Assembly (NCBI GenBank): GCA_021018995.1 | Contig: CM037584.1 | Location: forward strand, 174,486,317 to 174,550,316 | Direction: 5' to 3' | Origin: Chloranthus sessilifolius | Taxonomy: Eukaryota; Streptophyta; Magnoliopsida; Chloranthales; Chloranthaceae | DNA length: 64,000 bases | Part shown: positions 1 to 64,000 of the stretch, piece after piece | Layout of the letters: every line of letters starts with the position of its first letter | Position numbering within the stretch: the first letter of the stretch is position 1 | The notes under the pieces: generated by a model | The model's input: only the letters and a program-made list of their open reading frames with translations | Told to the model about the DNA's origin: nothing | Database searches by the model: none | Translations under genes and position numbers: made by a program

Positions 1-384
1 GCTACTTAAATGCACTCTTGATGTATTCTTTTGCGATTTTATATTTTATGGTATACGATAGTGCAGCCTAAGATCTCATAATCAAACATTGTGAGAACTC
101 GTGTCATTACAGAAACTAGTCAAAGTTTGACTTGCGCTTTAAAATTATTTTTCAAAATTCATTTTTAAAAATTTGAACTAAACAACACACCCATACTCCA
201 TGTGGCACGCAAACAATATTTTGAGTGCGTGTACCTTCGAGAACGGAACCGGCTCTCATATATGGGATTTCATCCTCCAAGATGTCAGGGAGTTCCATGT
301 GATACCCAAAACATTCTTTGGGTGTCACGGGGGCCCGGGGAGATAGATTAGATCGATTTTAGAAAAAATATTCAAAATTCTTTC
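1..384. other. AT-rich sequence resembling foldback family 1
   Basis: No gene is visible. The stretch around 121-250 shares wording with the foldback element that follows and with the relative near 13.65-13.75 kb (a CAAAGTTTGAC-like start, a CTCCATGTGGCAC motif and an AAACAATATTT motif). It is probably an older diverged copy of the same repeat family. Confidence 0.4.
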
Positions 385-752
385 CCTAACGCGTCTGTCA
401 AAATTTGACCTATTTCAACTTTTCAAATTTCAAGGCTCAAAAGTACATGTTGGAAATGAGTTTTCGAATTTGTCTTTTAAAAAATATTATCTAAGCAATG
501 CAACCGTGCTCTATGTGAAATTAATTTGATGTCCCGCTGCCAATTGGAGGTTCCCCAATCTTGGAGGACGCTTGACCGTCCTCCAGGATTGGGGGAAACC
601 TCCAATTGGCAGCGAGACATATACATAGAGCACGGATGCTTTGCTTAGATCATTTTTTTTTTTTTAAATAATGAAAACTCATCTTCACCATGCATATTTT
701 TAGCCTTCAAATCTGAACCGTTGAAATCAATCAAACTTTGATGGAAGCCTTA
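385..752. repeat. Foldback element, family 1 (long inverted repeat)
   Basis: Two arms of roughly 175 bp read as diverged reverse complements and meet near 577. The innermost 80 bases (535-614) are almost perfectly palindromic around a CTTGAC loop, with stems containing CCAATTGGAGG and its complement. Outward, both arms share the TAGAGCACGG and CTCAT motifs and end in a CAAANTTTGA stretch. There is no coding capacity. This is typical of a non-autonomous foldback or MITE-type DNA element; the superfamily is not assignable. A half copy sits at about 13.49-13.74 kb. Confidence 0.75.
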
Positions 753-835
753 AACATATGTTTTTATGAATTTTTATTTCTTTCTAAAATTGATCTCCCC
801 CATATGGCAATCACGCAGTTTCTGGATGCCACGTG

Positions 836-1150
836 GAGCTCCACATCATCTTGGAGGACGCTTGAGGACAAAACCGGCTCCCTGTGTCTGTGTGTGTGTG
901 TGGAGCTCCACATCAACTTGGAGGACGTTGGACGCCACGTGGAGCTCCACATCATCTTGGAGGCACTTGAGGACAGAACCGGCTCCCTCTGTGTGTGTGT
1001 GTAGAGCTCCACATCATCTTGGAGGACGCTTGAGGACAGAACCGGCTCCCTCTGTGTGTGTGTGTGGAGCTCCACATCATCTTGGAGGCACTTGAGGACA
1101 GAACCGGCTCCCTCTGTGTGTGTGTGTGGAGCTCCACATCATCTTGGAGA
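836..1150. repeat. 62-bp minisatellite
   Basis: The block GAGCTCCACATCA begins at 836, 903, 942, 1004, 1067 and 1129, giving unit spacings of 67, 39, 62, 63 and 62 bases. Each long unit holds GGAGG, an ACCGGCTCCCTC stretch and a short (TG)n run. Open reading frames crossing it on both strands are low-complexity translations of the repeat and not genes. The GGAGGACGCTTGA block also occurs in the foldback element at 535-614, so the array probably grew from a flank of that element. Confidence 0.85.
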
Positions 1151-1289
1151 AAAAAAATTCAAAACTCAGACGATTAAATGACATGTGAAAAATTTGCACT
1201 TGACTGCTGAAATATCAACTATCAAGTACGCAGTTGATTTTGCAAATGAAGTTCCAAGTAGAAACTTTATATATTACCTTGTCCCTGTT

Positions 1290-1858
1290 TGAGTATATTT
1301 AATGCCCTAACAAAAACTGGTCTTGACTCTTGAGAATTAACTGAAGGAGAAAGGCCATAGGATTTTGTATAGGGTAACCGATGCATTCCCATTCTAGATT
1401 GTGAACGAGTCACTGATTTTGGACATGTGGCACTATGTTTCATCAAGTGTTCCACGTGATGTGAAGGACCCAATGTGAAGATTGGGCCAAAAATTGCATT
1501 GAAAAAAATCTCTATTGTGTGATTCAAAGTGGTCAAATGCCTTAAAAATTAACGGCTAAAATAATTTGGAGATTTAAATGGTACCGTTCATTTTAAAGGC
1601 ATCTGATTGCTTTAAATCACGCGATAGAGATGCTTTTCCTTTTCAATCTCTGATAGCATGGATCCTTAGATCATGGTCTTTGAGTCACATATCACACTTA
1701 ATAAACAATAGTGCCACATGTCCAAAAAAGTGACCCATTCACAGTCTAGATTAGAGAAGTGCCGGATACCCTTTACCAGCTCAAGGCCATAGATAACCAA
1801 AATACAAATAGATGTGTTTTGAAGAAGAAAGAGAGCAAAGCATTTAATGCTCACTTAA
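1290..1858. repeat. Foldback element with diverged arms
   Basis: The segment 1360-1460 is a diverged reverse complement of 1690-1790. Shared words include TTGGACATGTGGCACTAT, a TCTAGA(T/C)TGTGAA stretch and AGGCCATA on opposite strands. The outer ends also pair (a GAG..TTTAATGC motif near 1290 and 1850). The centre holds a CTTTAAATCACG stretch and no coding sequence. It looks like a non-autonomous inverted-repeat transposon of about 570 bp. It lies downstream of exon 2 of the minus-strand oxidoreductase gene, probably in another of its introns. Confidence 0.6.
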
Positions 1859-2516
1859 TTTTTATATAAGTTATTTAAAGAGACCTTGCAGGAAGAATTC
1901 AACAATGAGAATAATGTTATTAAATAAGTAAAGATATGACAATCCCTATTTGTAGAGTGCATGATCTTTCTATAGCATAGCAGGTTGAGGACACATGAAG
2001 AACAGCTTCATTCATTTAAGCTTTCTTTAATCAGATTAACAGATAAAAAAGTATATTTTCCTCCACGTATGACACTCTGCAAGTAGAAACCAATGATTGC
2101 GAAACAATATTTATGCTTAACATTGTTAACGCGCCAACAACGACATCTAGTTGACCTTACGATGTTGACTATTTAATATCCTATTTCACCACGTAGGTGG
2201 AAATAAGAGGCATGATGGCAATTTCTCCCAACAAAAAAGTACCAATTCTTTTTTTTCGAATGATAAATCAACTGTACATCCGATGATTGTTTGATCAACC
2301 ACCATAAAAATTCAAGAATTAGCCGTTGATCAAGTCATCTACCCATATCAAACTAACTGAAGCGAGTTTCAAATAGTTACTTAGCACAATATTCTATAGT
2401 ATGAATCACTTTAAAGGACAGCTCATACAATAATGCATGACAACAAAAGATCTAAAATTTTGCTTCACCGGATTTTCAATGTGACGACAGAAGCACTGCA
2501 GTGAGGAATCAAAAGG
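1859..2516. other. Gene-free AT-rich stretch
   Basis: I searched both strands for a third exon of the oxidoreductase gene (family motif TDVAGEVVEVG) and did not find it. No repeat family used elsewhere in the window is obvious. It is most simply intron sequence of the gene whose exon 2 lies at 3136-2995. Confidence 0.4.
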
Positions 2517-2930
2517 GCGAGGGATATCGGTTCGAACGCATGGATGATCTATGCGTTCAAATCAGGTGGGGTCCATATGGCACCCATCCAGGGGATCGGA
2601 TTCCACGGCAACTTTCACAAGGAAAATCAGGTACATTAAAAATAAATAGAATAAAATAGAATCGGGTGTATATCCCCTGTCTAAAATGGAGTCAAAGGTC
2701 TCAATTTTCAATGCAGCAGGATTGCTAGGCAGTAGGTATACTAGGTAAACTTTGACCATGGTTTTGGAGACCAAAAAAGTCTCCAAAACATGTTTTTTTA
2801 GACCACATGTCATGTGGCATGTGATCACAAAATGGATTTTGCTTTGGATCACATGCCACGGGGCATGTGATCTTGGGTTCGAACACATGGGTCCATCCAT
2901 GCGTTTGAACACATACTCCCTTTCCTCATG
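2517..2930. repeat. MITE-like element, family Y (GCATGGATGAAC ends), copy a
   Basis: Both ends carry imperfect inverted repeats built on TTCGAACGCATGGATG / ATGCGTTCAAA. Internally there is a GATCACATGCCACNNGGCATG palindrome and the sentence GGCACCCATCCAGGGG. The same internal words recur at about 11.90-12.43, 12.48-12.85, 12.93-13.26, 13.82-14.20 and 19.86-21.34 kb. There is no coding capacity. It is a dispersed non-autonomous DNA element of unknown superfamily. Confidence 0.65.
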
Positions 2931-2994
2931 AAAATATATGCTAGAGCTCTAGAGCTTCACAGATCTTATGAACATTATAAACCCTTGAACTTAC

Positions 2995-3136
2995 CTGGCA
3001 CAAAAGGAAATTTGCGTGGGAGAAATGGTCGGAGGCTGCCCTTCTGAATTTTCCAATCAATTGGATTTATACTTGCTGCTTCCACTTTTACTAAAACCTC
3101 ATCTTTTTTTAGGGTAGGAACTGGAACCTCCACATG
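2995..3136 (-). CDS. Quinone oxidoreductase-like protein (ceQORH/AOR family), coding exon 2
   Basis: This is an internal exon of a medium-chain reductase that uses NADPH to reduce alkenals and enones, or quinones. Plant homologues sit at the chloroplast envelope or in the stroma. On the minus strand a TTGCAG acceptor precedes 3136 and a CCAG|GTAAGT donor follows 2995, giving a 142-nt exon that begins in phase 0 and ends one base into a glycine codon. The translation starts HVEVPVPTLKKDEVLVKVEA, contains INPIDWKIQKG and ends RPFLPRKFPFVPG, matching the N-terminal GroES-like domain of the family. Exon 1 (16402-16467) joins in frame across a 13.3 kb intron. The next exon, expected to encode a TDVAGEV-like motif, is not in the window. 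The reading frame is intact, so I take it as part of a live gene. Confidence 0.82.
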
Positions 3137-4329
3137 CTGCAATGATAAGAAATTCCAAGTAAGCATGGCCCATGAGAAGGACCAATCATATTACATAAAG
3201 TGTGATAAAAAATAAATAAATACAAAGTTTCCAATTGAAAAAGAAATGTGTTCAGTAGTATAAATGCATATAACAACAATTTCCAGAAATATTCATCCAT
3301 CATATCAAATGAAAGAACATATTTGCAAGAAATTGGATTAGAAAGATACATGAGCCAGGCTTATTTAGTAAGAAATAGTTGCTGAATCTCTTTTCGATTG
3401 ATCAATGAGTGATATTCCGAATCCTCATTACTAATGGAACCGAAATGATCTCTGGATTGATCAGAAGATCTTTTCATTGGCTAGAAACCGTTACTTGAAC
3501 GTAAATAGATCTTGTGGAATCAAATTGAATATTTGTGGGAAGATTCTTCACAACAGAGATCACCCCATTACCACACGCAGATGACTGAGGTCAAGAGAAG
3601 CTTCTGTTACAACATGCTGGATAATTATAACGATAAAAAAGGCCATTACCCAAGCCTTTTACCATCGCACCAAGCAATGGCCCCCTAGATGATTACAATG
3701 ATCCAACTCCAAACTCAGGTAATATCTGTTAGAAACAACTTAAATAGCCTACGCCCAAAGCACGATTCTGGAAGTTGCACTTTACAAGAGATTCTTTGTT
3801 CTTCCAATTTTATAGTGATCATTTGTCTTTGACCAATAACCACCAAACTAATATCCGGCAAAAGCGTCTTACTGAAACAGGACCGCAATAGTGAACAATC
3901 TTTGTTGTAGCAGTGACATAATGACCAAGTTAGTAACATAGAATACATACTTGAAATAGAAGACCCTAAATCGAAAGAGCAATAACACGCTATTCAGATT
4001 CCAAAGAAGCAGCTATGAATGAATTCTTCATAGCATAACACAGCTCCATTGCTTTTCAGTTTAAATAGAGCATATTTCTTAGAAACCTTTCGGCTTTCAG
4101 TTCTTCAAGGTTCTTAATATGAGAATCATTTTCTCATTTTTTAAGTGAAACTCTATTACCTAGATACTTCTATATGACCAGCACACCGATGGCTAGACAA
4201 ATGATATTGATACCAGTACACTGTTCTCCTAGGATACTTGTAAAACACAGTTTAATTAATCCTGTATTCCATTGCATTAGTCAATTATTTTCACAACTTC
4301 TAACAAAAAAAAAAATCACTGGCACATCA
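3137..4329. other. Intronic sequence without recognised features
   Basis: AT-rich, non-coding, no repeat family used elsewhere in the window. Short open frames on both strands have no recognisable domains. Confidence 0.4.
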
Positions 4330-4700
4330 CAATCAAACATGATTTTCAGGACGCTTTTATGTGGCTGTGTGCCCCGTGGAATAAAAAACTAATTGTCTTA
4401 TGGTATGCCCATGATCTCAAGATCCACTGTGTGGAAGATTTGGATGAAAAACAATCTCCATCATCTGATTCAAAGCAGTCAATGTGTTTTGGCATGGGTA
4501 CCCTCAAAGATTTAGTGGGAGCAAATAAAGGTACCCTTTTAAGAATTATCTTCCTAAATCTTGGAGATTTTTGTGCTTTACCATTATATTTCAAAATATC
4601 ATGAGAACTTGAGAGAATTTTAAGAATTTTCTTCCTAACTTTTAGGTCTTTTGGTGGTTTCATATTATGTCAAAATCTCATGAGAAATTAGGTAGTAATT
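4330..4700. repeat. Partial inverted-repeat element, family Z
   Basis: The words GATCTCAAGATCCACTGTGTG, GGAAGAT, CAATCTCCATCATCTGATTC and AAAGCAGTCA match one arm of the palindromic elements at 14.3-14.66, 16.74-17.0 and 17.87-18.18 kb. Around 4500-4660 it is followed by a local imperfect duplication with TTTAAGAATT and CTTCCTAA words. It is an old, incomplete copy. Confidence 0.4.
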
Positions 4701-4917
4701 TCAGAGTGACATGTGTGTTTGGAACTAAGTTATCATAAGATAGTGGATTAAGAGTGGGAACGTCATCAAAAGCTTAACATTACACAAATTAGCAGTCAGA
4801 AGTGGGGAGCGAGAATCCGAAGCAGGAGCAGCACACAAAGTAGAAGATTTCTGCTACTAGGGTTCGGAAAAGCTACACACCAGCACACTCCAGCTCCCTG
4901 CCTGTTCACTGCCCACT

Positions 4918-4922
4918 CCACA
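4918..4922. repeat. Target-site duplication, left copy
   Basis: CCACA directly precedes the TG of the left LTR; the identical pentamer follows the right LTR at 11686-11690. Confidence 0.85.
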
Positions 4923-5111
4923 TGACGAGGACGCCGACATTGTAGACATCGGATACAGACCGTTTCGCGTGTACCGATGTCGGAAAAAGCGGAACGGAAA
5001 AGGAAACCATAACCAAACTTAAAGATTCAGCGTGCTAGAGCAATGCACAGTCAATCGATCGACACTTGATATTCGATCGATTGATTGCGGCCTGTGAGGA
5101 ACTAATTCTGG

Positions 5112-5168
<57 letters not shown>

Positions 5169-6004
5169 TCTATCAATCGAATACCAAGTGTCGATCGATT
5201 GACTGTGTTGTGACCAGAATTCGAATTTAAATTTTTTGGGGCAAACTTGTCTTTCTTTTTGTTTATTTTTGTTTTAGGGTTTTATTTTAAGACCTCCTAT
5301 ATAAGGTCATTAAAAAAAAATATATAGAGAGTTTTTATTATAATGAAAAGAGTTTATGCTTGTGTGATTGAGATAAGCCTCCATGAAGAGTGAATCTTCG
5401 CTTCCCGAGAAGGGTTTGGTGTGAAGCTAAGGGTGTGAAGCCCAAAATCTATCTTCTTTCTATCTCTTCATTTTTATTTTTATTTCTCTATTTTATTTGA
5501 TCCCGTAACCCTTAAATCCAGCCGTTACCTTTTTCCAAGATCCCCAAAACCATAAACCTAGCCTCCATCAGAGCCATTGATTCGAACCAATCTCAAAATC
5601 CTAAATCTAGCCATCCAACCTTTAAATACCCCGAACTTTATAAATCCTAGATTCCGTATGAGATCCCAAATCGATCCGATTCAAGCCTAAATTTCATCTG
5701 AGCCATTAAACCAACCCGAATCAGAACCCTTAGAACACTCGCGATTCCATCATTGAATCCCGAGCGGCGCCCTAATCTGGAATAGCTAGAATTCTACCTC
5801 TAGGGCCGATCTGCACCGCAAAGCTAACGGATCTAACGCACGGACTGGAGCCTACTCGAATCAAGCGCGATTTTCAAATGGAAAACTATGAAACCCGAAG
5901 GTATCCGTATTATTTTCAAGTTTATTGTTTAATTAATTTAGTTTAATTTCGGCAATTAATTAAATCATAGCATTCACGTAATTTAGGACCTTTGTTCCGC
6001 ATCA
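4923..6004 (+). repeat. 5' LTR of the 4.9-11.7 kb element
   Basis: It begins TGACGAGGACGCC and ends TTCCGCATCA, 1082 bp, and is followed by the primer-binding site. It contains a (TA)n run at about 5116-5165, flanked by a pair of inverted repeats built on CGATCGACACTTG and CAAGTGTCGATCG. Confidence 0.85.
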
Positions 6005-6039
6005 GTTTTAGTATCAAAGCATAAGTTCTAGGTTACGGC

Positions 6040-6260
6040 ATATTGTGTGGCATATTCACTGTTTTCTGTGTCAATCGATTGAGTACTCTTATTCAATCGA
6101 TTGATGCTGATTGATTCTGTAACTCTGCCTCTGTTCCATATTTGTTTACAGTTCTTTTCAATCGATTGATCTGTATCAATCGATTGACAAGTCATTATTG
6201 TTACTAGTCCAAAAGTGTTATTCAATATCAATCGATTGACTTATCAATCGATGGACTGAT
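6040..6260. repeat. Cluster of CAATCGATTG palindromes in the element leader
   Basis: The palindrome CAATCGATTG or a one-base variant appears about six times between 6070 and 6255, just downstream of the primer site and upstream of gag. The same word with its GATCGATC core also occurs in both LTRs. This could be a protein-binding array or a remnant of tandem growth; I have no direct evidence for function. Confidence 0.7.
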
Positions 6261-9200
6261 ATTCATTGATTTATTGCATTCCACTTTTCTTTGCATTTAT
6301 TTCTATTGTATTTAAAAGTGTGCACGTCTTGTGTTCGATAAAATTCTTCTTTCATTGTGGTCCATATTTGCATGCTCATTTAAAACTCGTATTAGTAGTT
6401 GTGATCACCATGGACATGAATGGGATTGTCAATGTTCTTAACGGCATGAGATCCGAATTGAAAGCAATCAATGATCGAATGGCTGTCATGGAGCAAGCCC
6501 AAAGAAACCTTGAGATTTCTAATGGGAAATTGCTAGATCGAGTCAATCAGTTAGATGAGAATGACGAATACATTGAGCAGCATCGTGAACGTGATGGTTC
6601 ACGTTTCGAACGCAATGGTTACCAACATAATCGGAACCGAAATTATAGAATGGATCATCGTGGAGATGGCCACGACCCGGATGGGAAACTCCTTCAAAAG
6701 GTCCGAGTTGAGTTCCCAACCTTCGATGGAAGCTTAGATCCTAAACTCTTCCTCGATTGGTTATCCGACATGGACCAGCACTTTGAGTGGTTTGGCATGA
6801 GCAATGAGCGGTGCGTCAGGCTCGCCAAGATGAAACTTATCGGCCAAGCCCGACTCTTTTGGGTCAACATCGAACGCATCAGAATGAATGCGGCATGTGC
6901 TCCCATTACCCGTTGCGAGGACATGAAGGAGCGACTTACAGAGAAGTACGTTCCTTCCTCATACTACCATCAATTCCTCAATCAATGGCAAAATTTACGC
7001 CAAGGTAGTATGCCCGTAGCGGTTTACATTGGCAAATTTGAAGAATTCATTATGAGAGCCAAAGTGTCCGAAGACCCCTAAGTCACTCTATCCAGATTTC
7101 AAACCGAATTGAGGTTTGACTTGCAAAAAAAGCTAGTTTCTCACCCCGTTGAGACTCTTGCCAATTGTTACACCATCATTCAAGACCTTAAACGATATTT
7201 GAAAATGACGGTAGTGAGGTGATCTAAGTCTCATATCGGTCAACCTCGTACCGGCAAGGTGAAGAGTAGTGTTGGAAACCCACACAGTCCACATCCGATG
7301 TGCGGTTAGACAGAGGAAAGGGTGTGGTAGGAAAATCCTCGAAGGGCAGTTCTCACATCAAGTGTTACAACTATCAAGGGTTGGGGCATTTTGCCGCCCA
7401 ATGCCCTAAGAGAAACCTGCAAAAGAATCTCTACGTTGAGGGAGAGGGCAACGAGGATGACGGAATTTTTGAAGAAGAGGTCTTTGAGCCAAATGTCACA
7501 CCTAGTGATAAGGAAGGTGATAACATGGGTCATGCTCTAGTTGTGAGGTGTGCCTTTGCACAACCTCAACGGGATGAAAAGGAGGATTGGCGAAGGAAGA
7601 ACATCTTCCACACCTTCGCCACATGTGGGACAAAGAGTTGTAGGGTTATCGTGGATAGCGGAAGCTGCACCAATGTGGTGTCAGAACATACTGTCACCCG
7701 CTTAGGGCTTACACCCAAAGCCCACCGGAGACCTTACAAAGTCGCATGGGAAGACTCCTCATCCATTCCCGTGTCTCAGAGGTGTCACGTACGAATACAA
7801 TTAGGTTCGTATCCTGACACCTTATGGTGTGATGTGGTGCCGATGGATGTGAGCCATATCATTTTGGGGAGACCATGGCTCTATGACTTGAACGTGACCA
7901 TTTTTGGTCAATCTAACATTTGCACATTCAATTATAAGGACAAGAAAATCACTCTTGACCCTTTGGCTCCCAAAACACCATTAACCAACAAAGTCGAGAA
8001 GAAGGACGGTCAGTCTAAGGCCATTAACATTGCGAGTCCTTCAGAGTTTGAAAACGCGTCATTAGACAAGAGCGTAGTGTATGCTGTCGTCACCATTAAG
8101 AGTACCACCGACTCTGTCAGTGAATACCCTAAGGAGGTTGAGTCGATAATGAAAGAATTTGCAAATGTCTTCCCCAAAGACTTACCCAATGAGCTTCCTC
8201 CCATGCTTGACATTCAACCGTGATCGATTTGGTTCTCGGATCTACCCTACCAAACCTACCCCATTACAGGTTAAATCCAATTGAGCACGTCGAATTGACT
8301 CGGCAAGTCGAATTGACTCGGCAAGTCAATGAACTCCAGAAAGGGTTCATCAAAGGTCTAAGCCCGTGTGTCGTACCCACCCTACTTACTCCTAAGAAAG
8401 ATAGTACATAGCGCCTGTGTGTGGATAGTCGTGCAATCAAAAAGATCACGGTTAAATATCGATTTCTCATACCAAAGCTCGATGATATGTTTGATATGAT
8501 GGTTGGCGCTACTATCTTTTCCAAGATAGACCTTAAAAGTGACTACCAGCAAGTTCGCATTCGCCCTGGCGATGAGTGGAAAACCACCTTCAAGACAAAG
8601 GATGGTCTTCATGAGTGGATGGTCATGCCTTTTGGGCTATCGAATTCCCCGAGCACATTCATGAGGCTCATGACCCAAGTGTTGAGGCCATTTCTCGGCA
8701 AATTCCTTGTCGTATACTTTGACGACATCTTGATTTACAGCCGTGACAAAGAACAACACATTATCCACCAAAGTTTGGTTTGTGAAACCTTAAAGGGAGA
8801 AAGGTTATATCCGAATCTCAAGAAATGCACATTCATGCAACAATCCGTTGTATTCTTGGGATTCATTGTCTAGGCTGATGGGATGGTTGCGGACCTGGAG
8901 AAGGTTAAGGCCATTGTGGAGTGGCCCAAGCCTAGGAATATTCATGATGTCCGTAGCTTCCATGGATTGGCCACATTCTATCATCGCTTCATCCGAAACT
9001 TTAGCACTATTATGGCTCCTATTACGGTTTGTATGCGAAAAGGGGAGTTTCAATGGGATAGAGCCGCGATGAAGGCCTTTACCAAGGTAAAAGATAAGAT
9101 GTCTAGTGCACCCGTCATCCGCCTACCGGACTTTTCTAAAGTTTTTGAAGTAGCTTGTGACGCGTCGGGTGTAGGAATAGGCGGAGTGTTTAGCCAAGAA

Positions 9201-11045
9201 GGCCACCCAATGGCCTATTTTAGCGAGAAACTTAATGAGGCGAAGCAAAAATACTCCACCTATGATAAGGAGTTTTACGTGGTTGTCCGATCTCTTTGGT
9301 ATTAGAAGCATTACCTCAGACCGTGGGAATTTGTGCTATTTTCTGACCATGAAGCCTTATGCTTCCTTGCTTCACAGAAAAAGTTGAACCCGAGATACGC
9401 AAAGTGGGTCGAGTACCTTCAAGGGTTCGCATTCGTGTTAAAGCATAAAGCTGGTGCTGAGAACAAAGCAGCTGATGCACTTAGTCGACGGGTGTTGACT
9501 TTGCGCACCATGTGCACCGAAATTGTCGGATTTGAGCAGTTGAAACAAGATTACCCTGAGTGCCCAGATTTTGGGCCAGATTACACTGCCCTCCTTGATA
9601 ATCCGAACAACATTAACTCCAAGTATACCCTGCAGGACGGGTATCTATTCAAAGGAACTCGCCTATGCATCCATCGCACCTCATTGCGTGACTTTCTCAT
9701 TTGGGAGTTACATGTCGGAGGGATTGCAGGACATTTGGGGTTTAGGGTTTTATTGGCCTAACCTTATGAGAGATGTTTCACGGGTCGTGAAACAATGTCA
9801 TACCTCCCAAGCGGCCAAGAAAACTAAACAAAATACTGGTTTGTACACCCCGTTGCTCGTGCCACACACCCCGTGGCAAGACATCTCTATGGATTCCATG
9901 CTCGGACTTTCCAAGACTCAATGGAAGCACGATTCCATTTTTGTGGTGGTGGACTGCTTCTCTAAGATGGCCCACTTCATACCTTGCTCTAAATCCTCCG
10001 ATGCGGCTCACATAGCCAAATTATTTTTCGGGGAGGTTGTGCGTCTCCATGGGTTACCCAAAACTATTGTGTCGGATCGGGACGTGAAGTTCACCAGTTA
10101 CTTCTGAAAACTTTATAGCACATGATGGGTACCATGCTCCAGTTTTCTTCGGCATATCATCCTCAAACCAATGGCCAAACAAAAGTCACCAATAGGATCT
10201 TAGGTAATCTCCTTCGTTGTTTAGTCGGTGATCATATTAGGACTTGGGATTCTACATTACCAACAGCCGAGTTTGCATACAACAATTTTGTCAATAGGTT
10301 CCTCGGCATGAGTCCATTTGAGGTCATACATGGGCATAAGCCAAGGACATCATTAGATTTAATCCCCATGTCTGTATCATATCGAGTGTCTGAGTCCGCG
10401 GACGCATTTGCACAACACATTCATAGTTTGCATGCCGAAATTAAACAAAAGATTAATTCAAGCAATGAACATTACAAGATAACTGCGGACGCGCACAGAC
10501 GCTTCAAAGAATTCCAAGTGGGGGATCATGTCATGGTTCGGGTTAGGCCTGAACGATTCCCATCGGGAGTCACAAAGAAGCTCCAAACCCGCGGCGCTGG
10601 GCCTTTTAGAATTGTGGCAAGGAGGGCCTTTTAGAATTGTGGCAATGAGCGAACCTAATGCATATGTTCTCGAACTTCCACCAGCCATTGGGGTCAGCTC
10701 TACGTTCAATGTGGAGGACCTAGTCCCTTCTTTGGGCTCAACACCACCCCCCACCAACCCTTTCCAAGCAGCCCCGAGCCCAAACCCCAGCCCCACCCCG
10801 CAACCTCTATCATTCCCTTCCCCACGCAAGCAGAGGAGAGATGAAATCGAAGGGATACTTGATGATTTTGTGGTATCCACTCATGGTGGAGGGCTTCAGA
10901 AATACTTGGTTAAGTGGATGGGAAAGTCGGACTCCGAGAATACGTGATTAACTGAAGACGAGGTGCGACGCCTAGACCCCGACGTGCTCAATCGCTATCA
11001 CCACCCCGCTTCATCGGTGATGAAGCCTTTTCGGTCCGGGAGAAT

Positions 11046-11228
11046 TGACGGGGACGCCAACATTGTAGACATTAGATACGAACCATTTCGCGTGTACCGA
11101 CGTCGAAAAAAGCGGAACGAAAACCAGAACCAGACTTAAAGATTCAGTGTGCTAAAGCAATGCACAGTTAATCGATCGACACTTGGTATTCGATCGATTG
11201 ACTGCAGCCTGTGAGGGACTAATTCTAG

Positions 11229-11285
<57 letters not shown>

Positions 11286-11685
11286 TCAATCGATCAAATA
11301 CCAAGTGTCGATCGATTGATTGTGCTGTGACCAAAATTCGAATTTAAATTTTTAGGGGCAAACTTGTCTTTCTTTTTTTTTATTTTTGTTTTAGGGTTTT
11401 ATTTTAAGACCTCCTATATAAGGTCATTAAAAAAAACAATGTAGAGAGTTTTTATTATAATGAAAAGAGTTTTTGCTTGTGTGCTTGAGATGAGCCTCTT
11501 CCCGAGAAGGGTTTGGTGTGAAGCCAAAGGTGTGAAGCACAAAATCTATCTTCTTTCCATCTCTTCATTTTTATTTTTCTTTCTCTGCTTTGTTTGATCC
11601 TGTAAACCTTAAATCCAGCCGTTACCTTTTTCCAAGATCCCCAAGCCATAAAACTAGCCTCCATTAGGGTCCTTGTCCCGCATCA
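11046..11685 (+). repeat. 3' LTR of the 4.9-11.7 kb element
   Basis: It begins TGACGGGGACGCC and ends GTCCCGCATCA, 640 bp, clearly homologous to 4923-6004 but shorter. It keeps the TA tract (about 11234-11281) and its flanking inverted repeats. Followed by the CCACA duplication. Confidence 0.85.
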
Positions 11686-11902
11686 CCACACCATAGCAGA
11701 TTTCATCAGCTCTAGGAAGGAGTTCTCTTTTCCACTTAAAATAGCTCTTTGCCAATGCAAATGGGGAGGAAACCTGGTTTAATAAACATGCTCCGGGCCT
11801 AAACGTGCCGTGCCGGAGAGCAAGAGCCACTCTTAGGCCCCACTCTTAAGCCACATGCACGCATATGTGTTCATAATGCTCCTAAAAATAAGACCCGATC
11901 CT

Positions 11903-12425
11903 CAGATTGGGCGCCACGTGGCACCCAACTGATTTGATCGCACGGCCCAGCCATGTGTTCAAACACATATCCCCGGTCCTTTCTCTCTCTAATCTATCTA
12001 AAAATATATAATAGAGAGAGAAAAGGAATATGTATTACGTGCATTCAAATGCTAGATCATGTGTCGCATGGCACATGAACGCAAGTTACACCCATCCTCT
12101 AAGGGTTCACCCATCACATAGGGTTTTAGGAAAACTAATAACAACAATAAATAATAATAATAATATATACACTTTTCAAACCATTTTGCCCTTCAAAACC
12201 CAAGTCAAAGTTTCCCATCTACCGCCTGAACTTGAAGCATTGAAATTTTGCACCTTTGACTCATTTGAACGGTCGATAAATACTCTTTTGTTTATTTAAT
12301 TTTTGGATGGACTTGATTGATCTTGGGCAAGTTGTCGTGGCACCCTATCCCTTGGATGGGTGCCACATAGAGCCCAACTAGTTTGAATGCACGGATGAAC
12401 CTTGCGTTCAAACCCTTAGTCCCAG
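11903..12425. repeat. Family Y element copies with direct end repeats
   Basis: Both ends read GCCACNTG..GCCCAACT..TTTGA..GCACGG..GTTCAAAC in the same direction. The middle holds CAAAGTTT, CTTGAAGCATTGAAATT and CCTTTGAC words, which also occur in the other family Y copies. No coding capacity. Confidence 0.5.
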
Positions 12426-12426
12426 G

Positions 12427-12428
<2 letters not shown>

Positions 12429-12467
<39 letters not shown>
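12429..12467. repeat. (TA)n microsatellite
   Basis: Uninterrupted TA dinucleotides next to a family Y copy. Confidence 0.9.
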
Positions 12468-12471
<4 letters not shown>

Positions 12472-12479
12472 AATTGGAC

Positions 12480-12862
12480 AATTGGTTTGAACCAATATTG
12501 GGAGTGGTGGGTTAGAACCACAGATCACATGCCACATGGCATGTGATTCCAAAACACCACCAGTTTTGAGATTATGTGGCATGTGATCTATAAAAAAAAT
12601 AGTTGTTTTGGTAGTCAAAGATCAGGTACCACCCACACATCCTAGTGCATTGAATTCCCCCCCCCCCCCCCCTTGACAATGGTTTGGACGGTGTATATGC
12701 ATCAGACCATGCCCAAATTTTTTGGGTGGCTTCTAATCATCCTTGGGCAAATTGCCGTTGAACCCAATCCCTCGGATGGATGCCAGATGGCGTCTAACTG
12801 ACTCCAATCCAGCGCCTCGGGGTGGGTTTGAATCCATAGCCCCGAGCCCCCTATATATATAC

Positions 12863-12920
<58 letters not shown>

Positions 12921-13260
12921 CAGGGATTGTGCACTCCAATGTAGCCCAAAATGCTACACAGCAATCAGTTGGGCACCACATAACACCCATCCATGGGTCA
13001 AAATCTCGGGTTACCGATACGTATCGTCCGAGCTCCAAAACAATACATATCGGATGATACGTATCGGTACCAGTCCGTATCGAATGATACATGTATCGTT
13101 CGATACATTCAATACAGTTGAATGTATCGAACGATACATTCAATGTATCGTTCGATACCAATACCGATACGCATCGGTATCGGACGATATTTTGATCCAT
13201 GCACCAATCGCGAGGAATAGGTTCCATGGCAACTTAGGCAAGGTCGATCAGGTTTCATAC
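12480..13260. repeat. Further family Y copies, with TA tract and GATACGTATCGG block
   Basis: The segment 12500-12625 carries the GATCACATGCCACATGGCATG palindrome. The segment 12690-12845 carries CCTTGGGCAAATTGCCGTTG and GGATGGATGCCAGATGG. A third copy starts at about 12930 and appears to resume at 13195 after a block of GATACGTATCGG-type repeats. Long TA tract at 12862-12917 and a C14-type run at 12656-12672. All short open frames here are translations of simple repeats. Confidence 0.55.
13010..13197. repeat. GATACGTATCGG-rich repeat, copy 1
   Basis: Dense overlapping words of the type CGATACGTATCGG and TGTATCGNNCGATACA, both orientations intermixed, so the block is strongly self-complementary. 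Related blocks lie at about 17.33-17.59, 19.48-19.75, 56.59-56.75 and 59.6-60.13 kb. Confidence 0.7.
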
Positions 13261-13439
13261 CAAAAAAATATGTTTTTATGAATTTTTCGCTGTTAACCAG
13301 GTTGATGGGCCATTACCTTATGTTTGGCCCATGTTTTGAAGGGTAAAAAATCCAAAAACAATTTTTTAATCACGTTCCACGTGGCACAACACTCCAAAAC
13401 ATTGATGTGTAGCGTTTTGGGCGGCATTGCAATGCACCA

Positions 13440-13450
13440 TCAAATTTCGC

Positions 13451-13482
<32 letters not shown>

Positions 13483-13744
13483 AAGAAAGGATTTCGTCCT
13501 CCATTGGAGGATGCTCAAATGTCCTCCAAGATTGGGGAAAACCTCCAATTGGCACAGCGACACCAAATTGATGACACAAAAATGGGTGCATCGTTTATAT
13601 AATATTTATAAAAAAAATTGAAATCTCACCTCCACCATGTATTTTTTGAGCTTTGAAATCAGTCAAACTTTGATGGAAGCCTCACAAAAATTGATCTAAT
13701 TCATCCCTCCGTGCTCCATGTGACACTCAAACAATATTTGGCTG

Positions 13745-13745
<1 letters not shown>
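13440..13745. repeat. Half copy of foldback family 1
   Basis: Contains GTCCTCCAAGATTGGGG, AACCTCCAATTGGCA, TTTGAGCTTTGAAATC and CAAACTTTGATGGAAGCC in the order seen in the right arm of the element at 385-752. A short (TA)n(GA)n run precedes it. Confidence 0.6.
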
Positions 13746-13817
<72 letters not shown>

Positions 13818-13818
13818 A
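13746..13818. repeat. (TA)n(GA)n compound microsatellite
   Basis: TA dinucleotides run to about 13790, then GA dinucleotides to about 13818. Confidence 0.9.
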
Positions 13819-13819
13819 G

Positions 13820-14200
13820 GGTCTATGAGTTTGAAGTTCGAATGCATGGATGAACTCTTGCGTTCAAACCCCAGATCACATGCCATGTGGCATATGACCT
13901 CAAAAACAACACCCGTTTTGAGATCGCATGCCATGTGGCATGAGATCTATAAAAAATCCTGTTTTAGAGACTTTTTTTCCCTCCAAAACAGTGGTCAACT
14001 TTTGCCTACCACCTGGCAAATCTGGTGAATCGAAATCTGAGACCTTTGACCACATTTTGGACGGTGGATGTACACCTGATTTCATTTTCTTTTAAATGGC
14101 CTTGATCTACTTCGGCAAGTTGTTGTGGCACCCAATCCTGGATGAGTGCCACGTGGGCTCCACCAAATTCGAACGTATGGATCAACATGGTCTGAGGCCC
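13820..14200. repeat. Family Y element, near-complete copy
   Basis: It starts with TTCGAATGCATGGATGAAC and ends near TTCGAACGTATGGATCAAC, with the GATCACATGCCATGTGGCAT palindrome, CCTTTGACCACATTTTGG and GGCAAGTTGTTGTGGCACCC inside. Length and order match copy a (2517-2930) in the opposite direction. Confidence 0.6.
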
Positions 14201-14304
14201 TAGGCAAAAGTCTTTAGTAAAGCCCTTGTAAAAAAATTTAATAATATTCTTTTCTTGTAAAAAAGAATTTAATTAAAAAATATTAGTAGTTTTGCATGTG
14301 GTAG

Positions 14305-14660
14305 TTGGTACCACAATTTTTTCACGGCGAAAATCATTGACTGATTTGAATTAGACGATGGGTTTTTTGTTCCAATCTTCCTCACGATAGATCTGAAGAT
14401 CATGACGTGCCTAATAGACGGTCAGATGTTGATTCCACATGGTACACGTCCCTAAAAGTGATCGGCAACTCCTTTTCTCGTGATCTAGGTCACTTTTAAG
14501 GATGTGTGCCATGTGGAATCAACATCTGACCGTCTGATCTGCACGTCATGATCTTAAGATCTATCGTGAGGAAGATTGAAACATAAAACAATCTTCATCG
14601 TCTAATTCAAATGAGTGAATGGTTTCCATCCATGAAAATTTGTGCTACTTACTATTAAAC
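14305..14660. repeat. Palindromic MITE, family Z
   Basis: Two arms of about 150 bp face each other around 14470-14495. Shared stem words include TCTTCCTCACGATAGATCT, AGATCATGACGTG, GACGGTCAGATGTTGATTCC and TTTGAATTAGACGATG. No coding capacity. Related copies lie at 16.74-17.0 and 17.87-18.18 kb. Confidence 0.75.
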
Positions 14661-14700
14661 AGGTGAGAATAGCAATACCATTTTTTAAATACAAAAGAAA

Positions 14701-15682
14701 GGGTAGCAATTTTTGCAACCAAAGATTCTTGTTGTGGAACTATGATCCCACTGCCCACACTATTGGCTGCCTTGAATTAGAAGATAGAGATCGTTTTTTT
14801 GTTCCAATTTTTTACGCATTAGATCTTAAGATCATGTCCCAATTATCAAACGGTCAGATGTTGATTATAGATGGCAAACTTTTTCAAAGTGACCATGATC
14901 ATGGCCTACCATGGTGCATTTTTATCATATGCGATCGCATATACCATCAGAAAGGGTTGGATCGCATACACATGTGATCCAGGAAGTATGTCATGGCAAA
15001 CAATTGTATGTCATGACATACTATCGCATATGCGATAGTATGCGATATGCAATAGAATGCCATCGCATACAGTGTATGTCATGGCATACTTCTCCAACAT
15101 TGATATTTTTATTTTATTTTTTAGGCTTTTAGGCTTTTAAGCTTTTAGGCTTCCCCAAGGCCTATTAATATGGGGTTTCTCTTCCTAATGCAAACCACAA
15201 CTCTCAAAGGTATGTTTTGGATCTCTTTCCTTCTCTTTTGTATGGTCTACTTTATTTTTGTACTAGTTGAACTTATTTTTTATATTTTTCCTTCTAACTT
15301 ATGAGTTATATACTTATATTATATACTTTTATTTCTGATTTTAGACACTACAAAATTAACAGAGTACAAAATTAACACAAACATATTACTTTTCAATATA
15401 GGGAAACTTTGGGAATTTTTGGAGATTTTTTGGGATTTTTTTGAATTTTTTTGAAAAAAAAAAAAAAAAATTATGTCATGGCATAATGGCATATGCGATG
15501 GGCCATCACATAGGGTCACATATGCCATTTGATTACATTGGTGGTCCATGACCTCAAAATTTAATGTGTGCATGATTAGAATGAAAATTTACATCTAGCG
15601 TCTGATTTAAGGTTGTCGACGATGTGAACTGTGAAACCATCAATCGTGTTGTATGAATCTTTGGTTGCAAAGATTGTTACCC
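14701..15682. mobile_element. Non-autonomous DNA transposon, 28-bp terminal inverted repeats
   Basis: The left end begins GGGTAGCAATTTTTGCAACC and the right end is its near-perfect complement ending GGTTGCAAAGATTGTTACCC. The flanks AAAAGAAA and AAAAGATA agree at 7 of 8 bases, a possible target duplication. The left subterminal part matches family Z arms; the interior has clustered ATGCGAT/ATCGCAT and TGTCATGGCATA words. No transposase. Length about 980 bp; the superfamily could be hAT or Mutator. Confidence 0.65.
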
Positions 15683-15854
15683 AAAAGATAAAATTTTAGG
15701 TGGCTAGAAAATAGGGCTGTAGTTAAGGAAGATGCATAATTGAAATTTCACAATTTATTTTAAATAATGGGTATTATTATTTGCAACTAGACGGTAATAC
15801 GCCTTTATAATAGGAAAGATATTTTTTTAGAGGCCACTCCTAATTAGGAGGCCC

Positions 15855-16185
15855 GGGTGGAAATTAGGTAAACCGAACCAAATCGTTTCAGTTTCGGTAT
15901 CAGTTTCTGTAAACCGATAACCAAAAAGTGAAAATTGATACTGAACCGAACCGATCCATATATGTTTCAGGTCCGGTTCGGTTTTCTATTCTTTTTTTTA
16001 TTATTTATTTAATTTTTAAAGGGATTTTCGGTATTTTCAAATTTTTATCGGCTTTCTCTTCCTACTCTATCGGTTTCTCTTCCTACTCTATGGGTTGTCC
16101 GCATCCAAAACCGATACCGAACCGAACCCGAATCGGTTTCGATTTCGGTTCGGTTTTTATCGGATCGGTAGTGTCAATTTTTTTT
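15855..16185. repeat. GGTTCGGTTTCGG-rich repeat
   Basis: Opposing ACCGAACCGA and CGGTTCGGTTT words at the two ends make the block foldable. The same composition occurs in the hAT-like element at 20223-21263, so this is probably a relative of it, with ends I could not delimit. Confidence 0.5.
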
Positions 16186-16339
16186 TCCCGATCGAACTTT
16201 TCGTCCAACTACCTACCCTTTAATGGCTAACTCTTCCTACTAGCAAGCTAAAACCCTAATAAGCAAGTACCAATCAAAATCAAGGTAGCAATAAGGATTT
16301 CAAAATTAACAAAGTTTAGCCGCACATAGCATAAACAGT

Positions 16340-16400
16340 TGAGAAGCAAGAGAGAGCGAGAGAGAGAGAGAGAGAGAGACAGACAGAGAGAGAGAGAGCA
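16340..16400. repeat. (GA)n microsatellite abutting the exon 1 donor site
   Basis: GA dinucleotides with short interruptions run from about 16350 to 16398. On the coding (minus) strand this becomes a CT tract starting four bases after the exon, so the donor reads AAG|GTGCTCTCTC. Confidence 0.85.
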
Positions 16401-16401
16401 C

Positions 16402-16467
16402 CTTTAATCCAGCAGCTCCACCGCCGTACGATTCGTATTGGACGGCGTGTATAACCTTACCAGCCAT
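16402..16467 (-). CDS. Quinone oxidoreductase-like protein (ceQORH/AOR family), coding exon 1
   Basis: The first coding exon encodes 22 residues, starting MAGKVIHAVQYESY and ending GGGAAGLK, the signature N-terminus of plant ceQORH-like reductases; a methionine-alanine start and the GGGAAGL motif are typical of the family. The ATG at 16467-16465 sits in a GCCATGGC context, a good plant start. The exon ends AAG at 16402, followed by GTGCTC. It joins in frame to exon 2 at 3136 (HVEVPVP). No transit peptide is visible, which agrees with the family, whose members reach the chloroplast without a cleaved N-terminal peptide. The enzyme is expected to be a soluble or peripheral NADPH-dependent reductase of reactive carbonyls or quinones. 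Both exons lack frame damage, but the downstream two-thirds of the protein lies outside the window, so function of this copy is inferred. Confidence 0.8.
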
Positions 16468-16735
16468 GGCGGACCTTGAAGAAGAAAAAACTTGATCTTA
16501 TGCAGTAACGCAATGGAATCTAGGGTTTGTAGACGAAGAAGAAATAAGACAGATGAGAGGACACCCTCAGAGAGCCCACCTTTGAGTATTTGACTCTTTT
16601 GAGTGTCCATTGAGCATCTGTTGAAGATCAAACAGTGACCTTTCACTGATTTCTGTGCAGATTTTGAGGCTTGTGTTACTACCACACCACTTTATATTAG
16701 AGCCGCCTCACTTAAAACAAAGAAAAAGGTTCGTT
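16468..16735 (-). promoter_or_regulatory. 5' UTR and core promoter region of the oxidoreductase gene (tentative)
   Basis: On the minus strand a TAATATAAAG word lies near 16690-16700, about 225 bases before the ATG. Sequence up to about 16735 is free of the repeat families that fill the surroundings. Placement of the transcription start is a guess. Confidence 0.3.
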
Positions 16736-16737
16736 GA

Positions 16738-17005
16738 CTAAATCAGCCGATGGAGATCGTTTTTCGTTCATAATCCTCCCCATTCTTGAAATTATGGGCC
16801 AATTATGTTGATTCAATATACCATGCCTCCCACAACTGAATGTGAACCCCGGTTGATGAAATGCTATGCTCACATTCACCTTTTGAGATGTGTGTTATGT
16901 GAATTTAATAATTAATCGTCTAATTGTGTTTATAATCTCAAGATCTATCTATTGTGTGGAAGATTAGAATGAAAATGATCTTCACTATTTGATAAAAAGC
17001 AGTCA
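16738..17005. repeat. Inverted-repeat element, family Z, diverged
   Basis: Opposed words CCGATGGAGATCGTTTTTCGTTC / GAAAATGATCTTCAC, ATGTTGATTC / GTGAATTTAATAATTAATCGTC and CTCAAGATCTATCT place it with the palindromic elements at 14.3 and 17.9 kb. It sits just upstream of the oxidoreductase gene. Confidence 0.5.
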
Positions 17006-17056
17006 GCGGATTTTTCCTTTGTTCAAGTGAGGTGGCTGTAACATAAAGTGATACAT

Positions 17057-17305
17057 TCGTAACACCAACCATATTAAAAATTTTCAGTAATTTATTTGTT
17101 TATAAATAAGGCAACGGTCAGGTCCACCTGAGTGAACCAGATTTCATGTCCAACCAGCGCTTAGATATAGGAGCAATGCGGTCGTAACACCAACCTTATT
17201 AAAAATTTTCAGTAATTTATGTGTTCATAAATAAGGCAACAGTCAGGTCCTGAGTGAACCAGATTTCATGTCCAACCAGCTCTTAGATATAGGAGCAGGG
17301 TAACA
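17057..17305. repeat. Tandem duplication, two units of about 124 bp
   Basis: CGTAACACCAACC begins at about 17058 and again at about 17183. Both units continue with AAAAATTTTCAGTAATTTAT, ATAAATAAGGCAAC, GTGAACCAGATTTCATGTCC and TTAGATATAGGAGCA. No coding content. Confidence 0.8.
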
Positions 17306-17329
17306 AAAATCAAGGAGCATGGTATCAAA

Positions 17330-17590
17330 AATCTGTTGATACCAATACGTATCGGTTTTTTGGCAAACCAATACGTATTGGCTTTAATACATATCAGTAT
17401 CTCAACTTCGTATCGGAATCGGCCCGATACCAGCCCGTATCGGCCGATACATATCGGATATCGGTCTCGGCCAATACTCAATTTTTTTTCTTTCTTTTTT
17501 TTAATAGGCCGATACGTATCGATATCTGCCGAGTCATATCAGTCCTTCATGGAGCGATACTCGAGTCTGATACCAATTTTGACACCTTGT
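17330..17590. repeat. GATACGTATCGG-rich repeat, copy 2
   Basis: Repeated ATACGTATCGG and CCGATACATATCGG words in both directions, with a T-rich interruption near 17490. Confidence 0.65.
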
Positions 17591-17864
17591 ATAGGAGAAT
17601 CTAGACTTCTATGATTTCCATTTTTATAGGATGGCATGTAGTCAAGATTCTCCGACATCCAAGAGCTGGGTTGCAAGTCTGGTTAAACACGAAATTATGT
17701 TCAACCATTTGGACCTAATCATTTGCTCTCATAATTTTTGCATTTACCTTCTTAAGATATGTTGTATTTACACTCTACCCCAGTGTTTCAGCTATTTACA
17801 CTGCAGTCCCTGCTTTTGTGTTTCCTTTGTATTTTCTCCTTTATCGTGACCAATCAATCGTTGA

Positions 17865-18185
17865 CCATTATAAAACTAAACTTTGACTATTTGAAATTAG
17901 GGAGATCATTTTTCACCATAATTTTCTACCAAATGAATCTTGAAATCATGAGTCTACCATCAGACGGTCATATTTTGATTCACATGACAAACATATTGAA
18001 AAATGATCCAAGAATCATGCTTGATATGCACCCGTGATTATGATCACGTTTTATATTATCTTCAATATGAAATCAAAATCTGGTCGTCTAATGGCAACTC
18101 CTAGTCTCAAGATTTATTAAGTAGAATATTAATGTGAAAAATGATATCAATTATCTTATTCAAAGCAGTCAAAAAGTTTAATTTT
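17865..18185. repeat. Palindromic MITE, family Z
   Basis: Arms of about 130 bp pair around 18020-18040: AAACTTTGACTATTTGAA with its diverged complement near 18180, ATCATTTTTCACCATAAT with ATTAATGTGAAAAATGAT, and CAGACGGTCATATTTTGATT with AATCAAAATCTGGTCGTCT. Non-coding. Confidence 0.7.
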
Positions 18186-18189
18186 TTAA

Positions 18190-19475
18190 TAGTCAACAAT
18201 TGATTTGTTACTGTAGGGTAATGAGTAAAGGAAACACAAAAACAGAGACCACTATATAACTAGGTAAAATACATGAGGCAAAGTGTAAATACGACATATC
18301 TTAGAGAATAAATGCAAAAATCCTCATAATTATTTATATAACTCAAGATTTGAGGAGTGTACAAATTAGTAGAGCAACAATTCGGTTAACTAATTTAGGG
18401 CAATGGTCAAGTTCAACTAGGTTGAATCGGCTTTAATTAGATCAAATTTCTGAGTTCAATCACATCCCCAACCTTGGAAATGAGAGAATCGTGATTGTAC
18501 GTAATCCTAACAAAAGTAAAAATCATGAAAGTCAAGATTTTCTCATATCCAAAGAATGTGATGTGGTTGAACTTTAAACTCTGGCTCAACTTGGTTGGAC
18601 CTGAACATTTCCTACTAATTTAGCGCTCAATAAAAATTAGTTGTCAGGGAATTTAGCTCAGTGCGGTCATCACAACAGTCACTCGACTTTTTCGTTTCTT
18701 CACCCTCCAATCATAAAATTTATTCAATAATTTTTCCACCAAACTTTTTACCAAATCTCACAATACTTTTTTTGTTTTTTAAGAATTTTTTTATTGTGAT
18801 ATATGATTTAATCATACTACATATGAATTTTATAATTAAAAATTGTTAATAATTAAAAACCTAATCACTTTTTTATAAGTCAACTAAGCAATCACTTGTT
18901 AAAATATACTCGGATACATTTTAATCTCTACAGTTGCTCCCGCTCTTTGTGCGGATCATTATGCTGTGCCAAAAGTAAAACCTCTTCCCCTACAAGTTTA
19001 CACATATACTATATCTAGACTGTCTATGTCATATGGCATCCTAAAGACAGAACAAATAAATAAAAGTTCTAAAAATCTGTAAAATTCTCTACATTGAACC
19101 ATTTTGGAAATAGGATATCGACCCATGCAGCTCCTTGGTACACGGGTCTGGCACATGGCACCAACTCCTTTGTCAATTAACTAATATAATAGATCACAGA
19201 TGACGACAAGACCTGCTCTCCACGTCTAGCACTTGTTGGCATATACTGTACGTAACGTATCCGGGGTTATTGACTCGTGCAGTCGCGCATATATAACGTG
19301 GTGTAACGGATTTGTCTACTTTAAAGGCGTGTTTCATTGCATGCATTGAGACCCCAGAGACGTGTATTTGGAGGCATATGTGAGTCAATATGTGAAATTT
19401 AGGTGTATCTGGTAAGGTTTTTTAAGTCGACTTGTTATGTTTGGGTCTTTGGCCCGGTTGAGTTGGGTTGTGTCA
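18190..19475. other. Gene-free stretch
   Basis: AT-rich with several short open frames, none with a recognisable domain or signal. No terminal repeats or target duplications found. Confidence 0.4.
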
Positions 19476-19477
19476 AA

Positions 19478-19745
19478 AGTAAGGTATCAAAATAAGTATC
19501 GGTGTCGGATATCAGTTTGTTTGAGACCGATACGACTCGGCCGATACATATTGATCGATACTGATACGTATCCGCCTTTTTAAAAAAAAATAAAAATAAA
19601 AGAAAAGAAAACTCAATGTCGCGATCGAAACCGGAACTTATCGGCCGATATGGTATCAAATACCCGATACGGGATACCAATATGTATCGGTTTGCTGAAA
19701 AATCGATACATATCGCAGATATGTATTGATATCGGCCGATTTTTT
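19478..19745. repeat. GATACGTATCGG-rich repeat, copy 3
   Basis: Words such as CCGATACGACTCGGCCGATA and TACCAATATGTATCGG with a purine-rich interruption near 19590, parallel in layout to the copy at 17330-17590. Confidence 0.65.
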
Positions 19746-19859
19746 ATACCTGGTCAAAAGCCTCAACTATTTACCTAACTAAATCGTGCTCACGTTAGCC
19801 CCAAATTCAAACCTAAACCCAAATAAGGCTTGATACTTTTTTGTTATAACATATAATTA

Positions 19860-20010
19860 TTTGTATGAGGCCGGGGGATATGAGTTGGAATGCATGGTGG
19901 ATCCATATATTTGAATCAAGTGGGGTCTATGTGGCGCCCATACAAGGGTTCAGGTACCACAACAACTTGTCCGAGGAGGATCAGAGGCCACCCAAAAACT
20001 TAAGACATGA

Positions 20011-20076
<66 letters not shown>

Positions 20077-21335
20077 ACCATCGAAAATGTGGTTAAAGGG
20101 GCAAAATTCAATTTACATAAACTTTGATCATGAAAATAATTTAATAACGTCTTTTAATAAATCGCATGTCATGTGGCACATGACTCTAAGAGGGGTATTG
20201 TTTTGGGATCATGTGTCATGTGTAGGGTTGTGCAGAAACCGACCCGAACCGACCAAACCGACCCGAATTTCGGATCGGTTTCGGTTTTGGGACATATCGG
20301 TTCGGTTTCGATTTCGAAAAATAGAAACCGATAGTTATCGGTTCGGTTTCGATTTTAACGTTAAAAAATCAAAATCGAACCGATAAAAAATCGATAGTGG
20401 TGCATGCTTGAGATTGGGTTCTGTGAAGTTATTGGGATCTCGATATGATTTTTCTATTATCTGCATGCATGTATTTAGATGGATCTTGTTCATGCATTGC
20501 CTTCTGAATTGGTTTGTAAAAAATATGCTTCAATCACTTAGGTTCTCTGTTTTGACTTTTGTTTTTTCTTTATGCAAAAAATCTGAATATATATACAAAA
20601 TGTAATGAAAATATGAAATAACTATGAAGGGTCAAGTGTTATGAATCTGGTCGATCTGGATAATACATATTGGCAACCCATATCATGCATTTGAAAAATG
20701 TTTGATATTTCACAGATCAGAATATTGCTAAATTAATGGTTGAAAATTTTATGATTAACTGTCTAAAATTTGACATGCAATTAGATGGTTAAGGTTGTTT
20801 GACATTCTACTTTCGAGTTGTCTTCTATCAAATAACGGCCTATCTATGGATGATTGGATTGTAATACTGTATGGATTCATGTCGTCGAAACCTAGCAGTG
20901 TGTACTAATAATCGGTGCATCTGCCCATCGATCTGGACTGTCTGCTAGGTGCATTAATTTTTTGAAAATGTTCTTAGTCATCTGATCAATTAACTACTTT
21001 TGGATGGTTAATAACGAATTAGCGATATAGGCAACAACCTACAGAGTCTTCAGTGATCAAACTCTTATGAATTGGCAATGGCTTCCTAATAAAAAAGAAT
21101 TAAAAAATTGAGGTTTAGAAACCGAAAATCGATCGAACCGATAGTAATCGGTTCGGTTTCAATTTCAAACCTTATCGGTTCGATTTCGGTTTCATAATAT
21201 AGAAATCGATAGTTATCGGTTCAGTTTCGTTTTTGCCCCAAAACCGACCCGATAACACCCCTAGTCATGTGACATGTGATCTAGAATTCTAGTGCATGAA
21301 TTCATTCATGCACTCCAACCCATATACCATTTTTT
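19860..21335. repeat. Family Y element split by a hAT-like insertion
   Basis: The left part (19875-20222) has GGAATGCATGG, TGGGGTCTATGTGGCGCCCAT and a long TA tract (20016-20074), then an ATCGCATGTCATGTGGCACATG word. After the insertion the copy resumes at 21264 with CATGTGACATGTGATCT and ends near the ATGAATTCATTCATGCACTC motif. Confidence 0.6.
20223..21263. mobile_element. hAT-like non-autonomous transposon with 8-bp target duplication
   Basis: The element reads TAGGGTTGTGC at 20223 and ends AACACCCCTA at 21263. Both flanks are the identical octamer GTCATGTG (20215-20222 and 21264-21271), as hAT elements create. Subterminal regions of about 170 bp on each side are full of CGGTTCGGTTTCG words in opposed orientation; the middle is AT-rich with no transposase. 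Length 1041 bp. A fragment of a relative starts at about 21923. Confidence 0.85.
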
Positions 21336-21921
21336 TCTTTTTGTATATATATTGTTCAAATCCAAAATGGTTAACAAGTCAGGTCGAGATTTGAAAATGC
21401 AGTTAATTATTCTAACAAGTGTGGTTTAGGTCGATTTTAGATTGTTTACAAGCATAGTGACTAAATTCTCCGACTTTTTGAACAAAGTAACGAATGATTC
21501 ACAATTTTTTGAAAAAGGAATAAAATTATAATTCTTCGCGACTTTTTCGAAAAATTGTGAATTTCAAGAATTATCAGTAAATTTAAAGAATTATTCATGA
21601 ATATTCTAATATTTTACAAATTTTCTTATGTTTCAATTTTTTAATTTTCAATTAGTATATTTCTATAATTTTTATTTTTCTGAATTTTGACCGATTCTTT
21701 TCCGAAATTTGCCGAATTTTTTCTAAGTCGATTTATTCCCAACCCCGAATTGGTCACTATGGTTGCAAGTGTAGGTTCAGATTCGGGTGTAGTTAGCAAG
21801 TCAAGTACAATTCAGGATTTTTTTAACGGGTTGGGTTGATGCTCGGGTTACGGTTTAGAGGCTAATTAGTTGGGCGAGGTTCAAATCAAGAAATGAGGTA
21901 CATATTTAGATTCACCTTAAA
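21336..21921. other. Gene-free AT-rich stretch
   Basis: No repeats shared with the rest of the window apart from short GGTT/GGGTT-rich phrases (a possible decayed TAGGGCTG-type element near 21760-21860). Confidence 0.35.
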
Positions 21922-22075
21922 CCTAGGGCTATGTAGAAACCAACCGAACCGACCAAACCAACCGAAACCGACCTGAATTTCGGTTCGATTTTGGTTTTGG
22001 GACATATCGGTTCGGTTTCGATTTTAACATTAAAAAACTGAAACCAAACCGATAAGAAACCGATAGTGGTGTACA
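21922..22075. repeat. Truncated hAT-like end fragment
   Basis: TAGGGCTATGTAGAAACC followed by CCGACCTGAATTTCGG and ending near CCGATAGTGGTG follows the left 170 bases of the 20223-21263 element, then similarity stops where the copia remains begin. Confidence 0.65.
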
Positions 22076-24065
22076 TAAAAATCCTTAAACACAATAATAC
22101 AAAGATGACGATGAAAGATCTACTTTAACATCTTTACATTGAAAAAAAAGCCCGAAAGATAGACATAATGGAGGAACAAGGCGAACATATTTTCAAGATA
22201 GAAACTAATGATACCGGAAAACAGTTTCATGACAAAAAGCGAAAAGCTAAGAGTTATCCAAATCAAGACAAAAACGTCAATAAGAAACCAAAGAAAGGGT
22301 CTTTTCACCATTGTCATAAACCATGACATTTTAAGAAGGATTGCAGGCACTTCAAGAAGGCTCAAGCAAATCTGGTTGAAAGTAATGACAAAGACTTTGT
22401 TGCAGTTTCTTCTAAAATTAACATGGTGAAGGATGATAGACAATGGTGGGTAGATCCTGGTGCTACCCGACATGTGTTCAACAATTGCACCATGTTTTCT
22501 TCCTATGTGGCATGTGATGATCAAAGCATCTACATGAAAAATTAATCCAAAGCAAAGATCGAAGGGCATGGAAAAGTTCACCTCAAGTTAACTTCCAGAA
22601 ACGTTGTGACTTTAACTGATGCTTTACATATACATGAGATAAGAAAGAACCTTGTATCGGTGGGCTTATTAATCAAGCACGGTTTTAAGTTGGTGTTTGG
22701 ATCCGACAAGTTTATCTTGTCGAAGAATAGGTCCTTTGTAGGAAAAAGATATGCTCTTGGGGGATGATTATGACAAACATAACTAATGAAAAAAATTCTT
22801 CTACCTATATGATTGACTCAATTAATTTATGGCATATTAGACAAGGTCATGTTAATTATCACAACATGAAATATATGATGTGCTTGAATTTAATTCCAGC
22901 GCATGATATTGATAAAGAATCCAAATGCATTAGAGTTATACACTTGAATATCAGTGACTTATTTCCTACTCCCACTAGAGGAGGAAATTGTTATTTCATT
23001 ACATTTATCGATGATTTTTCATAATATACGCGTATTTACTTATTACAAAATAAATATGAAGCATTGGATAAGTTTAAAGTATATAAGGCTTTTATGGAAA
23101 ATCAACTAGATAGAAAAATCAAAGGTTTAAGATCGGATAGGGGTGGTGAATTAATGTCAAATGACTTCATTAGTTTTTGTGAATGTTATGGAATAAGACA
23201 TGAATTTACCATCCCTTATACCCCACAACAAAACGGTATTGTCGAAAGAAAAAATAGAACTTTATTTGAAATGATTAATACTATGATTTGTAATTCAAAT
23301 TTGGATTTGGATTTATGGGATGAGGCTTTACTGGCTTATGTCTATATTCTTAATAGGATTCCTAATAAGAAAATCAATCAAGCTTTAAATGAGGGCTTAA
23401 TGAAGACAACGCCTAACTTACACTATCTTAAAGTGTGAGGGTGTAGGGCATTAGTAAGATTGCGCGATCCTAAACTACCAAAGTTAGGGAATAGAGCCAT
23501 TGAGCATATGTTTATTGGTTATAGACAAAATAGTGCAACTTATAGGTTTCTAGTGATAGAAGATAATGGTGCTATAAATAAAGATTCTATTATTGAGTCT
23601 CGTGACACGATTTTTTATGAAACTTCTTTTATGTCTAAAATTAATTTTAATAAAGATATAATTAGTTCTTCTCCTAATAATAATTCTTTTAATTAGAATA
23701 AAGAAGTAATAGTGATACTTTAAATAGTGAGTTAAATGATGATCTCCAAGAACATAGAAAAAGTAAAAGACAAAGAAAAGAAACTTACTTAGGAAAATAT
23801 TAATATTTATATTTAGTTGAAGGTGATAGATATGATTCATCCAAAGAATATCTATATTTTTATAATATGGATAGTGACCCTTTAACTTTTTAAGAAGTTG
23901 TTACTTCTAGAGATGCAGAGTTTTGGAAAAAAGCCATTAATGATGAAATGGATTTTTTTATGGCTAATAAAACTTGAAAATTAGTTGATTTTCCTCCCGG
24001 GTCTAATGTCATAGGGTGCAAGTGGATTTTCACGAGAAAATATAAGACTGATGGGTCTATTGACA

Positions 24066-26574
24066 TGTAATGCCCCGTAAAGTTTAGTTTTTGAACAGTT
24101 CATCTCGGTGCGCGTGACTGATTGTTCTTATGTCAGAGATCGTGCAAGACCCTAAGTAATGTATGTGGATTTAGATCTTGTGCGAAGAGATGGAATTAGA
24201 GAGTATTTGGACCATTAGGAGGAATGACATACACTTATGTTTGGTATAGTAGCTTAGTACCTAAGCCTGGGGCTTAGTTATAAGAGAAATAAATACAATT
24301 GAATGCAAATTAGTACCTAAGCCTGGGGCTTAGTTATAAGAGAAATAAATACAATTGAATATTTTGCATTCAATTCTTTTTATTGCTTATGATTGGAAAT
24401 TTATGAAGAGAGAGGAGAGCGAAGGTTCTTTGATTCGAAGTTGCATGAATGTGATTACGCGAGCAGTGCATGAAGCAAGGATTAAGAATTTAAACCAATC
24501 CCCATGTGTTCCACACAAACCCTAGATTGGAGTTGAGCTCATAGAAACGGGAGATCGATAAATTCGAGGTAAGAAATTCGTGTTAAGTTGTGAATTAGCA
24601 TTAGGTAGGTTTTTGTTTATTTGTGATTGAAAAATATGAAGAAAAAAAGATAGATTTGAGAAAAAATGGAAATGAAACGAGAAAATCAAAGAATGGAAAA
24701 AATCAGTAAATTTCGATCGATCGAAATTGACTTGAGAAAGTAAAATACGAATTCTTGAGGAATTTGTTCGATCAAAATATGATTCGATCGAACGAAATGT
24801 GTTTCGACTGAACGAATCAAATACTCATTCGATCGAAAGGAATATAACAGGGATTGTGGATTTTATGTTGGCAGGATTCGATCGATCGAAATATATTTCG
24901 ATCGATCGAATTAAATATCCGATCGATCAAATTTAATATCTTTTGATCGAAATTGTGGTGCCAGACATTTAGTTTCTGATGGATTCGATCGATCAAAATA
25001 TTTTCGTTCAATCGAATTTGGAATTCGATCGATCAAAATGTGGAATCGATCGATCGATTGAATTTGTCAGATTCAGGATTTTGTTGTGTTTTGTCTGAGG
25101 GATTATGAGGAAATCTCAGATCTTTCCATTTCACGCCATTTCTGACGTGTGAACTGTGAATTGATGTGTTAGGTTGACCTTGTGCTTGTGTGAGACTGAG
25201 GCTAGACCGCATTGAAGGACTTCGCTTGTGACTTCGTGTCGAGATAGGGAAATCTCTATACCATGTATATTTGATACAATTAGCATGTGTGTTATGATAT
25301 GATAAGTTTTGTCATTGAATAAGCATGAATTGGGTTAAGATCTAAGTGTGAATGTGTAAGTGTGCGTGTGTGATTTGGAGAATGTAATTGTGATGAGAAA
25401 AAAAAATTCAAGCTTTGTTTTGGTGATGTACCACCATGTGGAATCCTATGTGATTCATATCGAGAAGTGTGTGTGAAAGATTGTGTTTTAGTTTTAACTT
25501 TCAAACTTAGTTATACTTACCACATCACACGGTGATAAACTATAAGTTATGCACGATGATTTGAGGTTTATATGTGAATACCCGACCGACGCGGCGGTAT
25601 ATCCGCGACCGACACAACGGGATATCCGTAATCGGTACGATGGGATATCCGTATAACCTTTGTGAGAATTGTGAAATCCTACAGGCCAACGATAAAATAT
25701 GTGTTCGACATAAGCATCCATCTTTGTTGGGACCTTGGGCACCATATGTAAATGATTCATTTAAACAACGATGGTGGGTATTCCATCAGAGGCTTAATGC
25801 TATACATGCTCGAGGAATTATTTAAGTAAAACACTTGACGTTTCTTCCTCTGTGTTACATGAATCAGTAGATGTGCATATGCTAAGTTTCCTTCAATAAG
25901 AAAAATATTTGTTTCATTCAGTCATCTTAATATGTGCATTAATAATTTGCTTTGCTCATTCCATTGCTTTTGAAATTGAGTTACCAGTAAGAAAAAATCA
26001 TGTTTTTATTTATGTCATGAGATATATGTGTTTTGATGAGATATGCATGCTATTAGTGTTTTTCCTACTGAGCTTAGATAAAGCTCATCCCTCGACTATA
26101 CGTCACAGGTTCAGGTGAGGATCTTGGTGCTGAGGACCAAGATAAGGAAGACTCTGAATACGTACCTCAAGAGGAGGAAATAGAGCCTCAGCTAGAGGAT
26201 TGTTTTTTGTGTTCAAAGCATAGGTAGGTCCGGCTTTGGAAAGATGAGTTTAGTGGATGGTTTGAGATGTATTAAATATTTTCTTTTGGATAAACTTGTA
26301 CTATTATTTTGCGAATCATGTTTCGGTTATGGTCGGCCATCGCCGGTGGTTCTTCTCGGCTCTTCTGCCCATGAGTTTTGTATGGGATTAAAACCGTTAT
26401 TTTGAGTTTTTGATATATATAGTTTGGAAATTTACTTTTGCATTTGATGTTTAGCTATAGTTTCCACTTTGTTTCTGCTTTGCGTGTGGATGTGCCAAGT
26501 GCTCCATTCGGGGATTGATATTAGTGTCGACCCGACGGCCCGAGTCTCGCGATTAGGAAATCCGGGCTGTCACA
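24066..26574 (+). mobile_element. Solo LTR of a Ty3/gypsy chromovirus, 2.5 kb
   Basis: The LTR begins TGTAATGCCCCG and ends GGGCTGTCACA, flanked by TGACA (24061-24065) and TGATA (26575-26579), a target duplication with one difference. It interrupts copia coding sequence between a TDGSID-like and a FKARLVAKGF-like segment. The phrase GAGCTTAGATAAAGCTCATCC at 26070 and a CGTCACAGGTTCAGG word recur in the chromovirus LTRs further right and set the orientation as plus. It holds a local duplication at about 24255-24360 and a cluster of TTCGATCGATCGAA palindromes (24710-25060). No internal region remains, as expected after LTR-LTR recombination. Confidence 0.82.
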
Positions 26575-27009
26575 TGATAAGTTTAAGGCTAGATTAGTTG
26601 CAAAAGGGTTTAGGAAAAAGGAAATGATATATTATTTTCATTTTTTTGCCCCTGTTGCATGTCAAACTACAATTAGATTTTTAATTGCCTTGGCTTCTAT
26701 TCACAAGTTAATCATTCATCAAATGGATGTAAAAACTGCTTTTCTAAATGGTGATTTAGAAGAGGAAGTTTACATGAAACAATCGGGATGTTTCATATTT
26801 CCTGCGAATGAAAATAAAGTATGTAGACTTATTAAATCTCTTTATGACTAGCAACAAGCTTTAAAACAGTGATATGATAAATTTGATGAAGTTATTATTA
26901 GTCTATATGTGGATGACATATTATTTCGTACTAATCTTGAAATGATTTTGGAAACCAAAAGCTTACTTAGTTCAGCTTTTGATATGAAAGATTTGGGTGA
27001 AGCTGATAC

Positions 27010-30000
27010 ATCTAGGCCCTCGATATCGGGTAAGGATTCTGGGTCCTTTAGGGACTAAGTCGTACGATAGCACTAACACACAACGTTTTGTGAAATCAGG
27101 AATTTATGGCTCCACGACGCAGGGAAGCAAATAGCTCTCAGGTGAATGAGGCCTCATCACATGAAGGTCCTCAAGAATCTGAAGCGATGCGCCTATTACG
27201 TGAGATGGCGACCACATTCAGTCAGCAAATGACTCAGCTGACGCAGTCGCACCAACAAGAAAGGACTCAGCTACTGCACGAAATGGAGGTGCAAAGAGAA
27301 CAACAAAGAGAAGCGGTCCAAGAGTTGGTTAATCAACGCCAACCTACACCTCAACACGAGAACCCACCATATACCCCTGTCGGATTTCAAGTATTCAGCA
27401 GAGCTCGACCTCCCTATTTCCATGGTCAGCTTGACCCAGTCGCTGCTGAAGATTGGATAAGTACTATCGAAAAATTCTTCGGGATCTCCTCTGCGAAACA
27501 CGAAAAAGTGAAGTGGGCGGCGTTTTATCCGGATCGAAGCGAGAATTGGTGGAAGGCGGCCAAGAGAGTAGATCAAACAACGAAGAAGAGTGGACTTGGC
27601 AGTTCGAGAAGTCTACTTCAAAAGTATTTCTCGGCGACCACCGGTATGCGAAGAAGAAAAGAATTCATGGACCTCGACAAGGGAACATGACGGTGGCGAT
27701 CTGAGGCCAAGTTTGACCAAATATCCAGATTTCTTTGGGAATCGATTCTGTAATGACGATAAACTCTTTCGCATTTTAGAGCGGCTTGCTACCATTCTTT
27801 CGCGAAATTGGCGCGATGAAGATAGAATCATACGGAGAACTTGTAGATCATCTGCGCAGATCCGTGAGAGAATCGGGTGAAATGCTTAATGTATGAATGC
27901 CGATTTGAGGTTCAAGGGCAAAGCTATTCAAGGGGCTCTTTGTCCCACGAGACCAAGCCCAACTTTCTCCCAAAGAACGTATTTCCTCGTGCTCAAGATG
28001 AAAATAAACGGCCACGCCACACCGCAGACACAAGTGGGTTCCACTTTCCCAAGAGGAAATGTCATTCCACAGCCCACATCACCACAACGAGTTCGGACTC
28101 TTACGAACCTTGCACAAGATGCGGCAGGAGACACAAGCCTGGAGTATGCATGCAAGGCACCGGAAAATGTTTCAGGTGCGGAAAAGAAGGACACATGGTT
28201 AAGGACTGCCCCGAGAGAGCTCCGATATTAGGCTCTCAATACAGTACTCAAGCGAATCCTACGAGCCAAGGCCGCATCTTTGCAATTTCGCAGCAGGACA
28301 CTATGGCTAGCGACGAAGTTATTCAAGGTACCTTTACTACAAATCCAGTTATTTTTCTTTATGTATTTCAAGTGATTATTTTCATAAACCTTGTTTTATA
28401 AAATTTCTTGTATTAATTCAATAAAACTGTAAATCAAATTGTTGCACTTGAAAATACTTTAACACGCCATATGCTAACAGGTAATCTCTCCGTTTATCAG
28501 CATAAGTGCAGCATTAAACACTTAGCTTTTGTTCTTATAAACTCAGGGTCTACGCATTCTTTCATCAGTCCAGGGTTTATGTATGAAATTCAAGCTAGTC
28601 CCGTACCCTTAGAAAGGAGATTGACTATCTTGACACCGTCCGGAAACACCATGATGGCTACTTTAATCTGTCGAGACACGTTAATAAATATTAAAGGCCA
28701 TGATCTTCCTAGAGGTCTCATCGTCTTTGGAATTTCAGGATTTCGATATCATTTTGGGCATGGACTGGCTAGCCACATATCATGCCACGGTTGACTGCTT
28801 CTCAAAAGTGGTCACCTTCCAACCACTCGGAGAACCTCCATTCAGATTTCGGGGAATTAAAAGAAAGGGAGTACCTTTATTGGCAGCTTTAAACGAGGAG
28901 CAAGACAAGACAGTCGATCCTACAAAAATCCCAGTCGTCAGAGATTTTGTCGACGTATTTCCTGAAGACTTACCCGGTGTACCACCCGACCGAGAAATTG
29001 AGTTTAAAATCGATCTGATCCCAGGGACCACAGCAATTGCCAAGGCACCATACCGAATGGCCCCTGCAGAATTAAAGGAATTGGAAATACAACTCAAGGA
29101 ACTGTCAGATAAGAAATTCATCAGACGAAGTCAGTCACCATGGAGAGCCCCAGTCCTCTTCGTAAAGAAAAAAGATGGTTCGATGAGGCTATGCATCGAT
29201 TATCGTCAGTTGAATAGTGTAACCATCAGAAATCGATACCCTCTCCCACATATCGATGATTTATTCGATCATCTCCAAGGTGCCAAGTGTTTTTCTAAGA
29301 TTGATCTTAGATCGGGTTATCACCAGCTGAAAGTGAGAGAAGAAGATATTCCAAAAACGGCTTTCGCTTGCAAGAATGGGTTGTACGAATTCTTAGTCAT
29401 GCCTTTTGGACTAACAAATGCCCCAGCTGTATTCATGGACCTAATGAATCGGGTGTTCAGGCTGTATCTTGATAAATTTATCATTGTATTCATAGATGAC
29501 ATCCTCATCTACTCACGATCAGAGGAAGAGCATGAGAAACACCTGCGTCTAGCACTTCAGACACTCCGAGATCACCAGTTGTATGCCAAACTCAGTAAGT
29601 GTGAGTTTTGGCTTAAACAAGTAACTTTTCTGGGACACGTGGTATCAGCAGAAGGAGTGACTGTCGATCCTTCTAAGATCAAAGCAATTACAGAGTGGAA
29701 AGCACCGACGAGTGTTACCGAAGTTAGGAGTTTCCTCGGATTGGCGGGTTACTATCGTCGCTTTATTGAAGGATTTTCACGCATCGCTCTACCGCTCACC
29801 CGCCTCACACAGAAGAATGTCAAATTTGTGTGGACCGATGAATGTGAATCAAGTTTTCTAGAACTGAAGAAGAGGCTTACTACTGCACCAATCCTCACCC
29901 TACCTTCCACTTCCAACACTAGTGAATTTGAAATATTCACAGATGCATCTCGCCAGGGACTTGGTGGTGTGCTTGAACAAAGTAAGAAAGTTATCGTTTA

Positions 30001-30955
30001 TGGGTCAAGACAGCTCAAACATCATAAAAAGAACTATCCGGTTCATGACTTAGCGATTATCTTCACCCTCAAACTATGGCGCCACTACCTCTCTACTAGA
30101 GACGTTCAAGATTTATACGGATCACAAAAGTCTCAAGTACCTTTTCTCACAAAAGGACCTGAATTTGAGACAACGTAGATGGATGGAATACATGAAAGAT
30201 TACGACTGCTCCATAAATTACCACCCCGGAAAAGCAAATGTCGTCGCTGATGCACTTAGTAGAAAATCTTCGGCACTATTAGCCAGATTAAAAATTTGGA
30301 AGCCCTTCAATGAACTCGCCGAAGAAGACATTTACCTCCAAGAGATTGACGATGGTGTATATTTGGCACGAATTGTGATGAGTCCGTTCATTTTGGACAA
30401 AATCAGGGAAATACAACGTTTGTACCCAGAGATCCTCAAAATCATTGAAACCATAGGATCGAAACCCGATTTCAGCCTAAGGACGGATGAGATGTTACTC
30501 TTCAGACAAAGACTGTGCGTACCCAATGACCCTCAAGTGAAAAAGGAGATACTTGATGAAGGTCACAAATCAGGATACTCCGTACATCCAGGCAGTACGA
30601 AGATGTATCGAAATCTGAGAAATTGGTATTGGTGGCCGAATATGAAACGGGAAATAGCCGAATACGTGTCGAGATATTTAGTGTGTCAACAAGTCAAGGC
30701 AGAACATCAAAAATTGGCCGGACTTATACAATCCCTACCCATCCCGGAATGGAAGTGGGAAAACATATCTATGGACTTCATCGTAGGTCTACCAAAGACG
30801 ATAAAGAAGAATGATGCAATCTGGGTTATCGTTGACAGATTGACCAAGTTAGCTCATTTCTTACCATTCAAGACTACCACAGATGGGAACAAACTTGCCG
30901 AAACATACATGGGGTCCCAATCAGTATTGTCTCTGATCGAGACTCCAAATTTTTT
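27010..30955 (+). mobile_element. Ty3/gypsy chromovirus fragment (fossil), internal region only
   Basis: Inserted after copia reverse transcriptase sequence. Parts: gag 27106-27690 (MAPRRREA start; ARPPYFHGQLDP); two-part zinc knuckle about 28110-28215 (CFRCGKEGHMVKDC); protease near 28530 (SGSTHSFISPGF); reverse transcriptase 28990-29560 ([12 protein letters not shown]); RNase H 29900-30260; integrase from about 30540, incomplete. No LTR of its own orientation is present at either end. The reverse transcriptase section is well preserved, but the element is broken in several places. It belongs with the chromovirus at 35.5-45.2 kb by sequence style, although the two are clearly different copies. 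Confidence 0.8.
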
Positions 30956-31312
30956 ACTCTAGTTTTCATTATTTCTTGAGAGACTTATTTTAGCCTTGAT
31001 ATATGGTGTGAGTTTACATTTGAGACCGTTTTACCCTAAGGCAATAAGTTTTGATTTGATAATTTATAATTTGACTTAGCAAATGGATTAAGGCATTTAA
31101 GATAGCATAAAAAATAATTTACTCATAAATTAATAACAAAAAACTTAGACAATAATAATGAAGTACTTAATCCTAACCATGCATCTAGGATATCAAATCA
31201 AAATCAATTTATAGAGTAGGTGTAAAACGGTCTCAAATGTAAACTCACACCATATATCAAGGCTAAAATAAGTCTCTCAAGAAATAATGAAAACTAGAGT
31301 AAAAGGGTTCTC
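30953..31312. repeat. Near-perfect 90-bp inverted repeat with 170-bp spacer
   Basis: The left arm starts TTTTACTCTAGTTTTC at about 30953 and continues through CTTGAGAGACTTATTTTAGC, GATATATGGTGTGAG and GAGACCGTTTTAC to about 31037. The right arm (about 31220-31303) is its complement with almost no differences. A weaker pairing (TTTTGATTTGAT) extends inward. Left of it is plus-strand integrase sequence; right of it is minus-strand LTR sequence. It may be a foldback element, or an inverted duplication at a rearrangement junction. Confidence 0.75.
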
Positions 31313-33923
31313 ATCGGTAAAATATCACGGATCTACGCTCTCATGAAGGTGGTAGCCGACATCCTTGTTTATATGAGCCATCTCCGGATCGTGACTTTTC
31401 AAATCATCACGGACGGATAAGCGTAATCTTCACAAGCTGTTAGATTTTGGGAGGGGGTGAGTTTACTCAATCACAGAACTCATGGTTGCACAATCGATCC
31501 ACCATAACTTACTCAGGTGGGCGTGTGTGCAATCGCTTGAATTGCGGTGCATTTTTAAAATATAACCAACATCTTAAATAAATTAAATAACTTATCCATA
31601 ATTCATATACTATCATAATCTAGACTGAAAAATATACTAATATAACATAAAGAGTGCATGATGCTTCTATTTTCTTATCTCTTTTCCTATTTGTCTCATC
31701 AACTTAGCATACGTAACATATCGTAAGTCTTATTAATTACTCCATATGCCTACACAACGTCCTTCGCATCTTATCTTATTTAAACGATCTGTGCCAGGAT
31801 CGCTGCTCGAGCCTACCACGCGAGGTCCACGTGTAGATAACCACCTAACCTCCATATCATAATATAAACCACCATCCAGCCAGATGAGGTTGCCGGCATA
31901 GTAACCACGATGTCCCCTTAGTTCGAGATAAAGCTATAATGTCCTTAAGACCCGTCTTGGCTGCAGACGTTAAGCCCTTACGGTGGCTCGTAAGGTATGG
32001 CATGTGTAGAAACTTAATTTATATTTAGCTGGCCTTCACAGCGTATCTTAACATATCATAACATTATTCGGTTTTTGGGCTTAGGTCCCCGCCCCGATTT
32101 TATATTTGCGTGGGCTTAAGTCCCCACTTTCTTAATATATATGTGTCTTAACATATTCTTTTCTCATTTTTTTCTTAAAACTTAGTTAGAATAGGCCACG
32201 GTGCGATAAGCTTCACTAAACCACGTTTTCCAAGGGACGGGTTCCGTAGTAACCTAGATGTACTTCGTGTGGTATCCCATACTACCATAGAGGGGTTGCA
32301 TCCGTACATGGATGCCTACATTCCAAGTTCCACGTGATGGTGAAAGAAACCCCACCGTGACGAAGGCTTAAGTCATGTGTCATATTTTATTCTTAACTTA
32401 TATGCGTATGCCCTATCGTGATTTTCTATATGATGAATGTCATATGATAATGGTGAACATATATAAGAATGAATTATAACATAAACCTTAAACATTTCAT
32501 ATTTTTGAAGAAAATTAATAAATAGCATAACATACGAAATATTAAAGTAAAATAGAAAATAAGAAATATTTAACTATATTTATTTTATAATAGTGTTGAA
32601 ACTATACTTCATTAAGGTTAATTATATTCATGAAATTTGGTAATTGACTGGTATAGCGATCCAACCTATTTTAAAATTCTAAAAGAACGCATGTGTCAAT
32701 TAAAGAATTGTATGAGGCTTAGAGGAGGTAATAGAATGGTAAGTATTGAAAAATGTCCATATTTGACCCCTTAAACTTATAAATTGTTATTCGATGCAAG
32801 CTATTTAATATATTTTATTTAATCTTAGCGATTTATAAGTCTAGAGATAAGTTTAGCATAAAGTAGTCAAAGAGTTAAAAAAATAATGTCAAACCCGTGT
32901 AACCTTGGATCATCTAAAATGTATCCCGACTTGCAGCTCAATTTTGACCTTAAAAATATTAAATTCGTGAAATTGCTATTTCAGACAAAGTTATAGATCT
33001 CGTTGTCTTCTTTCCAATGCCGCAAGAATCACGTCAATCCGAGTTCGGGATAAAAAGTTATGGCCAAAATACCGAGGCTATGTCTGTTGAAGAGTTTGGC
33101 CGAATTTCACGAAAATCTGGGAAAAACGATCCTATCGAATTTGGGCCTAATTTTTATATTTTTAAGACCCGAAATTTATCAAAATTTAAGAAAAAATTAG
33201 GGTTTTCTTTTTAAGAAATAACTAAATAATTTAAGATGGATTTAGAGGCACCCACCTGTTGAAGCGTGTTTCGAATCCTACGATGATTTGGGTTGATGGA
33301 GATCGGATTCGAGAGACGATATGCCCGAGTCTTTTCACGAGAATTCCTTTCTTACGATAAATTGGTCGCGGCGATGAGAAACTTTGATGGTGTAAGATTC
33401 TCTGATAAGATCGAAAATCGATGGAAATCCGACGAGGAATTATGAAAGATGGCACTGTCAGAGCCAGAGAAGAGGGGATAAAGAAAGACAATTGAGAGAA
33501 GAAGTAAATATATATCTAATTCCTTGTATAGGTTAACTCTAATTAAGACTTTCCGTATAAGATTTAATAAAAATAGTAGTTTTTCTACGCAAGTAGAATT
33601 CATACGGGACTTGAAAAGCTTGAGAAGAGGTTTTGCTCCAGTGCTAAGGTAAATGGTGATTCTCTCCCGAATTTACAGTTGTGCCCTTTAACCCGCTTCA
33701 CTCTTCAAACGGGCATAACTTTTTATATTTTTATCGAAAATCGACAAATTATATATCATTGGAATCGTATCGACAAGTACTCCGCATTGAGTCTAATATT
33801 GATATATAAAAAATCAGACTATTTCTAAAGTGAGTATATTCCGGTGTGGAGCGTTCGCACCACGCACTGTGTGGTACATCATCTAATACCATTAAATAAA
33901 ATTCAAAAATCTGGGTTATTACA
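31313..33923 (-). mobile_element. Ty3/gypsy LTR, antisense, joined to the gypsy fragment
   Basis: Read on the minus strand it begins TGTAATAACCCAG at 33923, the usual start of this LTR class, and contains TAAACTCACCCCCTCCC and CTAACAGCTTGTG words that correspond to the GAGCTTAG..CTCATCCC..GTGTCACA region of the other chromovirus LTRs. The far end is not a clean CA terminus; it passes into the inverted repeat near 31300. Copia sequence resumes directly at 33924. Confidence 0.6.
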
Positions 33924-35491
33924 CTTTGCCTTAGAGCATGTTTCAACTCCTTCACATATTAATGTGAAACTAATTAAAAATGAAGGAAGATCTATGGCTC
34001 AACTTGAGTATGCTAGTCAAATAGGAAGTTTAATGCATCTTATGCACTACACTGGCCCAGATATTTCCCATTCTATGGGTGTTGTAACCAGGTTCACTAG
34101 TAATCCTGGTGTTGCTCATTGAAATGCCGTGACTCGAAGTTTTAAATATTAAAAAACAAAGCATCAAAGTAGGATTACATTTTCTGGTTTTTCTAACATC
34201 TTAGAAATATATTGTGATGCAAGTTGGAACTCACGTGATTTTAAATCTACTAGTGGTTGGACATTCATGATGGGTGGAGCTGCGATCTCATGGGGATCAA
34301 AGAAGCAAACGTGCTTAACTCACTCGACGATGAAGTCAAAATTCATTGCATTAGCAACATGTATTAAGGAAGTAGAATGGTTAAAAATGTAATATTTGAG
34401 ATTCTACTTATTACTAAACCATTGCCTCCGTTGTCTATATATTGTGATAGTGATGCAACACTATCAAAAACCTATTGTAAAACTTAAAATGGAAAATCGA
34501 GACATCTAGGGTCCCAGACATAGCTATTTTAGAAGTTCACTCAAAAGAGGAGTAATTTCGATCTTGAGTATCAGGTCTCAATTAAACATGGTGGACTCGT
34601 TTATAAAAAGGTGGTCTTAGAAAAGCAACAATATTTAAAACCTCATTGGAAATGGGTTTAAAATCTTTTAACCCACAATTATCACTTATGATGGAAATCC
34701 CACCTAAAGTTTAAGTTAGGTTTTCAAAGAGAAAGAAATCATAAACATGTTATAGTAAGACACTTAACTACCGTAATGATAAGAGAGGTCGGGCAAAAGT
34801 GCTCTTAATAGATCTATAACATTTAACGTTAAAGTGTTTCTAGCACAGTAACATTTTTAATAGATCTACCTATGTAAGTATGGAAGTTTGATCGCTTCTA
34901 AAATGAGAGAAACATTTATCTTATTAAACACTCATAGAAACTAGGATTATAGCATAGGGCCATAAAAGTGCTAACGTTTAAGAACACAAACCTTTTTTAG
35001 AACAATGGTGTATGATAATTCTGGTTCATAATAAAGCGTTGACAGTTTTCAAGACTAAGGTCACTGAAAACACTGGTGAACTTTGACTTATTATACTTAG
35101 GTAATAGTTTAAAGCACCGAATGCACTATTGCTGAAAGACGGTTCTTCTTTATGCTTAGTATTATTATTATTTTAATATTTAAAATAGTGGGGGTTGTTG
35201 TAATATTTTAAAATTTTAAAATAGTGGGAGATTGTTGTAATATTTTTTAATTCTAAAAGTTACCTCTTAGCCTTCAGTCCCACATCGGTGGGAATTGTTT
35301 TGGGTAACAAGTATATTACTACACTTGTTTGGTCAAAGCTTGTAGCCTTCATACAGGGGGCATCCAAGTTTTGGGTTCGCCCCCGTCTATGTTCATTGAA
35401 CTAGACTATGCAAAAACACATGCGTGCGTACGCATGCTACACCGCACCGTGCCGGGCCGAGCCGGGCAAAGGTATAGACGGGTACGAGTGT

Positions 35492-37828
35492 GTAACGACC
35501 CCGAAATTTTCAATCCGAAATACATGAAAATTCTCGGATCGCTAGATCATAGTTTACAATCTAATTACAGAGATTCTTTAGTATCAAAAGAAAACAAGCC
35601 ATTTGATTAAAATCATTGCATATATGTCCATAATGAAAGGTTAAACGAATAAGTAAAACCACCAGTGACGGTCATTCGTCACACAAACAGTGGTGCTTAA
35701 CATCTACAATAATATAAATTGATTTAGAAGTTTACTTAAACTATACCAATTCTAAGTGTCCAAAGGAAATCTATGGATAAACCTGCTTAGGAGGAAGATA
35801 TGCCTCGTCCTCTAGTATGAAGTCCGAATCTTCTTCTAGCTCAAGGTCTGAAACCACTTTAGTACCTGTGACACATAGTGTCGGGGTGAGCTAATCATCT
35901 AAGCTCAGTAGGGTAGTACAATACATAATTATATTTCATATGATCAAAACATAGTTCCAATGATAAATTCGAAATAGTTGCTTAAATGAGAAAATATAAT
36001 TTCTGAGGTATAGAGAGTGAAACACATATGTTCATAATGATTTTCATGCAAGATTTAATGAGACTAATCCTTAGAGTTCACATGCAGTTTCTTATTCAAT
36101 ATAGATCTTAAATCCATAACTTAAATAATCTCTATATCGCGTATATAGCGTTAGAGCCGAAGCCAAAATCGATGGGAATCCTAACCATCGTCATTCTAAG
36201 AATAATTTTCCAAAGTGCCCAAGCCCCTGCATTATGAGGGATACTTGTGCGGTTCAAAGGTCCAAAGGTGTCGAAGCACAGGATTCGTTTCATATGAATC
36301 TCAATAAATCCCATACAATTTCTATTACATAATTCGATGCTCATGATTCATAATTTCAAGGTCCAAATGTTCCAAAGTTCAAAAGTTGATTCCAAGTGTT
36401 AAATATTCAGATTTAATTCAATATGCGAAATCTAATGCAGAAATAAATATTAAACGTGCAATTCATTCAAACGCAAAAGTTTCATGATTCAAAGTAAATT
36501 CTAATATGCAATATTTCAAAGATTCCAAGTTTCGATGTAATAATTTTAATGAGTTCAATGCTAAGATTTCATGGATTTATATCGAGAATATCACTAAAGC
36601 CATGGATCAAAATTAAAAGTAATTATGCAGTGAATTTCCCCAACCTCGATTTCAAAGATTGTACGATTTGGAACGAGACATTCTCCTCGCAATAGGTCTG
36701 ATTCTCCCTTCTATGGTCCATGTATAATTTATACATAAAGGAATAAATTACTAAAAGTTTATAATTGGATGACTTAACTGTATAAAAATATTCCTGATTT
36801 TCAATGCTCACAGCGAGTTGTGATTACAAACACAAAAATATCCATTATTTCGGTATCCACATCGAGCTGTCATATATACCACAGCGAGCTACAGATACTT
36901 TCATGCCCATTGGATGCATCGTCTCGAGCTACCCCAAAATGATATATTATAATGGTCAATTTAAGTTTTCTATCAAAAGTAATGGCCATCAAAGAAAACG
37001 ATACTGATTATCTTCTAGTGACAGCGAGCTGTGGGATTATAACAGCACGTTGTGACCTATGACAGCGTGTTGTGGTCTTTATGACAGTGCGCTATGACTG
37101 CTTTCAAGACTATTAGATGTATCATCTCGAGCTTTTCCAAAACGATATATTATAATGATAAATCGGACTTTTCTATCAAAAGTTATGGGTATATTACCTT
37201 TGAAGCGTGAACTACGAATCGACGATGATCTATCGACTTTCCACGCATTCACTTGAGTTCTTTTCTTCCTCTTGATCCCAGATCAAGGTTTCTTAATGGC
37301 TTTAAAGAGGTTGAAGAAGAAGAAACTAGAGTTTTTCCTTAAGGAGTCAAAAATAATTGTGGAGGATGGAGGCTAAGGTTTTTTATTTAAAGAGAAAACT
37401 AGGTTTATCGTATGGTTCTTCCTAATTAGAGTTTTATAGGGTTTAGGAAATAGCCTTCCTGAGAACTCTCAAATTTAGAATGTGTACGTGAGTAGCCTTT
37501 TTCCAACTCTTTGGTTATTATTCAGTGGTAGGCTGGTACACTGAGCATAAGTGTATAGGCTTTTGGTTTAAAGTTCAAAATAGAGCTTTTTGAAGTCTCT
37601 AGCGAGGTTTGATCCCTTGACCTCTTGCTTAGAACTCAAGTCTCTTACCATTGGTGCTCTCATGGAGCTTGTTTATTTACTTATAAAATTTTATATTTGA
37701 GTTATTTAAACTAAGGAATTTATTTCCCATAATGTTTTAAAGGAATTTCGTGACATGAGTTGTATATCTTACTAAACACATATATTTAACTAATGTATTT
37801 GTGTTTTAAAAATTTTGGGGATGTTACA
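35492..37828 (-). repeat. 3' LTR of the minus-strand chromovirus
   Basis: On the plus strand it reads TGTAACGACCCCG to GGGGATGTTACA, 2337 bp. It holds repeated CAGCGAGCTGTG-like words (36810-37090) and, at 37600-37670, a tRNA-like stretch described separately. The purine tract of the element lies immediately to the right. Confidence 0.85.
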
Positions 37829-40800
37829 TCCTCCCTCCCTTAAAAGAATTTTCGTCCTCGAAAATTAACGTACCTTATATGAAGAGGTGTGGGTACCGAT
37901 TGCGAATCTCTGCTTCTCGTTCCCAAGTGGCTTCTTCAGATGAGTGATTCCGCCACTTGACAAGCACGAGCAGGATCTGCTTGGTAAGTAAGGTTTCCTC
38001 CTTACGATCGAGGATTTGAATCGGTTCTTCGACTACCGTCATATCTTCTTCGAGCTCGATGGGCTGGTAGTCCAAAATGTGAGTCGGGTCCTTAACATAT
38101 TTCCTCAGCATGGATACATGGAATATATTGTGCATACTGGATAGCTGAGGTGGTAAAACAATCCTATATGCGACTTCTCCGACTCGACCTACTATTTCAA
38201 AAGGTTCAACATAGCGTGGACTTAGTTTTCCATGTCTTCCAAATCGCAATACGCCCTTGGTAAGCGAGATTTTGACACAAACGTTGTCCCTCACCTGCAA
38301 GGAATGCATTGTCTTAGTGACGTTTATAATCATGGGGACTAAACTAATAATTCTCACTAAATTTATTTGAAATTCGGTACTCATTCGTTTGAGGTTCGCA
38401 TAGCTTCTCTGTCGGCTTTGAATGACCCTTAATCTTTCCCGAATTAACCGAATCGCTTCGGTTGTACTTTGAATAATCTCGAGGCCTAATATGAATTTCG
38501 CCCCGGTCTCTTTCCAATTGAGTGGAGACTCACATCTCCAGCCATAGAGTGCTTCAAACGGAGCCATTCCTATGCTTGCTTGATAACTGTTACTGTAGGC
38601 GAACTAAATCAAGTGTAAGTGTTTGTCTCATGACCCTTGAAAGTCCAACATGTAAGCTCGAAGTATGTCTTCAATAATCTGATTCACTCTTTCGGTCTGG
38701 CCGTCTGTCTGAGGGTAAAATGCAGAACTGAAATCTAATCTTATGCCCATTCCTTCTTGAAATCATTGCCAGAACTTCGATGTGTACATCAGATTTTTAT
38801 CTGAGATGATCCTGGATGGGATGCCGTATAATCTGACAATCTTTTTGAGATATAACTCTACAAGCTAATTGGCTGTTATATGTTGTGCTGTAAGACAGAA
38901 AGTGGGCAAACTTGGTTAAGCGATCAACGATCACCCAAATCGCATTGTGCCCTTTCACAGTTCTTGGTAATCCAAGGATAAAATCCATGGATATATCTTC
39001 CTATTTTCATTCTAGTATCGACAAGGGTTACAATAAACCAGAGGGGTTTCGATGGTCAACCTTCACTTGTTAGCACACTAAACATGTCGATACATATTGT
39101 GCTATATCTTTCTTCAAGCCTCTCCGCCAGAAGCTTTTCTTCATATCCTGATACATCTTTATACAACTAGGATACACGACGTGCATTGACTTGTGTGCTT
39201 CTTTGAGAATTAGACGTCGAAGGTTAGTATCTGATGGTACACATAGTCGATCTCTAAAGAGTAAGGAACCATCTTCCTTGATGAAGAATTCAGGCCTATC
39301 CCCATTGATCACACCTTGTCTAATTGTCAAAAGTTCTTCATCGGTCATCTGGAATTTTTGGATGTTATCAAATATTGTTAGATTGATGATGATGTTAGCC
39401 AGTAATGCTCTAGATTCTTTAATCTCAAACTTTTTGTCATCTACTGATATATCTTCAAACAATCGCCATCTGTGAATTTTCGTGATGAGGTTTAATAACT
39501 GAGCAAATGACTTTCGGCTCAGAGCGTCAGCTACTACATTCACTTTACTAGGATGGTACTGAATGGTACAATCATAATCCTTTAAGAATTTAATCCATCT
39601 TCTTTGCCTCATATTTAAGTCCTTCTGAGTGAAAAGATATTTTAGGCTCTTATGATCGGTCAGGATCTCGAATGTTTAATCGTAGAAGTAGTGCCTCCAA
39701 ATCTTCAAGGTAAAAATAACAGCTGCCAATTCCAAGTCATGAGTCGGGTAGTTCCTCTCATGATCCTTGAGTTGTCGAGAGCCATATGCGATAACTCTCT
39801 CATTTTGGTTGAGTACACAACCCAATCCACTATGCGAGGCATCATTGAATACTACGAAACCTCCATTGCTTGAAGGTATTGCTAGTACTGGAGCAGAAGT
39901 TAACTTTTATTTGAGTTCATGGAAGCTCTTTTCACATAAGTCATTCCATTCAAACTTTGCATTTTTTCTTGTAAGTTGAGTAAGTGGTCTTGCAATTTTG
40001 GAGAACCCTTCTATAAATCTTCTGTAATATCCAGTTAAGCTCAGAAAACTTCGAACTTCGGTCACTGTCTTCGGTTGCTCCCATTTTAATGGCCTCAATT
40101 TTTATCGAGTCGACTTTAATTCCTTCCTCAAATATTATATGTCCCAAGAAACTCACTTGTTTCAACCAAAATTCACACTTGCTCAATTTTACATACAGCC
40201 GGTGATCACGAAGTATCTAAAAAGCTAGACGTAGATGATATTTGTGATATTCTCTAAACTTCGAATAGATGAGGATGTCATCCACGAAGACTACCACACA
40301 CTTATCGAGATGTGGTATGAACACTCTGTTCATCAGGTTCATGAAGGATGCTAGTATATTCGTTAACCCAAATGGCATCACTAAAAACTTATAGTGCCCA
40401 TATTTTGTGCGAAAAGTAGTTTTTGGAATGTCTTCTGTCTTAACTTTCAGCTTATGGTATCCTGATCTCAGATCTATCTTCGAGAAAAATCTTGCGCCTT
40501 GAAGTTGATCGAAGAGATTGTCAATACGAAGAAGTGGATAACGGTTCTTGATCGCTAACTTGTTCAATTGATGATAATCGATACAAATTCGCATTGATCC
40601 GTCCTTCTTCTTGACGAACAGTACGGGTGCTCCCCATGGATAAACACTCGGTTTGATGAACCATTTATCGAGGAGTTCTTGTAGTTGTTCCTTGAGTTCT
40701 TTCAGCTCTGCCGGTGCCATACGGTATGGTGTCTTTGATACTGGCTCTGTGCCTGGAGTTAAGTCCACTACGAATTCAACTTCTTTGTCTTGCGGTAATC

Positions 40801-42774
40801 CCGATAACTCTTTAGGAAGCACATTGAGAAACTTGCATGCGATGGGAATATTGGTAATGGTGACATTCTCTTTCCATTGATTTTGTACGAATACGAGATA
40901 ACCATAGCATCCATTGTTCATTAACCGTTCAGCTCGAATAGTAGATATGAAAGACACAATTTTTGGCTTAGTTTCATAAAATCTGAATGGTTTGCCTCCC
41001 TTGGGGCGAAAGGAGTCATCTTTCGAAGGCAATCCACATTTGCATGATGGGTAGATAGCCAGTCCATGCCAAGGATTATGTCAAATCCTTGCATATCCAA
41101 TATGATCAAATCAGCTAATATCTCGTGACCTTCAATCGAAACGATTATCAATCGACAGATAGTGTCTGTGACTAGTGATTTTCTTGTAGGGACTGGTACA
41201 GATAAGATGAAATCCAATGGCACTGGTGTGATGCTCAGTTCAGCAGCAAACTAAGTGGTCACGAACGAGTATGTAGAGCCCGGATCTATCAGAACACGTG
41301 CGTTGTGTTGGCAGATGTCGCTACTCTGAGACATATTTAAAGTACCTAAGGTTCATATGTTTAATTCAATCAATAATGTGTAATGGTTTGAATTTATCAT
41401 GCAATGATATAAAGCAAATTTCAAATTTAAAGAGAATTCACTATTTAAATATAAGGTGATTGGTTAAAAATTTAAATAGAATTATACCTTGGATGACGTC
41501 ATTTGTTATTTTGGCGTCTTGTGCAGAGACTGTATAGGCACGTCCCTGAACTGTAGGTCGTGTAGATTTCTGTATAGATGTAGTTGACATCTTTTCCTTC
41601 TTCGATTCAAGGCAGTCCTTGATTAAATGCCCATGCTGACCACATTGGAAACATGCACCCGAATTCCACCGACATTCATCTAATCTGTGACGCTTTCCAC
41701 ATCGTGGGCAGGATTCGGTCGGTACGGAAGAGGTAGTGTACTGTGCCCTTTATGCTACTGATGCTTCGGAAGTAGCAGGCTGTGATGGACAAAAAGGTCT
41801 CGTAGGCGCTGATGAGACTTGCCTAAAGTAAGTAGTCTGAATGGATCGAGAAGGCACTGGGACTGAAAATTCTGTCCGCTTGTTTGACTGGTCATTGGTA
41901 TTTGCTTGCCTTTGACTTATCCTATTTTTATTTTGTTGTTCCCTCCTCTTATACATTTTCTCAATGTCCTACTCGGCAATGAGAGCCATGTCCATCATCT
42001 CAGCAAAGGTTCTCAGTTTGAATAGAGATATTCTTTCTTGGATTGTTGGCTTCAATCCCCATTCAAATTTCTTTGCCGTCATTACTTCTGTGGCCACAAA
42101 ATTGGGAGCGAACCTTGAAAGCCGTGTGAACTCTGTCTCGTATTCTGCCTGTCATTTGGCCTTACTGCAATGAAATAAAATCAACTTCATATTGATCTCT
42201 AACTACTTTAGGGAAATACTTTTCATTAAACTTCTCGGTAAATTGAGCCCAGGTCCACAGTGTATTTGGCATTTCTTGTTCTCGGGTCCTTTCCACGGAT
42301 TTCCACCATGGATCTGCTTCCCCTTCTAATTGGAATGATGCCCATCGGACTTTTTCATCTTTCGTGCAAAGTACCACGCAGAAGATCTTTTCCATTTGGT
42401 TCAACCATGCTTCTGCTTCGTCAGGGTCTGCTTTTTCGAAGAAGCTGGGAGGTTTCATCCTTCTGAATTCCTGGAACCTAGAGGGTTGGTACCTTGTTGC
42501 AAGCAGGGTAGTCTGCTGTGCCATAGTGTTCGCCTGTTGTGCCATGGCATTCGCAATTGTCTCCAGGGTTTGATTGACACGTGCATTATTATTTTCTCCT
42601 CCCACTGGAATGTTATTGGCGCCTGTGGCAATTTTGGCTCCATTGGAGGGGCCCTCAGTGTTAGTGGTCTCTGATCTACGATGAGGTATCATAAGGACCT
42701 ATCACGATTGAACAAAAATATAATCAGAAGAAATCGTGAGAGTCCGGTCTATGTTCTGATAGGAGTTAAAGCTA

Positions 42775-42940
42775 CTGCTCTGATACTAACTGTGACACAT
42801 GATGTCACAGTTGACCCGTTCTTATGGTGGCATATGGGATCTAACTCTATATCTCTCATACCAATTGTGACACATGATATCACAGTTGACCCGTTCTTAT
42901 GGTGGCACATGGGATCTTACGCCATAGCTCTGATTCCAAC
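42775..42940. repeat. Triplicated primer-site region next to the 5' LTR
   Basis: The phrase (G/T)CTCTGATACNAACTGTGAC recurs at about 42777, 42850 and 42927, each followed by related text (CACATGATNTCACAGTTGACC), so the primer-binding sequence exists in three tandem versions. Only the last touches the LTR. Confidence 0.65.
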
Positions 42941-45204
42941 TGTAACGATCCCGAAATTTCTAACCCGAAACACATGGAAATTCTCGAATCGCTAGATCAT
43001 AGTTCACAATCTAATTATAGAGATTCTTTAGTATCAAAAGAAACCAAGCCATTTGATTGAAATCATTAAATATATGTCCAAAATGAAAGCTTAAACGAAA
43101 AAGTAAAACCGCCGATGATGGCTGTTCGTCACACAAATAGTGGTCCTTAACATCCACAACAATATAAATATATTCAGAAGTTCACTTAAACTATACCAAA
43201 TCTAAGTGTCCAAAGGAAATCTATGGATAAACCTGCTCAGGAGGAAGATCTGCCTCGTCCTCTGGTACGAAGTCCAGATCTTCTTCTAGTTCAAGGTCTG
43301 AAACCACTTCAATACTTGTGACACGTAGTGTCGGGATGAGCTAACCATCTAAGCTCAGTAGAGTAGTGCAATACACAATTATATTTCATATGATTAAAAC
43401 ATAGTTCCAACGATAGATTCGAAATAGTTGCTTAAATGAGAAAACATAATTTCTGAGGTACAAAGAGTGAAACACGTATGTTCATAATGATTTTCATGTA
43501 AGATTTAATGAGACTAATCCTTAGAGTTCACATGCAGTTTCTTATTCAATATAGATCTTAAATTCATAACTTCAATAATCTCTAGATCACGTATATAGCG
43601 CTAGAGCCGAAGTCAACATCGATGGGAATCCTAACCATCGTTGTTCTAAGAATAATTTTCCAAAGTACCCAAGCCCCTGCGTTGTGAGGGATACTTGTGC
43701 AGTCCAAAGTACCCAAGCCCCTGCGTTGTGAGGGATACTTGTGCAGTCCAAAGGTCCAAAGGTGTCGAAGCACAGGATTCATTTCACATGAATTTTTATA
43801 AATTCCATACAATTTCTATTACATAATTCGATGCTCATGGTTCATAATTTCAAAGTTCAAAGGTTGATTCCAAGTATTACATATTCAGATTTAATTCAAC
43901 ATACAAAATCCAATGCGGAAATAAATATTAAACGTGCAATTCATTCAAATGCAAAAGTTTCATGATTCAAAGTAAATTCTAATGTGCAATATTCAAAAGA
44001 TTCTAAGTTTCGATGCAATAATTTCAATGAATTCAATGTTAATATTTCATAGATTTATATCGAAAATATCACTAAAGTCATGGATCACAATTAAACATAA
44101 TTATGCAATGAATTTCCCCTATCTCGATTTCGAAGATTGTATGGTTCGGAACGAGATATTCTCCTTGCAATAGGACCGATTCTCCCTTCTATGGTCCATG
44201 TATAATTTACACATAAAGGAATAAATCACTAAAAGTTTAGAATCAGATGACTTAACTGTATATAAATATTCCTGATTTTCAATGCTCACAGCGAGCTGTG
44301 ATTGCAAACAAAAAAATATACAGTGTTTCGGTATCCACATCGAGCTGTCATATATACCATAGGGACCTACAGATACTTTCATGCCCATTGGATGCATTGT
44401 CTCAAGGTACCCCAAAACGATATATTATAATGGTCAATTGAAGTTTTCTATCAAAAGTTATGACCATCAGAAGATAGCGATACTGATTTTCTTCCAGTGA
44501 CAACGAGCTGTGGGTTTATAACAACACGTTGTGACCTATGATAGTGTGCTGTGGTCTTTATGACAGTGTGCTATGGCTGCTTTTAAACCCATTAGATGTA
44601 TCATCTCGAGCTACTCCAAAACGATATATTATAATAATAAATCGGACTTATATATCAAAAGTTATGGGTATATTACCTTTGAAGCGTGAACTACTAATCG
44701 ACAATGATCTATCGACTTCCACGCATTCACTTGAGTTCTCTTCTTCCTCTTGATTGCAGATCAAGGTTTCTTAATGGCTTTAAAGAGGTTGAAGAAGAAG
44801 AAGCTAGGGTTTTTCCTTAAGGAGTCAAAAATAATTAAGAACTCTCAAATTTAGAATGTGTACGTGAGTTGCCTTTTTCCAACTCTTTGGTTAATATTCG
44901 GTGTTAGGTTGGTATGCTGAGTATAGGTGTATAGGCTTTTTGTTTAAAGTCCAACACAGAACTTTTTGAAGTCTCTAACAAGGTTTGATCCCTAGACCTC
45001 TTGCTTAGAACTGAAGTCTCTTACCATTAGTGCTCTCATGGAGCTTATGTATTTGCTTACAAAATTTTATATTTGAGTTATTTAAACTAAGGAATTTATT
45101 TCCCATAATGTTTTAAAGGAATTTTGTGGCATGAGTTGTATATCTTACTGAGCACATATATTTAACTACTGTATTAGTGTTTTAAAAATTTTGGCGATGT
45201 TACA
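42941..45204 (-). repeat. 5' LTR of the minus-strand chromovirus
   Basis: On the plus strand TGTAACGATCCCG to GGCGATGTTACA, 2264 bp, aligned by eye along its whole length with 35492-37828, with a small local duplication near 43660-43750. The primer site is directly adjacent on the left. Confidence 0.85.
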
Positions 45205-45548
45205 GGGTGTGCGCGCAACAGTCATATTCTTTTGGACAAGACTCATTTCAAATTTTGTAACCGTTCATAACAGGAAAATTGTTGGTTGCCAAACATTGTT
45301 ATAAACCGTTGCCTTTATCCGAAAAGGTACAACAAATAAGTGGTGTCGGTTTCAGACATAACAGTTTAAGGATTTTTCAAGTTGTTGATTTGTAATTGCT
45401 CATATAAGACCGTCGGTCAACAGATGTGCCAATTACACTTCAAGTTTATATATAGACCTTTTTTAATCGAGATTTATATATCTTCTTCTTTTCGCCTTTT
45501 CACGTCTTATTACTGAGCATATTTTGAGATACAGTGTTCTGGGTAGGG

Positions 45549-45923
45549 CTCTCAATGGGTCGGATTAGGGCCGGGCTGGGGTTTCGACTTCTTTTTTTTC
45601 TAATAAAATTTGGTTGGGCTGTTTCTTTGAACTCTTTTTTCTAATAAAATTTGGTTGGACTTGAGCTAATTTTTTTCTAATAAAAGTTTGAAGAAAGTGA
45701 AAATTTTAATTAAATAGTTATATTAATATTTTAGAGGCTCAGGTACATACTTTTATTCAAATATTTCATTTTAGTTTGTTGCACAATGGTTATAATGGAC
45801 AACAATTACACAATGCATAATAATTATATGGATAATAATTATAACAGACAACAGTTAATCTCATGACATTTAAGTAAATTATATTTAATTAAAAGGAATT
45901 TTTTTATAACTTTAAAAGAATAA

Positions 45924-45990
<67 letters not shown>
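45549..45990. repeat. AT-rich tandem phrases and LTR-like remnant
   Basis: Starts TAGGGCTCTCAATGGGTCGG, a hAT-style end, then three imperfect repeats of TTTCTAATAAAATTTGGTTGG. The stretch after about 45700 precedes the second copia fossil and may include its 3' LTR. A long TA tract covers about 45926-45991. Confidence 0.4.
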
Positions 45991-45991
<1 letters not shown>

Positions 45992-47454
45992 CAATCTCTC
46001 ACTTGTTTTTAAAAAAAAAAAGTGTATCAGAGCGATTATATTAAACATCATCAGAGGTACCGTTCGATTTGAACTTTTGATTAGTGCATACAACTCAAAA
46101 ATTTATAAGGACTTTAAGTAGCTTATAGATTTGAACTTAAAACATGCCTAACAAACCGGAATTATATATATACTTACTATGACCTAAATCATTAGTGACA
46201 TAAGGCTTGCGCTTTACAGTCATGCCCTAAAATCCTGATTTTATGAGTATCTTAGAGAGATAGTCGAATATCTGTTTAAGCGTCTTCACTTTCATACTCA
46301 TATAGGTGAATTTGTCATGGGTGCTCTTGTAACTATTTATCATCCCAATAAATGAATGCCTATAAAATCATTAAGAGTTAAACTCATCCTCTCACATTAC
46401 GAGAGATGTGCACAAAATTTAACACCATAGCGATAGCCAATAGGTAACATATTTTTGTGTACTTTCAAAGATCACGAAGTAGTTTTTTATCTTGTTGAAC
46501 CCAAGACTTGAGATCTCCAACTCTACTAAGTTGAGATTCAACTACCGTGCCTTTAAAGATATCGATGTTAGGCCCTACCCTCCTTGATGTTCTCAACACT
46601 GTATCTCTGAGTAATGCTTTTGTAAGCAGATTCACAAGCATCTTAGAAGTTGGTATGTAGTCCAACATGATCACCTCATCACTCAACATCTGTTGAGTGA
46701 TGTTATATGTAAGACATATATGCCTTGATTTTCCTTTATATTTCTTATTACCTGAAATTTGCACAACTTTATTATCACAATAAATATTAATTGTATATAT
46801 ATGTTGAATCAAAAGAATTTATCTTATGAAGCTTTGAAGTCACCCTGCTTGTAGACAATGCTATATACTATGATCTTATACTTGAATAAAAAAATATGTT
46901 TGTTTTCTAGGCCCTCACAATACTGCTTCTTTTGTCAAAATAAAAATTTATCTGCTTGTTGATTTTGAATCAGAGGAGTCAAAAATCCAAGTAGCATCAG
47001 TAAACCCATTTAAGAGTTCATGTTTGCCACTATATAGTAAATTATAATTCATAGTTCCTTTCAAGTATCTCAACACCCTACAAATAGCTTCCCAATGTTT
47101 TGACCCTGGGTTACTAGTAAATCTATTAATTCCCCTACTATAAATACTATATCGGGTCTAGCATATTTCATTAAATATATAAGGCTTTCATTTCAGTGAT
47201 GATAAACCGTAATTCCTGAATTTGTTCAAAAATTGATTTATCCTCAGCCACCTTAAAATCAAATATTTAGCTGCTAGAAAAGTCTTGATACCTATATCTT
47301 CAGCTAGATATTTCTTCTCTAATGTATCACATAAATCTTTAGTCGTATTGCACTTACAGAATGTGTTGAACAACCTATTGTCAGTGCATTGAGGATGTGA
47401 TTTTAAAAATCTTGATCATTTTCCCATCATTTGAGTCCAACGTCCAATCCTCCA

Positions 47455-47467
47455 CACTACAAAAAAC
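47455..47467 (+). repeat. Left terminal inverted repeat of the CACTA element
   Basis: CACTACAAAAAAC, complement of the right end (53025-53037) apart from its inner bases. The CCA duplication lies directly to the left. Confidence 0.9.
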
Positions 47468-47739
47468 ATAAGGTTTGGTGGCGGCTGCCTAATTCCAGCC
47501 GTCGGCGTAAAGTCGAATTAGATGGGTCAACCCACTCGAGCCAACCCCGCGACCCACTCAATCTGGCGTTTATATATGTTTCGTTTCTCGGCGAAACCCG
47601 CTTCATCACCGAAACACCAAAAACTAGAAAGATTGGTTGCCCTAGCGAAGAAGGCTCGGCAGCTCTCCACCAAATAAAATCGACTGACCCTCCGCTCTGG
47701 CTCTCTCCCAATCCTTCTCTCACTCAATCATCGCGCTCA

Positions 47740-48022
47740 GCTTCTCAATATCTCTTCTCCTCTCTCGCTCCCTTTTGCCCTAAATCCCCTTTCGATTCCC
47801 TTCTCGTACAAGGTTTTGACGCCGAGCAGATTTGGCAACAATTCGATCTCCAGACGCAGCCTCTGTTATCCAATCTCCGTCGAGAGTTGAATCGGTTCCA
47901 GCAAGATCCTGCCAAAATTTCAAGTATTTTCAGCGGAGAAATCGCCGAAAAGGTCGTAGAAGAGAAAGGTGAGCGATGAAGACAAAGATGATGAAGAATC
48001 AGAAGACGACGAAGACGTTGAG
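47740..48022 (+). pseudogene. Captured 5' fragment of MPP10 (U3 snoRNP protein)
   Basis: The translation holds CPKSPFDSLL, then GFDAEQIWQQFDLQTQPLLS and LRRELNRFQQDP, the N-terminal signature of MPP10, a scaffold of the U3 small nucleolar ribonucleoprotein that acts in 18S rRNA processing in the nucleolus. An acidic stretch (SDEDKDDEESEDDEDVE) typical of the same protein follows, but one frame off, so the copy carries a frameshift near 47970. It ends at GTTGAG|GTGAAT, a possible donor site. A short piece near 48278-48321 (GEDVGDGDGDKHV) may be a further exon. The rest of the protein is absent. Sequence upstream from about 47530 may be its promoter and leader. Confidence 0.75.
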
Positions 48023-48141
48023 GTGAATTTTATAATATTATTATTATTATTTTCGTAGGGATTAGGGTTTGAGGAGTGCCTACCATTTTTTTAGATTGTT
48101 GACTTGAGATTTTTAATTTCTATCATTTGCCTGCCACTTTG

Positions 48142-48146
<5 letters not shown>

Positions 48147-48237
<91 letters not shown>
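48147..48237. repeat. (TA)n(TG)n compound microsatellite
   Basis: TA dinucleotides to about 48180, then TG dinucleotides to 48237, within the captured MPP10 region. Confidence 0.9.
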
Positions 48238-48239
<2 letters not shown>

Positions 48240-48329
48240 TTTTTTTATTTTTTTCTTATGGACTGAGTGTTTTTTAGAGTGGAGAAGATGTTGGAGATGG
48301 TGATGGAGACAAACATGTCAGGTGCATCA

Positions 48330-49361
48330 TTCTCTCTCCTATATACATTTTTGTTTTATTAATATATCGAATCCTTCAGTGTATTCAATTACATTTGTCT
48401 AGAATAAATAGCGATTTGTTCTTTTGAATTGCAGCCAATTAGTTATCACTATATTTATGTGCACACCTAACTCCTGGTCTTGTAACTAACAATATTAGAT
48501 CTGGGCAAACTAGGCCTAAACCTCTTGCCTATGCCATATTTTTTGCATCCCATCAGGCCAACTCGGCCTGTCAACTCAGCCTATTTGCAAAAAACAGGAT
48601 GATTAAATTTTCTCTGGAGTGTGGATTAACAATCCATTATAGTTTTTTTTTCCCTCATTGAAGTTAATAGTTTTTAGATTGCGAATGAATTTTTTATATT
48701 CTTTGTGCTTTGAGCTCTTCTCTGCAGCTCTGTATATGCAAATAAGTATGATACAAAGTATGTACTTGACATGGAAATGGCAGTGGCCTAGGGCTAGTTT
48801 AGTCCTGTTGTTAGCAGTACTTGTTTCATTTTGCTCTTCTATTCATTTATTTGCCATGCAAGAGAATTGGATTCCAGTGGAGTTTCTACTCTTTGCTTGT
48901 GATGGATTGTAAGTCGAGGGCTGGTCACGATACCATCTGGAAACTAGATTTTATGTTCATTGCCGCTTTATTATCTCTGCTTTTTTTTCCTGTCCTGTTT
49001 GGGTGAGGTTGAGACTTGAAAAAAATCCAACGTGATTTTTGTTGGATTATAAGTCGAGGTTTCACCTTGTTGATTGGAGCTATGCCATATGCCATTCAAA
49101 GGAGAAAAGGGGTGCCGGTATTCGGAGTTTAAAAGAGTAAAAGAGTAAAATCTTGATTTTTTTTATAGGAGCTTAACATTTATGAATTTCAAAGAGTAAA
49201 GTCTTGATTTAACTTAACATTTGTGAATTTCAAAGATTAAAGTCTTGAATTACATTAAAGATCTCCAGAAACAGGTCGAGGTATTAAACAAAGCCACCAA
49301 CTTTATCACCAACTTCATGTGATCATCTTTTAAATTTTGATTATATTTGTACCATGTGCAG
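48330..49361. other. Non-coding interior of the CACTA element
   Basis: AT-rich, no recognised exon. Probably captured intron or flanking DNA of MPP10 and starch synthase. Contains a local imperfect duplication around 49130-49245 (AAAGTCTTGATTT). Confidence 0.4.
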
Positions 49362-49825
49362 GGGATGATGTGGTGTTCATTGCAAATGATTGGCATGCTG
49401 GATTGCTCCCAGGCTAGTTAAATGCCATGTACAAAGCTAATGAACTTTACAAGAGTGCCAAGGTAATTTGTTTCCGCTTACTACTACCCATTTGGAATTT
49501 TAGCTGACTTCAGTTTTCTCAGCCTAAGACTGTTTGAATATATTGTCAGGTTATTTTATGCATACACAACATTGCCTACCAAGACATTTGCCTTTCGGAC
49601 TTCTCTCTTCTCAATCTCCGAACCAATTTAAAAGTTCTTTTGATTTTATTGATGGGTATGCTCTTAAACTTTTCACCGGAGAAACTCTATTCACTATTTT
49701 TCCGAGGAACGCCTTCGCTATGGAATCCAGTCTATTCCTTTTGTTGAGAGTTTAACGATTATATATTTTGCGTCTACGAAAAGCCTATGAAAGGAAGGAA
49801 AATAAATAGGATGAATTTGGAATGC
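49362..49825 (+). pseudogene. Captured fragment of granule-bound starch synthase (GBSS/waxy)
   Basis: Three exon pieces. Piece 1 (49362-49462), between GTGCAG and AAG|GTAATT, encodes GDDVVFIANDWHAGLLPG and, after an in-frame stop, LNAMYKANELYKSAK. Piece 2 (49550-49655), after TTGTCAG, encodes VILCIHNIAYQ, then frame-shifted text matching FSLLNLPNQF and KSSFDFIDG. Piece 3 (from about 49775) encodes YEKPMKGRKIN. These follow in order the starch synthase catalytic domain (GT5), part of the N-terminal Rossmann lobe; the real enzyme elongates amylose in plastids. Introns between pieces lie at the positions of GBSS introns. Stop and frameshifts show that it is not expressed as an enzyme. Confidence 0.8.
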
Positions 49826-50996
49826 TAAATTGTATGAACTTGGTCTATTCTTTCTTTGAGCTGTCCATCATGCAATTTTTTTTGACAATTTTTTTTGGAT
49901 GATTTTTTTTTTCTTTTTTTATAAACTTTCTTGGGTTTATTTGAATTACAAGACTATGAGAGGATCAGGAGACATGCAGTAAGAAAATTTGATTACTTCC
50001 ACATTGTGTAACCCATTTATGTGGTTTTAAAAGTATGCAATGAGTGCATTGACATGGATTAACTGTGATTTAACCTCATGAATGAAGATTCTGTTTGTTA
50101 AGCTTGGCTTCGTGGGTGTTTTCCATGCTTTTTGTTATTATTATTTCTAAACTCAAATGTGATCAACCTTGCTTGGAATGCATTGCCAATTGTTTCTTAT
50201 TACCTAGGAATTTATTTCTGTCTTAGAAATTTTCAAACTAATATAGTTCAGTTTTGTGCTTTCTTGCATCATCAACGGTTGTGCTCATTAGTGAATTGTT
50301 AGCGAAAAAATCATTGCCCATCTAGCTTACTCAATATATGCTCAGCCCCAGTATTTTTGTCCATTCATGTTTAGTTTAGCTCATGCATTTAATACGTGTT
50401 GCATAAATGTGAGCACAACAGATAGCATTTGTGCTCATATTCAATGGTTGTGCTCATTAGTCATTAGTAAATCATTAGCAAAAGAATCATTGCTTATCTA
50501 GCTTACTCGATCATATGGTCAGCTCAAGTAGTTGAATAGTTGGGACAGTCTAATAGGACACTTTTAACACAGGAACATAGATGATATTTTTTTCATTTTG
50601 GTTGAAGGACAGGCTTACAAGATGATGATTTCCTTGTTAATAGTTGAACTCAACATGTTCAGAACTGAACATATTCGGAATAGGTATTCTGAAATTGCTG
50701 GTGACTATATGAACCTTAAATAGCTGATTTTTTTTTTTTAAGTTTATCTCTTCGGTTGGTGAGAGCTGCAAGGTCGGTTGGTGAGAACTGAACATATTCG
50801 CACTCTTATGCACATGTTACCACATTTCGGCATATGCATGTCTTTTTTGTGTGTATTTTTTTTTTTCCTTTTTGTTTTCATGCTTACTCGCATTTGACTT
50901 TGCATTTGCATGTGGTAAGCATTTATTAATTTCTCTATTTTTTATGTTCTTGTTCTTAATGTCGGGACTTATTCTGCTTCTTTTTTTCCATTGCAG
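49826..50996. other. Non-coding interior of the CACTA element
   Basis: T-rich sequence without recognised exons. A duplicated phrase (GTTGTGCTCATTAGT.., AAATCATT.., ATCTAGCTTACTC) occurs at about 50278-50345 and 50447-50520. Confidence 0.4.
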
Positions 50997-51210
50997 GCTT
51001 ATTCCACTATTGGCACTCCTGATTATATTACCTCTGAGGTTTTGTTAATAAAAGGCTATGGAATGGAATGTGATTGGTTAGTTTTTTTTCTTTGTAGTTA
51101 GTAATATACTTCTTAGATCACTGGCAATTATATTTGTACCCTAAACTTGCTTTTTTTCAAAGGTGGTCACTTGGAGCAATTATGTATGAGATGCTTGTTT
51201 GTATAATTCT
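50997..51210 (+). pseudogene. Captured fragment of an NDR-type (AGC) protein kinase
   Basis: Piece 1 (50997-51076), after TTGCAG, encodes [12 protein letters not shown] and [15 protein letters not shown], the activation-loop/APE region (APE reads TSE here). Piece 2 (51163 to about 51205), after TCAAAG, encodes WSLGAIMYEMLVC. A GATTG|GTTAG donor and AAAG acceptor bound an 86-bp intron, and the two pieces join in frame (CDW|WSLG). This wording is diagnostic of plant NDR/LATS-related AGC kinases. ATP-binding and catalytic-loop exons are absent, so it cannot be a working kinase. Confidence 0.8.
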
Positions 51211-51838
51211 TCTTTGGGATTGGTTCTTGTTTGTATAATTCTTATTCCATATTGCATCAAACTATCAAACAGTGGTCATAAGATGTGCCACGTGACATCT
51301 TATGTAACTGACGAAGGGTCTACTAGAGCCAAAAACAATACTAGTTACATCTTATGTAACTATCAAAGCATATTCTTTGGATATGCTTTGATACCATAGT
51401 TTCAAAAACAGAATGATGTAAACTGGTAAATAAAACAGATATTGGTATAATATAGAGATAAAAGAGAAGAAGGTTGCAAAGGAAAAGGATTTAAAAAATT
51501 CTCCTTGCAAGGTAGGTAGGATTTTTGTACCAAACACTTATCATCAGTTGTAAGTTCAAACTCTTACCAATATGGTAAGTCACCAAACACTTTTCACAAC
51601 ATTAGATTTAATTTTGATTGCGTGATAAAAGCCCCAACATACATGTGAGAAAATCATCAATGGAATTTTTTATTTGATCAGTGCAAAGCCATAATTTCAT
51701 TAACTAAAATGAATTACAACAGATCAAATAGAGAAAAAAAGAAAGAACAACAAAACAAAAATGAAGACGTGATGGTTCAAAACAAACAAGGTTAAGGACT
51801 ATGATCAATTTTAATTGCTTGATTGTTTCTTCATGCAG
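51211..51838. other. Non-coding interior of the CACTA element
   Basis: A CATCTTATGTAACT phrase is repeated at about 51295 and 51345. No exon recognised. Confidence 0.4.
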
Positions 51839-52604
51839 AAAATCTGCATTCTCGGTCCTCTACAACAGATACTCTTTGGAACAAGGTTGTCTTCTAGAGC
51901 GGTGAATTCTTTACCTCATCAAACTCCCAGGCAACGTGGTAATGTTTGGGATAGGCTGGGGAAGCCATGTGCAGGCAACTATGATGTGATGGATGAGAAA
52001 AATTATATGCTTGGCATCAATATTGTCAAAAGGATAAAGATGGTGAACAATGGGGAAGGCCTTGGCAATAGCGAGTTGACATGGGTTGTGCCGGTGATGG
52101 AGCCAGATAAAGTCAATGAAAGAAATCGATGGGGTTGATAATGGTTACCACGAGGTTATCACCAGCTCCCCATGCCGATGATCTTATAAAACGGAAGCAT
52201 GGCATCAATCGACGGTATGCATCATGATGCATGTGATTCTAGGAGGAAAAGGCACTTGGTGTGATCTCACCGGTAGTAAGTCGGGCTGTCACATGGAAGA
52301 GACAAGCATCGCAAAATGAAGCAGCCTTTCAAGAGTTGCAAAGATTGACATCTGCTAAATTTAACCACTCAAAGAGCTTGAATGTCATTACTACTGTAGC
52401 AAGATCCTCAGATGGCTTTCTTTTCCGGGGCATGCCTCATTCTTTTAGACCTCCCAACACGATTGTTTAATCCAGGACATATAAAGTCTCTCAATCTCAG
52501 TCAAATAGGGAGGCTTTGATGACTACTACTACCCAGAATCTGCCTTCACTTACTAGTTCATTGCTGGCTAAATCGGATTCTCTCAATAGTGCAGAAAGCA
52601 GATG
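51839..52604 (+). pseudogene. Unidentified captured gene fragment
   Basis: After a CATGCAG acceptor-like site, open text encodes RQRGNVWDRLGKPC, YDVMDEKNYMLGINIVKRIK and NGEGLGNSELTWVVP, then stops; a second open segment from 52261 encodes QNEAAFQELQRLTSAKFNHS. Codon composition and the charged sequence look like real protein, and the VWDRLGKP phrase recalls plant CCCH/RRM-type RNA-binding proteins, but I do not recognise it firmly. It is the rightmost cargo before the subterminal repeats. Confidence 0.45.
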
Positions 52605-52759
52605 TAACAGTTATATATATACGCCCTGTTTTTGTGTTTTTGTGTGTGTGCGTGTATATATATATATAAAATTTGTGCCCAACAAAAAAGGGCGCTAATA
52701 ATTCCCTCCCCCCCCCCCACCCCCCAAAAAAAAAAAAAAATTGTAAAAAAAAAAAAATG

Positions 52760-53037
52760 GGCCTATGCCGACGGCTGCCGCCGTCGGCATAGATTAAAAC
52801 ACCTATGCCGACGGTATGAGCCGTCGGCGTAGGATTATTTATATAAATTTTAAAAAAAATTTAATAACCCTATGCCAACGGCATCCGCCGTCGGCGTAGA
52901 TTCGTGACTTACGCCGACGGCTGAAAACCGTCGGTGGTTAGATTCCCCGATGAGAATAGTACCGACGGTGTGGCGTGAGATATTACAAAATTGGCTGATT
53001 GGTTTTGACGGCGGCTTTGATATCACTTTTTGTAGTG
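52760..53037. repeat. Right subterminal repeats and end of the CACTA element
   Basis: Five to six hairpin-like pairs of GCCGACGG and CCGTCGGC with ATGCC/GGCAT flanks between 52765 and 52970, then TGACGGCGGC and the terminal TTTTTGTAGTG. Poly-C and poly-A runs (52706-52757) precede the array. Confidence 0.8.
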
Positions 53038-53479
53038 CCACTAGTCGTACTTTCTGTTGTTTCCGTTATAGAAATTAGTGGATATGGTATAGTGAGGACG
53101 TAAGCAATCTTGAATTATCGCAAGATAAATTGCACTCTTTGCTACCATCTTTTGAAATTTTATCCGCAAATTGATCAAATTTGATGAGATCTTGATTCAT
53201 AAACTTTATGCTCTGAGCTATTAGAACGATCTATTGTCTTTAAATTGTTGATAATAATTCAATAACAAACTTGTACATATTTTTCTCTCCTAAGTTTCTT
53301 TTCAAATTTTGATTTATCTTATAAACTTAATTTTGAAACAATAAAATATATATTACTATACTAATATATATATATATAACAATTTTCATATGTCACATGA
53401 AATGATCACCCCAAAACGGTATCTATGCACACAGTTGCACAAGAAAACCCATGCAACCGGTCACATTTAAACACCAAAT

Positions 53480-53850
53480 GGTTTTTAAATGATCTTACAC
53501 CATTATAATTAAATTTTTTATCTCATACCATTAAAGTTTGATTTATCATTATGCTATGAGGCACACATCTATGATCACTCTAAATTGTCCAAGTGGCAAT
53601 CTATCATTAGAATGTCTTAGCCCAATGAAACATGTCGATAAGTGGATGTGAACCATCTGATTGATGAAGTTTAATATCAATCATTCAAACTAAAAACAAC
53701 GATTGACATTATAATCCACAAATTGGATGGTTTAAATTTCCATTAATCACCATTTTTGGGTATGGTGCACTTCAATCTATGATCTACCGCTTTAATGATT
53801 CGAATCACCCACATCTTAAATCATTGATGGTGTAAGATCATATAAACACC
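53480..53850. repeat. MITE with ATGATCTTACACCAT ends, copy 1
   Basis: The left end GGTTTTTAAATGATCTTACACCATTA faces its near complement at 53826-53850. The interior contains GTGGATGTGAACCATCTGATTG, which recurs in copy 2 at about 60.83 kb. Non-coding, 371 bp. Confidence 0.65.
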
Positions 53851-53995
53851 AAACATCTTTAGGGTGCAAGTAGGGCTAGTTTGGGTCTAATCTGGGTTCC
53901 ACCGGCTTGTGTTCAATTGAGGTTAGTTTGGGTCTACTTTCTACCAAACATCTCTTTTTAAGGGAAATGGTCAGGGCCAACTAGTTGGATGCAAG

Positions 53996-54854
53996 TAGGG
54001 CTGGCAATGGCAAGGCTTAGTTCGAACTGGCCCGGCCTGACTTTGATCGGATTTTGGTTCAAATAATAGGGCTGCAACTGAGCCGGGCTGAGCCTGAGCT
54101 CGGGTCAGCTCTAGCTCGGCTCTACCATATACGAGCCGAGTTGGGGTCGGCTCTAGGATCTTCGAGCTCAAAAATTTCAATCTCTAGCTTGGTTCTCCGA
54201 GCTCGAACTGAGCTCGGGCCGAGCTTCGAGCTGAGCTCGGGCCGAGCTTCGAGCCAAATATGTTCTATTATAAAAAATGAAGTCAAAATATAAATTGCGT
54301 ACTTTTTTAGTAGATATCCTTTTGAATGACACTTATTATTTGATTTGTATCTCCTTGTTGGTTAATTTGATGGTCAAGCGATGGGTTTGAAATTTTTCTC
54401 AGACTCATGTAGCATGATGAACCTTGATGAAATTAGATCAATTGAGTGCATAACTTTTTAAAAAAATTACGAAAAATAATATATTTTTATAATAATTTGA
54501 ACTCTTGAAATATGCTTGATAATTATTGTATTCCCTTAATAAAATATATAAGTCAAGATGAAAAATATGGTAAATGAAAATACTAATTATTTTTAAAAAA
54601 TATAAAATGATAAAAATGGCTGCACTAGTTTGATTTGATTCACTAGTCATCTCAGTTTGCTCTCAAACGGAGGTGATATTGAGAGCCGTAGGTCGGAATA
54701 ACAGTGGGTACTATATAATATATAAAGTAAAAATTAGGGCAAGTGGGAGCCAAAAGTTTCAATTTTATCCTTCAAAGTAACCGTTGAATAAACTTAAAAG
54801 GTTACTTTGAAGGGTAAAATAGACCTCTCAAAGTTAATTATAAATAAATAAATA

Positions 54855-54892
<38 letters not shown>

Positions 54893-55222
54893 AACTCTAA
54901 GGAGAAAAATTCTTATTTTTTGGGCCTAGCCGAGCCGAGTTGTCGAGCTGGCTCGGCTCTATTGCAGCCCTACCTACAATGCACCTGGCCAGTTTACGCC
55001 TCATCTTTAGGATTAAATAACTGGGCCGTTCAAAGCTTGATTTGAAATTGGCCCGGCCCAAATCCAGCCAGGCCTGAACCTAATTTAGGTCGGATTTTGG
55101 CCTAAATAAAAATCCAAACCCGAAATGACGGCTGAACACGTCCTTAATTTTTATCTGGGCCGGGTTCAGGCCTAGCTTTGCAGTTGAAAATAAACGGCAC
55201 GGTCGGCCATTTGACAGCCCTA
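53996..55222. mobile_element. hAT-like TAGGGCTG element carrying a second one inside
   Basis: The outer element starts TAGGGCTGGCAATGG (53996) and ends ATTTGACAGCCCTA (55222), flanked by identical TGCAAG hexamers (53990-53995 and 55223-55228). Arms are rich in GGCCCGGCC and TCGGATTTTGG words in opposed orientation. Another pair of ends, TAGGGCTGCAACTGAGCC (54067) and GGCTCTATTGCAGCCCTA (54972), lies inside with CCGAGC-rich subterminal text. No target duplication was found for the inner pair and no transposase for either. Confidence 0.65.
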
Positions 55223-55650
55223 TGCAAGGGAATCTTGAATTTTAGTTACCGCCTTCTCAGGTTAAACAAGTTGAAGCTCATATGAGATTCAACGACTTTT
55301 AAAACCTTTGGATACAGGTAAATCTAAACTTTTACAGCTTTTACTTTCATATTTTAACTTAAGTACTTCCCTTATCAAAATCTCCTAAAAATATTTTCCT
55401 AAAATATAAATGTATGCGGCTGATGTGGCATGACGTGACTGGCCATACTGGCCTGTATTAATTGAGCCCCACCGCATTTGCAGCCAATTACATCACGCCA
55501 CATCAGCCGCCTGTACTTTGTCTGCATAAAATCTGTCCTCCATATAACAATGTCCAAAAAATATTTTCCTTTAGTTACTGCTTTTACTTTCTTATTTATG
55601 CTGGAATGAGTCTAGAGAGACGTAAAAGAGTTTCTATTCCTAGTTACTCA
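55223..55650. other. Intergenic sequence upstream of the first S-protein gene
   Basis: Contains an inverted pair GCGGCTGATGTGGCATGACGTG / ATCACGCCACATCAGCCGC (about 55418-55510), which can form a long stem. Nothing coding is recognised. Confidence 0.45.
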
Positions 55651-55679
55651 CCATTTAAACTGAATAAAGTTGCCAAAGG

Positions 55680-55783
55680 CTCTTTCAATTTGTGTGCGGG
55701 TAGCAAATATTTGGTGTGACAATAGTAACACTAGTGTTTATAACCAACCTACGTGATGCAAGACTACATAACAAGAAGAAGCA
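55680..55783 (+). promoter_or_regulatory. Promoter and leader of S-protein homologue 1
   Basis: TTTCAATTTGTGTG, TTTGGTGTG and CTAGTGTTTATAACC occur in the same order as in the region before the second gene (58738-58800), while flanking intergenic sequence is not shared. The TTTATAA word at about 55737 may be the TATA box, 45 bases from the ATG, which is short. Confidence 0.45.
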
Positions 55784-56194
55784 ATGAGTAGTGTTCTTGT
55801 GTATGTTATTACAATTTGCTTGGTATTCTCTCTGTGCGAGCCTCTAGTTTTAGGAACAAAGCCCTTGGCAAAAGTCCGCGTGACCATCGAGAACAGATTG
55901 GGATTAGGGAGGAACATGACACTTCACTGCAAATCGAGAGACGACGATCTCGGGATCCATACGGTGCCCGATGGAGGCGATTACGGTTGGAGCTTCCGAG
56001 TCAATATCATCGATTCGACGCTTTTCTTCTGCAATGTCAAATGGGAGAAAGTAGAGAGCTTCAGTTTCGACGCGTTCGTTGCAGAAACTAATGTGTGTGA
56101 GTCAGATTGTAAGGTTTTGATCCGATCCGAGGGCATATATAAATGGTATCAAGGTGCAAATTTGTGGCAATTTGCGTATTCTTGGCCAAAATAA
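55784..56194 (+). CDS. S-protein homologue 1 (plant self-incompatibility S1 family)
   Basis: Single-exon gene of 136 residues. Residues 1 to about 24 form a hydrophobic signal peptide (VLVYVITICLVFSLC), so the product is secreted. The mature domain shows the S1-family layout: a VTIENRLG strand, NMTLHCKSRDDDLG with an N-glycosylation sequon at N44, VPDGGDYGWSF, FFCNVKW, and a C-terminal WQFAYSW. Four cysteines (49, 83, 105, 109) match the two conserved disulphides. In poppy the founder proteins are stigma-borne pollen inhibitors; most plant homologues have unknown roles and flower- or stress-related expression. A sister gene in tandem, 2.7 kb downstream, shares the frame and upstream words. 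The start is the first ATG of the frame. An AATAAA word follows at about 56216. It looks intact. Confidence 0.9.
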   Translation: MSSVLVYVITICLVFSLCEPLVLGTKPLAKVRVTIENRLGLGRNMTLHCKSRDDDLGIHTVPDGGDYGWSFRVNIIDSTLFFCNVKWEKVESFSFDAFVAETNVCESDCKVLIRSEGIYKWYQGANLWQFAYSWPK

Positions 56195-56585
56195 CTGGTT
56201 GAAGTATTAGATATCAATAAAAAGGTCGTAAAGCTTCGAGTGTAGACTATGGTGGTTAACTCATTAAGCTTGAGCTCCAACTCAATGGATTTTAACGAAT
56301 AAACGTCCTTCAAAATATATCTTATGTGGACCTATGTTTCTCTCTTTCTCTTGCCTACACATTTTCACTTTCTATCTTACAGCCACCTCACGTGAGTATA
56401 GCAAAAAATCTGTTGACTGATTTGAATCGTATGGAAAAAAAAGAGCACTTCATAAAACAATGCCTCAAAAACAAACTTTTTAGCAAAAGAGACCCGACTT
56501 CAAATGTTTTAGAAAAACGGTGCTTTTACGGATTTTAGAACTTCAGAAAATCGCGAAAGCCTTTTTTTTTTTTTTTTTGAAAAAA
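56195..56585. other. 3' flank of S-protein homologue 1
   Basis: AATAAA at about 56216 may serve as poly(A) signal. From 56430 to 56570 there is a diverged half of the palindromic element found at 60370-60543 (AAATGTTTTAGAAAAAC, GAACTTCAGAAAATCGCG). Confidence 0.45.
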
Positions 56586-56589
56586 TTGT

Positions 56590-56750
56590 GTCGACCAATA
56601 TAGATACCGATACCCAATATAATACATGATACTTATCGGTGCTGATACGAATCAGTTTGAAGAAAAATCGATACATATTGTCGGTTTGCTAAAAGACTGA
56701 TACGTATCGGTATCAGCTGATATTTGATACCCTGGACTCAAGTACGAAGA
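56590..56750. repeat. GATACGTATCGG-rich repeat, copy 4
   Basis: CCGATACCCAATAT, ACTTATCGG and CTGATACGTATCGGTATCAG words in both directions, directly followed by a CCCTAAACCCTAAACCCTAA stretch (56767-56790), three plant-telomere-type units. Confidence 0.65.
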
Positions 56751-56947
56751 GTGTCTATACCTTGATACCCTAAACCCTAAACCCTAATACTACCTTTGTC
56801 AAAGCAGCTGAACATCACCTAAAATAACGAGAGTACCATGTATTTCCAGCATAACTTTAATTTTAGATGACTTTGATTGCTTTGAATCAAATGGCGGAGA
56901 TTGCCTTTCGACCTAATATTTTGTATCATAGATTCAGTGATCACGAC

Positions 56948-57070
56948 ACTACAAAAAATAAGACCATAAGTGGCAACTAAAAACTACCGCTACTAGTCCT
57001 ATCGCTGCCAAAAATTGCTGCTATGGCCCTTAACAACAGATGTCACTAAAACACCTTATTTTTTATAGTG
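56948..57070. mobile_element. Miniature CACTA element, 123 bp
   Basis: CACTACAAAAAATAAGACC at the left and CCTTATTTTTTATAGTG at the right. Flanks CGA and CGG agree at two of three bases. The interior holds AACTACCGCTACTAG and no coding sequence. Same end type as the large CACTA element at 47.5 kb but different subterminal text. Confidence 0.75.
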
Positions 57071-57209
57071 CGGGCATCAAATCATATAAAGTAACATGGC
57101 AAACTTCTCAAAAGTGACTCGAGTATGAAAAGCATTAAATCAGGCCAAGTACCTAATACCAACTCTTTTTCTAAAAGATTCCCGTTTCCAAACTTCTCAA
57201 ATGAGTTTA

Positions 57210-57357
57210 CACTACAAAAAATAAGACTATTAGGGGCAGCCATAAACTGTCGCTAATAACAAAAATACCGCCGCTAATAGTCTTAATAATTTTTTTGTTA
57301 ATAGCGGCAATTTTTTGCTGCAAAAAACTGTCGCTAATAGTCTTATTTTTTGTAGTA
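57210..57357. mobile_element. Miniature CACTA element, 148 bp
   Basis: CACTACAAAAAATAAGACTA at the left faces AGTCTTATTTTTTGTAGTA at the right (last base changed). Both flanks are TTA, a 3-bp duplication. The interior repeats GCCGCTAATAG / CTGTCGCTAATAG. Confidence 0.8.
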
Positions 57358-57685
57358 TTATTTATTTATTTTTTAAAAGTTGAATGGGGACAATTGACCC
57401 ATTTGCCTAAGCCAATTGACCCAGTTGAACGGGGACAACCATTTGCCTGAGCCAATTGATCCCGCTCGGGTGAGTTAGCATGAGTGCAATATAAGGTTTA
57501 ACCTATTGGATCTGACCATTGCCGTTCAAGCAATGGTTAGGTCCAACCGATTGAATCCAATTTAAAGTCCAACAGGTTTTAAAGCGCTTGGATACAAAGA
57601 AATCTTGACTTTCATTGTTTTTACTTTAGGAGCCATTACTTGCACTCGGGAAATTGGCCCTTACACCAAAGTTGAAGAAAGACTT

Positions 57686-57889
57686 TTTAGTTTTGATAAT
57701 ATGGGTATTCGGGCCTCTTAGAGCACTTGTCTAATCTTAGGGGCACATGCGCACCCCAAATTCAATACATGCCGGGTCAGCACAGGATATAAATCTCCAG
57801 CGTGGCCTCAAGGAGGGGAGAGGATTCGAACTCAGGTCTCCTGCTTTTGGAAGCAGGTACCTGGCCAGCTCACCTAACCCCTTGAGGTT
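57686..57889 (-). mobile_element. tRNA-derived SINE with 16-bp target duplication
   Basis: On the minus strand the head reads GGGGTTAGGTGAGCTGGCC (A-box-like) and then CCTGAGTTCGAATCCTC (B-box-like GTTCGAATCC), as in a tRNA gene, followed by a tRNA-unrelated body and a short A-rich 3' end. Identical 16-mers AGTTGAAGAAAGACTT flank it (57670-57685 and 57890-57905). About 204 bp. The lack of a proper acceptor stem and the long duplication argue against a true tRNA gene. Confidence 0.82.
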
Positions 57890-57905
57890 AGTTGAAGAAA
57901 GACTT

Positions 57906-58700
57906 GGTTTTTTTTTTTGATCGGTGAAAGACTTGGTATTTTAGAAACATGAGATGATGAAAATGCAATCTGGGCCGTCTGATTTGAAGTTCACGATCTA
58001 AAGATTTTTATTACATAAGATTGGATCAAAATACCATCTTTATCATATGAGTTATTGTAGTCAACTGTTGAATTAGATATAGCCTTTGATTATAGTTAAT
58101 CACATGATGAAGATTATGTTTCATGCTAATCTTTTGCACTTAATATCTTTAAATCATAGCCACTAAATCAAAGATTTAGATGGTATTTTCAAATAGTAGA
58201 GGTCACCAAACTTGCAAGTCTTTGTTTTAAATTTATGCAAGGGCCATGCAAGGAATGACTCCCTTTTTACTTTTATAGGTTGATTTAAAGTACTTTCCTT
58301 GTAAAAATTCTCCTAAACTGTTTTCTTTAACCATCCATATAGCTATAATTTCAGTGCTAACCTCCTATTTAAAACAAACAAATTAAGGCAATCAATTAAG
58401 TGACATTTTGCTAATATAGAAAGCTTGAAGATTTTTCTTTAATTTTCACCAATATTGCATTAATGACAGTTTGCTAATATAGAGATCATGAAGATTTTTC
58501 TCTAATGTTTTTTATTGCACAAATGACATTTTTCTAATATAGAAAGCTTAAAGATTTGTGTAAAAATAAAAATATAAACGAATAAATAATTTTAACTTTC
58601 CTTATACTGACCATGATCCAATTCTCCTAATATTGCCTTTTATATTCGAATGATCATGGAAGATGCATAAAAAAGTTTCTATTGCCACACCAAATTTTGC
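57906..58700. other. Intergenic sequence between the S-protein genes
   Basis: AT-rich. From 57960 to 58200 there is a diverged inverted-repeat element of the family Z style (AAATGCAATCTGGGCCGTCTGATTTGAAG opposed by ACTAAATCAAAGATTTAGATGG). The phrase TGACATTTTGCTAATATAGA is repeated three times at about 58400, 58465 and 58525. Confidence 0.45.
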
Positions 58701-58734
58701 TAGGTGCTCGTCATAATAATCAAGTTTCTTAGGA

Positions 58735-58868
58735 TTGCTTTCAATTTGTGTGTGCATAGAAAAGTTTGGTGTGGCAATAATAATATTAGTCTATATAAAC
58801 ACCTAATAGTATATCATAATTCTATTGAATAAAAGAACGAAAGAAAGAAAAAAAGAAAGAAAGAAGTA
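58735..58868 (+). promoter_or_regulatory. Promoter and leader of S-protein homologue 2
   Basis: CTATATAAAC at 58791-58800 is a good TATA box, 69 bases from the ATG. Upstream TTTCAATTTGTGTG and TTTGGTGTGGCAATAATAA match the first gene. The leader is an unusual purine-rich GAAA repeat (58834-58865). Confidence 0.65.
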
Positions 58869-59315
58869 ATGAGTACTATTTGTTTGTATGTTATTATAAT
58901 TGTTTTGGTATTGTCTTTGTGTGATCCACTTGTATTTGGAAGAAATGTAAATGCACGCTTCGATAAAGTGTACGTGATCGTCGAGAACAAATTGGGATCC
59001 GGGGGGAACATGACACTTCATTGCAAATCGAAAGACAACGATCTCGGAGTCCACAATGTGCCGGACGGAGGTGATTTCCGCTGGTCATTTAACGTCAATT
59101 TCTTTGAGACAACGCTTTTCTCCTGCGATGTGGGATGGGAGAAAGTACCGAGTTTCAGTTTCGACGCGTTCGATGCACAAAGTACCGCGTGCGATAAAAT
59201 TTGCATGCTTGGGATCGAACCAGACGGCATTTTTCGATGGAATCAGTATAATAATAAGTGGGAACTTGCATATTTTTGGAAAGAATACCTGGATCAAATT
59301 TTAGAGAGGAATTAA
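58869..59315 (+). CDS. S-protein homologue 2 (plant self-incompatibility S1 family)
   Basis: Single-exon gene of 148 residues and paralogue of the gene at 55784. Signal peptide about residues 1-24 (ICLYVIIIVLVLSLC). The mature part follows the same plan: VYVIVENKLG, GNMTLHCKSKDNDLG with sequon N47, VPDGGDFRWSF, FSCDVGW, PSFSFDAF, then WELAYFW. Cysteines 52, 86, 108 and 112 match the four of its neighbour. It differs by about seven extra residues after the signal peptide and a charged C-terminal extension (KEYLDQILERN). Expected to be a small secreted protein, possibly a ligand; the exact role is unknown for most family members. It has the better TATA box of the two. The frame is intact, so both copies appear functional. 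Confidence 0.9.
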   Translation: MSTICLYVIIIVLVLSLCDPLVFGRNVNARFDKVYVIVENKLGSGGNMTLHCKSKDNDLGVHNVPDGGDFRWSFNVNFFETTLFSCDVGWEKVPSFSFDAFDAQSTACDKICMLGIEPDGIFRWNQYNNKWELAYFWKEYLDQILERN

Positions 59316-59399
59316 AAGGGTCGTAAACAGAGTGACTTGCTAAGTTGCATGTTTGTTCATTAACAGATGTTAATAAGTAAGCGCCCTTCAAAAGATACA

Positions 59400-59600
59400 C
59401 ATTTTATTTGGTTCTAGGTGAAAGCTATGAGTGAATGATTCTCTCTCTCTCTCTCATAAACGCACTACAAAGTTAGATATTTTATTCATTCATAAAAAAA
59501 TAGGTATATATATATATATATATATATTATTTGATTCTATGTTCTCCTGAGTGCATGTTAGATGAAAGGTATGAGTGAATCTCTCTCTCTCTCTCATTTT
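59400..59600. repeat. Tandem duplication containing (CT)n and (TA)n runs
   Basis: GTGAAAGCTATGAGTGAATGATTCTCTC.. at about 59417 and GATGAAAGGTATGAGTGAATCTCTCT.. at about 59561 are two copies of one unit of about 145 bp, separated by a TA tract (59506-59527). Confidence 0.65.
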
Positions 59601-59609
59601 TATGGTTTA

Positions 59610-60130
59610 AAAAACCAATATATATAGGCGTATCGAGTAAGTTCCAAGCCGATACGTATTGACTAAACGGGTAGATATTTAAGCATATTTAAAAAAATAA
59701 AAAAATAAATAAAAAATATAAAAAAGGGTAATCATCCTCTCACTGGTCATAGGACATAATCTCGTGAATCGAGCTATCATCGGTTGAATGTCACATCAGG
59801 TTAACTTTTTAAGTTACCTGATGTGACATGCATCCAATAGGAGCTTGAGTCACGGGCTTATGTACCTTGATTTGAGTCATATGGTCAAAATTTTCTCCAA
59901 ATTCTTTTTAACAAAAAAGCTTTTTTGGTATTTTATCCGATTCATGTTCGATAAATATAGGCTAATATGACCCGATATTGTCTGATATGACCCACTATGG
60001 GCCGATGTTTAACCTGTTTGACCCAATGTTTAACCCCATACAAAATGGGGATGGATATCGTATCGGATGGGGCCGGCCGAACCCGATACATATCTACCAA
60101 TATGTATCGAATATCGCCCGTGGTTGAAAA
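59610..60130. repeat. GATACGTATCGG-related repeat, copy 5, diverged
   Basis: CCGATACGTATTGAC near 59650 and GATACATATCTACCAATATGTATCG near 60090 flank a longer interior that includes a stem GATGTGACAT (59787-59830 region) and repeated CCGATNTGACCC words (59970-60030). The longest copy of this family in the window. Confidence 0.5.
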
Positions 60131-60369
60131 TATTGGTTAGGTTAATCATACTTGAAAGTATTCGCTAGTACTAGATTGTAACATTCGATCCGGGCACCCG
60201 GGGAGCGGTGTAGTAGGTTAGTAATGCACTCAATTTTAATGTGTTTGATTATTTGATTAGAAGTTTAGGATTTTTTGATTATTAGATTTAATGTCATAGT
60301 GATAGATAATTGTTGAGGGGAGTGTTGAATATTTGACAAAATCACACTGAATAATTAAAAGGGTACTTT

Positions 60370-60543
60370 AGAAAAACAACCTTAAAAAACAACATTTTAG
60401 CAAAAAATTCAGAACTTAAATGTTTTAAAAAGACAATACTTTCACAATTTTTTGAAGTTCTAAGATGCGTGAAAGCATTATTTTTTAAAACGTTTAAATT
60501 CTGAATTTTTTGCTAAAACGCTTGTTTCTTAAGGTTGTTTTTC
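60370..60543. repeat. Palindromic MITE, 174 bp
   Basis: Two arms of about 80 bp: AGAAAAACAACCTTAA, TTTTAGCAAAAAATTCAGAA and AATACTTTCAC on the left, with nearly exact complements on the right. Only a few bases of loop, near 60455. A decayed relative lies at 56430-56570. Confidence 0.8.
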
Positions 60544-60673
60544 TAATTTTCTCTTTTTTCAAAATTAAACGGATTTCAATCAGTTGTAGTGAAAAATATA
60601 GGCTGGAGAAAAAGCAACTTCAGCCTTTACTTCTAGGGACTATGGCTCGGTGGCTCCTGACCGACATATAAAC

Positions 60674-61005
60674 ATGGTGTTTATATGGTCTTTCACCGGT
60701 GAATTCAAAATTTTGATATCACACCATTGAAGTGTGGTTTACTATTATGACATGTGTCACACATTTATGATCAATGTAATTTGCTTAGGTAGACAATTCA
60801 TCTTAGAAAATGTTTTAGCCAAAGTGTCCTGCGTGGATGTGAACCATCTGATTGGTAAACTTTAATATCAGCCATTCAAACTAACTACAATGGTTGGTAG
60901 TAGTGCGTACAGATCGTATGATTTAAAACTCTAAAAAATGTGATTTTTGGGCTCATTGCCTTTCAATCATTTAAACATAATTTTAGTGTTTAGATGACGG
61001 TCGGG
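60674..61005. repeat. MITE with ATGGTCTTTCACC ends, copy 2
   Basis: GGTGTTTATATGGTCTTTCACC at the left, a weak complement near 60985-61005, and shared interior GTGGATGTGAACCATCTGATTGGT place it with the element at 53480-53850. Confidence 0.5.
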
Positions 61006-61314
61006 AGTGTTGGTCCTTTACTTCTAATATCCTGTAATGTAAAGGTGTCATAGATGTTTGACAGTTTTTGAAAAATTCAATACATTAACATGACCTTAAA
61101 AAAGTAAATTGATGAAACCAAAAAAGAAAAATTCAATTTCATTTTTATAGTAAATGAAAACAATACATAATGCATATCATGAAACGTAAGTCAAAATATT
61201 CTATCTTATATATATTTATAAACTTTACATCAAATTTTTCCTAAAATTGCATTTCATTTTACCAAGTTAAAGTGAATCACACTTTGATGGTATCAAGTGA
61301 AGCACACTTTGTCA

Positions 61315-61503
61315 CCCATCAAGGGTTGGCGTAGTTGGTAAGAGACTTTAGTTTGTTATCAATAGATTATGGGATTGAGTGTTGGTGGGATTCCCGGTAA
61401 GGTGTGTAAATCATGAAATACTAGTTACACGGTGGGGGCAAGGGCATCCCTAAGGGATTAGTCAAGCGTAAGCTTGGGAATTCCGTAAGTTATCAAAAAT
61501 AAA
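61315..61503 (+). mobile_element. tRNA-derived SINE with 20-bp target duplication
   Basis: A perfect 20-bp direct repeat (AAGTGAAGCACACTTTGTCA) flanks it at 61295-61314 and 61504-61523. The head GGTTGGCGTAGTTGGTAAGAG is A-box-like, and GGGATTGAGTGTTGG near 61370 is a weak B-box. The body holds GGGATTCCCGG and a GGTGGGGGCAAGGGC stretch, and the 3' end is TCAAAAATAAAA. 189 bp. The intact duplication shows a recent insertion. Confidence 0.85.
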
Positions 61504-61523
61504 AAGTGAAGCACACTTTGTCA

Positions 61524-62470
61524 TTATATTTTGAAGTGAAGTAAAGATGAACACATCCAACCAATAATTAATATGAGCAACAATGATGTGATGTAGAGAG
61601 ATTCAAAACCCACCAGTTAATAACTACAATTATTAACTTGAGAAATAATGCCAGCTTTAGGTGCATTTCCAAGTACAATTATTACTAAATCATTGACTTC
61701 AGAAGTGAAAATTAAAACACATCTTTCCAAAAATTTCAAAGCTAACAAATTTGTTCCAACAGAACCAGGCTACAAAAAAAATTGCAAGAGTTTGTGTTAG
61801 GCAATAATGTGAAATATTTTAGTGTATGACCAAATCCTTATACATTTCCAAGAGCAACCATAAATCAAATAGTTTGAGAGGAAAGAGATGTAAACATACA
61901 GAGAGCCTGCCCTACACACTTTCACTCAATAATCAGGAAATGAATGAGACATTGCAGAAAATTAGTGGTTAATTAGTAATTTCTGATTAGCGAACACGTG
62001 TGTGTTTGATAGGCAAAAAGGTAGAACGGTGGCAGTTAAAGAAAATGAGATAAATGGTGGCAAAAAGGTAGAACAATGGCAACTTGAGCTGTATAATAGC
62101 TTATCTAGTGGTATGGTCTCACCACATTTTGCATTATAAAAGAAATTACTGAAAACAACCCATTGTTTAGTTTGTAAAAGGTCATGATAGCATATCATTG
62201 CTAGCCAAAACAGCACTAGCAAATTACACTATTAATTACCATATGTTGATTGGTGAATGATGATTTAATCAATTGTTTTTATCAGTATATTATAATAGAT
62301 TGTTAATATTATGATTCATCATAAGTTTTACAATGTTTGATATTATGATGGGTCAAGAGTTATTTATAGCGACTTTCCCTTCGGTGAATTCTGTACTTAC
62401 ATATCAGACAGTAACTACAAAGGGCAAATTACCAAATCATTTTTTGTGCCTATATTAAACACAATAAAAC
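61524..62470. other. Gene-free stretch
   Basis: No domains in the open frames on either strand. The phrase AAAAAGGTAGAAC.GTGGCA is repeated at about 62014 and 62062. Confidence 0.4.
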
Positions 62471-62760
62471 TAGGGTTATTTTTTTATGATGAAAAAGTGC
62501 AACATGGGCTGAATACGGGTTAGTTTGAGGTCAGCCCATCTAAGCGTGTTTTAGTCCTGTCAATTCATTCCCTCCAAATCAAAAAAATTTCAGGCTACTT
62601 CTGTGGGATTGCGTCGATATTATAGTACATGCTTCAAGGCTAGCCCACCGATGTTGCTTTTATGCTTCGGGGTTAACCCATCGAAGTTGGTTTTCAGTTC
62701 ACAACAAAGGCCGTGCAAACCTTTGTCGTGAGACGTTTTCATCATAAAAGAATAACCCTA
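62471..62760. repeat. MITE with TAGGGTTATTCTTTTATGATG ends
   Basis: The left end TAGGGTTATTTTTTTATGAT and right end complement ATCATAAAAGAATAACCCTA pair over about 26 bases with two differences. The interior includes GGCTAGCCCACCGATGTTG and GGGTTAACCCATCGAAGTTG in tandem. No clear target duplication. Non-coding. Confidence 0.7.
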
Positions 62761-64000
62761 TTTTTTGGTGATTAAAATACAAGTACATTACCTTTTGGAA
62801 AATTTAAAACTCAAGGCCACTCATTTAAATAATTAACCTTCTGTTGCTTACATTTAAGTAGAGAAATAAAATTCGCAAAGCCGACCTTAAGTGGATAAGG
62901 TGTTGATAATTATGATAATTGTTTAATGCTTGATGTCTTTTTTTTTTTGATAACGTAATGCTTGATGTCTTTCTAATAAAAAATAATGATAAATTATGGG
63001 TGATGTTTATAACATAATTGTAAAAGGTCCTATTAGCAACATTAAGAGAAGTTGGATTAGAGCACTACTCCTTATAGGGGAAGCAAATTCTCTAGAAATT
63101 ACTTATTTCTAATGAGCATGAAAAGGTAAATCACGTAAAGTACCTTAATTAAAAAGTTAGAGCACATTGAAAAATTGATGAGCCTCGAACCATATTTTTT
63201 CCCTTAATAGGTGGTTTCATAATAGATTACACGTTCTTGTTAACAGAATTTGCGGTAGTTTACGAGGTAAATTGATCCCGAAAGCAAAATATATAAGATT
63301 TACTAAAAGATTCTCAAAGGGCAGTGTACCAAATATGTTTTTTAAAGAAATGATGAAAACCAGCCTTACCAAAATACTAAAAGAAAAGGTAAGGTGATAG
63401 CGGAATCCTATTCTAACTCCGGGTTCCTAATTCGGCGAAAATGCAGCTCCCGGGACTTTTGAAAATTGGGTGCAACCTCTTCCTAATTAGGTGGTACGAG
63501 GAGGTGTGAAAGGTAGGAAGTTCTCGAGATACACTCCCGAGGGAGGATCACACCAGCCCTTTCCAATCAGAGGGGGTTTAAAATAGGTGCCTAATAATGA
63601 ATGCCTAAAAAAATTGATGGCATGCTATAGATGGGTGCTATGGTGCAAGCAAGCATGCAAACTAAGCAATCCTGGCATAAAAGGGTCCCACCGTGATTGC
63701 CATTCTGTCACACTCGAAAGATTGACCCGACCCGATCCCGTGAGCATTTAGGTTTGTTGTCCCACACTAGTCCGGCCTTTGGTCGATTTTATATAGTCAC
63801 TTGGGACTTGCTTATGTTAAGAAAAAAAGATTAAAATAAAGAAAAATATGAGAGATGAGTTTAGAAAATATATTTGTGATTGCCACCTACAGTTGTTGAT
63901 GTCGTAAATCGTCGTCTGATCGCTTACTCTATTTGCAATTAATTGAGGTTCCCTTTTGATCAAGTATCGGTCGACCAATCTTAACGACTGGATTTCTTTG
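62761..64000. other. Right edge, nothing identified
   Basis: AT-rich. A C/G-rich patch at 63410-63570 contains CTCCCGGGACTTTTGAAAATTGGG and GAGGGAGGATCACACC. At 63755-63830 the text TTGTCCCACACTAGTCCGGCC..TATATAGTCACTTGGGA resembles LTR promoter sequence, but no partner or terminal repeat is present in the window. Confidence 0.35.

Follow-up and report, generated by a model that had tools for sequence, protein, structure and literature searches.

How does a single transposon come to carry pieces of several unrelated host genes, all in one orientation? The question is raised by positions 47455-53037 of the window, the 64,000-nucleotide stretch of Chloranthus sessilifolius DNA analysed here, which belongs to contig 1 of an assembly of 2.17 Gb in 32 contigs. 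A first-pass annotation, made from the letters alone, had read this locus as a CACTA transposon that captured fragments of MPP10, granule-bound starch synthase (GBSS) and NDR-kinase genes and an unknown fourth piece. The kind of element is already known (Pack-CACTA; soybean Tgm-Express1), and the surviving intermediates are the notable part of the present case. The locus is composed as follows.

47452..47454, no strand: TSD CCA, left copy (flank reading; empty site)
47455..47590, +: CACTA left end with TIR CACTACAAAAA, one subterminal repeat and TATA-like TTTATATATG (alignment; inner border at about 47590, judged by eye)
47591..48499, +: MPP10 fragment with 5ʹ leader, exon 1 (minus about 240 bp of acidic region) and part of intron 1 with SSRs (Pfam, parent match)
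48497..49245, +: pieces of dispersed sequence, 48497-48908 and 48903-49145 (genome matches)
49246..49883, +: GBSS fragment, intron-exon-intron (Pfam, structure relatives, parent match)
49884..50792, +: non-genic filler, sequence recurring at many genome places (genome matches)
50793..51198, +: NDR-type kinase fragment, two exon parts and an intron (Pfam, structure relatives, candidate parent)
51199..51287, +: filler at the junction of the left part (C6a type) and the right part (C6b type), containing TTGTATAATTCTT twice as a short internal duplication (alignment)
51288..51376, +: sequence common to the C6b region downstream of the transposase (alignment to C6b)
51377..52615, +: PWI/RRM RNA-binding protein gene fragment (parent match)
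52616..53037, +: CACTA right end with GCCGACGG array and TIR (repeat count, end matches)
53038..53040, no strand: TSD CCA, right copy (flank reading)

The element and its relatives

The 5.6-kb element is intact and non-autonomous. It opens at 47455 with the TIR CACTACAAAAA and closes with TTTTTGTAGTG, which ends at 53037, and CCA on either flank forms its 3-bp TSD. Subterminal GCCGACGG/CCGTCGGC repeats occur seven times within 46455-54037, once on the left (47499) and six times on the right (52767-52913). When the 200-base flanks are joined with one CCA, matches of 82-85% span the joint in all 40 places scored from 787 first-look candidates; the element has therefore inserted into a repeat copy, which looks like a retrotransposon. 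No transposase frame was seen in the ORF list or by Pfam, and the longest frame (187 aa, 47416-47979) passes through the left end into MPP10. Ends, duplication, subterminal repeats and the lack of a visible transposase are thus as first described, and the same ends recur elsewhere as CACTA termini.

Further copies with these ends, for which the first-pass annotation had proposed a search, are present on C12, C3 and C6. The left 601 bases find a full-length match at four places among the 35 candidates, all of which were scored: the window, C12, C3 and a locus on C6 termed C6a. The C12 copy is full, carries the same cargo as the window, aligns over 47455-53022 at 95% and has the TSD TGC. The C3 copy, with the same cargo, aligns over 47455-52954 at 95% and has lost its right end, for which no match with at most two mismatches and a matching TSD was found. 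Two full copies with different TSDs (CCA and TGC) and one with its right end lost make movement as a unit evident.

The two remaining relatives each hold one part of the element. C6a (C6:83958749 on) aligns over 47454-51198 at 97% and, beyond the end of the NDR piece in the window, continues into additional NDR exon sequence; within 26 kb it has no PWI/RRM match and no right end with at most two mismatches and a matching TSD. C6b matches only 51288-53022, at 92%, without the left pieces. It is a CACTA element of 12,145 bp (C6:4252416-4264560; TSD TTG) that encodes a putative Transposase_21 frame of 407 aa (Pfam E 3.4e-76); the window element contains nothing equivalent. About 40 bp of subterminal region found in C12 and C6b are absent from the window right end. 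The window element therefore has the structure of a left part of C6a type followed by a right part of C6b type: its left two thirds (MPP10-GBSS-NDR) are found again on C6, where the fourth piece is lacking, and its right third, with that piece, recurs in a transposase-bearing element.

A CACTA TIR, a 3-bp TSD with an empty site, subterminal repeats and a transposase-bearing relative place the element in the CACTA (En/Spm) superfamily. Without a transposase of its own, with host-gene pieces whose parents lie elsewhere (a candidate parent in the case of NDR) and with movement as a unit, it is a Pack-CACTA.

Host-gene pieces and their parents

All cargo fragments lie on the + strand, as the first reading had it. 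The MPP10 piece scores 29.7 bits against the Pfam Mpp10 family (E 3.7e-7; cut-off 29.9) and is 92% (47470-47998) and 90% (47971-48501) identical to the MPP10 gene on C1, intron included. Six MPP10 matches were found by a genome Pfam search: four on C1, one on C6 that is a lone exon-like piece, and one in the C12 element copy. The four on C1 are exon matches in one order and on one strand over about 11.5 kb (C1:39379905-39391446). In a comparison across species, the best MPP10 matches reached only 45-53% over the query. Within the element, the acidic-region deletion sits at a short repeat, and the start codon has changed from ATG to ATT in all four aligned copies. Seven synonymous and seven non-synonymous codon differences separate the window from the gene (a count that leaves out C3, where the frame is shifted), and nothing in the sequence speaks for a preserved protein.

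The GBSS piece scores barely above cut-off for the Pfam starch synthase catalytic domain (E 7.6e-5), and its best solved relatives are granule-bound starch synthases (two sequences matched). Positions 49326-49827 are 90% identical to a gene on C12; the parent match (C12:95884778-95885287) is 90% over 512 columns, with adjoining starch-synthase matches. The exon in the window has an in-frame TAG that is absent in the three other MPP10-bearing copies; its splice sites are kept in all four.

For the NDR piece, the Pfam protein kinase score is above cut-off (E 2e-8), and the best solved relatives are the NDR-type kinases CBK1 and STK38. A candidate parent lies at C6:14.40 Mb, 88% identical to the window piece over 432 columns. 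C6a matches C6:14395300-14397400 at 91.7% over 895 columns (2.1 kb compared), and the exons there are open with NDR motifs. This locus is one among at least four similar places: C6:126.58, C12:81.86 and C10:114.1 Mb match at up to 96% over 300 bp, and the next NDR exon lies close to the C6:126.58 and C12:81.86 Mb matches and 27 kb off on C10. A further locus, C4:132198500-132201000, was ruled out as the parent at only about 70-76%. Since each of the MPP10, GBSS and NDR pieces matches a gene-like locus at the DNA level in a stretch that includes intron, the similarities exceed chance, and the three fragment assignments made at first reading hold.

The fourth fragment, initially listed as unknown, is identifiable after all as a piece of a PWI/RRM RNA-binding protein gene. 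Its parent (C6:62568151-62569398; 62.57 Mb) is 96.5% identical over 1251 columns and has a 277-aa frame followed by more exons. A later exon matches RRM_1 at 19.8 bits, below the cut-off of 20.7, and the joined translation of the parent finds 36 protein matches, most of them with PWI and RRM domains. The acceptor before this exon is kept in the window and in C6b and lost in C3; in C12 no such site was located.

The parents and candidates lie at four separate places (C1:39.38-39.39, C12:95.88, C6:14.40 and C6:62.57 Mb), so an origin from genes lying side by side is ruled out; this distance and the recurrence of the ends as CACTA termini are both in accord with capture. The proposed ordering of captures by identity to the parents works only partly. 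K2P to the parent is about 0.04 for MPP10 (0.087 in C3, with a frame shift in the alignment), 0.056 (C12) to 0.100 (window) for GBSS and 0.019-0.052 for PWI/RRM; because these ranges overlap, structure is the main guide to the order.

The GBSS piece is itself dispersed: among the 40 matches listed, many span 49246-49883 at 83-94%. A GBSS-NDR block without MPP10 is found in L053-L056 and others, and in L054 the GBSS exon lies directly behind a CACTA left end. Several relatives begin at the left border, 48497, without MPP10; one (C12:88713384-88714718) carries 48497-49815 with other sequence on its left. An apparent different CACTA-like terminus, judged by eye only, is seen in L055, L056 and L060 (CACGTAGTG; CACGTAATG in L055). 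The block as a whole is widely dispersed (L053, L055, L056, L060-L063 and others). Left of it, L055 has a receptor-kinase-like piece (Pfam E 1.7e-5) and C12:88.71 Mb a lipase-like piece, seen by eye only and matching no Pfam family; given these two pieces, further multi-gene elements in this genome are likely.

The 5ʹ side of the MPP10 gene

Immediately 5ʹ of the start codon of the MPP10 gene (C1:39391500-39391766; L023) lies a CACTA left end. The gene's 5ʹ side holds element positions 16-139, and the joint is identical to that of the transposon. An alignment of about 125 bases takes in the left ends of three unrelated elements (L006-L008, compared at their left ends only), those of the four MPP10-bearing copies and the gene's own 5ʹ side; divergence begins at MPP10. 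The gene-side end has small deletions and no intact CACTACAAAAA; CAATTACAAT would be its decayed terminus. Because the gene bears a decayed CACTA end, joined where the transposon joins it, the gene is probably the launch site of the element.

Left-end K2P is 0.09-0.11 between the gene and the MPP10-bearing copies, 0.144-0.154 between the gene and L006-L008, and 0.13-0.16 between the MPP10-bearing copies and L006-L008. Gene and element differ at 13 of 129 sites in the left end, proportionally more than in the MPP10 part (26 of 630 sites; Fisher P 0.014).

A TATA-like TTTATATATG lies within the CACTA end, about 50 bases upstream of the ATG, and it may drive MPP10. It is conceivable, at slightly less than even odds, that the core promoter of MPP10 (TATA box and leader) is a domesticated CACTA left end and that the CACTA-MPP10 fusion served as the transposon's launch pad, with promoter takeover and capture arising from a single insertion; the gene is seemingly the only complete MPP10 gene found. 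A promoter derived from a CACTA end would tie gene capture to promoter takeover.

Assembly of the cargo

The cargo was, with a probability of about 0.78, assembled by the joining of elements that were already loaded, and the resulting non-autonomous element was moved in trans. Capture by the transposon, as first proposed, is thus supported, but the route favoured is joining, not the separate entry of four pieces into one element. The observed basis comprises the ends, the TSDs, the empty site, the copies, the chimeric structure, the parent matches and the common MPP10 joint. In the proposed sequence of events, a GBSS-NDR block would have circulated in older CACTA-ended elements. A CACTA left end would have come to lie directly before MPP10 exon 1, and this end with the MPP10 5ʹ part would have been joined to the block to give the C6a-type left part, the direction presumably being from the MPP10 locus into the element. 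Past the first part of the NDR piece, this left part would then have been joined to the 3ʹ end of a C6b-type, transposase-bearing CACTA that had already taken up the PWI/RRM exon. Joining may have come about when insertions lay next to each other and the inner ends were lost, or through gap repair. Once complete, the chimera would transpose as one unit, with a related transposase, for example that of the C6b family, acting in trans.

Some results count against joining. One intermediate is incomplete, since the search of 26 kb at C6a gave no right end and C3 has lost its own; no element bearing the MPP10 piece alone was found. Moreover, a single age for the joint does not simply predict a left end more diverged than the MPP10 part. 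The junction filler at 51199-51287, with its short internal duplication, and the MPP10 deletion at a short repeat both resemble repair synthesis with template switches, as would follow if a single CACTA lineage had captured the four pieces one after another, by gap repair on ectopic templates and without any joining of elements. However, each half is found on its own, one in C6a and the other in C6b, and the CACTA end at the joint is already present in the MPP10 parent, an arrangement not expected if capture had been from an untouched parent; such a history is improbable.

The joint at the MPP10 gene could also be secondary, an MPP10-carrying element having recombined with the gene and given it a CACTA end. 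Judged against L006-L008, the gene-versus-element differences fall on both sides and neither sequence is clearly nested, in keeping with this proposal, but it needs more steps (capture, then an exchange whose upper end falls at the CACTA terminus) and is unlikely, if less so than serial capture. Partly kept exon borders and splice sites are what a chimeric region duplicated as ordinary host DNA might leave, its CACTA-like ends being coincidental. Coincidence is contradicted by the TSDs, by the empty site and by independent copies that have CACTA ends as well, and the empty site together with two different TSDs refutes duplication of this kind, to which practically no weight is given.

Related systems are known. 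Soybean Tgm-Express1, at the wp locus, is a CACTA of similar size (5.7 kb) that holds exon and intron pieces from five unrelated host genes; these get spliced into F3H transcripts (PMC1947982). The window element carries other genes, is known from DNA alone and differs further in having relatives with cargo subsets in its own genome. By analogy with Tgm-Express1, transcription from the left end may yield a chimeric RNA that is non-coding or alternatively spliced. Pack-CACTAs of Arabidopsis, rice and maize are likewise non-autonomous, with CACTA TIRs, a 3-bp TSD and pieces from more than one locus (PMC8903248); maize elements often contain several loci, and the published Pack-TYPE model is a fusion of neighbouring insertions (PMC8903248; review PMC13317346), as one route suggested here. 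The window element differs in genome and cargo and in having one parent gene with a CACTA end at the capture joint. In Chenopodium, CACTA elements have captured gene pieces in their 5ʹ region (PMC8978399); as in C6b, the pieces lie inside transposase-bearing elements, but that of C6b is 3ʹ of the transposase frame. No description of the MPP10/GBSS/NDR/PWI-RRM cargo set was found in the literature searched, a statement about that literature and not print in general; the sole paper listed for MPP10 with CACTA concerns prime editing and is unrelated. Multi-gene pickup by Pack elements has mostly been argued from end products. With the product, part-cargo relatives and a CACTA-ended parent gene in one genome, joining and gap repair become testable step by step.

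Elsewhere in the window, an LTR retrotransposon frame with reverse transcriptase and RNase H lies at 28688-30175. Two open frames, at 55772-56191 and 58833-59312, have a plant self-incompatibility S1 domain (E 1.8e-25 and 7.9e-26), and two further CACTACAAAAAATAAGAC starts, at 56947 and 57210, apparently belong to another TE family with similar tips.
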